A DNA stretch of 64,000 nt from Punctularia strigosozonata HHB-11173 SS5 (taxonomy: Eukaryota; Basidiomycota; Agaricomycetes; Corticiales; Punctulariaceae): positions 380,084 through 444,083 of the forward strand of contig NW_006767445.1 of assembly GCF_000264995.1 (NCBI RefSeq), in the 5' to 3' direction. Shown one piece after another: positions 1 to 64,000 of the stretch. The translations under genes were made by a program, and so were the position numbers. Below the pieces are notes generated by a model. It did not search any database, had not been told where the DNA came from, and was given only the letters and a program-made list of their open reading frames with translations. Within the stretch, counting starts at the first letter, position 1, and each line of letters begins with the position of its first letter.

Positions 1-420
1 TCACAGATGGCCTTCCAGGCGTCCGCGGCGGAATCGAGACCGATGATGGTGAGCTTGAGCGTCTCGGAATAGTGGAGTAGAGGAGCGTCTTCACTTTCTC
101 CGTGTGCTGAGCATGACTATCGCAAGCGAGCTCCCAGGAGTAGTACTCCTTCTGGAACTTCTTAGCCGCATCCGCGTCGTAGGACTTCGACTTGGGGTCA
201 GCCTCGGCGGGCCGTGACGGTTTGACCGGCACGGAAGCTCGACCATCTATGTAGCGTAACAGACCCTTGCCGGTGATGGCCGACCGAAGCTCGGCCTTCC
301 AGGTGACGAAGTTCTCCCCTTCGCTTTGCAGCTTCGGGAGGTGGGTATAGAGCTTGTCGTCGGATGAGTCCATGGCAGAAAGGTTGTACGCGGAAGATGA
401 GGTCGAGGCAGGGCTCATAA
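1..420 (-). mobile_element. Ty1/Copia retrotransposon, 5' part of gag region (runs off left edge)
   Basis: Minus-strand coding sequence beginning with ATG at 420 gives a gag-like N-terminus of the Copia type: a Ser/Thr-rich lead, then LPKLQSEGENFVTWKAEL and GLLRYIDG, the usual 'L-x-G-x-NF-x-x-W-K' pattern of Copia gag proteins. The rest of the element would lie to the left of this window, so I cannot judge its length, age or completeness. The leader just upstream (421-640) holds short direct repeats, described separately. Confidence 0.7.
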
Positions 421-468
421 CCTCTCAACGAGGCTTCGGAGCGGCGAGTGACAGAGCGGGAGCAAGAG

Positions 469-639
469 CTAGAATGTACGCAGTACAGTTAGCTTCACAC
501 TGCGTAGGGATAACGAGCAGGTCTATTCATGTACCTAGAATGTACGCAGTACAGTTACTGAGGTACAATGAGCAACAATTAACTTAACGAGAGAATGAAT
601 CAACGTACGCTTCACACTGCGTAGGGATAACGAGCAGGT
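469..639. repeat. Two interleaved direct repeats in the leader of the Copia element
   Basis: A 23 bp unit occurs at 469-491 and 535-557 and a 30 bp unit at 493-522 and 610-639, both in the same order. The core of the 23 bp unit is AATGTACGCAGTACAG and that of the 30 bp unit is CACTGCGTAGGGATAACGAG. They lie immediately upstream of the gag start on the minus strand, so they may belong to the element's LTR or untranslated leader. I could not define LTR ends. Confidence 0.7.
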
Positions 640-994
640 GAAGCGACGGATTTGCGAACGCGATGCTTAAGTGAGCGACGGCGGGCCGGAGGCCAAGAAT
701 ATGATAAGAAGGACCATGTGGGCGCACCGGGCGCCTTCGCGATGCGAGGGGTATCATCAGTGCTTTGCACCGATTGGATCTGGAGATCCGAACCTAGACC
801 TTCGACAGTTCAGTGGTGATTGCAATCTATGAACTGCTCCAAGGGCACCCCCCATAATATCTCCGTGGATGGCAAATGTCAGCCTAAGCATCGATCCGCA
901 CGGCGGACAACTGCTTGAACCGGGCAGGGCAGCTTCTTGTACGCGTTCCCTCGAGAATCCGAGAACGATCACGTTCGTCTGGTGTGTATCCGAC

Positions 995-2166
995 TCATTC
1001 GTCCGAGGTTTGGAACACAGTTTCGCGATATTCGCGATAGGCAGCGTCCGGAAGCAGGATACCTCGTTTTTCCGTACGAGGAAGGAAGTTGCATAGGTCG
1101 GGAACGGGGTCCAGGGCGGTATCGTCAACGAAGACGTCATGAACCTCAAATATCGCGACTTTCGTAAGAGACGGGAAGAGCACCGTCGACGACAGAATCT
1201 TGTCATATAGTTCCCACTGAGGAGCTTCGTCCTCTTCAGGGTAGTCCATGTCGACATCAAACCCAATAGTTTCGATGAGGGGAGAGCTGAACGCCCGGAG
1301 AAGTGTAGCAAACCACGCTGGTTGGTCAATGCAGGCGCTCAGTAATTCGACAACGCGCAGTCGAGATTTTTTGGCAGTCAATAGACAATCCAAAAGTCTA
1401 TCTGTGTAAGATCAGCAGAGAGAAACCTCGTGAGGCGACAACACGCACCCATGACCTCTAATTCCGAAGCATAGATCTCGAGTTGCAACCTCTGCAATGT
1501 GACATCGGCATCGGTTAGAACCTTGCGCAGAACTTCGACTTCGTCCATCGTCTCCACATCGAGAATGAGCCGTTCCAATTGACGGAGCTGGAAGGGTTCC
1601 AAGATGTGGGATGCTCCTGAGGGTAATACAAGGCCGTGGATCTCTAGTGTACGAAGCGAGCTTGCAATCATCTCTTTCCCCGTGAACTCCATCCCACGTT
1701 CGAATTGACATGTCTCCATCGAGAGCTTCATCAGGCAAGGCGATCCACGTAGCAATGCCACCAAGGGGTCGTAAGAGCGAAAGATGCATTCGTCCAGCTC
1801 CAGCGTTCGTAGAGTTGAGCTTGACCACACGAGAGCAGGTTCTGTTGGCCACACCATGTCATAAGCGCGCAGCGTGCGCAACCTCGTACATGCCGCGAGG
1901 AAGTCCATCAAGTGCCGAGCATTCCCAACCTCTCCATTGATCTCGAGCGTACGAACAGCTTCCGCCACGCGCTCCGAGCTCGTCAGCGCTTCTTGCAATC
2001 CTCGAAGGTGCTCCGAGCCGTCGTAGTCGTTCATTTCGACTCTATGGAAAAGGCGACGCTGAGCGGGACGTATGAGCGACTTGGACACAAGAGAGACGGC
2101 TTTGAGCGTATCAAAGTCGTCTATCTCGTCGATTATAATATCCAGCAGCTCGAGAGGGAGACGCAT
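995..2166 (-). CDS. F-box protein with LRR-like region
   Basis: Predicted 374-residue F-box protein, an SCF ubiquitin-ligase substrate adaptor by family. The first about 40 residues (MRLPLELLDIIIDEI ... LKAVSLVSKSLIRPAQRRLF) are the F-box as seen in many Agaricomycete paralogues, followed by leucine-rich repeat-like blocks (RLRTLRAYD, TLRTLELDEC, LRTLEIHGL, QLERLILDV). Two exons: 2166-1449 and 1401-995. The 47 bp intron (1402-1448) has a GTGCGT donor, a CTGAT branch-like site and an ACAG acceptor; splicing joins the frames exactly, so the apparent frame change near 1390 is not a lesion. The substrate is unknown. Confidence 0.8.
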
Positions 2167-2360
2167 GTTATATGTAGGTACCGAATGTCAAGTACGTGTT
2201 CGAGAGAGTCGGGCAGAAAACTGGTCCTGGCCCGAAGTTAGGGACATTTCCCTAAAAGGAAAGCTCTCGGGTATGCTTTGTGTCCGCTCCCGTCGGCGGC
2301 CGCGTCCAAACACACTGAGCACACCAGGACCGTAACACGCGGTACAGGTACTACCACATG

Positions 2361-2424
2361 GTAAGGTAGACCTCATGCGCGTCCGACCCCATAGCACGCG
2401 ACACGCGTGACATTAGACGTAATA
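2361..2424 (+). repeat. Left terminal inverted repeat of the 819 bp element
   Basis: Exact reverse complement of 3116-3179. Confidence 0.9.
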
Positions 2425-3115
2425 GGTGCAAAAATTCAAATAACTCTCAATTAGACTAGCTCTCACCGAAAGTGTTACCGGCATTTTATAGATGTCTGCT
2501 GTACATAGATAGGACCGTTTACAATTACTGATGAGAGTGCGAACTGCGAAAGGAGAGAAGGTGCGCGAGAGTGTGAGGCATGACTGTGACACAGTGTGAC
2601 CAATCCCTGAACCTCATTGAGGCGCGCTGCCGCTGCAAGACAGTTGGGTGACTGGAGGCATGGAAACTAGTAGACATCATACTGAGTACGGTAAGATGGA
2701 TATACTGCTGGCGACATACATTTTCTGTTCTCCTCCGTGCTGATAGCTCCAACGTGGCGGCGACAAGGTTGTGCGTGCTGGCCGAGGTTACACTTACGCA
2801 AACGGCCCTTCTTGTAGGGCATAACGTCAAGTCGTGATCCCCGACATGCCACAGAGCTCAATGGATGTCAGATAGTCAATACAGCGGAGCCGGTTTTGTG
2901 ACGGCGGCGGAAAGGAGAAACCTCCAAGTTGCACGGCTTGGCACTGAGGGCAGTCCATCACATGCCTTGGTCTTGTTTTCATCTCTCCTCCCGAGGATCT
3001 TATTCTTGCGTTTCGAAAGCAGCAGTCAAACTTCGGCACAGTACATTATCGTAGAACCCCAGTTGCATCTCGAACGAAAGCTACTCAGACCGGGAGACAA
3101 TCAACTTTTCGCTCG

Positions 3116-3179
3116 TATTACGTCTAATGTCACGCGTGTCGCGTGCTATGGGGTCGGACGCGCATGAGGTCTACCTTAC
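3116..3179 (-). repeat. Right terminal inverted repeat of the 819 bp element
   Basis: Exact reverse complement of 2361-2424. Confidence 0.9.
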
Positions 3180-3409
3180 TAGTGCTAGATGTCTTCCTCC
3201 TTGCTTCATCTGCCGGACAGCGCAGCTGTGCTGTAGCTTATGAAAATCTGCTCGGGGAGATGATGTTGGTGCTATAGAGCTGTACGTGAGGGGCTCTGCA
3301 CTGGGAAGCCTCTGTCAAAAGCTATGATATCGACAATCGTTTCCCAGCGCTGTGGCATACCGCTAAATATCAGCGGGATTGTTACACCCTCACTCGGCTT
3401 CTTTCCTGG

Positions 3410-4998
3410 ATGTCCTCTCAACATCGCAAGAGTGTACGTTTGCCTATGCCAACGCGGTGGCGCGCGGGTCCCCGTCGCACACCACTCGCCTTCTCGAGCT
3501 TGCCGCCCGAGATCTGGACGCGCGTCGCCCTCTGCCTCGATCGCCAGTCCGTCATCAACCTAGCGTCCAGCTCTCGCTTCGCGTACTACCTTTGCCAACC
3601 GGCGCTCTACCACACACTGACCGTCCTTCATCCTGGCGACCCCAACTACAAAGAATACGAGGTCTTGAAGCGCGGTCATCTGGGCCATGTTCGGTGCTTG
3701 CGCGTCAGAGCGGATGTGGTTCCGGATACATATGTCAACGAGATCGTCAAGGTGAGAGGCGCGCTGCGGTCCATACTATACAAGAACCCCGATCGAAGTG
3801 ATGTTGCATACACAGGTCCTACCACTCGTACCAGGCGTGTGCGATCTCGAACTGAAAGGCGCTATCCATATGGACTCCTTTCCCGACCTTCAAGACCTCT
3901 TTAGTCGAAAAGTGTGCTCGCTGAAACTTGCAATCTACTTTGAGACCCAAGTCACCCTTGACGTGAGAGGTCGCCTCTATATGCCTATATGCTTTGACGG
4001 CTGATCAAACGCCAGTTCTCCGCTTTCAGACACCTTCGCGTCCTGGACCTGACAATTTGTTGTCGGAGCATTCACACGTATTGGGCCGAGCCGCCGAGCG
4101 TAGAGCTCCCGCCGCATCTCTCCGACCACCTGCCTCTCCTGACCACGCTCTCGTTCACGCTAGGCCGAAGACGACGGCGCTTGAGCAGCGTGCACGGCCG
4201 CGCGTTCCTGGCCTCTGCACATTTCCCGATCCTTTCCTCGTTCTCCTTGTACATCTACGACCGCAAGATAACTTGGGACCTCGACGAGCTGCGCGCGCTC
4301 GATACGTTCCTCCGCATACACGGCGCCGGTCTTCGGGAGCTCGCCCTGCCTTGCTGGCACCTAACTCGCGGCCCTTCGGCGGTCGCCCTGAAGACGAGCA
4401 TCGCCGCGTCGCTGTCGCGCGCACCCCTGCGGCGGCTCGTGACGAGCTACCCGACCGCGCGCCAGCTCGTCGCCGCAGGCACGTCGTCGGTCAGCCTCGA
4501 AGAGCTGACGGTCGTTTTTTCTCCGCTGTTGGATAACTTGTTTTCCGAGACCATGGCGATATGGCCGCCCGCGCCGCACCTCAAGAAGCTCGCATTTTGC
4601 GTGGGGAACGAGGACCGGGTCGACTGGGAGTCCCTCGCGCGCGCCTACCCCGAGTTGGAGTACCTCAGCGTCGACTGGACTCACGCGGTGAGCTTAAATC
4701 TATGATTACCTAGGGAGTGTTGTTATAGCGGCCTTCTGACAAGATGGGATACGTTTGACAGGGCTACGACTGCGACCAGGGCAAGTATAGAAAGCTACCG
4801 CGCGGCTTCCCGGGGTCGTGCCCGAAACTGAAGTGGGTGTTGCTTTACACCCATAGCTGGAAAAAAGAGAAGCGATATAGGGTTCGACGGAACGTGTCGA
4901 CGGGAACCTGGTGGATGTCCAGACTCGCCGCCGGTGCTCATTTTCCTAGCGACGAGCAGCGACATGCGGGTATGACTGAGCCGACTGAGATGGATTGA
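3410..4998 (+). CDS. F-box protein, paralogue of the gene at 19976-21551
   Basis: Predicted 465-residue protein from four exons (3410-3751, 3816-3962, 4016-4687, 4762-4998). All three introns fall between codons. The F-box is near residues 25-65 (FSSLPPEIWTRVALCLD ... INLASSSRFAYYLCQPALY), followed by family-typical blocks: LHPGDPNY, RGHLGHVR, FRHLRVLDLT, and a closing WESLARAYPELEYLSVDWTHA. The closest relative in the window is 19976-21551, with the same exon order and phases, which supports the model. Expected role: SCF substrate adaptor of unknown target. The third exon is GC-richer than the paralogue's. Confidence 0.85.
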
Positions 4999-5773
4999 TA
5001 CCTCTCGACAATACCTTGATACCTCTCGACAATACTTTGTAGTTTAGATGTTTTCACAAACTCTTTGTACTCATGATCCGCTGCCTGAACATCACGAGGC
5101 CCTCGGCCAGATTTTTACTGCCAACGGTTCGTGATGCTATGAGATTGCACGGAGATGGTTATATGACTGCGTAGATTCGAAAGACGGCGACTCGTAACTC
5201 TAATTATCTAGATAGATAAACAGGAAGAGAGTCCAACGATCAGGGAGAGTAGCTGGAAGGAATATGCGCGACGAGGAGACGAGGAAAAAAAAAAAAGATG
5301 CGGCGACGTGGGGAAAGATAGAGAATATGTAACACTTTGCTGACTGCGCTGGTTTTGCCACTATACGCGGGCATTTGCAGATCAGACCTGAGTCCGTGGA
5401 TGAAGAGATTACAGTTTCGAACGGGGATCGTGGAGGGGGGGTGGGTTATCTCGGGCCTATTTGACCGAGATGCCCGAGGAGAACGGCCGTCGTGCATTTC
5501 GGGGTGGTGGCGTCGAGCGCTCAGCCCGAGAAGTCGTGAAGAGCCGTTGGTAGGTCGTTGGACTGCTTAGTGAGGGCGCGATAGATATGAGTGGGAAGGG
5601 TCAACCGTCCCGCAGGTGCGGAGGAGGAAGGGGAGAGAGAGAAGGGGGCGCGGTGTCGAACCGGCTTCTTCGGTATAGAGTGGTAGAATCTGTAGCAGGC
5701 CGCCGACATGAGCCACGACCGCGCCCTTCGTGGGTGGAGAGAACGAAAAAGGAACGTACGCGGAAGCGGGGGC
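4999..5773. other. Intergenic, no gene seen
   Basis: Downstream regions of two convergent genes. Contains a short tandem duplication near 4995-5036 (GATACCTCTCGACAATAC twice) and an A-rich run at about 5284-5296. The ORFs here are short and unlike any protein I know. Confidence 0.5.
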
Positions 5774-6670
5774 TCACATCGCCATCGCGGTCGGCGCCTC
5801 CACCTCCGCCGGCGTCCCGGGCGGCGGGGTGTGCACGCGGTGCGGGACGAAGGTCCGTACGAACTCAAACTGGGGGCCCGTCTCCGGACTGTGCGGGTAC
5901 CGATCGCACTTCGCGACCGTCTTCCACTCGCGCGCGATCATCTCGAGCGCCTCCGCGCCGTCCCGCGCGATCCCGCGCTCCACGAGCCAGCACCCGACGA
6001 CCATGCCCGTCCTGCCTATCCCCCCCCTGCAGTGCACGGCCGCGATCCGGCCCCTCGCTTCGTTGTCGCGCAGGACGCGGAGTATGCCGCACATGTACTC
6101 GACGGAGGAGGGCAGGGAGCGGTCGTGGATGGGGAAGTTGTGGTATTCGAGCGTGGAGGGGTCGATGCGGAGGTGCGAGGCGCGGGAGGCGAGCGCGGCG
6201 CCGGCGTACGGCTGGAGCTCGCCCGGGTCGGTGAGGTCGATGAAGGTGCGCACGCCGGCGGCGAGGAGCGCGTCGAGCTTGGGCGGGACGAGGCGGCACC
6301 CGGGCGCCCAGGGGTACTCGCACGCGAGGAGGAGGGGCGTCGCCCAGTAGGAGTTGGGGATGGGCCGGGGGCAGGAGGCGGTGAGCGGCGAGGGGCGGGC
6401 GGCGGGCGAGAGCGCGTTGAGCGCGTTTTGGGAGGCGGAGATGTCGCCGGAGGAGAGCGAGCCGGACATGAGCGTCGTGCGCAGAGTGGCGAGGGTGCGG
6501 CGTAGGTTGATCGTGAGGAGGAAGGCGAGCGCGGTGCGGGCGTAGAGCAGCGTGGCGGTCAGGAGCCAGTAAGACTTGTTGAGGTCGAGGGCGGTCGGCG
6601 TGAGCTGCGGCTGCAAGAGGCCGGCGAGTTTGGATCTGGCATGGACGGTGAGCCGTGTGGTCGATATCAT
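5774..6670 (-). CDS. Protein tyrosine/dual-specificity phosphatase-like
   Basis: Single-exon 298-residue protein. The PTP signature HCRGGIGRTG (H-C-x5-R-T, near residue 216) gives the catalytic cysteine and phosphate-binding arginine. FIDLTDPGELQPY and YHNFPIHDRSLP upstream are the usual strand and general-acid loop region of atypical dual-specificity phosphatases of the cyclin-dependent-kinase-inhibitor-3 / bacterial-like PTP type. A hydrophobic stretch near residues 33-52 (SYWLLTATLLYARTALAFLL) could be a membrane anchor or a targeting segment. The start is the ATG at 6670, preceded by a GA-rich (minus strand CT-rich) tract, typical of fungal leaders. The substrate (phosphotyrosine protein or inositol phosphate) cannot be told. 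Confidence 0.85.
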   Translation of the reverse strand: MISTTRLTVHARSKLAGLLQPQLTPTALDLNKSYWLLTATLLYARTALAFLLTINLRRTLATLRTTLMSGSLSSGDISASQNALNALSPAARPSPLTASCPRPIPNSYWATPLLLACEYPWAPGCRLVPPKLDALLAAGVRTFIDLTDPGELQPYAGAALASRASHLRIDPSTLEYHNFPIHDRSLPSSVEYMCGILRVLRDNEARGRIAAVHCRGGIGRTGMVVGCWLVERGIARDGAEALEMIAREWKTVAKCDRYPHSPETGPQFEFVRTFVPHRVHTPPPGTPAEVEAPTAMAM

Positions 6671-7522
6671 GGTGATAGCGGGAGGAGGAGGAGGAGGAGG
6701 ACGTGCGGCTTACCTCGGGGCGGAAGGGATATAAAGGAGTCAGGGATGTGGAGAAGAGGAAGGGGCGGGCGAGGCGTGGTTACCGCGTTGTAAATTGCCC
6801 TCCACAGCTTGGCGCCACACCTCCTGCCTCGACGGTCCTTCGGCCACTCATCGGGACCCTATACCGCTATAATATTCTCTACCGTATTTTCCTGAACGAC
6901 TGCTAGGCCGATTATGTCAAGCCTCCAATGAACTCGGACATCCAGACTGTGCGGGGCTCCGTCTGCTTTTCACGTTCATCTACCGCGTCTGAATCCGAGT
7001 CATTGGACAAGCGTTTCATATGAGTGTGGACTGCGCCGGTATCTCTGCTCGAACCCAGACGGAGAGGCCTTATCAGCGACTCGTTCCATGTTCTGACTGG
7101 CCAGGTAAAGGAACGCGGAAGGAACGCATCGGATTTGAGGAACGTGGATCTGCTGTTCGCAGCCTCTCTTGGCCCTTTCAGTCGTCGTCGCCTCCTCCGA
7201 CATTCGACATAGCCCACCGCCAGGCTATATCGATGGGCACGACCACATCGTCGTAGCAAGGAACAAAGGAGGAACAACACATCAAGCAGCCAGATGAAAC
7301 TTCTTGTCCCAGCGAACACGCGCCGGAGGACGACGTCGTGTACGCGTAAAACGCGGCAGGCCGGGTGCTTTCTCACCACGTCTCCTCTTCCTGCCCTACA
7401 ATTTCGAACCATCGATACGATGCGCCATTACGTGTCGGAGAGCAGGACGCAGAACTGGGGGCACGTTCGTGTCCCCGAGCGCTCGGCCTTTGCCGATCGC
7501 TGTTTCGTCGGCATTCTGTGCG
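6671..7522. other. Intergenic between the phosphatase and the retroelement
   Basis: Upstream region of the phosphatase gene, then about 600 bp of unassigned sequence. Overlapping short ORFs on both strands (largest 166 codons, minus, 6912-7412) show no motif and are probably chance. Confidence 0.45.
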
Positions 7523-7727
7523 ATCTATGGCTCTCACTAGGTTGCTTGTCACTGTAATTAAGTAGTCTGTCTTTACTGTGCATACAAAGATTACGGGCTG
7601 GTGCCCTATTACTCGATCCGGGCGTATGCTACCCGTGAGGGCGTGTGCTGAGTGCTGGTAGGTACGGGCGAATGCCCCCGAAGGGGGCGTTCCGGTCTGG
7701 GAAACCTGCGGGGTGTGTGAGCCGCGA
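7523..7727 (-). repeat. Split direct repeat B2 of the Ngaro-like element
   Basis: 205 bp matching 8809-9013 with one visible difference (GGGCGTATG here, GGGTGTATG there). It forms the distal end of the element. Confidence 0.85.
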
Positions 7728-7959
7728 GGGCGGGCAGGGTCAATCATGAGGCGTGGTGGGTGGGAACATCTTACCCAACCCTGAAGACCTCGCTTACACC
7801 CTGTGCTCGGTTCCCGGACCCCAAAAGGGACTTGCCAATGGGTTGCGCTCTGCCAAACGCTGGTTCTCTTTACATACAACTTTTTCTGTGCTAATCCTTT
7901 TTTGCTCTTGACCGCTCTCTCCTTCTGCCTCTTTCTTTGGGGAGACTGATCCGCGGTGG

Positions 7960-8038
7960 TGCCAGCACCGCGGTCCGCAGCCCTATAAGAGGACGGTGTT
8001 GGAAATTTTTCTTTCTTTCCCCCTCCTTTCTTTTAACC
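7960..8038 (+). promoter_or_regulatory. Promoter-like block opposing the retroelement genes
   Basis: On the plus strand a TATA-like CCCTATAAGAGG (about 7980-7991) lies some 50 bp before an ATG at 8039. It is followed by a pyrimidine-rich run (TTTTTCTTTCTTTCCCCCTC) that ends at that ATG. TATA plus CT-tract directly before the start is the classic layout of strong fungal promoters. It sits between repeats A2 and B2 and points against the element's own genes. Confidence 0.5.
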
Positions 8039-8239
8039 ATGTCTTCCCACTCTCGAGTCGCTCGTTCCTCTCCTCTGTACTGGCCTCTCCCCCCCGAGGG
8101 CCTTGTCATCCCTCCTGGTGAAGTGTTCTACGCCGAACATCTCTCGGCTCGTGTGGTGCCCCACTATATTCGTTTGGACGACCCTCGCTGTCGAGTTATG
8201 CATTATGATTGTGCGCCCCAGTGTTGTTTGACTTACTGA
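8039..8239 (+). CDS. Small opposite-strand ORF inside the retroelement
   Basis: 66 codons from an ATG placed right after a CT-rich tract. The product begins MSSHSRVARSSPLYWPLPPE and includes GEVFYAEHLSARVVPHYIRL. It resembles no family I know. The reading continues into GC-rich sequence with candidate splice signals, so the true product could be longer. It could be an accessory gene of the element, captured host sequence, or a non-coding transcript. Confidence 0.35.
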   Translation: MSSHSRVARSSPLYWPLPPEGLVIPPGEVFYAEHLSARVVPHYIRLDDPRCRVMHYDCAPQCCLTY

Positions 8240-8645
8240 GGCTGACTCTCTTGGTTCCTATAGTTGTCACGGGCGAGCCGTACGGTGGCCTGCGTCCGCT
8301 GCGGGCCCTTTATCCTCTCCCCGCTCTCCCCGGTGCCGGGGAACCGGCGCTATCAGAGCCTCCCGCGCGCTCTACTACCGGCCCGGGGCTCGCGGGTGTC
8401 ATTTGTGTCTGCCCGGACCTTCCCGGGCTGACCTATTACTGGCGCCTGCTGTGTCGTTACCTGGGCATTCGAATCCCGTGCTCGGGCTGCTCTTTGTTTT
8501 GCCACGTGTGCCCGTGCTGCCGTCACACGTGACTGTGTGCGTCCTTATCTTTTGTTGTCGGCCGTTGCGCGTGCTGACTACCGATGTTTGCGGCAGGGTT
8601 CTGACCATTGTGCTCTGCGCGGGTCTAGCTGGGTGGGTGGGTCGG

Positions 8646-8812
8646 CAAATTTGCGTTACGGCGGCTCTCGTGAGCTCGCCAAGTGATGGAAAACCTATGG
8701 CGCGCGATGCGGGTGGCGAAGAAAGGATTGCACCGCCACCGCAACGCACGCTCTCCATAGACTCAGTTCTTGCGTCTCGCTCGTTCCTCCCGTCGCCTCA
8801 GAACAACTATCT
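8646..8812 (-). repeat. Split direct repeat A2 of the Ngaro-like element
   Basis: 167 bp matching 13959-14125. It overlaps B1 by 4 bp (ATCT at 8809-8812), so A and B abut as expected for the internal junction of split direct repeats. Confidence 0.85.
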
Positions 8813-9013
8813 ATGGCTCTCACTAGGTTGCTTGTCACTGTAATTAAGTAGTCTGTCTTTACTGTGCATACAAAGATTACGGGCTGGTGCCCTATTACTC
8901 GATCCGGGTGTATGCTACCCGTGAGGGCGTGTGCTGAGTGCTGGTAGGTACGGGCGAATGCCCCCGAAGGGGGCGTTCCGGTCTGGGAAACCTGCGGGGT
9001 GTGTGAGCCGCGA
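8809..9013 (-). repeat. Split direct repeat B1 of the Ngaro-like element
   Basis: 205 bp matching 7523-7727, sited directly after the recombinase reading frame. Confidence 0.85.
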
Positions 9014-9086
9014 AACCCACTGTGGTAGGAGTGCTGCGACGCGACGCGCGAGCGACCCCCGCTGGAAAAGGAGCTGTGCTCACCCG

Positions 9087-10150
9087 TCACCGAACCGGAG
9101 GCATGGCATACCGTACGAACTCGGCTTGAAGTGCCGGTCTTGCTTGCATGTAGGGCGCCAAGATCTCCGCGTGCTTCCGTAGGTACCCTAGGAAGGCCTC
9201 GCTTCCCCAACGCCCTTTGGTCTTTACGACCTCAAAGGGAACACCTCGTAGGAGGTACTCGAGGGTTCCGCCGATTCGGATCCCGTGCCCTTGGAGAGGT
9301 GCTCTGCCCGCAGCCTCGCAGGCGGAGCGAATGCGCCCTAGAAATGCCTTCCTGGTCAAAGGCCATACTTGCCCGTTGCGCGACCGGTATGCGAAAACGT
9401 GCTCGCCTTCGCCGACGTCATTGACCTGGAGGTGGTGTGCCAGCGCGGCTACGGGGTCCGTCGGTCCGTCTTGCTGTGCCCAGTGGATCTGTTCGCCGTT
9501 GTGCGAGCACTTCGTCCGGGGCAGGTTCAGGGTCTGCTGGCGCAACATGTTCCGGTCTTCGGCACTCCCGAGGTCGGATCGTCTGGGGTGCGCGGTCGGC
9601 TTGTAGTCCTTTCGGTTGGGTACTGTGAGCTCTCCTACCCGCGCGCACGCATAGAATGCGACTGTCAAGCAGGCATACACCGCGGCGTCATAACCCTGTT
9701 GAAGGTCTAGCTGCTCGCGGATGGCGCAGATGATGTCGATTGTGTAGGGCTCGCGCTTCTTTCGTTTCGAAGCGGCCGGTGTCAGGCGAACCGAGGCCCG
9801 CAGCATGGACTGCATGGCTGCGTCGTCCATATCCCAGGCCACGCCGTGGATGAGGTGCCACGCGCGGACGCCATAGAAGTAGTTCACGATGGTGGATCCC
9901 GCGTATATGCCTGCCAGTGCGGCGAGGAAGGCCAGCATGAGGGTGGCCGACGCTGGCGCTCGCTGATCTTCCGCTAGCTGGCGCTCATCGCAAAATGCAT
10001 GGAAAGCGACTAGGCCCGCGCCGTAGGTCTCGGCAGTCGACGGCGCCAGTGCTTGTGCCATTACCTCCCGCACTCGGTCGAGGTCTCTTTGCTCCAAGCC
10101 GGTTGGCTCGCCGTTACTGTCGAATCTGGTCCGTCCTCCTGCGGGTATCC
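9087..10150 (-). mobile_element. Tyrosine recombinase region of the Ngaro-like element
   Basis: The C-terminal part of a long open frame gives a tyrosine recombinase of about 340 residues. It has an N-terminal SAM-like domain (LAPSTAETYGAGLVAFHAFC), the first catalytic Arg in ACARVGELT, the H-x-x-R box HGIRIGG, and a closing Tyr in FLGYLRKH after GRWGSEA. This enzyme inserts the circular cDNA by recombination instead of a retroviral integrase. It sits at the 3' end of the coding region, directly before repeat B1. Confidence 0.85.
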
Positions 10151-10236
10151 AACGCGTTAGTCGCTGTCCTGATGGGCACGCCGGACGGACGCTGGCCTGT
10201 GTCGAGGTTTGCGCCCCGGCTGGAGTCGTGACTTCT

Positions 10237-12640
10237 CTACCAATCGGCGAAGTTTGCCGCGGCGAACTGCTCGTTACGCCATTCGAGATCTGCCTGCGCA
10301 ACCGAGTTGCGCCTGATGTCGATGCTGCCCCAGAGCTTTGGGAGCGGTTCCTTTGCCGCGCCGCTGCGCTGGGCTTCGATTTCGCGCTGCGTGAAGGGTT
10401 CTGTGCAATCGATGATGAGACCCTCGAGGGCCTCAGGTATGGGTATAGGGGGGAGTAGTTGGCTGAAAGCCGGGTAGACACCTCTCGATGGTCCGTCCGC
10501 GGGATTGTTAGCGCTGGTGACGTACCTTGTGTGAAAGGTAAGTCGAGCATCGTTGGCCGCAGTGTGTATTCGCTTGAAGACGGTGTTGATATGCCGGTTG
10601 CGGCTTCGACCGTTCCACCAGCCCTCGACGACCCCTCGGTTGTCGCCGTGCACCTTGACGTGCTTGGCCTCGGCGTCGTCGAGTTTGATGATGGTGCGAA
10701 CGAGGAGCTCGAACCCGACTGCTTCTGCCCAGCCGATCTCCCGGCCGCCGGCGTCCCATCCTGGGAGGAGCCTCCAGGCGCGCCAACGGCCTCTGACCAC
10801 CACTCCGATGCCCACGCTGGAGCTCGCGTCGGAATAACCTCCGGAGTCCAGTAGTTCGACGGGACCTGGTATGCGGCGGCTGAGGGTGGGGCGCTGGAGG
10901 GTGTTTGTCCACCACTCGAGAGCAGCCATAGTACCCTTGGGTGGGGTACGTGGCTGGAAAGGACGGTCACCGAAAACGCCGAGCAAGGCCTCCAGTTCGG
11001 TGAGGTAGGCCCGTCCTTCTGGTACGACCAAAGAGGCGTGCAGAAGCTTGCCGTAGAGCTTCTGCACATCGTCCAAGGCGTGGGTCCGTCGCACGCTCCA
11101 ATCGCGAATGGCCTGCACGTACTTGAGTCGCTTCTTCTCGCCCAGCGCAACAGTCGCTGACTTGAGGTCCCAGTCGAGCCCTGTAAACGGCGCTGAGTCT
11201 GCAAATGGGTGGTCCTTGTCGAGTCCCCAAGGCCAACCCAGCTCGTCAGATATGCGGTCGACGTCACACATTGCGTAACAGAATTCCGCGTCCGCCGGCG
11301 AGTGCTCGGACGCTTGCGCGAGGTCCTGGAGCGGGAACGCCATATCGTCGTCGAACTCTTCAATCCGACCATCGGGGATTTCGGCGCCTCCGTACCATAG
11401 ACGACTCCGGTCATGACGTGCACCGCCGCTCGCTGCGATGCTGCGTCTCCAGCCCTCCCGTCGGAGGTTGTATTCCTCCAGGAACTCCCGTCGGATCCGC
11501 GAGAACAGGAAATCGTCCACCCACTTCGATGCAGGGCCGATGCCGTTGGCCCTTGCGATGTCGGCAAATGTGTCTGCTGCTGCGCCGAAGATACCGCAGC
11601 CGGAGCGTAAACCGAAACAGTCGCACGTATCGACCGCGAACTCGTCGCCTTCGCTGACTCGCACCACCAAACCCGACCATTGCTCTGGTTTGATCGGGAT
11701 CGTTCGGTATGCCTCCGCGACATCCCGGCACGCGATCTGCGACCCTGGAGGGAGACGAGCCAGCGACAGCGCGACGGCGGTGAAAGTACCCCATGTGCAT
11801 GGGTATAGCGTAGCGTCGATGGCGGCATTGATGGACGTGATGCCCTCCCGGGGATGTCATGGGAAAGAGAGGTTCTGGATGAGGCGAAACTTCGCCGGGT
11901 TGTTGGGCTTCGGGATGATGGACATCGGCGACGTCTGGAAAGGGCCCAATACGCCCTCGATGACGGCCTTCGTGAACGGGCCGAGGTACCTGCCTTTCTC
12001 GAGTTCTTTCTGTACACTGCGCTGAAACTCTGCCTGCTGATTGGAGATGGATACATGATTAGGTGGGGTAAAAGTAAGGACAGGGGGGCGGATGCCTGCA
12101 TCAAAACCGTGGCGGATGGAATCTGTGACGTCTGGGTATTTGCGCTGGAGGCCGTGTGCCTGGAGCTGATGGCGCCAAGCGTCTGGCCGCAGCGGTGTGA
12201 GCGCGCTACTGGCCCTCTGCAAGAGCGCAGTCGCGAGCGCCGTGGCTGGATTTTCCGCACCCAGAGCAGGTGTGCCGGTATGCGTCGGTGTGCGAGTGAC
12301 GCTTGCACCCGTGGACCTGGAAGTCGATGCAGAGTACCTTGTTGCTCGGGTCGACGAGCTGCCCTCTTCCGTCTCGCGAAGCATACACCTTGGTCTTTCC
12401 GTCCCAGAGGAGTTGCGCTCTGCACGTTCGCACGTCGTGCGGGTGACGCCCGAGGCAGAGGGCACATGGTGTACGGGCGTTGACACCGGTTCCCTGGCAA
12501 AAAACCTGCTGTCGCCCGCTGCGATCCCTTTCGCCTCCGTTGCGCTCCCCTCCTCCCGTCGGGTATGGGGCCGCCTGTTGCGAACCGCGCCTCCTCTCGG
12601 GCCGATCTGGCCCGCCTGCAGAGACGGGAGCGGCTCTCCT
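10237..12640 (-). mobile_element. Zinc knuckle, reverse transcriptase and RNase H region of the Ngaro-like element
   Basis: Reading from 12640 downward: a CCHC knuckle (CSGCGKSSHGARDC), reverse transcriptase finger motifs (TSPMSIIPKPNNPAKFRLIQ), the catalytic WVDDF box that corresponds to YxDD, and an RNase H with YSDASSS, GWAEAVGFE and VHGDNRGV carrying the acidic residues. The fold order matches DIRS-order elements. RT and recombinase occupy different overlapping frames, as is common in this order. I make no statement on individual lesions. Confidence 0.8.
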
Positions 12641-12970
12641 CATGCTGTGGCATGCCGATTGCGGAACGTCGTGTGACGATTCGGAGAGCGGCGCGTTGGA
12701 TTTGCGTGCGATCGTTCGTCCCCGTCAGTGGGCAGGGGTGACGCAGAGGTACGATAGTGATCGCCCGGATGATGGGGACGTCCGCATTGGCGTGACGCCC
12801 GGTGCGCGACGATGATCGGGTTTCGGGAGTTGCCCAGTTGTTGACGCGAGTGAAGCGCGCGTTGCATAGTGATGCGGTTCCGTATATGCGTGCGCGATCG
12901 TGTTGCGGATTGCGAATCGGATGCGGAGGAGGTGGGGGTGGGGGGGGTTTTATGGCGGAAGGGATTGCTG

Positions 12971-13873
12971 TTAGCGTGCTGTGTTTCTAAAGTGGGGGAA
13001 AAAGGGAAGGACATACGCGTTGTTGATGCTGCTGACTTGCGTGTTGAGGTATCGCTGCGTTATGCGCTGCAGCCGGTCGTTGTTGAAGACCGAAGGGTCG
13101 AAAACCTCGGCGGGATTGCGATCGTATCGGAAATGCCAGAGCTGACGGACCTCCTCCTGGTAGAGGAGGAGGCAGGGGTCGCCGTGCGGGCCCTCATAAC
13201 GGCTTGGGTGGTTGTCGATCGCAAAGAAGAAATCGACGAAATCTTGCACGATGTTCTTGGGCCATCCGACCTTGGCCATGTCCTCGAGTAGGCCCGTTTT
13301 GGCGATGGAGAGTTCCCTCCACGTGAGATCTCTGTCGGGCACGCAAAACCGCGCGAGCCGATTTGGTGCCGATTGCCGCAGGGCGCCCCCCTCGCCTTCC
13401 CAGGCCACGATTAGAACTTCGTCGCTGGTCCTGCAGGCGTCTTCTGCGGCCCTGCGCCGTCCCTCGACTCCGAAGTACCACAGTTCGACGTACTGATATG
13501 CCTTGAGCTTTTTCAGAGCCTTGATGTCCGTGAGGGGGGCGGATTCCTGGCCGACCATATGACCTTTGGTGTACGTCGGTATCTTTGGTCGGTTCTTCGC
13601 GGCCTCCCTCTCTTCTTCGGCTTTCTCCGTCGCCTCGCGGTCCAACCTTTCCTGTTCCGCAAGCTGCGCGGCTTCCTGGTCCGCCGCTATCTGCCGATCC
13701 CACGCCGCCTTCTCCAGATTGATGTCGGCGGTCCACGCGTCGAGCAGCGTTTGCGCCGCCTGTTCGTCCGTTAGGCCGTCTTGATTCACCAGGGACCGCC
13801 TGCATGCTGCGAAGGCTGCTCCGGCGAAATTGGGGGCGACCTGTTCGTGAGGGTTGGCTGTAATACGTGGCAT
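12971..13873 (-). mobile_element. Gag-like ORF of the Ngaro-like element
   Basis: 300-codon open frame, first in the element. A central Glu/Ala/Lys-rich block (residues about 55-95: AAWDRQIAADQEAAQLAEQE and following) is predicted coiled coil. It is followed by LKKLKAYQYVELWYFGVEGR and a conserved-looking C-terminal region. Position and composition suggest a structural (gag-like) protein; no known domain was recognised. Confidence 0.6.
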
Positions 13874-13958
13874 TATCTTCTGCAGATACTGAAGGTTATC
13901 AGCGATTGTTGATTATGGTTCCGAATGATTATGGGGAATAAAATATATTTCTTTGCTC

Positions 13959-14125
13959 CAAATTTGCGTTACGGCGGCTCTCGTGAGCTCGCCAAGTGAT
14001 GGAAAACCTATGGCGCGCGATGCGGGTGGCGAAGAAAGGATTGCACCGCCACCGCAACGCACGCTCTCCATAGACTCAGTTCTTGCGTCTCGCTCGTTCC
14101 TCCCGTCGCCTCAGAACAACTATCT
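13959..14125 (-). repeat. Split direct repeat A1 of the Ngaro-like element
   Basis: 167 bp matching 8646-8812. It forms the proximal end of the element, just upstream of the gag-like ORF. Confidence 0.85.
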
Positions 14126-14849
14126 TCCCCCACCACCGACTATGTCTTGACCCTCGCATTCCTCGTAATATTGGGGAGGGGGGGGGGTGAGATATGGCGG
14201 CGAATCTTAAACGTCAATCCGGACGAACTCGGGTCGTGATCCCGAGGGAGTGCAACAATCGTGTTTTTTTGCGTCTAAGCTCCAGGTCGTCTCTGCTCTT
14301 ACGGTAGGTTGATTTCCCGTGTTCTCAGATCTGTGCGCTCGATTTCGTCAAGATGGGACATCGTCTCTGTGGATCGTCAAGCCGATCAGGAGCGATCGAG
14401 TGCGTTCACGTTCGTCGACGGGTCCGAGTGTTTCGCTCAGATGCCGCGCTGTGCACGTACATCGTGCAAGTTCACGATTATCTCCGCACGACACGAGAGT
14501 TCGTCATCAGCGATATCATTCCATGACAGCTTGTCGACCGCTGTGATGTTCCCGAACATCGCAGCCTATGGGTCCTGACACGGTGAATGTTCTCCGATCG
14601 GTTACCGACCCACGAATATCATGATGGTGCGTCCCGGTAAAGGGAGAATCACCTCATTGTACAGGGAACGTGATTCGCATTGACATTGTGAGGTGATGCA
14701 ACAAATACACAATCGCGGCATGTCCGTGGCAACAACGCAATATCTGGTACAGCGTAAAATGTTCATTGGAATAGCGTTCAATGAGTATGCAGGGCTTTCG
14801 ATCAATTCCGTGATGTCAAGGTGAGCAGATACGACAACACCCCATCACC
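14126..14849. other. Intergenic, no gene seen
   Basis: Sequence flanking the retroelement on its A1 side. A G-run (about 14174-14187) and short ORFs without motifs; no gene supported. Confidence 0.4.
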
Positions 14850-15322
14850 GTTCTTTTCCTCTTGAATTCCGTTCTCCATTCTCCAGCTTCCAGCCGTCCA
14901 ACCGAATCTTCAGCATATCGTCCCATACGCCAGCTGTCGTGGTACCCAAGGATTTGCCGTCAGAGCCTGAGGAACTTCGTGATGCAGTCGAACCAGTGCC
15001 CAAGCAGTCGCCATCGCGCATCGGGGTCCGTCCGACTTCACGATCCAGGCCGGAACGGCGGCATGTCCTCCTGATAAGCCATCGGCGATATCTGCGCGAG
15101 CCAGTACGACGACAGAGCATCCTGGTAGAACAACGATGCGGTCCCTTCCTTCGCCCGCATGTACGCACGGTAACCCGTTTCGTCGGTCGCGTGCCCAGGT
15201 AACATGGCGTCGAATACAGGACCGGAGAATGCGGCAGCGTTGACCGCGGCGTATGCGTCCAGGTCAGCATCGGAGGGACCATGAGAACCGGGGGTAAAGA
15301 TGTACTGAGTAGCGGCAGACAT
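14850..15322 (-). pseudogene. GNAT-type acetyltransferase-like fragment
   Basis: From ATG 15322 the minus strand reads MSAATQYIFTPGSHGPSDAD, followed by DAYAAVNAAAFSGPVFDAML and ETGYRAYMRAKEGTA, typical of the N-terminal half of basidiomycete GNAT-like acetyltransferases. Further blocks (DPDARWRLLGHWFDC, then VWDDMLKIRLDGWKLENG) follow in other frames. No clean exon set joins them, and the acetyl-CoA loop with its downstream strands is not visible, so I read this as a decayed or partial copy. Homology is by pattern only. Confidence 0.4.
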
Positions 15323-15688
15323 CGAGACGAGTCGTTCCACGATTCAAATAGCGTCCAAGACGACCACGGCGATGTTGGGGGACCGACTCGTCCGCCGGAG
15401 TCGGACGTCGAACACGGAGAGCATGAAACCCTAAACCCAGACCGAGGTCGAGTCTGTGAGGAGAATCAGGACCATCTCGTATCCGGCAAACATTCGAATG
15501 CGAACAGGTGTACGAGTTCCACTTGTTTAATACAGACTGCCGAAAGGGTAGACATTATCGTGTAAAAGGGCTGCATTTGACTCTACGTAGCCGTTATTCG
15601 AGCACTGTGATCTGTTATAAGTTTGACATGCACATTCAGCGCCTCCTGAGGGTTGAGCGTGGACATGGCTTCGAGGATTACTATCAAA

Positions 15689-16718
15689 TTAGCATATGTC
15701 CAGTAACGCAGGCAGATAATACGTACTGACATCCCACACGGAGGGGCCAATGAAGACTTCGTAAAGTGCAAGCACAAACCTGGTGACGGTGAGCCATATG
15801 AACTGCAGTGCAATATTGGCTAGCTCTTCGAAAGCGTGAAGGAGTTGTTCAAGCGCGCTCTGATGACAACATATAGTCAGAGCACAGCAATACAGGGGAC
15901 GTGAACGTGAAGAAGCGGACCATGTAATCATCCGCCGGCGGTAGATCGACCAGTTTATCGCCGCTGACAGTCGCCAAACGGAACGTCAACGGCTCTTGAG
16001 CCGGCAGTGGCAGAAAGCAGCTTTGATTCCTGTCAATATTGACGGGCGCATGCGGGCAAACGTGAACATCGATGACCTCCTGGCGCTTCAGTGATTGTGT
16101 CACTGGCCGATCGATTAGATGCGGAGGAACACGGCAGGAAAGGTATGAAGAGTACCTTTGTCCCAGTTCTTGTTCGTGAGAAGCGTCGTTCGCGGTATTT
16201 GCTTGCCTCTTGTGACAGTAAAATGTACGTCGGGTAGCCCCATAGCCATGGTAGGTGACGGTGGAAGTGTCGGCATGGGCGGACACAACTTGGCCATCAG
16301 CGCTTCGATATGGATTGTCTGCACTCGGATCCTTTCCCGGACCATATCACGGGCCTCCTGTATTGCCACAATGATTGTAAGTGTACGAGGAGCCGTGCAG
16401 AGCTACGTATACACGCACTTCGTAGGTGGTCAACGGCGGGAGCCATAGATCCTCTCCATCTTCGAATCGAACTCGGATGTCGCTGCGGGTGCCTCGTTGC
16501 GCCCTTCGCCTCTTCGGAGCCTTGACCCGGAACTTCGAGGAGAGTCGCGCGAGCGCCGGGAGGGCGTTGACAATTCTTAGCGTGGCCTTGATGGCCTGAC
16601 CAATCGTGTGCCCGTGTTCCGCCCGTCCAGAGAATGTGCTGTCCGTGCCGGTAACGAAAGAGAGCGCGTCCATGTCAACGAGCTCCCGCAGGTTGTGTGG
16701 CACCGAGTGTTCATCCAT
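15689..16718 (-). CDS. Unknown four-exon protein
   Basis: I do not recognise this family. Four exons are suggested: 16718 to about 16408 (MDEHSVPHNLRELVDMDALS ... PPLTTYEVRVY); EARDMVRERIRVQTIHIEAL ... LTNKNWDK; VTQSLKRQEVIDVHVCPHAP ... PPADDYM; SALEQLLHAFEELANIALQF to the stop at 15689. Introns of about 49, 53 and 61 bp with GT-AG ends keep the frame. A basic patch KAPKRRRAQRG is near residue 65. The last exon is hydrophobic (IALQFIWLTVTRFVLALYEV) and could be a membrane segment. The third and fourth exon limits are the least certain. Confidence 0.5.
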
Positions 16719-17106
16719 GGTGGGGCCGGGAAGATAGCTGAGGACAAGCTGCTAATCCCGCTTTTGTAGGCGTTCTCGCTGTGCTACAGGGCATTGTATA
16801 TGCTGTAGAGTACTGCACAGCAAGCTATTCATATGGCTATCTGGAGCTTGTGGAGACCGTGAATCCTGCGCATTTTCCTGCGCCACGCCTCATTGAGCCC
16901 ATGAAGTGAGTACATACATTGACTTCCTGTCCAATGACCAGGATTCCGTATGCCACATCTCGATGGGTTGTATATTGCACAGAGGAATTCTCAACCTCCG
17001 CTATGACAATAATCTTGCCTTAGCATGAACTCCGTCGGCCCGTCAGGCCCGGCGGGTACGCCGTCATCGCGCAGTGCGGAGACGCAACTTCGCTTGGACC
17101 ATCGCG
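16719..17106. other. Divergent intergenic region
   Basis: Lies between the unknown minus-strand gene and the PEBP gene on the plus strand, and so holds both promoters. No clear TATA pair could be fixed. Confidence 0.4.
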
Positions 17107-17847
17107 ATGGCCAACCTCGACCCCCTTTCCAACGTTGCCTCGTCTCTCTCTCGCGAGTCTCTCATACCCGACGTGGTCCCGTCTTCCTTTTCTCCCTCTC
17201 TCCTCTTTTCCGTGGTGTGGCCGACAGGGCAAGAAGCGCTCCTGGGTAACGAACTCCCGCTCGCGGATGTGCAGGATGAGCCGAGCGTACAGCTCATGCC
17301 GATGAATCTACCCTCGGAGCAGGCTGATAACAGCGGCGAAGGGAAGGAGAGCGATGGCGAGACGACATACACGCTTGCGATGCTCGATCCGGACGCCCCT
17401 AGCAGGGCAGAGCCGCTGTACAAGTCGTTCCGGCATTGGGTGGTGCGCACGTTGTGGTTTCTTTCATGCACGAGCACAGGACTGACACGCGTATTAGATC
17501 ACAGGACTTAAGTTGACCTCGTCATCGGACGGCAATGCGGACGCGATGCACTCAAGGCCGGCGACAACACCCTACCGCCCTCCAGGGCCACGTCCCGGAT
17601 CGGGCGTGCACAGATATAGTAGCTCCTTCCTACCTTCTTCATTCGATAGACTTCTGAGTGCTCGACCCCGCCAGCTTTCCTCCTCTTTGAAGAGCCGCCG
17701 TCATTCGGCGGGGTTCCCGAGGGTTCACCGGAGTACGGTGCGACCCTCGAGGAGCGCAGGAGCTGGGACGCCGTAGCTTTTGGCGAGAGGTACGGACTGA
17801 AGCTAGTTGGCGCAAACTTCATGCTTGTGAGGAGCGTGGACCAGTGA
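17107..17847 (+). CDS. Phosphatidylethanolamine-binding protein (PEBP) family
   Basis: Predicted 209-residue PEBP in three exons (17107-17442, 17498-17618, 17675-17847). The conserved ligand-site motifs are present: TLAMLDPDAPSRA with the D-P-D-x-P box, then FRHWV, then PPGPRPGSGVHRY (the G-x-H-R-Y box), then TFLLFEEPP across the second intron. The C-terminus YGLKLVGANFMLVRSVDQ is the usual last helix. PEBP proteins bind anionic groups of phospholipids or phosphopeptides and act in signalling or protease inhibition (yeast Tfs1 type). No signal peptide, so cytosolic. The start was chosen at MANLDPLSN because it opens on the usual first helix. Confidence 0.9.
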
Positions 17848-18001
17848 AGTGGCGGGCAAAGCACGTTGCGGGCCACAAGACGATATATTGCTAGCATTCA
17901 CGACATGTACGGCTACGGAATGAATGATGTTGTACGATATCCGCTACGCCACAGCGACACCTGCGCGTGGCTAGGAGATGATGAAGGAAGGTGAGGTCTT
18001 T

Positions 18002-19003
18002 CTACATGTGCGCCTTGAGGCCAGTGCCTGAAAATTTGGGGGCCCGGTTCAGAAACTCTGAGAAGCATGAACATCCGAGACAGGGCCGTGAGTACCAGCG
18101 ATACTTGAGGATCAGATGAACGACATCCTCCTGACGATCCCATTCATTCTTTCCACCCACCAAGTCATGGAGCCAATTCCCGAGCACGCGCAGAATTGAT
18201 GTCCGGTCAGCTCCATCCATGGCGAACAGAACGCGGAGACGCGCGAACAGCTTCTCCTCCAGCGAACCGGCAGAAGCGCCCTCGCCAGGGGTGTATTTGA
18301 CGAATCGGAGCTTCGGTAGGAGGCAATCGGAATCGGCGCCGGTGTGGTAACGGACCATACACTCGTCCGGGAACAGGGTCTGGACCAGCGTGTCGTGTAG
18401 CGCGCTCGAACAGTTGGTGAGCGTGAGCGTCTTAAGAGACTTGCAGTCGGCGAAGAAGGCGGCAACGGCACCCGGCGACGCGTGAACGTTGGCCAACTCG
18501 AGGTGGTGCAGATCGGTCGTGAAGCAACTATAGTTTGGCACGTATCCGGCGGCGTCGGGAAGCGGTGGCTGGCAGAGACGGTGAAACAGCTCGGACGCAT
18601 CGTTCAGCGCTCCGGCGGGGTCCATGTTACTAAGCTTGAGGGTCCTGATCTTCGGCGCGTCCAGGATAGATAGGAATTCCAGCGTTTCGGAGTAGGAGTG
18701 ATACTCGAGAGTTAACGTATGCAAGCGAGGAAGCGAGGTTGCGCCGGCCCAGGGGAAACGCTCTTGTGACGATATTCCGGTAATATGTAGCTCCTTCAGA
18801 TACCTGAAGTCGCACTTGTGAAGCTCGAGGTAAATCTGTGTGGCGGTCCGGTTCATGCAGACGATGGGCGGCACCACAGGCTAGAAACGTGCCATGACAA
18901 TCAACGCCGAATTCGCAAATCCGTTGCTCCAAGGATGTGGCTGACGTACCTCTTCCCTGTTGACATTGAAAGGAACATGTGCTTCCGGGACAGGCGCTGC
19001 CAT
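18002..19003 (-). CDS. LRR-like protein of the F-box family, lacking an F-box
   Basis: Predicted 310 residues from two exons: 19003-18950 (MAAPVPEAHVPFNVNREE) and 18880-18002. A 69 bp intron with a GTACGT donor and CTAG acceptor keeps the frame. Leucine-rich strands are visible (LKELHITGI, LHTLTLEYH, IRTLKLSNM, LHHLELANV, LKTLTLTNC). The order of blocks matches 31630-32680 and the C-terminal half of 35542-37029 (LTLEY, SSALHDTLVQTLFPD versus SPALLEPLVTAILPD). The F-box is absent, so it is either a truncated paralogue or a distinct adaptor-like protein. Confidence 0.65.
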
Positions 19004-19975
19004 CCTTGGGGACGCTCGACTGGTAAAACAGTGGCAAAAGAACCGGCAGCGCCGGTTTGGAACAACGCGCTCAAGAACGCAATGGCGAGGCGACGGTATA
19101 CAAGAACTGATGACGAAAGTTGTTGAGTTTGAGATTGAAGGAACCGGGATGCGATCGACACCGAAAACTTACCTCGAGTCCTCATAAATATATCCTCTCG
19201 AGTCCCGAGTGTGGCTTGCGGCTCCAGCTAATTTGAGTGGCCGTTCGAGTACGAAAAAGCCACCACGGTGAGGCCATGTCCTGCTGTTTCTGTGGCTTTG
19301 TGAGTCATCGATGGCTTTCAAACACGACACTGTCGTGTGCTCACTGTTGATACTTTTTCAAGTAGGAATCTACAGGCGGGCGCGACAGACGGAGGCGAGC
19401 AGCGAGGCGGAAGCAGAACTATCCGGCCAAACCCGGTTTGTCGTGTTGAAGGCACCCTATCGGAGTTCGTTACCTGCATCACGGCTGCACATCCGTGTGG
19501 TGGGTCATTGATGCAGTTCGTGCCGTTCCATGGCAATAGGCGTGCCGACAAGAGAGTACAGCAGATATTGATGAACGTCGTTCGGGAGTTGACTACCTAT
19601 CCAAATTTTCAGCGTTAACGTCCTAAGGCGAAAGGTGGGGTCGGAGGCGCATTTTGACCAGAAGAGGCCGCTTTAGTGAACAATAATGAAGGAGGAGAGC
19701 GCGTTGTTGTGCCAGGCCACACGGGTGGCGCAACAACAACAAGCTATCGAAAACACGCCGGTACTTCTCTCCTGTTGCCACTATTGCCATACAAGCTACA
19801 TCCTTGGCGATGATCAAACAATTGTTATTCTCCTCGAATCTTGCAACACTGAGACTCCGACATAAAGCCAGAACTCGCAAGCTGTCCCGAAAGCGACAGC
19901 CTCGCTTTACAAGGCGACATCGCTATCGGTATAAATCCTCGCATCGGAACCGCTTTGCCAGCCAAATTCTCCGCC
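19004..19975. other. Divergent intergenic region
   Basis: About 970 bp between divergent F-box-family genes. ORFs here are short with no motifs. A TATA-like GGTATAAATCC (about 19928-19938) lies roughly 45 bp before the ATG of the 19976 gene. Confidence 0.45.
19928..19938 (+). promoter_or_regulatory. TATA-like box of the F-box gene at 19976
   Basis: GGTATAAATCC about 40-50 bp before the ATG, which has a good Kozak context (CCGCCATGCC). Confidence 0.5.
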
Positions 19976-21551
19976 ATGCCACCATCACCTCGCAAATCAG
20001 TCAAATCCTTCCGGAAACTCTTTCACGGGAGCCAGCACAACACGCTCAGTCTCCGTGGTTTACCGTCAGAGATATGGAGCAACGTCGCCTTCTTTCTGGA
20101 CCGTAGATCCGTCATCAACTTAGCACTTACATGCCAGTTTGCGTACTACGCCTGCGAGCCAGCGCTCTATCGTACTCTGACTATTCTCCATCCCGGCGAC
20201 CCGAACTATCATGAAGACGAGCTCCTGGAACGCGGCCATCTGGGCCATGTCCGGCGGCTTCGGGTCAAACCTGATGTCGTTCCGGATATGCATATTAGAG
20301 AACTCGCTAAGGTACGGTAATCTCCATATGTGAGGCGTGTGCTCTGAGCTCTGTATCAGGTTCTTCCACTCATCCCCGGGATGCGCGACCTCGAACTGGA
20401 AGGATCTGTTCATATAGACTCTCTCGGGGACCTAGAACACCTTTTGAACGACAGAAGGGAGAGGATACGCTCCCTCAAACTCTCGGTGAAGACCACATCT
20501 GACGCTGTGATGAACGTAAGTAAGGTGTTGTGTCTTTGTCAGGCACTGGGCTGAATATTCTGCAGTTCGCTATCTTCAAACACCTTCGTGTGCTGGACTT
20601 GACAGCATGTACTGGCAATTCCTGGTTCCTCGACCCACTGCAGAACCTCCTGGATCCACGAGATACAGAAGTAGAGCCAAATCTTCCTTCTGATCTTTCC
20701 GACTCTTTGCCGCTCTTGACGTCATTATCGCTCACAGTCGGGCGACAGTTCTATCGGCCTGTACGTGTACGCGTCGGAGCATTCCTGGCCGCCGCACGTT
20801 TTCAGTTCTTGACCTCGTTCGCCCTCTGGATCTGGGACTGTAAACTGTGCTGGGACCACGACGAACTGCACGCGCTTGATTCCTTCTTGAAGGTTCACCG
20901 GCAACAGTTGACCGACATTACCTTGCCATGTTGGCAGCTCAAGTGCCCGTCTTGCGACTTTCCTCGAAAGGGGATCACCGCTTGGCTCTCATTGGCACCT
21001 GTTCGGCAGCTCGTGATGGGCTACAGATTCTCTCGCGAACTTGCTCTTTCTGGCGCTTCTCTGATGAGCCTCGAGCAGTTGACTATTCGTGCTGGCTGGG
21101 CAGGTGGTCCCTACTGCTGGGAGGTGATGTCGGTGTGGCCGGACGCGCCGAGCCTCAAAATGCTCACTGTCAGCATCGAGGGCAGCGACGAACTCGATTG
21201 GTTGGCAATTTCCGAAGCATATCCTGCGTTGGAGTACCTTTGCGTAGACTGGACGCATGCTGTGAGTAATCCACGATAAGGATCCTCATTGACTCCAGCA
21301 ATGACTCACCGATTTATGACACTATGCAGATAAGCAACTATAAGGTCAAGCAGAGGAAGATGCCCTTCTACTTCCCGAAGATATGCCCGAAGCTCAAGTG
21401 GGTGCGGATCCATGCCAAACGCCTGGCGGACGAAGTTCGTTTACGGGTTCATCGTAATCACAGCTCTGGTGCATGGTGGGTGTCAAAGCTGAGCTCCGAT
21501 TCTTGGTTTCCTTCGGACGATCGGCTAGAGACCAGGGCTGTACTGTTCTAG
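19976..21551 (+). CDS. F-box protein, paralogue of the gene at 3410-4998
   Basis: Predicted 469 residues from four exons (19976-20311, 20360-20515, 20566-21261, 21330-21551), every intron between codons, exactly as in the 3410 paralogue. F-box: LSLRGLPSEIWSNVAFFLDR ... INLALTCQFAYYACEPALY. Shared blocks: LHPGDPNY, RGHLGHVRRLRV, FKHLRVLDLTACTG, PALEYLCVDWTHAV. The N-terminus is basic (PPSPRKSVKSFRKLF). The lower GC of this copy and moderate divergence imply an older duplication. Probable SCF adaptor, target unknown. Confidence 0.85.
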
Positions 21552-22120
21552 ATTCTACGCTCAGATTTGACCTTGGAGACGTAGTATACATACTTAACAA
21601 ATTCTGAAGATGGTACTTGGCCAGCGTACAAAAGATATGCGATGTACGGCGTTCGGCGCAATCGGCGCCGTTCGGATGACACGTGCAAGCCAGTTGGCAC
21701 GGAAGCCGAACTGCGGCCGCTTGTTCCCCTTGTTCGAAGCTCCTGGGATGAACGACTTGCAACCGAAAGAGATGTCTTTCTGACTTCTAGAGCGTCTTAT
21801 GTTACTTGGTCCCGCATTCTTGCATCTTCAGAGAGCGGCACTCCGTTTTCCTGTGGTTCTACGAGTGAGATGTTCCGCTGTGTGCATCACAGGATTGGTC
21901 GTCTGACGCTGGCGAATGGAGACGATTCGCATCCTCTCTCGTCACTGGCTACTCCTAGTTTGCTCAGGAAGAGGACGCGCAAACGTGATGGTTCGGCATC
22001 CGATCTAGGAAAATGACGCACATTTAATAGGACTTCCACACTGGGCGCGTCTGTGCCATATATCTCGGCAGATGTACACAGGACGCCGCACTTTTCGCCC
22101 GCTAACACGCCGCATACGAC

Positions 22121-24657
22121 ATGCCTAGTCTTATCTACGCTTTGCTGCTCTTCCTGATTGCAGCTCCGTCGATAGCCAACCCTGTTGGCCGCGCAACTGC
22201 GCCAGCTGTCGTTCTCGACAAGGGAACGTTCATTGGCGTCGACAAGGGACTCAATTTTCAGTTTTTAGGTCTTCCTTTTACGCAACCTGTGTATGTTCTA
22301 TCTACACAATGCTCAGTTATGCGCACTCGGAGATTTTCTGACCCATCAACGTAGATCCGGAAAGGCTCGACTGCACTTACCTCAGCTTAATCTGCCTTAT
22401 ACCGGTGTCCATGATGCAACGACGTTCGGTCCCGGGTGCCTACAGCAAGCTACCCCAACGCCGACCCTTGTTCCTGGGTCCAACTCAAGCGCACCACCGC
22501 CTCCGACGGACGAAGAGTGTACGTCCAGATCGCTTGCTAGTATAAAGATGCGGCATTTTATGCGATAGCCCAAGGCCTCACAATCAATGTTATAACTCCT
22601 GCTTCATCTCACCCCAATTCAAAGTTCCCGGTTGCCGTGGTGCGTGTTGTGTTCAGTGCTTCGTTTCTTTCTACACATTCTGTTTGAACCGCCAGTGGAT
22701 ATACGGAGGTACCCTATTTTCTCTTCCAATTGCACTTCCTCGGCTGATATGTATATCGTTAGGTGGGTTCGAAACTGGGATGTCCTCAAGGTGAGAATTT
22801 CGGCGAGCAAGCTGGATGTTCATGACGAGATATCGATAGCTCCGACGGAGGAATGATTGTCAACCGATCAATCGAGCTATCCGAACCAGTGGTATATGTT
22901 AGCATGAACTACCGTCTGAATGGTGCGTGATGCCTTGTTATTCATCCAAGGCAGAGGAGGACTTCATCGGGACGTATTTCCCCATTGTCCATAGGTTTCG
23001 GTTTCCTTTCCAGTAGAGAGGTGAGAGACGCCGGATTGGGAAACCTTGGGCTTCACGATCGTGCGTGCATTGTGAATAAAATCTCTATTTGCGAGTACTC
23101 ATAGGCACAACAGAACGTGAGGCGTTACGCTGGATTCAGAAGTATATCAGGGCTTTTGGTGAGTCGTTGTATGCTGTTCTCCAAATGTTCGACGATGATA
23201 AATCGCTTTTCTTCTAGGAGGGTAACTCTTACTATATACGCTACCACGCCTGGGACTAACGATACCACCGTAGTGATCCTGCTAAGGTGACGATGTGGGG
23301 ATCTCAGGAGCGTGTTGCGTCTTGATTCAGCTGACATGGGCTGTGGTTAGATGGGGAGAATCTGCCGGTGCGATATCGGTCGGCTCCCAGATGATGACGA
23401 ATGGCGGCAATACCGAGGGTCTATTCCGCGGCGCTTTCATGGAGTCGGGCTCACCCAATCAGCTAGCGAGTGACATCACGGCAGGACAGGTATCCTATGA
23501 TCATATTATAGCCGATACCGGCTGCGCTAGCTCCTCCGATACATTGGAATGCTTGCGAACCGTACCCGCGGCAGTTCTACTGGACGCCATCAACAAGACA
23601 CCGAATATATTCAGCCCTGCACAGGTTAGCGATACGAAGCAGTACAGCTCCCGAAAGTTAATATATCAACAGGCACTAAATCTCACTTGGGAACCGCGCG
23701 TAGATGGGGTGTTCTTCACTGAATCGGGGGTCAACCTGGTTGCGAAAGGCAGCGTTGCTGATGTGCCGATAGTCAGCGGTAAGTAAATTACTTTTGATCT
23801 TGCGGTGTGCCCCCGTAGTGACCTGTTATTGTTGAGGTGATTGCGATGACGAGGTGAGCATGCCTCCATCATGAGCTGTATAGTGTACTTCTCTGAGACG
23901 AAGTACAGGGTACAATATTCAGCGTGGTCCTTACAAACATTACGTAAGTAGTTAGCTGTCAGGACATTGCGCGATATTCAAGGGTATACAAAGGACGGAT
24001 GAGGAGGCTTTGGACTTCATTTCGACCAACTTCTTCCCCGCTGCCACTGTGAGTCGGATGAAAAGGCTTCTTGACCTGTACCCGCAGGATCCCGCGGCAG
24101 GGTCTCCATTCGACACGGGTGACCAGAATGCCCTCACCCCCCAGTACAAACGCCTTGCTGCACTGCAGGCGAGTTGCCCACTCAGTCAGCAAGTACCCGG
24201 TTCTAACTCGATCGCATAGGGAGACATAACCTTCCAAGCTCCTCGTCGGTTCCTCTTCGAAAAACGTGTGACGAAACAACCCGTATATTCATTCTGTGAG
24301 CAAGAATTGGCGGTTCGCTTGCTCTTGCCTAAACTGGGTAACGTCCCTCTTGCAGTGAGCAAACGTGGCAAGTCGACGCCCTTCGTCGGAGCGTTCCACT
24401 CTAGCGATCTTCAGAATGTATACGGCGGCGGGGAGCTCACCGACTACCTCGTTCATTTCGTCAACAATCTGGACCCGAATGGGCTTCTCGTGACTGGGAA
24501 AAGGTTTTACTGGCCTCGATACGATCTCACACATCGACAACTACTCACGCTGCTCGACGCACCTCTTCCTGCCTTGGAATTGACCGCAGACACTTACAGG
24601 GAGGATGCGATGAAATTTGTGGCGGATTTGATCACCGAGAGGGAGCAGGCCATATAA
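22121..24657 (+). CDS. Secreted type-B carboxylesterase/lipase
   Basis: Predicted 550 residues, the usual size of fungal lipases of the Candida rugosa/cholinesterase type. Signal peptide MPSLIYALLLFLIAAPSIA, then LNFQFLGLPF; oxyanion loop WIYGGGFETG; NLGLHD; nucleophile elbow WGESAGA; LNLTWEPRVDG; and a catalytic-His region VGAFHSSDLQNVYGG. Seventeen exons: 22121-22290, 22355-22518, 22575-22639, 22696-22708, 22763-22790, 22840-22922, 22995-23060, 23105-23158, 23218-23221, 23274-23294, 23351-23624, 23673-23778, 23837-23853, 23909-23943, 23994-24168, 24220-24295, 24356-24657; they sum to 1653 nt and one open frame. Odd points: a 4 nt exon and a GC-AG intron (24169-24219). It probably hydrolyses esters or lipids outside the cell. 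Confidence 0.85.
23218..23221 (+). other. 4 nt micro-exon of the carboxylesterase gene
   Basis: The four bases GAGG are flanked by TTCTAG on the left and GTAACT on the right. Joined with the G ending at 23158 and the T at 23274 they give TTT-GGA-GGT-GAT, the conserved FGGD preceding the nucleophile elbow. The downstream intron has a good branch site (GACTAAC). Confidence 0.7.
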
Positions 24658-25059
24658 GCCATAGGGCATGAAATGTCTCATTATGCTCTCGCGCAAAAGC
24701 ACACAAGTACAACCTAGCATCATAGGATAACTACAAAGACCGCTGTATCACAAGACATCATACGCCGCTAGCATTCTTCTGCCAATACGGTTGACCTGCC
24801 CGGTTCTCAGAAGGAGATCCGAGTACCCACGCAGTATTGAAATATGTTACACAGTGAAGGAACAGCATCATGATCTTCTGAATCTACCACGTCCGAATGA
24901 TCATGCACTTTAGTACGTGGAGACCCCCTACGACTGCTGGTTCCGCTTGCGTAGAACGTGCGGCTCTACCTGTGGCCACATGATGAGCGCCTTCCACAGT
25001 TGCCGCCACGATATTGGATTTCCCTAACATGCCCAATTAGTTGGCTGCTCTGCATCTGA
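24658..25059. other. Convergent intergenic region
   Basis: 3' sides of the carboxylesterase (plus) and Chk1 (minus) genes. No gene seen. Confidence 0.5.
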
Positions 25060-27244
<2,185 letters not shown>

Positions 27245-27909
27245 GACTGTGTCCAATCCAAGATGATACTGTTCTCCCTTGTTGTGGAGGCGATTCCACT
27301 ATGATACAGAGCGTTTGCCAGCCGCGCGTTACGGCCGTTGAGAGGACAAAGCAAGAGACGTCACGTAATTTAGACGCGCGGTACGCGGTCTCGTGATCGT
27401 CCCACGGTTGCGCTCGCTTCGGCCCACAGTGACATCGGACCGGCATCCACGGCGTGGCTGTGCTACACGTGGCCCACCGGTCCTTGCCGAGTAGTGAAGG
27501 TCCGAATCGCAGTGCAGGGATTCGCCGGCTTGGGGCAATTGCTTTGGGCTTGACTGCTTCATTCACCCCCCACCCCCCCTCGATACCCTCTGGTTTGACC
27601 GGACAAGATATCGCCCGAGTCTAGGATACTAGATCATTCCTTGGTTGATAAATCGGATTTACGGGGCTATCAACGATTCCTCGGGATCGAATTTGTAAGC
27701 TTCGTTCTATTGCTTGACTCATGCAGAAGGGTACGCCCCATATTTAGTTTCATCTTATGACCTATGAGGCCATCGGTTTCGTGAATCATTCTCAAAACTC
27801 CCTTGGATCTGACCACGCTCATGTTATAGCTTGTTCCCTCTCTTTCGACATATTGACCCCTCACACGACCGTCTACGAAGCGTCGCAGAGCTGTGAATGA
27901 TTGCTCAGC
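27245..27909. other. Divergent intergenic region
   Basis: Separates Chk1 (minus) from the Zn2Cys6 regulator (plus). ORFs are short and motif-free. A C-rich run lies at about 27567-27579. Confidence 0.45.
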
Positions 27910-30900
27910 ATGCCCGTCGATAATAGTGAACCCGTTAACGAGGGCTCGTCCTCGTCGACCAACTACCTCAAGGACAGACGCTTCAAGCTCAGCAGGTATG
28001 TCCCATCTTATCTCATCCGCCTCACCACCGCGCCTACGCTAAATTGGGCTGCAGGGCATGCGATCGATGTCGGTAAGCCTACGGGCCGCGCGCGCCACAT
28101 TCACTGTATACCGAAGCGGCCGTGCTCACCGGATCTTGCTTCTTCGCTCCAATCGTAGTCGGCGCAGGATCAAGTGCGACGAAGGTCACCCCTGTCAGGC
28201 CTGCCTCACCTCCAGCTCGGACTGCACCTTCGAAGAGCCGGGTAAACGCACGCACCCGCACAAGTCCAAGTGAGTGACCCCCCGCATGGCACCGATCGTC
28301 CCATGTGACCTTTCTGGGCCCTGCATACTAAACAAACCTTGTGCTCCTTCAGGCGGACAGCGACGCTTGAGGACCGCATGCGGCACCTCGAGACGCTCAT
28401 CCACGCCATCCCACCCACGGTGTTCGCCGCAGCAAATGGGTCCTTGAACGGCGGTCAACTGTCCGTCGACTCGCCCACCTCACCAACCATGCCCGCGCCC
28501 TTCAACGGGCTCCCTGGCGCCCTCGCCGCGCAGCAGCTCCCGCTTGGCGTTCCCCCGCCCTCCCTGAGCTCGTTCCCACTCATGAACCCCGGAGGACACT
28601 TTACCCACCTCGGGCCGAACAGGCCTCCCAGCCTTTTCGGCGGCCAAGGCGACTCCCCGATGGGTGGCCAGATGGATATCGAAGAGGGCATGACGCGCAT
28701 GTCGATCAACCCGTCATACCTTTATCTCGACCAGGAAGGCTACACGCGATGGCAGGGCGAGATGTCTGGACTTCCGCTGCTCGACTTGCTGGTCGACCGG
28801 CACTCGATCGACATCAAGGAAGAGGCCGATCGCGAGCCGGCGCGGACAATATCAGCCGCAGCCAATCCCACTTCGCACACGTCCCCCGCGGTCCTCGAGC
28901 CGTCGCCCTCTCGACGAACATCGAGATCGTCCACGACGAAGGGTTCAGATATCAACCCAGAGGCGCTGTGGAAGACAATCACGAACATCATCGTCCCAGA
29001 ACTGATGGACAGGTAGGCAACGTTTCGTCGTTTGCCCGTTCTTTACCTCACGCATGAAAGCCTCGTCCAATGCTATCTATCGACATCGTACTACCTGATG
29101 CCGTTCCTACACGTCCCGACTTTCCTTGCTGTAAGTACTCTCATGTCTGGGGATATTCTGGTGGCTAAATGCCCTCATCATCCAGGATTACGGCAACCCA
29201 CAAAAATGGGGCGAACCGGGATTTGCCTCCTTCATCGTCGCTCTGTGCTGCCTTTCCTCGCGGCACATCGATGACCCACGCGTGCGCGCCGACCCGAACG
29301 ATGGCGTCTCCGCCGGCTCGCAGTGGTTTGACCTCTTTCTTCGGCTTCGGGCGCTGCCCTCCGCCGACCGGCCGACACTCTACACCATCCAAGGCGTTCT
29401 TGTCGCGGGCGTGTACGCCGTCGGAGCCGGCAAGCTCTCCAAGGCGTTCGCGCTTCTGTCCGAGGCGATCACGCTCTCAGTCGACGCCGGCATCCATCGC
29501 TGCGCCGACGCGTACGACTACTTTGACCCGATCGAGGAGGAAGTCCGCAAGCGCACGTTCTGGTGCGTCTATCTTTGGGACAAGCAGGCGAGCGCGCACT
29601 TCGGCCGCCCGCCCATGATCCGCCTCCGCGACTGCGACGTGCGCGAGCCGGCGGTCGTCGACGACGAGTTCCTCACGAACGAGGGATCAACGCCACAACC
29701 TGGAAGGCCCGAGACGGAAAGCAGGATGTTCGCGTTTGTGTGCACTATCCGGTTGTTCGTCGTCCTTGAGTCGGTCGTCGACGCTCCGCCGTCGCGATAC
29801 TTTGGCGAGAGCTCGGCGTTTCTTACGCGTGCCACGGGGATCCTGTCTGGGTTCAGGAGGCACAAGGAGCTGAGGGAGGAGGAGGCGCTGTTGGACGAGG
29901 TTTGCTCGATGATACCGCCGTATTGGAAGCATTCGCCCGAGACGATGGCGAGCGAGGATGTGCTAAGGGTGACGCAAGCGGAGCGGTTGCACTGCATGGA
30001 GCAGTACGTGAGGATGCTGATACACCGCCATCGGTTCTCGGAATTGGTCGCCGATCGGACGAGGACGGGGACGGAGGAGCAGAGCGAGGCGGAGTGTGAG
30101 GCGATTAGATCGGCGCATGCGTGCGCTTTGCAGATTGTCGCGGCGCATCTGCATATTGGTCTGAAGGGGATGATGACGTGGTGTATGTATCCATTTGGCA
30201 TCTGGTTAACCAGGGAGCTGACGCTCTTCTTTAGATGGTGTCCACGTCATCCATCAACTCACGCAGGCTGGAAGAACGCTCACCGCTGTCGTGCTCAACA
30301 GCGAAGCGGAGTCGTTGCGTGCGTTAAAACCTCCGTCCTTGGACGCTTTGCGATCCTGCGTTGGCCTTCTCCGCCGTTTCTCGGGTCGTTACGTTTGCGG
30401 AATGCGATCCAGTGATATGATGGAAGAATTTTGTCGACGTGAGTGATCCGTTTCGTCGACGAGCCCGACGGTTGTCTGACCCGGATCATGCAGTTACCCA
30501 AATACCCTTGGACACGCCCGCCCGGCTGGACGATCAAAGGCGGAGTCGTACCCCATGGATGAAACCTGTCCGGAAGAAGACGCGCTCTGCTGCACGTTCG
30601 CCAGGCAGCTCGACCGACTCCCCTTCGCAACAGGCGCCGAGTCCGGAGGGCTTCTCCCCGGACATCTTCCTCGACATGGCTGGCAGCGCGAGTCCTTCGG
30701 CATCCGCTGCGTTCCCCATGGGCATGCCGCCGGCATCAGTCCCTTCACCTGCCGGCATGCTCGACGGATTCGGACGCATTCAGAGCTCTACGGGATCCCC
30801 GTTCATGGACGGCGGCACGGGCGCTGGGATGATGGGCACCGGGCCCGAGCAGCTCGGGATGTCGTCCGCGGAGATACTTGCGTTGTTCAACGATGGCGGC

Positions 30901-31026
30901 GTGGATGTGTCGACGTTTTTCCCGTCACCCGGTCCGGTGCCGACGAGCTTGAATGGCAACGGGCGACATAGGTCAAATTCGTACGCGAATGGCGCCTTGG
31001 GGATGACAAACTCGATGGGTTTGTGA
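27910..31026 (+). CDS. Zn2Cys6 fungal-specific transcription factor
   Basis: Starts [12 protein letters not shown]. The binuclear zinc cluster is split by introns: ACDRC-R, then [15 protein letters not shown] and SDC (C-x2-C-x6-C-x5-C-x2-C-x7-C), followed by a short linker and a dimerisation helix [17 protein letters not shown]. The central region is the fungal-specific (MHR) domain: [80 protein letters not shown]. The C-terminus is Pro/Ser/Gly-rich ([20 protein letters not shown] ... [12 protein letters not shown]-type), probably the activation domain. Early exons: 27910-27995, 28055-28072 (18 nt), 28159-28269, 28353-29012; total about 850-900 residues. Target genes unknown. Confidence 0.88.
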
Positions 31027-31629
31027 TTTTTTTTTCGGGTATCTGTTGGACATGGCTATTCCTCCGGTGCCTCTGTCGTTGCTGCTGCTGCTCTGTATTG
31101 TTGCGATCGTTGTACCATATGATCGAAGAAAGCATCTTTACCTCGACACCTCCTTCAGTGGCTGTGCCCTCGAAATTATTGTCTTGCCTGCTAATTGTTC
31201 TGGCAATCGACCATCACCACCAGCTCGACGCTTTGCAGCTCCTGGGACCTTATAAGACAAAATCTACTATTGTATATGTTGACCGAAACTAAGATTGATC
31301 ACGCTATGCTCTGGGACAGCGACACGGATACATCATGTCATACAATACGTCAGCAACGATCTCGCACAGCGTAACCAGGTGCCTGGCATCAGCGTGTCCT
31401 AGAAGCTCCGCAACAATACAAGTCTCATATGTGCCATCGCCAGGAGCAGCCATGTGCTGGGACTAGAGATCACAATAGGCTCGACGATAATGCATATAAG
31501 CACAGATCCTCCAGTGTGAGCTTTCTCAACCGTCGACTGGCTCGTCTTTGCTTATCCGTATCGTGCAGCATCTTCCTTTCCACTCGCCGAATTGCCGCAT
31601 CTGCCCATTCCCCTTCGAATCCACGAATC
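31027..31629. other. Intergenic
   Basis: 3' region of the transcription factor and upstream region of the 31630 gene. A T-run follows the stop directly. No gene seen. Confidence 0.45.
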
Positions 31630-32680
31630 ATGAACATGTTCGCAACCCCAATCTCACAGCAAGGTTTCACGCGCCAGGAGCAGCATGCCTACCCAAGCGA
31701 GAAAAGCATGTCCGACGTGTCGACAGTTCTAGTCGTGAGTCTTCATGTTTACGCTGAGAGAAATCCGTCTAACCGTTGGACAGACGACCTGCACCCCGCA
31801 CGACAAGCTACGCGCCGCGATCCGACAGGCTTCAGAGGCCAAACTGGGCGAAATTCGCGTCACTAGCGAAAACATAGTGTACAATCTGGAAATCCTTTCC
31901 GGATCGATGACACGACTCGTCGTAGACGGAGACGGCGCTGGATCATTTCGCGGGCCCCAATTCAACCTCCCGAAGCTGGAAAGCTTGACCCTCGAGTACC
32001 GCGACGTCTCCCAGGCGATCGAGATGCTGTCCCTCCTCTGCATGCCTGCGCTCACAGAGCTGCGGCTGACGCACATCTCGAACAGTCGTTACGAGGGCGA
32101 GCCGCAAGCCGATTCAGCGGCTTTGTTCGGGTATTTGTGGAGCAACAGCCTCTGCGACCTGCGTCTCGGATACCCCTCCGTCTCACTTCCTTCCATCGTC
32201 TATCTCGTGCTGGACCGCGTCCATTCCGAGCCCTCCGATTTTGGCGCCTTCCTCTCGCGACTCGGGTCCCTGAAGTTTATGGACCTGAACGAATGCTCCC
32301 CCGCCCTGCTCGAGCCACTCGTCACTGCAATCCTCCCCGACAACGCACTCATCAATCACGACGGCCTGGACTACGATACGTGGATGGATTGCTTGCCGAT
32401 GCCCGAGCTCGTCGACATCGAGTGCAGCGACGATTGCAGCGATGGATGGCTTGCAGAGTTGCTGATCGCGCGGGTGCGGGGACTCCTCCTCAAGTGCGGA
32501 CGGGGAGCGGAGATCGGTCGCGAGGACCTCTTGCGGAGCTTGGCACAGGTCTCGCATCGCGCTTTGTGTCTGGCGTCGGGTGTTTGGAGTCCAGAACCTC
32601 GCGTGGAGGGCGACGAAGATCCTATTCAGTTCATCCTACACAATCGGCCAGGCTCCAAGGTCCACTCGGACGCAGAGTGA
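31630..32680 (+). CDS. LRR-like protein of the F-box family, lacking an F-box
   Basis: Predicted 333 residues from two exons (31630-31734, 31784-32680) around a 49 bp intron (GTGAGT donor, CAG acceptor). Exon 1 encodes MNMFATPISQQGFTRQEQHA and a short tail. Exon 2 carries leucine-rich strands (LPKLESLTLEYRDVSQAIEM, LTELRLTHI, IVYLVLDRVHSEPSDFGAFL, LKFMDLNECSPALLEPLVTA). It aligns by eye with the C-terminal half of 35542-37029 and with 18002-19003. No F-box is visible, so its role as an SCF adaptor is uncertain. Confidence 0.7.
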
Positions 32681-35541
32681 AGTGTAACGGAACCCCCGTG
32701 GATGATAGTACTACTTAGAGGGTGCACCAACGTAATTGCCGCGGTACTTAGTAGATATATACCAATATTATATCAATAGTAATGCACATGTCATAGTACG
32801 AGTCAAAGCCTGCGCTCACTCCTCAGGCCGCGGGAATGAAGGTTGCTCCATCCGCGCTACCAGTCCTATTTTCACCCACTGTTCTTACCAGTGATGTGAG
32901 TTTTTCCCTCGCGCGATCGAACGCGTGCGTCCTTCGTAATACCTTGAAACTCTAGCACCGGATCATGGTTGCAACGTTACCGTTTCCCACTGTCCATATC
33001 GAACTGCAGCCGCACGAAAGCCTGGCATATCTGCGGCCACGTTCTCTTGGCTCAGATAACCCTAACGGAACCGACAGCAGCGAGTGGCATACATTCGTAT
33101 TACCAATTTACCGCCACTGTCTTGTTCAGTTCGCAGTGGGGGTTCTGCGGATACACTGGATAAATTTCCCGTGCGGTTCAGTCAAAAGACCACCCTCCGG
33201 TGAAAGAATCCTTGCTCAGGGGAGCAAACAACTGGAAAAGACCCGGAGAAAGCTCCAAGGTTCCAAACGGACACTCGATGCACTGAAGTTTCCACGTATG
33301 CCGCAGTGCAAGAGCAGATCAGTCAGTGTGAATCAGCGAGTGACGATGGTTGCTGTACCGACCTCGTCTACGATCTCCGCCGTGACCGTCTGCCCCAGAG
33401 CCGTGATAGTGATATTCTGGAAGCAATGTGCTCCCTTGGCCCATTGCTATATGTCGCAGGGGCAGATTAGGTCAGGTCAAGGTGAGGTCAATGCGCAGAG
33501 GATCGTACATCGCGATTCAGCGCTGCGACCTGTAAGGCGGACCTCATTAAACGCAGACACGATGGAGATAAGTCGCCAACAGTAACTCACCAAGTCTTTG
33601 GGACCACTGGTCGCACCACATGCGCCTACATTACATCGGATCAATCTCGTGCACGCAGTCATGAGCAAGGTTTGCAGCTCACCAATGCCGGGTTCAAAGA
33701 AGGTGAATCGTTGGTTCTGGAATTGTTGGGCCAAAACAGCCGTAGAACTCGGAAATCATCAGCGTCAATACACCAAAGCGTCATAGGTCCAAGGACGTAC
33801 GCAGTGGCACCGATAATTGCGGCCAAGAGTTTAGACTGCATGATGGATGGCCGACTGTTGTACCAGGAGGTTCGACCTAGGAAAGATGGAGAGTCAGAAG
33901 AGGGTTCCTTACATAGTCCTCTGTAATAACGTATGGACCTAAGCTCATCCAAATCTCTGTGATACTAAGCAGGTTTAGTAGCCGGCCAGCCCCGTTCGTT
34001 GCAGATCACACGACAATAGGTATGTGCTTACGAAGATCTCCGCGTAGAACTTCGTTCATCAGATACCAAGCCGCTGAAGAGCATGCGCTAGTTGAATGCA
34101 CCGGAGAACTAACATACTATCGTAAGCATACGGAGTACGCGGATGTGTAGACCCTCGCTACTCACGGCGGAAACGCGGTCATGACACGACAGCCGTCGAC
34201 AGAGACCCGTATCTGGAGTAACATACGCATTCAGTGGCATTAATATAAATGAGCAAGGAGAAAGTTTCTCTCGGCGAGTTCTTGGCAAGAAGGAATAGTT
34301 TTGACGAACATGTCGGAGAGAGCCAGCGCAGCCGAAACTTACCGCTAAACGCAGTGACAACACACCTCTTATTCCGGTTACTAAGATGCATTCAAAATCC
34401 CGTACATATCGCGTAAAGCGCGAGGATGCCGGGGTACGTTGCACATGTATCCGAGAACATCGTGGTGGGCTGCAGCAAGTAATCCAAGTCCGTCGAACGT
34501 TGCAGAATCGTTGGTTACCGCAACACAATTTTTTTTGATAGAGAGTCCCATAGCTTTCCAAGAGAGAGATTCAGCGCACGCAACAGACTTCCGGTGCGAT
34601 GGTGGGTGCGATGACAACTACCATGGCCTGCCAGCATCCAGAGGACGAAGGACGAAACTCGGTACCGCAGGGTCTGAAAGTGCACGTGATTATAAAGGAG
34701 CTCCGCGATCGGCGGCGTCGCGCGTCCGTTTTTTTCTTCACTGTTTGCCATCGCACTGGATCAATCGTCTCGCTATGTTTCCGGAATAAAGCAACGAAAA
34801 GCGACAAGAAGAGGAAATCTACAATGTGCTTCATTTCATCTTAAGCCCCTAGAAGATCTATGACATTCAGGATTATGGGCCATACTAGGACACGACTGCC
34901 GTAAACCGCCATGTTGGGCCATGACGAGCGCCTCGTTGGTTCCTGATATCCAATCCTGAAGATCTTTCGCATTGATCAAGGAGGTGGCACTGGCACCATG
35001 ACTCACACAGAGTTCGCTCATACAGGGTTTCACTGGGCGGTCTCGGAAGCTCGATCGCGCATTGAGGCAGGGCCAATTGAAACCGAACAGCATTGCTTAG
35101 CTCATGCAACAATTAGACGCGCATTGTACAGGGAAATTGCTGGGACAATGCATGAGAATCGAGCTATTATGCTGCCGGACAGGGCGACGCACAGCATGCA
35201 TGTGGGCCTCATCAAAGAGGCGCCCACACATCTTTCCCTATCGATGTGAACTGTGGCGCGCCCTGTTTCCGGTCCCCGAACAGAGTCTGAACGTCCGAAA
35301 CGAGCGCGTTACACGTGCCGGCGACGCGATCGGGACAGCATCGGTTGTCGCAGCGTGCCCGGGACGTACTCACGAACCTCTACACGTGTAAGATTGTATA
35401 TAACTCTGTCTCCTGTGGCTCCTATGGGCTCCTCGCCAACCGCACCTTCAGCGGTCTGGACCAGCATAATTGTGCTGTGCGTAACGCGCCGTCCTATTCC
35501 ATTGGTTCTCTCGCTGACTCCAATTGCTATGCAAGGTCGTC
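32681..35541. other. Long gene-poor stretch with possible relics
   Basis: About 2.9 kb with no gene I can support. At 33110-33172 the plus strand reads SSQWGFCGYT, which resembles the core of hevein-type chitin-binding modules (SQYGYCG), but most of the expected cysteines are missing and a stop follows. A 206-codon ORF (32965-33585) shows no motif. A minus-strand ORF around 33659-33952 contains a signal-peptide-like MQSKLLAAIIGATAYVLG. All are weak. Confidence 0.35.
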
Positions 35542-37029
35542 ATGAACACTCAACATCGGATGCTGCCCCTCGCTCTCCCTCAACGTTCACGACTCTCCAT
35601 GCATGGTTACCTCCGTCTGTTTGGATGTGCCTCTTCTCCCGTACAGAAACTCCCCAACGAGATTCTCGGTCTCGTCTTCACGTCCTCTGCGCCAGCAGAA
35701 CCGCATGATACCTCGAACTCCCTGCGGGCTGCCGTCACGCTATCCCATGTCTGCCGCCACTGGCGACGACTGGCGCTCTCTCGTTCCGAGCTCTGGTCCT
35801 CAATATACCTCCACTTGCCTCTCAGCGACGCACAAGTGGACCGCGCCGGCGCATGTCTCCTACGCTCGCGCACACGACCTCTCAACGTCGTGATGGACCT
35901 GGCAGATCTGTCCGACGACGAGGACGAGGATCCGCACGGTATCACACAGGAACAGATGGAAACGCTCTGCCGCGTCTTACTCCCGCACGCATCACGGTGG
36001 CGTCGTATCAAGCTCGTGACGGACGACTGGGCGCCAATGCATCTCTTCCTCCGACATCTTATCTCCATCCGCTCGCTCCCACTGCTCGAAACGGTCGAGC
36101 TTCGACGATGCAACGAGGGCCTCGCGCTCGACGGCGCAGCCTTCTCTCCAGATACGGTCTCATTGAGAGAGCCGGTCGCGCTCTTCGACGAATCGCAAAC
36201 AGGGTTGGAAGCTTCCCGCGCGCTGCGGAGTCTACAGCTATTTGGCGTACATGTGAACTGGCGGTCGCTCGACGTCAGGGGCTTGAGAGAGCTCCAGCTG
36301 ATGTACATCCCTCACGAGTTCCGTCCCTCCCGCGACGACCTCGTCCACATACTGGACAGCTGCTCCGCCTCCTTGGAGGTCTTGTCCATATTGTGCGGCG
36401 TATCCTCGCCCCCCTCATCGCCCAAGGAACGGCGCCAGGTCACTCTTCCTCACCTGAAGCACTTGACCGTCGGTTATCTGAATGCTGCTCAAGCAGTGCA
36501 GATATTCTCGTTGCTATCTGCGCCCGCTGCGATCCGCCTCGGTCTCGTCGACGTCACCGCCACGCTGGAGCACGGCGTGGCTATATCTGACTCGGCCGAG
36601 CTGTTCGACCACCTGAGCCAAGATAGCACCAGCAGCTCTTCCGACAAGGAGGAGCAGTCGGCACCCTTCCCCCTTCCGTCCATCCGCGCCCTCGACCTGC
36701 ACTTCATCCACTCCTCCCCCGCTGCGTTCGGCGCCTTCCTCGCGCGCTGCATGAGCCTCGAGCACCTCGCCATCGAGGCCTGCTCGGACGTGCTGCTGGA
36801 TGCGCTCGCCTCGGTCATCCACGGTCCGCTAGGAGAGGAAGTTGGTACGGTCGTTACCAAAGCCGAAGAAGACTCGGGTGTTTCCGAGAGAGAACGCAGC
36901 GCGGCGTGCGGCGTGGCGTGCCCCCTGCTTAGCACCATCGACTGCTTCGACTGCGACGATACGGCGGAGACGTTGACGGACTTGCTGTCCTCTCGGGTGA
37001 AGGGGGACCTGCCGGGTGACGTGTCCTAA
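35542..37029 (+). CDS. F-box protein with LRR-like C-terminal region
   Basis: Single-exon 495-residue protein from ATG 35542. Canonical Agaricomycete F-box near residues 33-85: VQKLPNEILGLVFTSS ... TLSHVCRHWRRLALSRSELW. It is followed by leucine-rich blocks (LPLLETVELRRC, ALRSLQLFGVHVNWRSLDV, GLRELQLMYIPHE, LPHLKHLTVGYLN, SIRALDLHFIHSSPAAFGAF, SLEHLAIEACSDVLLDALAS). An acidic stretch DLSDDEDEDPHG lies near residue 117. The F-box would bind Skp1; the repeat region would choose the substrate. This is the most complete member of the group that also includes 18002-19003 and 31630-32680. Confidence 0.88.
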   Translation: MNTQHRMLPLALPQRSRLSMHGYLRLFGCASSPVQKLPNEILGLVFTSSAPAEPHDTSNSLRAAVTLSHVCRHWRRLALSRSELWSSIYLHLPLSDAQVDRAGACLLRSRTRPLNVVMDLADLSDDEDEDPHGITQEQMETLCRVLLPHASRWRRIKLVTDDWAPMHLFLRHLISIRSLPLLETVELRRCNEGLALDGAAFSPDTVSLREPVALFDESQTGLEASRALRSLQLFGVHVNWRSLDVRGLRELQLMYIPHEFRPSRDDLVHILDSCSASLEVLSILCGVSSPPSSPKERRQVTLPHLKHLTVGYLNAAQAVQIFSLLSAPAAIRLGLVDVTATLEHGVAISDSAELFDHLSQDSTSSSSDKEEQSAPFPLPSIRALDLHFIHSSPAAFGAFLARCMSLEHLAIEACSDVLLDALASVIHGPLGEEVGTVVTKAEEDSGVSERERSAACGVACPLLSTIDCFDCDDTAETLTDLLSSRVKGDLPGDVS

Positions 37030-37383
37030 TCTCGCTAGGTCGCAGCCGTTCCGCGTCGCGAGGGGAATTCGTGCTCCCCTGCACAACGTAGAGAAAAAAG
37101 CCGTTCTGAATAACCTCAGGCTCAAGAGCCATCATGCAGTCTTTTGCTTCGGTTTTACGAGAATCCATCATGATCGATACCATGCCCCAAAGTCACTTAC
37201 TGCTTTCCATCATCATTGCTGTCCCATCGCTTTTTTTTTCTTAACCAAATCGCATATCGCATTGATACCAGTTCATAAGCAACGATATATTAGTCGCATA
37301 GTAGCACATCGTCGATCGCTCCACCTCAAATCATAATATCTCGGCTAGTCGGTCGTTGCCGATGCAGCTAACCGCGCATTGTT

Positions 37384-39019
37384 TCACGCTCTTGTGGGTC
37401 CTCCCAAATTGAGCCCCTTCGCCAGCAAGTTACGCACCAGATAGACCGCCGTTTCCGCGAGGATGACCAGCGTGCCTTCGCCAGCGAACACCAAGTTGGC
37501 GGAGGTGGTGTTCAGGAAGAACTTGCCCAGCAGCGTGCCTTCAGCGTCCCAAACCTGGACAACAACAGACGAGAGAATCAGTGCCTGCAACCAAAGCGAG
37601 AGAAAAAAATCTCGGGAAATCGATACATACTTGGACGCCGTCGCCGCACCCTGCGTACACGTTCCCTTTGCTGTCCACCTGCACCCCGTCCGCCACCCCC
37701 GTATCCACGTAGGCGAACACGCGGCGGTTCAGGAACGCCCCCGTTTTCTCGTCGACGTCGAATTGGTACCTGCATTCCACAAGCGGATCGTCATCGACAG
37801 CCGTTCGGAGAGCAGCTCTCGGCGCGACCAGGGGCGGAAACGCTTACAACGTGGCCGGCTCCGTCCCGTTGTTCCCCAAAAAGCCGGAAACCACCCCCGT
37901 GTCCGCTCTGCGGGTCCCATCCAATATGGATCATCAGCTACACGAGGCGGAGAGATTCAATTGCTTGCTGACATATATGCGGTCTTGCCGTCCTTTGTGA
38001 ACGCTATGCCATTGCACTTGTCAAAGCCGTCCGCGACGACACGGACGGCGCTCGTCACCGGATCGAACCGGTAAATCTGGTTTGGCAGGGCAGGTAAGGG
38101 TCGGAAATGGTTTAGCCAGCCGTACCTTCAGATCGCGAAATAGGTCAGTGATACGATAGCAAAGCCAGACCTTAGTGCGAGTACATACGTGACGTCGGTG
38201 AAGAAATATTTGCCGCTCTTCGGGTGGATCTTGATATCGTTCAGGGAGTTGAACTGACGACCGAAGAAGTTGTCCAGGAGGACAGTCGTGTTAAACGGCG
38301 GGCTCGGGTTGACGAGAACGATGGAAGAAGCCGCAGGCCCTCTGCCGGACGTGATCAGCAGCAGGTTACCGCCCACTGGACCTGTACCACCGTTCGTCAT
38401 CTGGACAGAATCGGGAAGGTCGAGCTACGAAAGTCCACATAAGAGGTAACCACGTTGACCATGTAGCACATTGACGTACTTTCGTGAAGGTAACATTCAC
38501 TTCCTCAGCACCCGCGTCCAGCGCCGCCTCGGCTTCCGTGAGGTTGATCTTCGAGTATTGGCTGTTATGGTTCAGATCACTCATCCCCAACGCGCCACCG
38601 TCATTGCTGGCAAAGAATATTTCGTTGGTCTCCTCTATCCAGATGGGCGCCTCGTGGGCGAACGCGAAGTCCGATCGCGAGGCTATCTTGTGGATCGACG
38701 CGTTGGATCCAAGGATATCGTAGAAGCCGGGGTCGATGACTTGGAAGAACGGGGCAGCGGTGTTGGTCGGATTGAAGGTCGCGAAGGCGTCCGTGCGGAA
38801 CAACGACGAATCATTTTGCGGGAGGACAGCGAACGAGCTCGGAAGGACCTCCTAGGGTCGAATAGTGCGTGAGCTTGAATACCTTCAGGATGCGTTCGCA
38901 GCACTCACAACGGCCTGAGCTGGTTTCCTAGATACGGCACCGGCAAGTAAGGTGCCTTGCTTGGCGTTCAGCAAAGCCAGAGCGATGGTCAGCAGCGCAG
39001 CGAGAGATGCCAAAGCCAT
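37384..39019 (-). CDS. Secreted SMP-30/gluconolactonase-like hydrolase
   Basis: Starts at 39019 with a signal peptide (MALASLAALLTIALALLNA). Beta-propeller motifs of the SMP-30/lactonase family follow across several exons: FAFAHEAPIWIEETNEIFFA, SLNDIKIHPKSGKYFFTD, NQIYRFDP, DGFDKCNGIAFTKDGKTAYM, VFAYVDTGVADGVQVDSKGN, VYAGCGDGVQVW. The acidic metal-site residues (E in HEAP-x-W, N in LND, D in DGVQVD) are in place. These enzymes open sugar or other lactones in a Ca- or Zn-dependent way. Asn-rich sequons (NDS, NAS, NVT, NTT) fit an extracellular glycoprotein. The C-terminus ends GLNLGGPTRA at 37384. Confidence 0.85.
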
Positions 39020-39719
39020 GGTGAACGACCTCGGAAGCGATTGATGCTACGACGTGTATATGAGGACTCGGACTGTCTTGGCTAGCGATAGGCAGCTCAT
39101 CATAAGCGAAAGGGCGCCATACGGATGTCGTCAGCCGAGAACCGTTCGTATGATCTCGATCATGCGACTGCTACGAGGCAATGGAAGCCTTCCTGTTCTT
39201 TACTCGTGACCACGCTAAGTGGTGGTGCCAGGCTGAAAGAATGCTGAGCTTGTGTAAGAATGTCCATAGGAGGTTATTGAGTACGGGATATGCAGCCACG
39301 GTGGGGACAACACAGTCATTCGTGAAGCCAGGTGTGTGGGGAGATTTGGCAACCTCGCTTCGCGCTTCTGATGACAATATGTCGAGGCGCACGGAACAAT
39401 ATATGATCTCGACTGTTTGACATATGAACACGATGGTCAAGTCGAAACACGGTCCGACTCGCACCGAGAGTCGATTCTTGGCAGGCAATGTTGTGCGTAA
39501 TGTTTTGCGCCTACAGCGCAGGAAAAGAACAACAAGCGACTTCCAGATTTGATTCGACATTTCTTTCTAAAAGTCCCAGATGCAAGAAACAAAACGGTGA
39601 AGATAATAGATAGCAGATATGATAGCACAGCACTGCATGGAAGGATGAAGGACAAAATAAGGAACAGCATGGATTGAGAGTAGTGAACAAAGGAATGGAA
39701 AGGACGACTACGAGGGATG
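39020..39719. other. Intergenic
   Basis: Upstream of the lactonase and downstream of the P4-ATPase, both on the minus strand. No supported gene; ORFs are short. Confidence 0.45.
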
Positions 39720-42700
39720 CTATATCGCCCTCGGTGTCCATGATTGATAGCTAGCTGGGCGCACGTGGCCGTGCGGCGCGGGCGACCGATCCTCCTCCCG
39801 ATCATAGTCATCCGACCAATCCTCGCCCTGGGAGGTGTAGCCTTCCTGCGCTGTCGCGTACGTCCCCTGCGTCCACTCGCTCGCGCGTGACAGGTCGGTC
39901 CGGTCCGGTGGCGGACTCCGCAACGGGTCGTGGTCGTGCGAGGGCAGGCCGCTCGCGTGCTGGAAGTGCACCGCGTGAGGGGCGGCGCCCGAGGCCGGCG
40001 AGCCGGGGACTTGCAGCAACGTGGGCGACATCGGGTGCGGCGTTGTCGGCGTAGGCGTGAGCGGTTCTTCGTCGAATGCGGCAGGGCGCGTTGGTACGCT
40101 GGTGCGTATGGGATGCAGGCTGACGCCAGAACTGGGGGTTCTGGGGGACTGCACGGCAGGAGAGAACACGGTTGGGGGCATGGGTGAGGGAGGAGGGATC
40201 TGGGAAGATGAGTAGTAGGATGGTGCAGGAGATACAGAGGTGGGCAATGGAGAGCGGGTTGGCGGGTACGGGCTAAGCCCACCATCGGGACGCGCTGGGG
40301 CGGTGACATACTGCGCTTCAGCCTCTCCGTCGTGGGTATGAGCTTGCTCGGGAGCGTGCGGGCTGTCGAAGTAGGGCGTGGACGCCATCGGGGTGCTAGA
40401 CGGGGATGGCGACATCGTCGGCGGACTGCGCATCTCCACCGGTTCGTAACCGTCGTCTCCACCCATCTCCGACTCTGCGCGGAAATGCACGTTTTTGTAC
40501 ATTGGTACCGCCTCGGGGTCGGCCCTCGTCCGATCACGATGATGTTTGATGCCCAGACGGTCCTTCAGGTCACCCTTGACCCACATCTCTCGGACGATGT
40601 CGCGGTCGAGGGGCATGTACGCGGAGGAGACAAACTTGACGAGGTATCGAGGAGCTGCCGGCGGCATGAGCGGAGGTTAAGACACGAAGAAATGGAACCT
40701 TACTGAGTGCTAGAACCACGGAAATGACTATTGTCGCCCAGAACGTGATGCCGCCGTAGAGGATGGCCACTTCATCGTTGAAGTCAGGCGTGTCAAAGAA
40801 TGAGTATATGGCTATCCAAGCGACCATGATGAGGGACGAGCCGAACACGACCACCCAGGTGATTATGGTCCAACTGTAGTAACAAAAGAATCAGCTACAA
40901 TACATAAAACATCGTGGAAAGAACTTACTAATGGGTATTCAAGCCGACGTAGAAATTAGCCGCGAAAATGGCAGCCACTGATACCGTAGTACCGAAATCG
41001 GACAGCGAGTCCATGGCCTTCCCATTCCAGGATACCGCTGGACCCAGAACCCACGTGAAGTACCCGATGAAGTACACTACCGCGGATTGATACAGGCCAT
41101 CCAGCATGTAAAGCCAGAACTTCGTCCGAGTGTACTCCAATCCGCGTATGCCACGAACATAGAGCTGGGGGAATGCCAACGCGGCTTTGGCGTTGATATC
41201 CTGGTCGAATGCTATACGGAATGCATGTGAGTAAGCTGATAAGGCTATATGGCCCTCTACTTACCGCCCATGGCAATGACGGGTAACGAGGTGAAGACCA
41301 AGTTACAGAGCAGGATGAAGGTATACTGGTAGAGGTAGGTGGAGTCGAAGCTGGAGGTAACGCAATCATTAGCATTCAATGGGTTCTACAAGGTCTACAA
41401 GGAGGGTCTAAGTCACCTGTTCCAAGGGAGATACCAGAACATGGCAAACGTCCAAATTACGTTCTGTAACGCAGGTCAGCACGTGGTGTTCCAACGATAC
41501 GACCAATGTCCGACCTTGTAAAAGAAGTTGCTATGCATGTCTGCAATCCGCTGGTATGACCAACGGCCATGTACGATTAGCAGCTTGGTCAAGAACCGGA
41601 ACTGGCCAAATGCGTAATCGGCCGACATGGCTGCTTGCGAGCCTTCGAGACCGAACAGACCGCATCCAATATTCGCCTCCTGGATCATGGCCACGTCATT
41701 GGCGCCATCGCCAATCGAAAGCGTCATCGCTTCACGACCTTCCTTGACCTAGAAGCACGCGATGAGTGACGAATAAAGTACAGATCAAAGGGAGGAAGAC
41801 CGACCATCTTGACGGTCAGTGCTTTCTGGGCCGGCGAGACACGACAACAGACGACAGTTTCGCATTGCGTTGCGAGGTTAAGGAACAGAGGCTTCACCGA
41901 CGTATCAAATGCATGACGCAGGGTATCTCCATCAATGACCACGGCGAAGGAGGCCTTAGCGTTGGGCATGAAGCCACGATGGCGAGGATCCAGCGACGGT
42001 GGGCCGAGGACGGAGGCGATCTTGTTCAAACCAGCCTCGATCTGCGTTCGAGCCCCGTGCAATGACTCTGCGGACAAGATCATAATGTCCATAGTACTCT
42101 TCAGCAGGTTGCAACTGAAGCCTGGGCGCAGCTTTAGTCTTAGCTTTCACTGGTGATCCGAGCAAATACTAACCGATTTCGATGGCCGTCTGCACCTTGT
42201 CACCAGTCAAGATCCACAACTTGATTCCTGCGCTGTGGAGCGTCTCAATTGCCTCCGGCACGCCTTCTTGCAGCTTGTCCTCTAACGCCGTCGCACCCAA
42301 GATCAGCAAATCCTTCTCCACCAGGTCGTTCGCCTTGTCGATCTCCTCGTCTCGATCCTTGATAGCCGCGCTAGCTTCGTCGTACTTCCGGCTCCAGTCA
42401 AAGTACTCTGCCTCAGACATGTACCGGTAGGCAATGCACAGCGTCCGCAAGCCGCCGTTGGCGAACGCCTCCATGTCCTTCGACGTTCGCTCCTTCAGCT
42501 CCGGGTCGTGGTCCGCGGCAAGGCGCTCGTAGATCACACTATCTGCGCCCTTGCAATACAATACGATCTTGCCCTCCGGGTTGCGCACGACGACACTCAT
42601 CCTTTTCCTCGTGGAATTAAACTCGAGCACCTTCAGCGGAACGTAGCGCTCGTGCTGGCCCATCACCTCGATGTCAATCGCATCCTTTGTACGCTGGAGG

Positions 42701-45206
42701 AAGGGAAACCCAACATCGCGTGCAGCCGCAACAAGCGCAGCCTCGTCAGGGCTTTCTGCTTTGTAATTGACGAGAAACGGCTTCGTTTGCGGCTCGGGCT
42801 TGTTCGCCAGGACGGAGTGGCACACCGCAAGCGCGCGGAAGAATGCGATGCAGTGACTTCTCTGTTCCCTGGTCCGGTCCGTGAGATCCTCGGCAAGGTT
42901 GGGCGCAACGAGGGTGAGCTTGTCGAGCTGCATGTACCGGTTCTTAAACGCGCGGTTCATCTTGTCTACCATGCCCTTCTTCATCCGCACCATCTTTTCC
43001 TTGTGCTCTTCTGGGTCACCGGACGCCTCGCCCTTGCGCTTCTCAGCACCCCGCTGCGCCTCTGTGATGTTCTCTCCGTAGACGATACCCCGGATTGAGC
43101 ACTTCTGGAACTCCATCACGTTCTGCGTGAGTGTGCCAGTCTTGTCGCTGAACACGTATTCAATCTGGCCCAGGTCGTCACAGATGTTCCATGTCTTGGG
43201 AACGCAGGCAGTGTCGAACGGCTCGTAGTACATGTCGACATCCTGTGAGATGAGATACGCTTGGATAGTCTTGACGATCTCGATGGAGATGTACAGCGAT
43301 ATGGGAACGATGTTCTGGAAGGCGATGAGGCTAGCACTGCAGGAAAGATTCAGTACGGCTGCGATTCAAACTGGTGGGATCACTCACACGAAGGTAACCA
43401 ACGCATTGACGACGTGGCTGTCCGTAGCGTCAGCGTGTTGTTCAAAGAAATGTGCGCTAGTGTTCCCTTTCCCGTCCATAATCCCGCTACCCACCGCGGC
43501 GAAGGCGCACATGCCGATCAGTACGATAAAGTTCATCACAACGTTGAAGTTCGTCTCCTTTTCGATCTTCGAACGCTTCGACGGCGTCTCGCCGCCGTTG
43601 AGCATGATCTTCGTGTCCGCGCCGGTGAACGCAACGAGCCCAATTATCCACGCCGTGTTGCGGACCGTGCATCCACGGAGCAGCAGCTCGTTGATCGTTA
43701 CCGCCTCGCGCTTCTCTTCTCCACTCGGACTTGCCGGATCGCGGTATCTGAGCTGCCCATTGTACAGATACAAGTTCGCGTGCGGCGGTTCCGAGTCCAA
43801 CACGAAGCTCGCACGCTCGATATCCTCCTCGCTCCGTATCGCGGCGGTAGCCTTCAGGGCGCGCCTCGGCTTCAAGTTGGTCTCGCCATCGAGGTTCTTC
43901 GTCTCGAGATAGCACATCCCGTCCGCATCGGACGTGGCGAGCACAATGATGTCGGCCGGGACCTGCTCATCATCGCGCAAGAGCACGATGTCGCCCACCT
44001 CCAGCTTCTTCCAAAGCGTGCGCTCCCAGATGGCGGTCCCAGAAGAGCGTTTGTTCAGGTCGAGCACGCCCCACTGGTTGGATGGGCGCGAGCGAACGGA
44101 GTCGGCACCAGTGCCACGGAGCGTATTCCCGGCCAGTTGCGTTGACGAGCCGTCGTCCGCGATGCCCATACTGACGAGCGCCGTGCTGGACATCGACATA
44201 GACGCATCTGCCGTCATGGCGAGCCCGGGCGGATACGAGTGCTCGTCAATGCTCTGGATATCTTCCAACTTCCCTCCGAGCGTCACACGCGAGTCGTTCC
44301 CGCGCACGGTGTCCATCGTGCTCCGCCCGTCGTCCTCGCCGCCCGCGCGCTCAAGCACGATGCGCTCCCGACCCGCCTCGGCGTCTTTCTCGCGCAGGCG
44401 CCGCACGCCCTTCGTCACACGTCCCGGTTTGTTCAGCCCCAGCAGCTTTTCCCACCATTCGCGCGGGTCCGTAGGTTGGTTAACGTTGCGAAAGGAGCCG
44501 CCGAGCTTAGTCGCGGCAGAAGTGTTGACCTCCTCGTCGAGCGACGCGCGACGGTAATCTTCGATACCGTCTTTAATGGCGGTCACTGTCAGGATGAAGA
44601 CCAAGGGCAGCATGGATATTTGTGGAGAGGCAGCACCAAATATTGGGAAAGCTGCCAGAATTCGTCAGTATACTGAATATATGCGCATATAATCACGATA
44701 ATGTAGATGCGGGGAACTGAGGAGCATAAGTGACGGGAAGGCTCACCTTGGGCGACAGCCATAACCAGGAAAAATATGTTCGCCGCGCGATAGAATTGCT
44801 CGAAGAGATTCTTCGGGACGAACGTTACGATCGTGTATTTGCTCGTGCGGACCTTGTTCCGCACGTACCGCTCCACGGGCTCGCCATGCGCGTCCACCTC
44901 CATCGCCGTCAGCGGCATGTTCACGTACACGTTTCGCCGCTTGCCCGGTATCACGCCCGGCTTTAGCGCAGAGGCGGCGCTCTCAGCCTCGGACGCCTGC
45001 TTTCTATCCCGCCGAAAGAAGCGGCTCCGCTTGCGCTTCACGTTCTTCCGCCGCGCCGCGCGCTGCTCCTCGTTGCGGTTGCTCTCCGCAATGGTACTGG
45101 CCGCGGTGCGCACCGTGCGCAGGCGCAGCTCCGGGTCGATGTTCTGCATCACATCCTGCTCCTCGTCGGTGTCGGGCTCGTCGACCGCGCTCGGTTGTCG
45201 CTTCAT
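39720..45206 (-). CDS. P4-type ATPase, phospholipid flippase (Dnf1/Dnf2-like)
   Basis: Large multi-exon gene of roughly 1,500 codons from ATG 45206 to the stop at 39720. Order: acidic/basic cytosolic N-terminus; [10 protein letters not shown] and [20 protein letters not shown] with [13 protein letters not shown] (first helices); KDGIEDYRR; actuator [20 protein letters not shown] and [10 protein letters not shown]; phosphorylation site [15 protein letters not shown]; nucleotide domain [46 protein letters not shown]; hinge [21 protein letters not shown]-terminal helices from [11 protein letters not shown] onward; a long Pro/Ser-rich tail. It moves phospholipids to the cytosolic leaflet of plasma or Golgi membranes. 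An inserted Ser-rich segment between EDYRR and the actuator fits Dnf1-type proteins. Confidence 0.92.
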
Positions 45207-46717
45207 GGTGGCAGTTGTCCTAGTGAGATATGTCGTCCTCTAGGGTCTATGGGTATCGAGGAGAAGGTGGCCGAGGTCGCCGAACTGTCGTTCGCGTGGA
45301 TGATGTGCTCCTGGTGGTTGATAATCCAAGGAATATCAAGAAATAACTTAACAGAAGAAGAGGAGGGCAAGAATATGACCAGCAGGGCTCGTTGAAAGGA
45401 CGAAGAGGATGAGGTGGAAGTGCTCGGGCGGCGTAAAGGTCAGCGCTCGGCGCGGCAGCACCCAAGCATCAAAGGATGCTAGGCGTGGGAATATCGTGGA
45501 CGCCCGAAATGGCAGGCGGCTTACATGCGCATCTCAACCTCCTAGAGCGGTCGCGGATTGGCTCCGTCCGTCACTGCTCTGCATTCTCAACGGGGCAACT
45601 TCGATAATAATGGGTCTGAATACCGCAAGCTACCGTTATACACGCGGCCTATTCCTCGAGGTGGTACACGACATCGAGCAAGTGTTTAGCATATCGCCGC
45701 CGCAGTCTTTCATCTCGAGGCAGTGCACGAGCTGTGCTCCATCCAGAGACATTCTGCTACCCAACAAATCCCAGAGATCTCGCAGAGCACGTCTCAGAGT
45801 AATCCAATCAGCACGCACAGCATATTGGAGATCTCACCGAACGCCCGGGACGCTATCATATGTTTTCGGAGACGCCCACCTATGTCGTCTACCTATCCTT
45901 GCGACACGGTTGCGGAGGATATCACGCAGTATTCACGTTCCGATAATGCCGCCGCTGCTGACATTCCACGGCGACAGGCACTTCGGCGCCACGACGCGCG
46001 TCAGTGATACCAGGTACACATACTATAAGACACCGGCTCCTCGTCAACCCCGTCGAGTCGTCAGTCACAGATGCGTAACGGCTTCGGCAGTACTTACTTA
46101 TGGGCGGTTGACAACCCTGCCGAGTGATGAGTATACTCATTTGTACCTATTCTGCGGTACCTTACGGGCATTTCGGGAATCGTCCCTCGTAAGCATCGAC
46201 CATCTACTCCCGGACAATGGCCGACTCAATGGTGCGAGGGAATGTCGTGTCCAATCTGGCCGGAATCTCCGTACGAGAGGTGATAGAGTTTCATCGGCGG
46301 CGACCAGTGAACCGGTGATCTGGCTATACGTGCTAATATTGGATATACTCGATTTTTGGTTCGTTCGGTTCGTTCGTCGTTATTCACTTTTCATTGAGTC
46401 TTTGCGATCAGCATGCTCGATCGATTTTCTCAACGTCTAATTCGAACGAATGGGACCGAACGAATTAAATTTCAGCATCTCCATTCGCAGGCTTGTCCGT
46501 GCGAGTCGGGCGGAAAGATACCCCGCAGCCACGGTGAATCGTCCCGAACATTCCTCATCGTTCACGGATCAAAGTCAAAAACACGGTATATTGCCAAATT
46601 TGTTATTTCCTCAACTAGACGATGCCCACAACGACAGAAACAAGCCGTCACTTTCCACCGCTACCGCCGTCGATACTCTTGGTTCATTGCGGACGTTGGC
46701 GCGGTTGTTGATGCAGC
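45207..46717. other. Intergenic, with a long but unsupported ORF
   Basis: About 1.5 kb. A 343-codon plus-strand ORF (45409-46440) is rich in Arg and Ser, without domains or codon-like structure. A pyrimidine-rich tract (minus strand) lies upstream of the P4-ATPase start. No gene is supported. Confidence 0.4.
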
Positions 46718-47337
46718 CTACCGTATGTTCTTAGCTTGTGCGCTTGGTCCGCTAGGAGTCGGAGCAAGGCTAGCAAGATCGAATGACATCGGAGGGATCC
46801 TAACGGCTCCTGCGGGGGGGAGGCGACTGCTTTCGCCAGAGGGCTCTTGGATCGTGACAGGCGTATCAACGGGGATACCGGGCCCGCCCAAGTAGCTTGA
46901 CCACTGCAATATCATAAAAAAACGTCGTCAGTGTTGATTTCTAACGTAGATTAGCCATGCGAAAATACGCTTACGCTGAGTCCACCCTGGTCGTTGTCCT
47001 TGAGAAGCTGGTGCGCGAGCTTGAGGACCGGTGCGAGCTCGTTGGTGGTCTTCCCTGCGTAGGAGCCCCGACTCCACGCTTGGAGCTCGGGGAGATTCTT
47101 GACGTCCTCAGCTGCCGTCTCGGCCATGATCCGGGCCTTCAATCCAGCACACTGAGCGTCCATGGCGAGGAACGCAATGCGCGCCGCGAGGTCCATAATC
47201 CACATGCCTTGAGACGGATCGCCGGTGCCGATCCGGGCACTGACTCTGGAGGCATCGGTCAACGCCTTGGTGACAAACGTGTCGCGATCGGGGAGATAGC
47301 GAAACGGCGGGGACGGGAGGGTCGTCGAAGACGACAT
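46718..47337 (-). CDS. Unknown small protein, tandem family member 1
   Basis: Predicted 182 residues in two exons (47337-46975 and 46903-46718) with a 71 bp intron. Not a family I know. Core: DASRVSARIGTGDPSQGMWI and MDLAARIAFLAMDAQCAGLK, then RIMAETAAEDVKNLPELQAW and a helical region KLAHQLLKDN; exon 2 begins WSSYLGGPGIPVDTP. The neighbour at 48252-49281 has the same exon break and the same WS-x-YLG exon-2 opening. Probably all-alpha, soluble, no signal peptide (start at MSSSTTLPSPP). An upstream in-frame extension is possible. Confidence 0.65.
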
Positions 47338-48251
47338 GTCGGTGGTGCGTATGGGAGAGACTTGAGATCGCAAGAGGATATGTGAGAGCTGGATGCCGAT
47401 ATGCCCCCCCAGAAGCTCCCTGTATTTATACGCCGTAGACAATGCGGATATAAGAGGTTGCGCCTTGCCCATAGCATTGTGGATCTCCGGTCGATAATAG
47501 CTATCCTTGCGAGTGGCATTGCGTGGACTGCAATACTAACAGTCCTCGGACGCCATTGTGCTGACAATGTGAGCTTTAAGGCGGCTTCATCAATCTGCAA
47601 GGAAAAAACATTACTCTTGGTGTGATCCTGATGTTAAACAACGGTAGCTCGGCCAGCTCTTGTTTGTGACGCAACGGACAATGGACAGAAAATGCGCAAC
47701 GCATGCCAGGTGTCACAGTGTCCTAGTATCGTGAAGAGGGGCCATCAGACAAATATTAGGGTCGTTGATTGAAGCCAGCCACCACAGGGCCAACGGGGCT
47801 CACAGTGAGCATGGTGAGAGAGCGTCACCGAAAGTAGTAAGACAGTTGTAGTCTTAGCGGGTACATTCTAGAGCTCGAACGACGTGCGCGTTTATCCATC
47901 CTGCTGCTAAGTAGAGGAGCGCAGAAGCAGAGAGATGAGATCATACAGTGACGACGGACAAAAGACAACGTGAGCCACTATCCGAGTCGCATGACGCCAT
48001 TGGTCCCATGCGTTTGGTGCGTCGGCACCGCATTAACATCAACTGCCACCAACATCTTTGCAGATCACTACCATCCCAAAGCAAAGGCGGCACTTACCTC
48101 ACGCAACGCCTTCATATCGCAAGGGTTCAGTTTGGTGATTCAATTCCGAGGATCGTACAGATAACACGAGGCGTATGTTATGATACTGGCCCAAATCTCG
48201 GGAACCCAATGGCGGATCGAGAGCGATGATGATGGGCCCGCCTGTGCCTCG
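47338..48251. other. Intergenic
   Basis: Between the two tandem unknown genes. No supported gene. Confidence 0.45.
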
Positions 48252-49281
48252 CTAGGACATGTCAGAGCGGGTTGAGGCACCGGAGTTCTGGTGCGCAGAC
48301 GGGAAAAGATCCTCCCTGTTGGTTTGGGGAGCCACTCGGCGCAAGTTCTCCACTAGCAGGCCTCGCAGCGATGGGTGGCCAAGGCTAGACGATGGCGGTT
48401 GCGACCCTTCAGCAAGTAGGTAGGCTCCCGGAGGCAGTTCGTCAGAAACAGTTGATACCACAGACACGACCTTTCGTTCTGAAGGGATTCGCAGAGGCGT
48501 TGGGGTATCTAGCGGTGGGAATGACCAGGCTTGCACTGGCTCAGAAGTCGATATTTTGTGCGGCTTCTGCCTTGTGGCTGCTCCCAGGATCGCGCGTTTG
48601 AGAAGCGGGGGAGCTCGATTCAATCCTTTTGGTCTCCGAACACGAGGGTGATTGATTATACCGGGTTCTCGTACTTCCGTGGACGGCGAGGGCGGAGGGA
48701 AGGCGGTTTGGGGTACGCCGACGTTGACGGGAGCACCAGTATGACCTAAGTATCTGGACCACTGATTATCACAGACAAGATAGTTAGGATTAGACGGCGA
48801 CTAGGAACAATACAAGTCTCCTTACGTCGCGAATGCCGGCATATATATCGGTGAGAATTCTATGCGCGGTCTTCACAGCACACGCAAGATCGCGGCAGTT
48901 CCGAGCCCCAGGACTGCCGATGAGGCTCCATGACTGGTAGTCGGGCATCTTCATTATCTCGGGAATTAGGTGGGCATACACGTATCTGTCGTCTTGACCA
49001 TTCTCCAGAATGCGGCTCTTGAGGAGTGAGTTTCGCGCATCCAGGGCGAGGAACACGATGATTGTAGCGAGTTCCACAAAGCTGGAAAGTCCACTGCTGG
49101 GGTCGATAAGCTTGCTGACTTGTCGTACCTCGTTGACCGCCTGAAAGAAGCAATATGCGTCCGGAATGTAGCTCCATGGCATAGCAGGGGAAATCGGTGC
49201 CTCTAAATAGTCAACGCGCGTGTGATTATCCGAAGTATTCATGGTCGGTATCGGACGGTGCGCGCTTTCGCTAGAAGCCAT
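48252..49281 (-). CDS. Unknown protein, tandem family member 2
   Basis: Predicted 321 residues in two exons (49281-48826 and 48761-48252). It shares with member 1 the helical core (EVRQVSKLIDPSSGLSSFVE, ATIIVFLALDARNSLLKSRI versus ARIAFLAMDAQCAGLKARIM), the MPDYQSW/LPELQAW motif, and an intron at the same place, after which exon 2 starts WSRYLGHTGAPVN. Its second exon is much longer, Pro/Ser-rich and probably disordered. No catalytic motif is visible. I infer tandem duplication followed by tail growth or loss. Confidence 0.65.
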
Positions 49282-50131
49282 GGTAGTAGAGAATCGAAGG
49301 AGCGCTCTCAGGTAGAGTACGAGTGTTTTGCGTGAAGACGAAGCCTTTATCTATATGTGCAGGACAAAGCCCGGATCGGGTTCTCCAGCTGAGGGCGCCT
49401 TGCTTGGGACATTGCAACACTATTGCATCGGCTTTGTCTCGCAAACAGACAATTCGTGTGCGCTCGATAGCTTTGCTGTGCGAGATGAACGGCGCGAATC
49501 ATCGAGCGCTTGGACATTCCACTTGACTCTCGAGCATTACTTGAGAGCGGTAGTCATCCAGCAAGGCGAAGCGCGGAAACGATAGCTCTCCTCCGTGCCC
49601 CCAGTTCTCACCGATGACGTCACCGGACAAAGCACAGCACACAATGCCACAACGAAACTCGAGTTCCGTGCAAGTCGGCGACTCGGGCAGCCACGGTTTG
49701 TTCGGCGCTACATGATATGGGCTCGACGGAGAGACCCTGCAGGGCGCAAAGCTCCGGCACGGAATGAGAAGTTGCTTTGTCTGCAGCACTGCGCCGAAGT
49801 TTGATCGATTGACCGGGAGTCGCGGAGGAAGATGTGCAGTCAATCCTAGCCAATCGAATAGCTCCAAGAGCACAGCCTCGCGATCGGCCCATCGGCCCCT
49901 CGGCCCCGCGCGTAGTCCTTCTTATCCCTTTATAAATGGAATCACGCGGGTAGGACAGAGACATGCATATGGTCAACGCATACGAGAACTAGTCATTAGG
50001 GTACAGGTGGGTGCAACAGCGAGTAACAACATCAGCGTCCTTACGACGGGATACAGCACAACAACAACTCTAGATAGACTCCACAAATCAAAGCCGCCAG
50101 ACAAAGATAAATACCCAAAGCGCATTAACTT
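49282..50131. other. Intergenic
   Basis: About 850 bp upstream of the unknown gene and downstream of the membrane protein. No supported gene. Confidence 0.4.
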
Positions 50132-51481
50132 CTACAGGTCACGTTGCAAGAACTCCCGTGCTTTCGGTGTGTGGCCGATCTCGGGGTCGTACATAGAGTC
50201 GTTATCGTGAACGACTTCCTCGTCGACTTTGACCTGCATCGAGTTGAGGTGGATGCTGTTATGGCGTGCCGCGGTCGCTGATAGCATCGTGCGGGCGGTG
50301 GCCCCGCCCTGGTAGGTGCTCGCCGGATTGCTGTACGCGGAGGGTTGCGATCCCCTTGTGGCAGATTTTAGGACGCCTCGGAGGATGATGAGGTCGGGCG
50401 CGATACACTATGCAAATCCCGTCAGGCAAGTCATTCGCAGAAATCGCAAACGCGGGACATACCACAGCTTGTGTTAGTATTGGCCATGCCAATGCGTTAG
50501 CGAGTAGGCTGTTGTTGCGCGCGAAGAAGCAGATAAAGAGGATCTCAAGAGCGGCATAAGTCGCGGCGGACTCGACGACGATCTCGGTTACGGAAAGATA
50601 GTGCGCGCCATGACCGGCGCCGAACGTGCGCCGAAGCTCTCGAGTATGCCATACCAAGCGGCCGCCGATGAGGAGGGTGAGGAGGATATTGACTGTGGTA
50701 CGGACCATGAGATCATAGCACCAGCGGAGCGGGAGGCAAAAAAAATGGATTACTCACGAGCGGCGGCACCGCCAAACCATGACGAGATGAGAGCCAAGTT
50801 GAACCATAGCGATGTCAATGACGGAACACACATGAGAGGGAAACCGAGGCCTAGTAGGGGTCAGACTTAGCGAAGTGAAAGACGTCTCGAACGCTTACCC
50901 ATGAGGTACAGGTACATGAGCGAAGGAAGGATCATAACCCAGTAATTCTTATTCCACACTATCCAGCAACGATGAAGCTTCGAAGAAAGACCTACTTAGA
51001 TCCGCAATCGTCATGGATACTACGAATCGCTCACCAGGAACCCATCCGCGAACATCTCTGAGAAGAAATACGCCGCGTTCGAGAGGACGATCCAGCTGGT
51101 AGTCTGCCCAACATCCTCGTACCAGCTGTTTACCCCGCCTGGATAATTACGGTTGTCCACAAACATGAGTTCCAGGAGTTTGGTAGACGCCGCGAACACG
51201 GTCGACCCGGTCCCTAGTAGGACCGTAATAAGCAGAAACAGGAACATGTTCGTCCGCTTGGCGATTTTGCGCTGCAGTACGAAGTAGGCCGTGATGCAGT
51301 AAATGCAAACGTGAATGCCTGGTATATACCATGAGGTCAGCATGGAGTCTCATGGGAAGTCGTATTGTACTGCACCATAGAATAGGCCATAGATGACCGA
51401 GGCATGGATCCAGAAGCGGTCATCCCCGATCTGACTGTCCGTCTCGTTACCGGCAATTGGCCCATAGTCGGCGGCTGGCAT
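50132..51481 (-). CDS. Seven-helix membrane protein of a basidiomycete family
   Basis: Starts MPAADYGPIAGNETDSQIGD at 51481. Hydrophobic helices are seen in FWIHASVIYGLFYG, GIHVCIYCITAYFVL, TNMFLFLLITVLLGTGSTVF, WIVLSNAAYFFSEMFADGFL, VNILLTLLIGGRLVWHTREL, IVVESAATYAALEILFICFF and LANALAWPILTQAV. The C-terminal tail HLNSMQVKVDEEVVHDNDSM is cytosolic and ends at 50132. Several introns. The in-frame TGA near 51353 lies inside a predicted intron that starts GTGCAG and restores the frame (FYG|IHVC). Organisation is that of the many putative receptor-like seven-helix proteins in Agaricomycetes; the ligand is unknown. Confidence 0.7.
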
Positions 51482-52658
51482 CGCGAGAGCTGCGCGTCGA
51501 ACCCAGAGATTGAGCAGGGGCGTTGTGAAGTGCCAACCCTTGAGGACTAAGCACGTCCAGTTCACGAGTCGCAAAGGCCGGAGTGCACCGACTTACAAGA
51601 CCGCGATGGTCTCTGAGGAAGGAGCGTGAGATGGGTTCTGAAGAGGTTAGATGTCGGATGCTGCGTAGGGAGTCATGCACTGCGAGAGTGGCGATGACAC
51701 GGAGACGAGCGACGAGAGCGGGGAAGAGGGGGAGGAAATGAAGAAATGAGGAGCTCTCATATGCGCTGCACCGGCGAGGCGATATACTCCGGGTGAGATC
51801 CCGTTTCTGGCCCACCTGACGGCGCAGTATAGCGTGGAACCGGATAACGGTCGAGGGACCGTGACAACGGTAAAGCCCAGGTGGAAATTTGCGCTCGTGA
51901 AGCTGTGAATCGACCAAAGTTCCTGGCGTCCATCCCCATCAGATTCGCGACTTCGTGGCGCTTAGATAAACTGATCGGGAGCAGAGCCACAAACCCGATG
52001 TGTCCCATCATCAACAAGCGATAGAGAGTATCATCTGTATATAACAAGTCGGTCACGGTTTCGGTAGAACGTTAACTTAATCCCTATGCTTAGCCCGAGC
52101 GGTACGGGAATGACGAGCATGTGGGGCTTCTTCCCGAAAGCACGAGGAGCGCCTGGGAGCACGCCGATAAGTAGTCGTCTGTAATCAGCCTGCAATTGGC
52201 GATCAAATTCGACGTGGAAAATCAGAATTTCCGGGATTGGCCTCGCCCGACGCCGAGCATGCTCTCGTCAAGTGTAAAATATGCGATTAATACTTAGGGG
52301 CCGTTGGTTCCCGACAAAACCGCAGAGAAGTACTCGCGTGTGATCCAGGGGTAATCAGATCAATCGTTGAAAATTCAATTCAGCTCCCGAACGGATGCTG
52401 CGTTTCATCGTGGGGTGTCATCTTCTGCATCGTGAGTACATGAAGCCCGATATACCCTTGCACAGCAGCGGGGAGCTGGCAGCCGTTGCCGCCGAGGTAT
52501 GCTCGTATAGAAAGTCGAAGCAACCTCATAGGAACTTAACTGAGTCAACATGGCAGCGTATCTTCTTACGCAAAGGCACCTAGTGACAGCACGCGGCCCG
52601 TACCTGATCCCCACGTCGCAAGAGGCAAGGCTAGCAGGTCGTCTTTGGTGGCGCATCA
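51482..52658. other. Gene-poor region
   Basis: About 1.2 kb. Short ORFs only; no domain seen. Confidence 0.4.
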
Positions 52659-52706
52659 GGTAGGTAGGTAGGTAGTATTAACCGGCGCGGTCCCAATACC
52701 GGAACA
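52659..52706 (-). repeat. (GTAG)n-flanked short dispersed repeat, copy 1
   Basis: Four to five GTAG units followed by CCGGCGCGGTCCCAATA and CGGAACA. Read on the minus strand it ends in (CTAC)n, like the microsatellite tail of a SINE or LINE. Same orientation as the copies at 54246 and 63864. Confidence 0.7.
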
Positions 52707-52939
52707 GCCGGGCCCCAGGGCTCGCACTAGTGGCGAGCCGGGACGCATCAGTATCTCGGGATTACCCGAACTCTTGGCCACACGGCCGTCCCCCAACAGC
52801 CCGAAAAGTGCAGAGCGTCGACAGTCCAGATATACTCTGAAGCGAGTTCGAATACAGTAAACGTACTACTACCTACCCCAAACCTTCAGCAGTGCCTCAA
52901 GAGGATCATAATATATTCGGCGATACAAAGCGGTACAAT

Positions 52940-53838
52940 AGGAGGTGGCTAAGTATCAGTGTTAGGCAGGCGAAACGTTAACCTTGCTGTTATCGATCTG
53001 TTCAGAGCATAAATATGCAACGTAGTCCGCACGCCCGTCACGACAGCGGCGGAGCGTACGTACAGATAAGCATGCCAGATGCCGTCCATCCCCTGGATTG
53101 GGTCCGGCGGCTGGCCCCAGCCTCCCATGCCTACCCTCCTAAATACTGACATGCATACCTCGGATGTTTACAACTTTACTTTAGAACGTGCTTCGAGGTC
53201 ATTGTCGGCGCCGGCGGAATCATTAATAGCGATGGCTCAGCACGGCGGACTTCTCTGGCATAGCCCTCGTTGGGAGGCGAAGCGCGGATGACGTTGACTC
53301 ACCGGACCACGTCCAGGGTCGTCCATATGCGGAGGATGTTCACAGTAAATATAGTTCAAGTAGCCGCAGCTAAGTATACAGGGTAAGTATAGCAGGTAGC
53401 CACGATTGTATTGTCACCTACATCCGAGCACTTGATCATCATAAGCACTCAGAATAGTTGTTATCTGGAAGTAAAGCGTGTACAACGCAAACAGTATATC
53501 CCCGTAGGGATCAAGCGCGGATGACGTTGACTCACCGGACCACGTCCAGGGTCGTCCATATGCGGAGAATGTTCACAGTAAATATAGTTCAAGTAGCCGG
53601 AGCTAAGTACACAGTGTTGTAGCGGATAGCCACTATTGTATTGGCACCTACATCCGAGCACTTGATCATCATAAGCACTCAGAATAATCAACATCTGGAA
53701 GTAAAGCGTGTACAACGCACATAGTATATCCCCGTAGGGACCGAGCGCATCGTACTCGTCAATACCCATCCGTTCAGTAGAGTACTTTACAATAGCGACC
53801 GTTCCGTTCTGCATGATGGAGTTTGCTCCGCGTTTCAT
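52940..53838 (-). pseudogene. Fragment of an unknown membrane-type gene containing a tandem duplication
   Basis: The minus strand from 53838 reads MKRGANSIMQNGTVAIVKYS, then GPYGDILCALYTLYFQMLI and ILSAYDDQVLGCR, then GYLNYIYCEHSPHMDDPGRG. The block encoding ALYTLYFQ through DDPGRGPV is present twice (see the repeat at 53282-53750). No family is recognised; the duplicated block and lack of clear ends suggest a broken gene or a gene part. Further short ORFs continue to about 52940. Confidence 0.35.
53282..53750. repeat. Tandem duplication of about 235 bp
   Basis: 53282-53514 and 53516-53750 match over nearly their full length (shared start GCGCGGATGACGTTGACTCA, shared end AGTATATCCCCGTAGGGA) with scattered differences, about 90% identical by eye. 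Copy 1 has a small extra piece near its middle. Confidence 0.85.
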
Positions 53839-55014
53839 ACGGCGGTCTCTTCCGTCATGGGCGCATCGGCTCCGACTTCTTCGGCGCTTTTCGAAGGTCT
53901 CATCGAAGGTCTTCAGTAATACGTGGGTGTTTGCGCTGGCGTGCGTAGGATGTCAGCCACGAGGTACGTTCAATCGCGCTTGCGTACCCATCGATACATT
54001 TAAGCGTCCAGGCTCGACCTGCCGCCGGCATGCCTCGGAAGCATCGAGGTCGATCCTCGTCAATTGTCGGTCGCTTCCACCTCTTTAGTTCGAGCTTCTA
54101 CTATACCAAGGCAAAAGAACCTGTTGGGAGTTCGCTATGAGGTCGCGTGTGATCTGGAGGCTTGGCCGGGATAAGAATTCGCACGCAGCATGGCGATGTG
54201 ACCTTCCTTTTAGGAAGATCAGCGAGGGAAAGATGGGGGCGCCATGTAGGTAGGTAGGTAGGTATATTTCCGGCGCGGTCCCAATAGCGGAACACATGAA
54301 CGTGCAACCGCGAACTGATAACCACGTATAGACTGTATGAGCGGGTAAGAAAAGCTCGAGCAGCAGCTACCAAACCGCGGCACCGTTCGAAGCTCTCCCA
54401 CACAGGTTCAGAATATTCTGGCGTAACGCAAATGCAGCGACTTCAGTACTGATGGAAAGCGAGGTAATACCTCCCCCCGTTCGTACACGCACCAGGTACG
54501 AGCGGGCCCAACGGGCCCTCGCTCGGCCAAGTTTCGGCCCTGGGCGTCCGGCGCCTGGGCATCGATCAATATGTACCATGCCCACTGTTGCTGCGGTATC
54601 TTCCAAGCCTAAGGCGGGAACGTCAACGCGGGCCCTGGCACCCCGGTTCCCGCCCCTCGAGTCTTCACACCGACACCCATCAGAAGGGAAACGGATATAC
54701 GGTCTCGCAGTAAGACAGATAGCGCAGGGCGGGTGGGTCATATTTGCAAACGACTGAGTATGCATACAGGATTGAATCTTGCCAGACCTCTGAGTAGTTG
54801 GTTCGCCGCACTGTGGGACGGGAGAAGGGCGCGGTGCATGATCTTGGTGGGCTCAGGCCTGTGATTCGGCCCTGAACGGGTATGGGGGTTTCCACGGGAA
54901 GGAGCGCAGGGCATGAATAGCGACGGGGTTTCCTTAGGTCTCCAACGAAGACGCACTCCTGCACAGGATCAACGGGGGAGCCTGAGGAAGCGCAGAGCCG
55001 CGGGAAGAGACGTC
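53839..55014. other. Gene-poor region
   Basis: Contains the second dispersed repeat (54246-54294) and GC-rich sequence around 54500-54660. No supported gene. Confidence 0.4.
54246..54294 (-). repeat. (GTAG)n-flanked short dispersed repeat, copy 2
   Basis: GTAG units, then TATATTTCCGGCGCGGTC and CCAATAGCGGAACA. Matches copy 3 (63864-63916) almost exactly; flanks differ. Confidence 0.75.
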
Positions 55015-56070
55015 TCACGTGGTTGCAGCAGCGCTGTCCAGTGCCGCTCGCTCCTTCGCTGCTGCTTCATGATAGGGCTAGAGAATGGTTCAATGACCGC
55101 ATGACCGTATGGGTTATGTGGACGCACCAGCTTTTCTTCCTCGGATAGCGCCTTCCAAGCCGCGCTAACCTTCTGCGCGAATTTGCCGCCGGTTTTGACC
55201 CCGGATTGCCGTTGTTGAGTGGCCCAGTCTGAGTAAAACCTAAAGCGACGTCAGTCGCAAGCCATGCCGGACTTCTTCGGGACAAGATAGAAGGTGGGGC
55301 TTGGTCAGATCTTGAACACCTACCTCATATACGCCGTCATCGGGTAATGTTGTGCCGCACCCGACCTGCGAAACTTGGTCTTTCCCCTCCTCTCCCGTTT
55401 CTTGTTGAGCTCGCGAATCAAGACAGGATCAGCATTCTTCCTCCATTCCGCTTTACTGACGAAATAGCGCTCGAGGAGCTTCGCATATTGATCCCTATAT
55501 ACCTGCATGAGAGAGCGGCGCAAAGTCAACATTAGGATGCGCAAAGATGGCACGTACTTAGAAACCTGCTTACCTGTTTCTCGTCATCCGCCAGCGCATG
55601 CCACCGCGCGGCAGCTTCCCGCATGGCCTCCCGTGTCCGCTCGATGGACCCCTTCGTATTGCGCTGCACGACATACGGGGTCGCAAATAGGTAAAACGAA
55701 GAGGGAGGCTTGCGTGGAGGCCCGTCCCTCTTGATATACGCGATAGGGGCTGAAAGCGAAACGCGTTCATGGCCTGATCCAGGCTCGCACCGTCTACGAG
55801 GTGAAGGACCGACGCACGCTTCGCGAGGTATTTTTTGCTTTTGCTGCCTTTAGGCCGGCCGGGCGGTCTCTTGGGCGTCTGCGTCTCTGAGGGCTCCGCG
55901 TTACCTGCGGCTTCAGCTCTGATTCGCATGGGCAGCAATGAGACGGCTGTTCGGCAGAAAGTCCTGCGTATCGTCGGAGTTGGTTGCACGAGCTGCAAGG
56001 GCACAAAGCCATGTGCTTTATTCATGTATAATGAAGCTAAGCGAGGACATGATGTAGGCAGCGTGAACAT
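55015..56070 (-). CDS. Mitochondrial-type HMG-box protein, paralogue 1
   Basis: Predicted 260 residues from five exons (56070-55818, 55749-55574, 55502-55324, 55239-55128, 55077-55015). An N-terminal Arg/Ser-rich, acid-poor lead (MFTLPTSCPRLASLYMNKAH ... IRRTFCRT) fits a mitochondrial presequence. An AT-hook-like KRPPGRPKGSKSKK follows. HMG box 1: KRDGPPRKPPSSFYLFATPY with RWHALADDEKQ; box 2: YPMTAYMRFYSDWATQ with AAWKALSEEEKL and a short final exon PYHEAAAKERAA. Same exon number and intron phases (1, 0, 2, 0) as 60505-61552. Two boxes plus a presequence suggest an Abf2/TFAM-like packer of mtDNA. Confidence 0.8.
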
Positions 56071-56199
56071 TCTGTAGCGCGATGTGAACGCGGGCGGCGG
56101 ACGGTGAAAGGTCGCGCAAGCCCTGACCCATGTCTCACGCGCCGGTACCGGTCGCCTTCGAACGCCTCGCGAGTGGAACTTGGCGAGCTTTCACCAGAG

Positions 56200-57663
56200 A
56201 TGTACTTCGATTTCAACGTTCCAATACGACCGCCTCCATCGACTGGTCAAGCACAACAATCGAAGAAGGCGAAGGGAAAACAATCACAACAAGCCTCAAC
56301 CAGCCAACAAGCGCCGAATGTCGTCTTTCCTCCAGGGCAGCTCGCCTCGATTGAGAAGCGTATAGATCTTCTAGTCCATAGTCCGTATGCCTCGCGATGT
56401 CAACGAGCCTAATTGGACTTCTCACTGGTGAAGGGCAGTGGGATACACGGTTCTCGCTCTCACCCAGACGCTGTACAAGAAGCTGGATCAGAAGAGTCAT
56501 GTCAATATTCTGGATCCACTCCTTGCTCAAATGCAAAAACGCAAAGGAATCGTGTTCTTGAAGCGATTGACGATTGTCCTAGATGAAGACAGCGAGAAGG
56601 GCTTCGGACTCGTACGTACAACAGCTTGTTCTTCATACCCAGAAGTGTTCAACCCCGTTTTCTATGCCCATAGACGAACGCAAACATCCCTCTCCTCTCC
56701 TCCTACGACATCCTTGCTCTCACTCCGACGACCAGTACGACCCTCTCGCTCGCTTGCCTCACACATTCGCAACCCTCGAACCTCACCACGCACATTATCT
56801 CCCTCCCGCTGACGCTTCCTCGTCTTCCCTATCACCTAAAGCACACCCTTGTCCGGACGGCGCTGCGTAACGGCGCAGTGTTTGAGATTTGCTATGCCGG
56901 TGCCCTGGGAGAGAGCATGGACCTAGACGGGAGCGGGGCGGCTGGAGGGTCCGACGGCGGGGCAGGTGTCAAGAGGAACTGGTGGGCGGGAGCGAGGGAG
57001 GTTGCTCGAGTGACGAAGGGAAAGGGGTTCATTGTGAGCAGCGGCGCGTATAGCGAAGCGAGCATGCGGGCGCCTCGAGATGTCGGCAATCTGTGAGTCA
57101 TTTGTCGCGGAAACATTTGTTCCCCTGTACGCAAGTTGATGCAAATACCTTGGCTATAGGATCGCGCTCCTGGGATTGGCTCAAGATGCGGCGCACGACG
57201 CGTCTACCAAAACTTGCAAGTCGCTCGTCCTTCGCGCGCGTACGCAGTATTTTGCTACACCCTTGCCGATCTTTGTTAAGCTTCGTCCGTTCGCTCTGCA
57301 GAAACTCGTAAGACGTATCGGGCAATCCTATCGGAGCCGAAGCTCGTTATCCCATCTCAAACGACGGTACCTTCAAGCAAGCCCGCGCAGGCGCCATTAT
57401 CGACCGTTCAGGGCAATACTGCACCCGACACTGCCGAGCCGGAGGATGTCTCATTAAGCAGTACAGATGTTGACGCTCCACCCGCCTCTCGCAAACGCTC
57501 GCGCAACGGCGATGTTCCTCCGCACGCGATCGAACCGGTACAGGTTCCTGTCACAGCCGGCCTTGATACATCGACGGTAACAAATGCGCAGGCGGCTGAG
57601 GACAACGTTCCTGGAGGAGCAGATGAAGAAGGACGCAACAAAAAGAAACGAAAACAGAAATGA
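56200..57663 (+). CDS. RPP1: RNase P/MRP protein subunit RPP30 (Rpp1)
   Basis: Start MYFDFNVPI at 56200, the usual opening of the TIM-barrel p30 family. Then a low-complexity insert, GYTVLALTQTLYKK, IVFLKRLTIVLDE, GLTNANIPLLSSYDILALTP, LACLTHSQ, LPRLPYHLKHTLVRTALRNG, AVFEICYAGALG, ARVTKGKGFIVSSGAYSEAS, MRAPRDVGNLIALLGLAQ. The tail is Ser/Pro-rich and ends in a basic stretch (GRNKKKRKQK), a likely nuclear signal. Multiple introns; some exon limits were read from homology blocks. RPP30 is part of the RNase P and MRP particles that mature tRNA 5' ends and rRNA. Divergent from the HMG-box gene by about 130 bp. Confidence 0.88.
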
Positions 57664-58317
57664 CCAAATCGCGGGAAGCGAACTGCCCTGAGGAGGATGG
57701 TGGAACTGCATCTGCGCTTTGAGGACGTGTATATTCGCGCGCACAAAGAGTTGCTGAGTCCTGATTGGGAAACTCGGACCGCATCTGTCAGCCGTAAATG
57801 TTGTCAAGCCTGATCCCGGTTCTCCGACCTCAGTGTGTCTCATATGTGTGACTTCTTGAACGAGGTGTAGGAAGGAACAGCCTGCCAATTCTGCTATGAC
57901 GCAGCGGATGAGACATTCGGAAGCGAACTCAACACCGACGCGAGGCCTTTCGACACAACCCAACTGGCAAAGTGCGTGTTCATGTCCCGTTAGCGCATCC
58001 TCTTGAGGCTCGCAAACATCCGAGGCTAAGTTGGAGCGAAAACTGAGCGAGTGGGCCTGAACACGTGTGTACGAGATCGTGTTGATAGCCGAAGTGTTAA
58101 GCGGCGTACCTACAGGCGCCTACAGGGCGCGCCTAATCATGCTCGGGCCGAGTTTGGGTGCTAGTGCTTTGACATTCCGCGCCGATCTCTAGGGCTCGCA
58201 GCGGCGCCTCGCGTCGCTCTGTCTCACTCGGAGCAGGGCGCAAAGTCAACCTCCTTATAATGCTGCCCGATATCTTTGCCATGGCTCATCAGCTTGCCTT
58301 GTTTACCCTCCTTGGTT
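57664..58317. other. Intergenic
   Basis: 3' of RPP30 and upstream of an F-box gene. A minus-strand 169-codon ORF (57454-57963) is a shadow of the RPP30 3' end. No gene seen. Confidence 0.45.
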
Positions 58318-60013
58318 ATGGCGACTCGGGAGGTGTGTTCAATCTCCGGGCTCCCGGATGAGCTCCTGGGCGATATATTCCTGCTCGCCGTCCAGGCGTT
58401 GGACGACACAGACGAATATGCACCTCTTCCTCACGGATTCACCTCTTTCGAGGATGAAGTTCTCGCCTCGATCATTAGCGTGAGCCGTTTGTGGCGGAAT
58501 GTCGCAATGAACACCCCGTCTCTCTGGACGAGGACTTATGTGACTCGATACGATGTCATTCCCGATCCGGTTACCGAGGCCAGACAGCTGGACCTGAGCA
58601 TGGTCGTGCGTAATCTCGCGCGTTCGCAGCAGATGCCATTCGACGTCCTCATCGACTGTCGCGATCCGGAGTGGGACTTCTCAGAGCCAGAAGACGTGTG
58701 AGCATAAACCTATTATATTTCATGCCTTCCCCACTCACCTCTATCATAGGGACTCCTCCGAGGATGATGATCCCATGTATGAGCATCCGTTCCCGCGCGC
58801 AGTTCTGGCTCCTCTGCTCGACCTCCTAGAATGCAACATAGATCGCTTGCGGTCCGTTGCAATGCTCTCTGATACATACGGACCACTGCATGATGTCCTG
58901 GCTCGCCTCGCCTCGGTGCAATCGAAGCTGCTCCCGCACTTTTCGTCCCTTTTCCTAGCCCGATGCAATGACATTCCTGCGCACGAGTTATCGTTCAAGC
59001 CCGCTGCATTATTCCTACCGTTGGATCGCGCACATGTCCCGTTCCATGGCTGCACGTTACCGAAACTGAAGAGCTTGGTGCTGTGCGGCGTGCACACCAA
59101 CTGGTGGAACCTCCCGGACATCCTATCAGGGTCAACATTGCGCCATCTCGAACTTTCCTTCCATTGCGCAGAAGCGCGCCCATCGGAGGCTGCTCTCCGG
59201 AGGATTCTCTACGCATGTCCAGGTTTGAAAACCCTCACGATGCGCGTGTCAGGGATCGCCGTACCCGAGGCTCGTGTGCAACGCGACACTCCCCGCGACC
59301 CACCCCTTCTACTGCCTCAACTCAAATGGCTCGCACTCTCTTACGCGACGCGTGCTGACCTCCGCGTCTTCCTTCGGCTGTTTAGTCAAATGGAGACGAA
59401 GATCCGGCGTCTTACTCTCGAGGGCGCTCCGCCCCCTTCGTACGAAACGGTCGACGTCTCGGATATCTTGACGTTCTGGATGGCCGGTGTGACGCCAGCA
59501 TCGCCGAAACCTACGCCCACATTCCCATATCTCACTCGCCTGTCCCTCCTACGAGTCTCATCATCCTACCACTCTCTTGCGCGGGTGTTGATGACGCATC
59601 CGAGGATACGCCAGGTCGATGTCGCAGGTAGCGGCTTTGCTCTCCCCGTCGCCGAGGTTCTGTGGTCGCCGCTCCTGTACGGACGCGCGAGCTGTTCCTA
59701 CCCATGCCCATCTCTCAGGCGGTTCCGTGTGCCGGATGGCTGCGACTTTCAGCATGATGAGCTTCTGCGGCTCATCTTCATGCGAAGCAGAGAAGACGTG
59801 ACGGTAGAGTTTTCGCGAGACGAGTTTCACGAACCGACGGATTTATGGCCGAGCGATGGTTTGGTGACTGATATTGCGTGCAAGGAGAACGGAGAAGAGG
59901 AGGATTCTGGCCAGGTAACCATACCTGACCTCCCGTCTGATCATGAAATGGACAGAGTGCTGGACAATCTACGTACTTACAAGTTACCCTCTATAAGTCG
60001 CGAGCGTAAATAG
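58318..60013 (+). CDS. F-box protein with LRR-like region
   Basis: Predicted 547 residues in two exons (58318-58697, 58750-60013); the 52 bp intron starts GTGAGC and ends CATAG. F-box: CSISGLPDELLGDIFLLAVQ ... ASIISVSRLWRNVAMNTPSLW (residues about 8-68). Leucine-rich blocks follow: LPKLKSLVLCGVHTNWWNLP, TLRHLELSFH, GLKTLTMRVSG, LPQLKWLALSY, YLTRLSLLRVSSSYHSLAR. NWWNLPDILSG matches NWRSLDVRG in 35542-37029, so the two belong to one subfamily. The C-terminus is acidic (ENGEEEDSG). The start was chosen at the ATG that opens the F-box frame. Confidence 0.88.
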
Positions 60014-60504
60014 ATATTACTATTGAACCGTGTGACACTGGTTATGCCGTACTTAAATATCCACGGATGTCCGCGGATAACCCTCTACTGACCGTGGCAA
60101 GTAAGTTTCATAAACATCCCACGGTCAGAAGTGGTCAATTCATTAGTGCCCATGTATATATCCTCTGGCTTCCTGCTGTGTCCCCGCAATTATTCATGCC
60201 ACACCTATTTTGTGTACACATGCACGCTGATATAGATACATTCGAGCAAACTGCAAGGGGAGGCGGAACGCGGCGCTTGGCGCCACCCTACTCACGTGTA
60301 TTGAGTACGTACATTGGGTCATAACTTGCTCTTTATGGACCTGAATTGGAGCAAATTGGCTTTTGATGGTCCGTGCACCCGTGAAACAAAACCTAACCCG
60401 AGGAGCACAGACAACCGTCAGTAGCCGAATTGGCCTTTCGCACCCAACGACCACGATCGTCGGCGCGCTCTTGAATATTTTCCTTGTCGTTCTACGCTCC
60501 CAAC
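60014..60504. other. Intergenic
   Basis: 3' of the F-box gene and promoter region of the HMG-box gene. No gene seen. Confidence 0.45.
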
Positions 60505-61552
60505 ATGTTTTCTCTGGTGGGGAGTAGGCTTTTTGTACCTTTGCTAACGCGCAATGCGTTGTTGACGCGTGTGGCGCCGTTATCGACGCTGCAACATACG
60601 GTCCGTCGGACGTTCTTGACGACCGCGACGCTTTGGGAGCCGGCGAAGAAGGCGGAGCCAAAGACGGCGGGGCGCAAGAAGACGACGACCACGACCAAGT
60701 CTACGACTAAGACTAAGCCGAAGGCGAAGAAGGCGGCTCCCAAGAAGAAAGTTGCGTCCAAGGCCGTCGCGAAGAAACCCAAGGCAAGAAAGGTCAAGCC
60801 GGCGAAGAAGGTGCCGGTGTATAAACGTACGTTTGTCAGGCATGACCGATGTTGCGATCTGCTTTTGACGTGTTTCTACAGCGAGCATGATTCGCGACGG
60901 TCCGCCGAAGCGCCCTCCCAGCCCGTTCATACTCTTCAGCTTGAAATACCGAGCTGGCATGGATCTCAAGGGGGACAGGCAGAAGGTCATTCAGTCGTCC
61001 AAGGACGCCGGTGCTGCATGGAGAGCATTGACGGAGCACGAGAAGCAGGTTCCTAGCCGCGAATTGCTCCCTTATCGTCGGCTTACCCTTCGTGTTCCAG
61101 GCCTTCGTCGATGAGAATCAAGCGTTGCAGCCGGCTTACCGCGAAAAGCTCGCCGAATACACCAAGAACGCGGATATCACAATCATCAAAGCGTTGAACA
61201 AGAAGCGCGTGGAAGCTGGAAAGCCTAGAATCCGCATACACAAGGCGCACCCCAAGCCGATGACCTCGTTCTTACGGTACGACATGACTGTTGTCTCTTT
61301 CCATTTCTTGCTCACCTGACGGGTTGGGGCCACTCAGGTTCTATCAGGAGCAGCTGGCGAAACGGTCGCCCGACATGCCCGTGAAAGAGGTGACGCGCGC
61401 GGCAGCCCAGACTTGGAAGACCATGACCGAAGCTGAGAAGAAGGTACGTTCTCGTGTCGTCGTGGCAAGATCTCGTTCATCTCACTGCGCTCTTGTTCGT
61501 CCAGCCGTACGCCGACGCGTGGTTACAGGAGAAGGAAGCGCGTGCGAAGTAA
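60505..61552 (+). CDS. Mitochondrial-type HMG-box protein, paralogue 2
   Basis: Predicted 272 residues from five exons (60505-60826, 60882-61048, 61101-61276, 61338-61443, 61505-61552). Arg-rich, acid-free N-terminus (MFSLVGSRLFVPLLTRNALL ... VRRTFLTT) fits a mitochondrial presequence. A long Lys/Thr/Ala linker (KKTTTTTKSTTKTKPKAKKA and onward) is followed by HMG box 1 (RDGPPKRPPSPFILFSLKYR, AWRALTEHEKQ) and box 2 (PKPMTSFLRFYQEQLAK, TWKTMTEAEKK), closing with PYADAWLQEKEARAK. It should coat and bend mtDNA. Exon layout and phases equal those of 55015-56070. Confidence 0.85.
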
Positions 61553-61871
61553 CCTGTGGTCCACAGAATATGCTATGTCCTTATTTCCACCTGATGTTTG
61601 CTCCCTATATTCGTCGTTCGTTCTTAATAACATCAGTGCGCGGTCGATTGAGAAACGCATCGTTCCTCGCTTACGCGTGTGCTCGACAGATCAGCCTGGG
61701 GTTGTGACCGGAGGTGATCTCCGCACATGTTGCCTGCCAGCTGCGTTCAGATTTTGACTGGTTGACGTCTGTCATCTCGGTGACAAGTTCGAGCCTAAGG
61801 ATGCCCGAGAGCGTTTCGCCGACTCTGTTTGGACACTCATACCACATTGCTACAGCGCGCGGTTCGCCGCG

Positions 61872-63680
61872 ATGTATTCGATTCCGGACGACCCGTGGGC
61901 GGGAATACAACCTATCTTCAACATACTAGATTTCAGCGATGTTCTGCCGCCGTTCGACCCTCAGCCGCTGTCCGACCCTCAGCCGCCGTCCAACCCTCAG
62001 CCGCCGTCCGACCCTCAGCCGCCGTCCGACCCGGGCTTGCCATTCGACTCTCATGCGGGTTTCTTGAACGCGATGCGGATCGTGGTGCGCATGGCGTTCC
62101 TAGGGCCACGCGAGCTGCTCGTGCTAAGCCATGTCAATAAGTGAGTTTTCGAAGCTGCACTAGTCAAGATGTCGCTCTGACTATCTCGTCGCCTCTAGGA
62201 ACCTGCGCGAGCTCTGTACAGACGACCGCCTCTATGAGAAATGGTTTCTTGTGTGTGTTCCGTCCCTGTCAGATGGGTACTCCGCCGAACTGATCACGAT
62301 CGGCTTCAGCTGCTGATGGACGGCCAGCTGAAGATCGAACTTCAGCGGGCACAAGTATCCTCGCTCTCGTATACGAAGCGGTGCGTCAATTGGATTTCGT
62401 TGAACGTGTCAGTGACCGGCCATTTGCAAGGCATTTCGTGCATCTCGCGATGAAGCTGCATTGCATCGAGTGCAAGGACGCGTACTCCGGACATGTCTAC
62501 GTGCTGTCGATGCGGGTGCGTGCTGCGCGCCATGTAGGCATCTGCTATTAACACGTTGCGTTCGTGATCTAGCGCATCTGCTTGAAGTGTCTCGTCGCCC
62601 TAGATCGCTACACGTGCATTACGTCGTCAAAAGCAAACAGGTGAGCGATTCCCATGTCGCCTGCAAGAGCTTGTTATGCCGACTTGCATTCATCCAGGAA
62701 GTATACGCTCTCCGAGAAGAACCTCAGCGAGTCGACCGTGGTCATCTTGTACGCCTCTCCTCCATTGTGCTCGTTCACCGGCGTCTAAGGCTTAGCTTAG
62801 CACCGCGGGTCAGGCTCGAAACGCAGCCAAGATCCTTTGCGAGGAAGTGGTCCGGGAGAAGTATGAATTAGCTCATTGTCTGTCCGAGCCTGGCTGACGC
62901 CATCCACAGGGCTAAGGAAAAATATAGCCTGTCTGACCGCGGACTGGAGGTGATGCTAGTAACGAAGGCGAAGCGCCAGCAAGACGACTACGAGCAGCGC
63001 CTAGCCGACTACGAGGCAGCCCGCGAGGCACACGACGCCCTCATCCGCGAAGGTCGTGAAGAGGAGGCCGCGAAGTTCATGAGCCGCATCGGTGCAGACC
63101 CGCCGAAGCTGCGCGTCGTGAAAGGAAATCCGGACGACCTCACCCATCGCATGTCCGCTACGCTGCCTGTCGGGTGAGTCTAACGTTCACGTGTTGCACC
63201 CTGGGTAACAGCGGATTGACGCATCCCACGCCCTCATGAAGGTGGTTGCGCGTCGATGCGGACGGCAATGTCTTCCACGACAAAGTGCGGACCTGCGCGA
63301 TCTGCAAGCTGATCAAGGACTTCGAACACGAGGCGCGCAAACCCACGGCCTCCCCGGTTGCCTCCAGCAGTCGCCAGGCCTCCCAGGCGGAGCCGGCCGA
63401 TACCATCCTCTCCTGGGTGAAAGACGTCTTCCCGGCCTCGGACTATAACGAGCACGTCCGGAAGGACCACGTCGCCCCGCTCAGCGGGGAGTGCCAGCCG
63501 TGGTGCGCAAGCTTCTTCATGGAGGAGAGAATCTCCCGCCCGCTGGTCGCGATTCAGCCAGGCGCGCCCAGCCTGGAGGTAGGGGATAAGGCCGGCGCGG
63601 TGGAGTGGATCGGCGGTGACTGCCAGCTCTGCATGAACCGCAGTGCTATGCGGCGCTTGGGCCTCGTTCATCCTCTTTGA
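61872..63680 (+). CDS. Divergent F-box-like protein with zinc-binding cysteine pairs
   Basis: Multi-exon gene starting MYSIPDDPWAGIQPIFNILD. A run of near-identical pentapeptides (DPQPL, DPQPP, NPQPP, DPQPP, DPGLP) at residues about 36-60 precedes LGPRELLVLSHVNKNLRELC, which matches the second half of an F-box. Later exons give HCIECKDAYSG with ICLKCLVALDR (two Cys pairs), a coiled-coil-like RQQDDYEQRLADYEAAREAH, and a last exon with TCAICKLIKDFEHEARKP, HVRKDHVAPL and GDCQLCM, a second Cys/His set. This resembles Agaricomycete F-box proteins with a C-x2-C zinc-binding tail. Internal exon limits around 62350-62880 are uncertain. Confidence 0.6.
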
Positions 63681-63863
63681 GGCGGCGTTGGTATCAAGAC
63701 CGGCATGGAGAGCGACGTTCCTGTACTACCTCGGCGCTAACGCCAGCCTCACACTAGCTACAACATGTTATGTAAACCCTTTCATGTCCGTTCCTGTGAA
63801 GCAACTATGAAGCGTCCTCAACCACTGCTAGTCATCCGTTAGACTTCGATTGCCGACGGCCAC

Positions 63864-63916
63864 GTAGGTAGGTAGGTAGGTAGGTATATTTCCGGCGCGG
63901 TCCCAATAGCGGAACA
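63864..63916 (-). repeat. (GTAG)n-flanked short dispersed repeat, copy 3
   Basis: Five GTAG units, TATATTTCCGGCGCGGTC, CCAATAGCGGAACA. Same orientation and sequence as copy 2; flanks unrelated. Confidence 0.75.
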
Positions 63917-64000
63917 ACCGGTTGCCGCACCGCACGTCAATACGCACGGCTTGGCGCACACAGTGCATCCACGGCCCCCGTGAGCTGCTATACACGCTAT

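What the first reader, a model, noticed from the sequence alone, without database searches (positions are those of the whole stretch)
7523..14125. Ngaro-type retroelement with intact split direct repeats
Both A copies (167 bp) look identical and the B copies (205 bp) differ at one visible site. B1 and A2 share 4 bp at their junction (8809-8812). Near-identity of repeats suggests a recent insertion by tyrosine recombination. The zinc knuckle, RT, RNase H and recombinase motifs are all legible.
Basis: partly seen in the sequence, partly recalled or inferred. Interest (0 to 1): 0.7.

Follow-up and report, generated by a model that had tools for sequence, protein, structure and literature searches.

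The report
Jumping gene with a backwards gene

Summary
It is a Ngaro retrotransposon, with two corrections. (1) The RT frame has an in-frame stop at 11857-11859, absent from 2 of 3 full-length relatives; the third has its own. (2) A2 and B2 lie 918 bp apart, against 97-144 bp in 4 elements of other lineages measured here. That spacer holds a reverse-strand gene (exons 8039-8210 and 8264-8532, + strand; 146 aa; inferred 53-nt intron; TATAAG 55 bp before the ATG). It is open in the C2 and C4 relatives (153 aa, intron at the same place), frameshifted in C15, and present in a diverged solo A-spacer-B remnant; it was not found at 4 other loci of the clade. Differences concentrate at third codon positions (66 of 115; 33 of 44) and dN/dS is 0.11-0.20, near RT-RNaseH. 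No Pfam, NCBIfam or PDB match exceeds a cut-off. I read it as an accessory protein, probably a regulator; expression and function are untested.

The parts
13959..14125 (-). A1, left terminal repeat of the element (the element reads on the minus strand)
   Evidence: identical to A2 over 167 bp
12974..13873 (-). gag-like open frame (300 codons)
   Evidence: no stop; 74-75% aa identity to L001, L002 and L003; dN/dS 0.12-0.14 against them
12209..12724 (-). frame with a CCHC zinc knuckle (C-x2-C-x4-H-x4-C), probably joined to gag by splicing (inferred)
   Evidence: 70-71% identity to L001, L002 and L003
10240..12639 (-). RT-RNase H frame, with one in-frame stop codon at 11857-11859
9087..10280 (-). 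tyrosine recombinase (YR), in another frame than RT-RNase H; the upstream limit given is that of the search query, the frame is open further
   Evidence: R, HxxR, W and Y invariant in the 11 copies aligned, of 15 loci held; profile matches Cre/Tre chains
8809..9013 (-). B1
   Evidence: 1 difference in 205 to B2
8646..8812 (-). A2, overlapping B1 by 4 bp (crossover core AGAT)
7728..8645 (.). A2-B2 spacer, 918 bp
   Evidence: 891, 893 and 1316 bp (the last with 598 N) in 3 relatives against 97-144 bp in 4 elements of other lineages of this genome
7984..7989 (+). TATAAG, putative TATA box of the reverse-strand gene
   Evidence: present 53-55 bp before the ATG in 4 of 4 copies
8039..8210 (+). exon 1 of the reverse-strand accessory gene
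   Evidence: 172 nt in window, C2 and C4 without gaps, 81-82% nt identity of the window to both
8211..8263 (+). inferred 53-nt intron (GTGCGC...CTATAG)
   Evidence: same place and phase as the GTGAGT...TTAG introns of 48 and 47 nt in C2 and C4
8264..8532 (+). exon 2 of the reverse-strand accessory gene, Cys/His-rich C-terminus, stop included
   Evidence: 64-67% aa identity to relatives; 8 Cys and 2 His of the tail invariant in 4 of 4 copies; frame shifted upstream of the tail in C15
7523..7727 (-). B2, right terminal repeat
7670..7692 (.). hairpin with a 10-bp stem inside B2 (its copy in B1 at 8956-8978), in the most conserved block of B
   Evidence: alignment of 7 B-type sequences from this genome; stem kept with other letters in C12, imperfect in C15 and C14; no Rfam match

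Best explanation
A Ngaro (YR) retrotransposon that inserted fairly recently. Inferred from the known cycle of such elements (recalled): its RNA is copied to cDNA using B1A2 to rebuild both ends, a circle is formed, and the YR joins the A/B junction to a short match in the target (here up to AGAT) without a target-site duplication. This family carries in its enlarged A2-B2 spacer a two-exon gene on the opposite strand with what looks like its own promoter. I think it encodes a small accessory protein that regulates the element (transcription, or escape from silencing). Shown: repeat anatomy, B1/A2 junctions, conservation of and purifying selection on the reverse-strand reading frame, shared intron place and TATAAG. 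Inferred: transcription, splicing, translation, role.
For: Repeat anatomy and junctions (B1 and A2 abut or overlap by 0-4 bp in 8 of 8 elements measured). YR profile matches Cre/Tre: 17 of the 18 PDB sequences listed, E 0.006-0.09. Reverse-strand gene found by protein search at C13 (window), C2, C4, C15 and C12 for exon 1, and at C13, C2, C4 and C15 for exon 2. Differences by codon position 28/21/66 (window-C2), 31/22/66 (window-C4), 8/3/33 (C2-C4); the three sense frames over the same columns hold 2-12 stops each. dN/dS 0.18, 0.20, 0.11, against 0.03-0.14 for gag and 0.10-0.15 for RT-RNaseH; dS 0.98-0.99 between window and C2/C4, near that of gag (1.10-1.22 for the same pairs), so the gene seems to have travelled with the element. 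Introns of 53, 48, 47 and 46 nt at the same place in window, C2, C4 and C12. TATAAG in 4 of 4.
Against: No transcript data. All copies compared come from one genome, and the three pairwise tests are not independent: C2 and C4 are close kin. The C15 copy has a 1-nt insertion in exon 2 that shifts the frame upstream of the tail, besides 598 N. The gene was not found at 4 of the 8 loci of the window clade (C11, C14, C21, C2:787450); no complete repeats were found there, so a lost right end or a family without the gene cannot be told apart. Exon 2 is less constrained than exon 1 (dN/dS 0.15-0.24 against 0.03-0.13) and its nt identity (67-69%) is little above that of the flanking spacer (52-65%). 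The window copy's donor GTGCGC departs from the GTGAGT of the other three; unspliced, the ATG frame would end after 67 codons. No Pfam, NCBIfam or PDB match over a cut-off. The fold of exon 2 alone is of low confidence (pLDDT 57). The C12 remnant lacks the Cys/His tail in frame. RT was not recognised by Pfam and rests on motifs. 2 of the 4 full-length copies have an RT stop.
Confidence: 0.76

Rival explanations
1. The reverse-strand gene is a host gene picked up as passive cargo and kept for no role in the element.
For: It has its own TATAAG and intron, like a host gene.
Against: No copy outside Ngaro right ends was found in this genome: 5 of 5 exon-1 matches lie in an element or in the C12 solo A-spacer-B remnant. 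Constraint and dS resemble those of gag and RT-RNaseH; a passive cargo should decay, as the C15 copy does.
Confidence: 0.15
2. The reverse strand makes a functional non-coding antisense RNA; the open frame is incidental.
For: TATAAG conserved in 4 of 4; an antisense transcript running on into A2/B1 could make double-stranded RNA (inference); the C15 frame is shifted.
Against: Third-position bias and dN/dS 0.11-0.20; exon lengths of window, C2 and C4 (172/172/172 and 269/290/290) differ by multiples of three; the intron is less conserved than exon 1.
Confidence: 0.1
3. An ordinary Ngaro in which the spacer is long but without function, and the conservation is chance or sense-strand constraint.
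For: Long 3' regions are known in other retroelements (PMC11963269, passages); only four related copies plus one remnant, one of them frameshifted.
Against: Sense frames over the same columns contain 2-12 stops each; third-position bias at p 2e-8 to 6e-7; exon 1 is 81-82% identical between window and C2/C4 against 52-65% in flanking spacer, though exon 2 is only 67-69%.
Confidence: 0.06

Closest known systems
Ngaro retrotransposons of fungi (Muszewska et al. 2013, PMC3783388: parts 1-3 of 5 of the text read)
   Same: A-pol-B-A-B repeats, RT, RNase H and YR without methyltransferase, YR allowed in another frame than RT-RNaseH, found in Basidiomycota
   Different: No reverse-strand gene in the parts read, and none of the terms antisense, opposite strand, complementary strand, additional ORF or intron occurs in its main text; the A2-B2 gap here is 918 bp
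Ngaro elements of Cafeteria (PMC8547959, passages), with solo AB repeats
   Same: A1-[ORFs]-B1A2B2 plan; isolated AB repeats, as the C12 locus here appears to be
   Different: ORFs named in the passages seen are Gag-like, RT-RH and YR; A2B2 written together; no antisense gene in the passages seen
Amphibian Ngaro-like elements with an SGNH hydrolase ORF after YR (PMC9210276, passages)
   Same: An extra gene of unproven role near the 3' end of a Ngaro
   Different: That ORF is a hydrolase placed after YR; the one here is on the reverse strand, apparently spliced, between A2 and B2, without a hydrolase match
Retand and Grande plant LTR retrotransposons with antisense ORFs between pol and 3' LTR (PMC11963269, abstract and passages)
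   Same: Conserved reverse-strand accessory gene at the 3' end, role unknown, a regulatory role suggested by the author
   Different: LTR retrotransposons; mostly a TRP28 domain; no sequence relation shown
HTLV antisense genes (named in the PMC11963269 passages; HBZ itself recalled)
   Same: Antisense gene of a retroelement
   Different: A virus; analogy only

Membership tests
Ngaro | Split direct repeats A1-ORFs-B1A2-B2 | tested here: met
   same order in the 8 of 15 loci for which a complete set was measured
Ngaro | Tyrosine recombinase | tested here: met
   catalytic R, HxxR, W, Y invariant in 11 of 11 aligned, of 15 loci held (residue roles recalled); Cre/Tre matches at E 0.006-0.09; Pfam Phage_integrase at E 0.02, below cut-off
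Ngaro | Reverse transcriptase and RNase H | tested here: inconclusive
   WVDD and RNase H acidic residues invariant in 6 of 6 aligned (motif names recalled); no RVT_1 match in Pfam, only RNase H-like RVT_3 below cut-off in 2 of 4 diverged elements scanned; the A4 profile gave no RT chain in the PDB
Ngaro | No DIRS-type methyltransferase, no aspartic protease or DDE integrase | tested here: met
   no such Pfam family among the pieces scanned
Ngaro | gag with zinc knuckle (some members) | tested here: inconclusive
   CCHC pattern present; zf-CCHC_5 in L001 only at E 0.06, below cut-off
Ngaro | Integration without target-site duplication | tested here: inconclusive
   flanks of 8 elements show no duplicated target beyond the 0-4 bp shared core, read by eye; no empty site in another strain could be examined
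DIRS (DIRS1-like) | Methyltransferase domain and inverted terminal repeats | tested here: not met
   no methyltransferase match; longest inverted repeat found 22 nt

The most novel reading that the evidence does not exclude
YR elements, beside LTR retrotransposons and retroviruses, have independently evolved a spliced antisense accessory gene at their 3' end. Because it sits between A2 and B2 it survives A1 x A2 deletion, so solo A-spacer-B remnants stay as free-standing copies of the regulator, able to act on the element from elsewhere in the genome.
Probability: 0.35. Interest if true: 0.7.

Novelty: new variant of a known kind. Interest (0 to 1): 0.5.

Why it matters
YR retrotransposons are poorly known experimentally (recalled). 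A conserved antisense protein would be a handle on how they are regulated, a case of convergence with Retand elements and HTLV, and a marker for a sublineage in white-rot fungi. Its position inside the solo A-spacer-B unit predicts that the gene outlives the element, which can be tested by sequence alone in other genomes.

Tried and rejected
Considered and rejected: plain Ngaro with nothing new (the spacer gene is constrained); a known structured RNA in the spacer or B (no Rfam match up to E 1 over 7400-9200); identification of the protein by Pfam, NCBIfam or PDB sequences (nothing over a cut-off; VP16-like at E 0.12 and BOW99_gp33 at E 0.06 judged chance; PHROGs and PADLOC not scanned); fold of exon 2 (low confidence, not searched further). 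Matches (ubiquitin, isatin hydrolase, trichodiene synthase and others) were set aside as chance. In one search the folding step picked the intended stretch in 2 of 7 B sequences only (window and C12); the other five hairpins are judged from the alignment by eye.

Literature: searched only open-licence papers; in the listings, abstracts and passages seen I found no reverse-strand gene in a Ngaro. [quoted passage not shown]

Not done: tree of the element's lineage against published Ngaro groups (no reference sequences held); other fungal genomes; a search for the empty site in other strains.

Full report
What was checked. The element lies on the minus strand, 14125 down to 7523, 6,603 bp. The two A copies (13959-14125, 8646-8812) are identical over 167 bp; the two B copies (8809-9013, 7523-7727) differ once in 205 bp, at 8909 against 7623; B1 and A2 share 4 bp. 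One difference in 372 paired sites fits a recent insertion, if repeats are identical at insertion as the accepted model of YR retrotransposons has it (recalled); gene conversion could mimic this. The related full-length copies show 0, 0 and 3 differences in 356 (C2, C4, C15).

Coding part. Minus-strand frames: gag 13873-12974; CCHC knuckle 12724-12209; RT-RNase H 12639-10240; YR to 9087 in another frame. The YR has R, HxxR, W and Y invariant in the 11 copies I aligned, of 15 loci held, and its profile finds Cre or Tre in 17 of the 18 PDB sequences listed, best E 0.006. RT-RNase H rests on motifs (WVDD and acidic RNase H residues, invariant in 6 of 6 aligned); Pfam did not recognise RT in this clade. 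The RT frame of the window copy has one in-frame stop at 11857-11859. Of the 3 full-length relatives, C2 and C4 have none over the matching stretch and C15 has one of its own, about three codons further on. 'Intact' is therefore true of the repeats only.

Relatives in the genome. A protein search with the YR gave 34 matches, a lower bound by the tool's own statement: 9 rows, 8 loci including the window, at 56% identity or more, and 25 rows at 25-46%. I fetched 14 of these loci besides the window: 7 of the clade and 7 others. Complete split repeats were measured in 8 elements, the window included: B1 and A2 abut or overlap by 0-4 bp in 8 of 8. The A2-B2 spacer is 918, 893, 891 and 1316 bp (the last with 598 N) in the window, C2, C4 and C15, and 142, 144, 106 and 97 bp in the 4 others. 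Of the remaining 7 loci, L009, L010 and L013 show one repeat pair, presumably B, 243-273 bp apart, and L004-L007 show no complete set.

The reverse-strand gene. Within the enlarged spacer, on the + strand, an ATG at 8039 opens a frame to 8210; a 53-nt stretch GTGCGC...CTATAG follows; the frame continues 8264-8532 to a stop (146 aa). C2 and C4 have the same gene (153 aa) with 48- and 47-nt GTGAGT...TTAG introns at the same place. C15 shows the start of exon 1 open up to its run of N; in its exon 2 a 1-nt insertion shifts the frame between the Leu/Pro-rich part and the Cys/His tail, so that copy looks broken there, as in RT. TATAAG lies 53-55 bp before the ATG in 4 of 4. Third positions carry 66 of 115 (window-C2), 66 of 119 (window-C4) and 33 of 44 (C2-C4) differences, p 1e-7, 6e-7 and 2e-8 against one third; sense frames over the same columns hold 2-12 stops each; exon 1 is 81-82% identical between window and C2/C4, exon 2 67-69%, the intron 59-63%, neighbouring spacer 52-65%. 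dN/dS is 0.18, 0.20 and 0.11 over the whole frame; exon 1 alone 0.10, 0.13, 0.03; exon 2 alone 0.24, 0.24, 0.15; against gag 0.03-0.14, RT-RNaseH 0.10-0.15, YR 0.05-0.10. The pairs share history and are not independent, but window-C2 and C2-C4 cover largely separate stretches of it and both show the signal.

Where it is absent. Protein searches found exon 1 at C13, C2, C4, C15 and C12 and exon 2 at the first four. At the other four loci of the window clade (C11, C14, C21, C2:787450) no match was found. No A2, spacer or B2 match was found at C11, and no complete repeats at the other three, so loss of the right end and a family without the gene cannot be told apart.

A fifth copy. At C12 (L017 4898-5348) exon 1 matches at 48% identity, with a 46-nt GTGAGT...CGCAG intron at the same place and an open exon 2. 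It is flanked on one side by an A-like stretch (79% over 82 columns) and on the other by a B-like stretch (local score 40 against a maximum of 17 in 500 mononucleotide shuffles). No gag, RT or YR match was found in the 9.9 kb fetched. This is what recombination between A1 and A2 would leave, like the solo AB repeats reported in Cafeteria (PMC8547959, passages). Against my reading: the Cys/His-rich tail seen in the other copies is not in frame there.

What the protein might do. Its C-terminus has 8 Cys and 2 His invariant in 4 of 4 copies, which suggests metal or nucleic-acid binding, but no Pfam or NCBIfam family or PDB sequence matches over a cut-off and the fold of exon 2 alone is poor. I favour a regulator of the element (about 0.45), then a suppressor of host silencing (about 0.2), then cargo (about 0.15); these are judgements. 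Antisense accessory genes between pol and the 3' LTR in Retand and Grande, and those of HTLV, are the closest parallels (PMC11963269, abstract and passages).

Host. Probably an agaricomycete near the white-rot Polyporales: 11 matches to the class-II peroxidase extension family; one of these peroxidases is closest in the PDB to manganese peroxidase 1mnp (that this is from Phanerochaete chrysosporium is recalled) and is not identical to it.

Known or new. Ngaro elements in Basidiomycota are known (PMC3783388, parts 1-3 of 5 read). In the searches I found no report of a reverse-strand gene in a Ngaro among what was listed or read; the library lacks the main subscription papers and Repbase. I call it a new variant of a known kind.

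Noticed in passing
L017 4330-5660 (C12): Apparent solo A-spacer-B remnant of a diverged Ngaro family that still carries the reverse-strand gene; followed by frames resembling an L1-like retrotransposon (by eye).
   Followed up: partly
window 7664-7765 and 8950-9013: Most conserved block of the B repeat and adjoining spacer (about 90% to C4 and C15), with a hairpin whose stem is kept with different letters in the C12 remnant; imperfect in C15 and C14; no Rfam family.
   Followed up: partly
window 11857-11859; L003 3095-3097: Two of four full-length copies have separate in-frame RT stops about three codons apart; chance, a decay hot spot or recoding not resolved.
   Followed up: partly
own genome: 25 further YR matches at 25-46% identity, several other Ngaro lineages; the 4 with complete repeats measured have 0-1 repeat differences, so several lineages look recently active.
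   Followed up: partly
L004 1988-3749: The C11 copy is split in RT by about 1.7 kb holding tandem-like repeats, and no A2, spacer or B2 match was found at its right end.
   Followed up: no
L003 6631-7228: 598 N inside the A2-B2 spacer of the C15 copy, hiding the middle of the reverse-strand gene.
   Followed up: no
L013 1189-1949: Direct repeats of about 180 bp period near another Ngaro.
   Followed up: no
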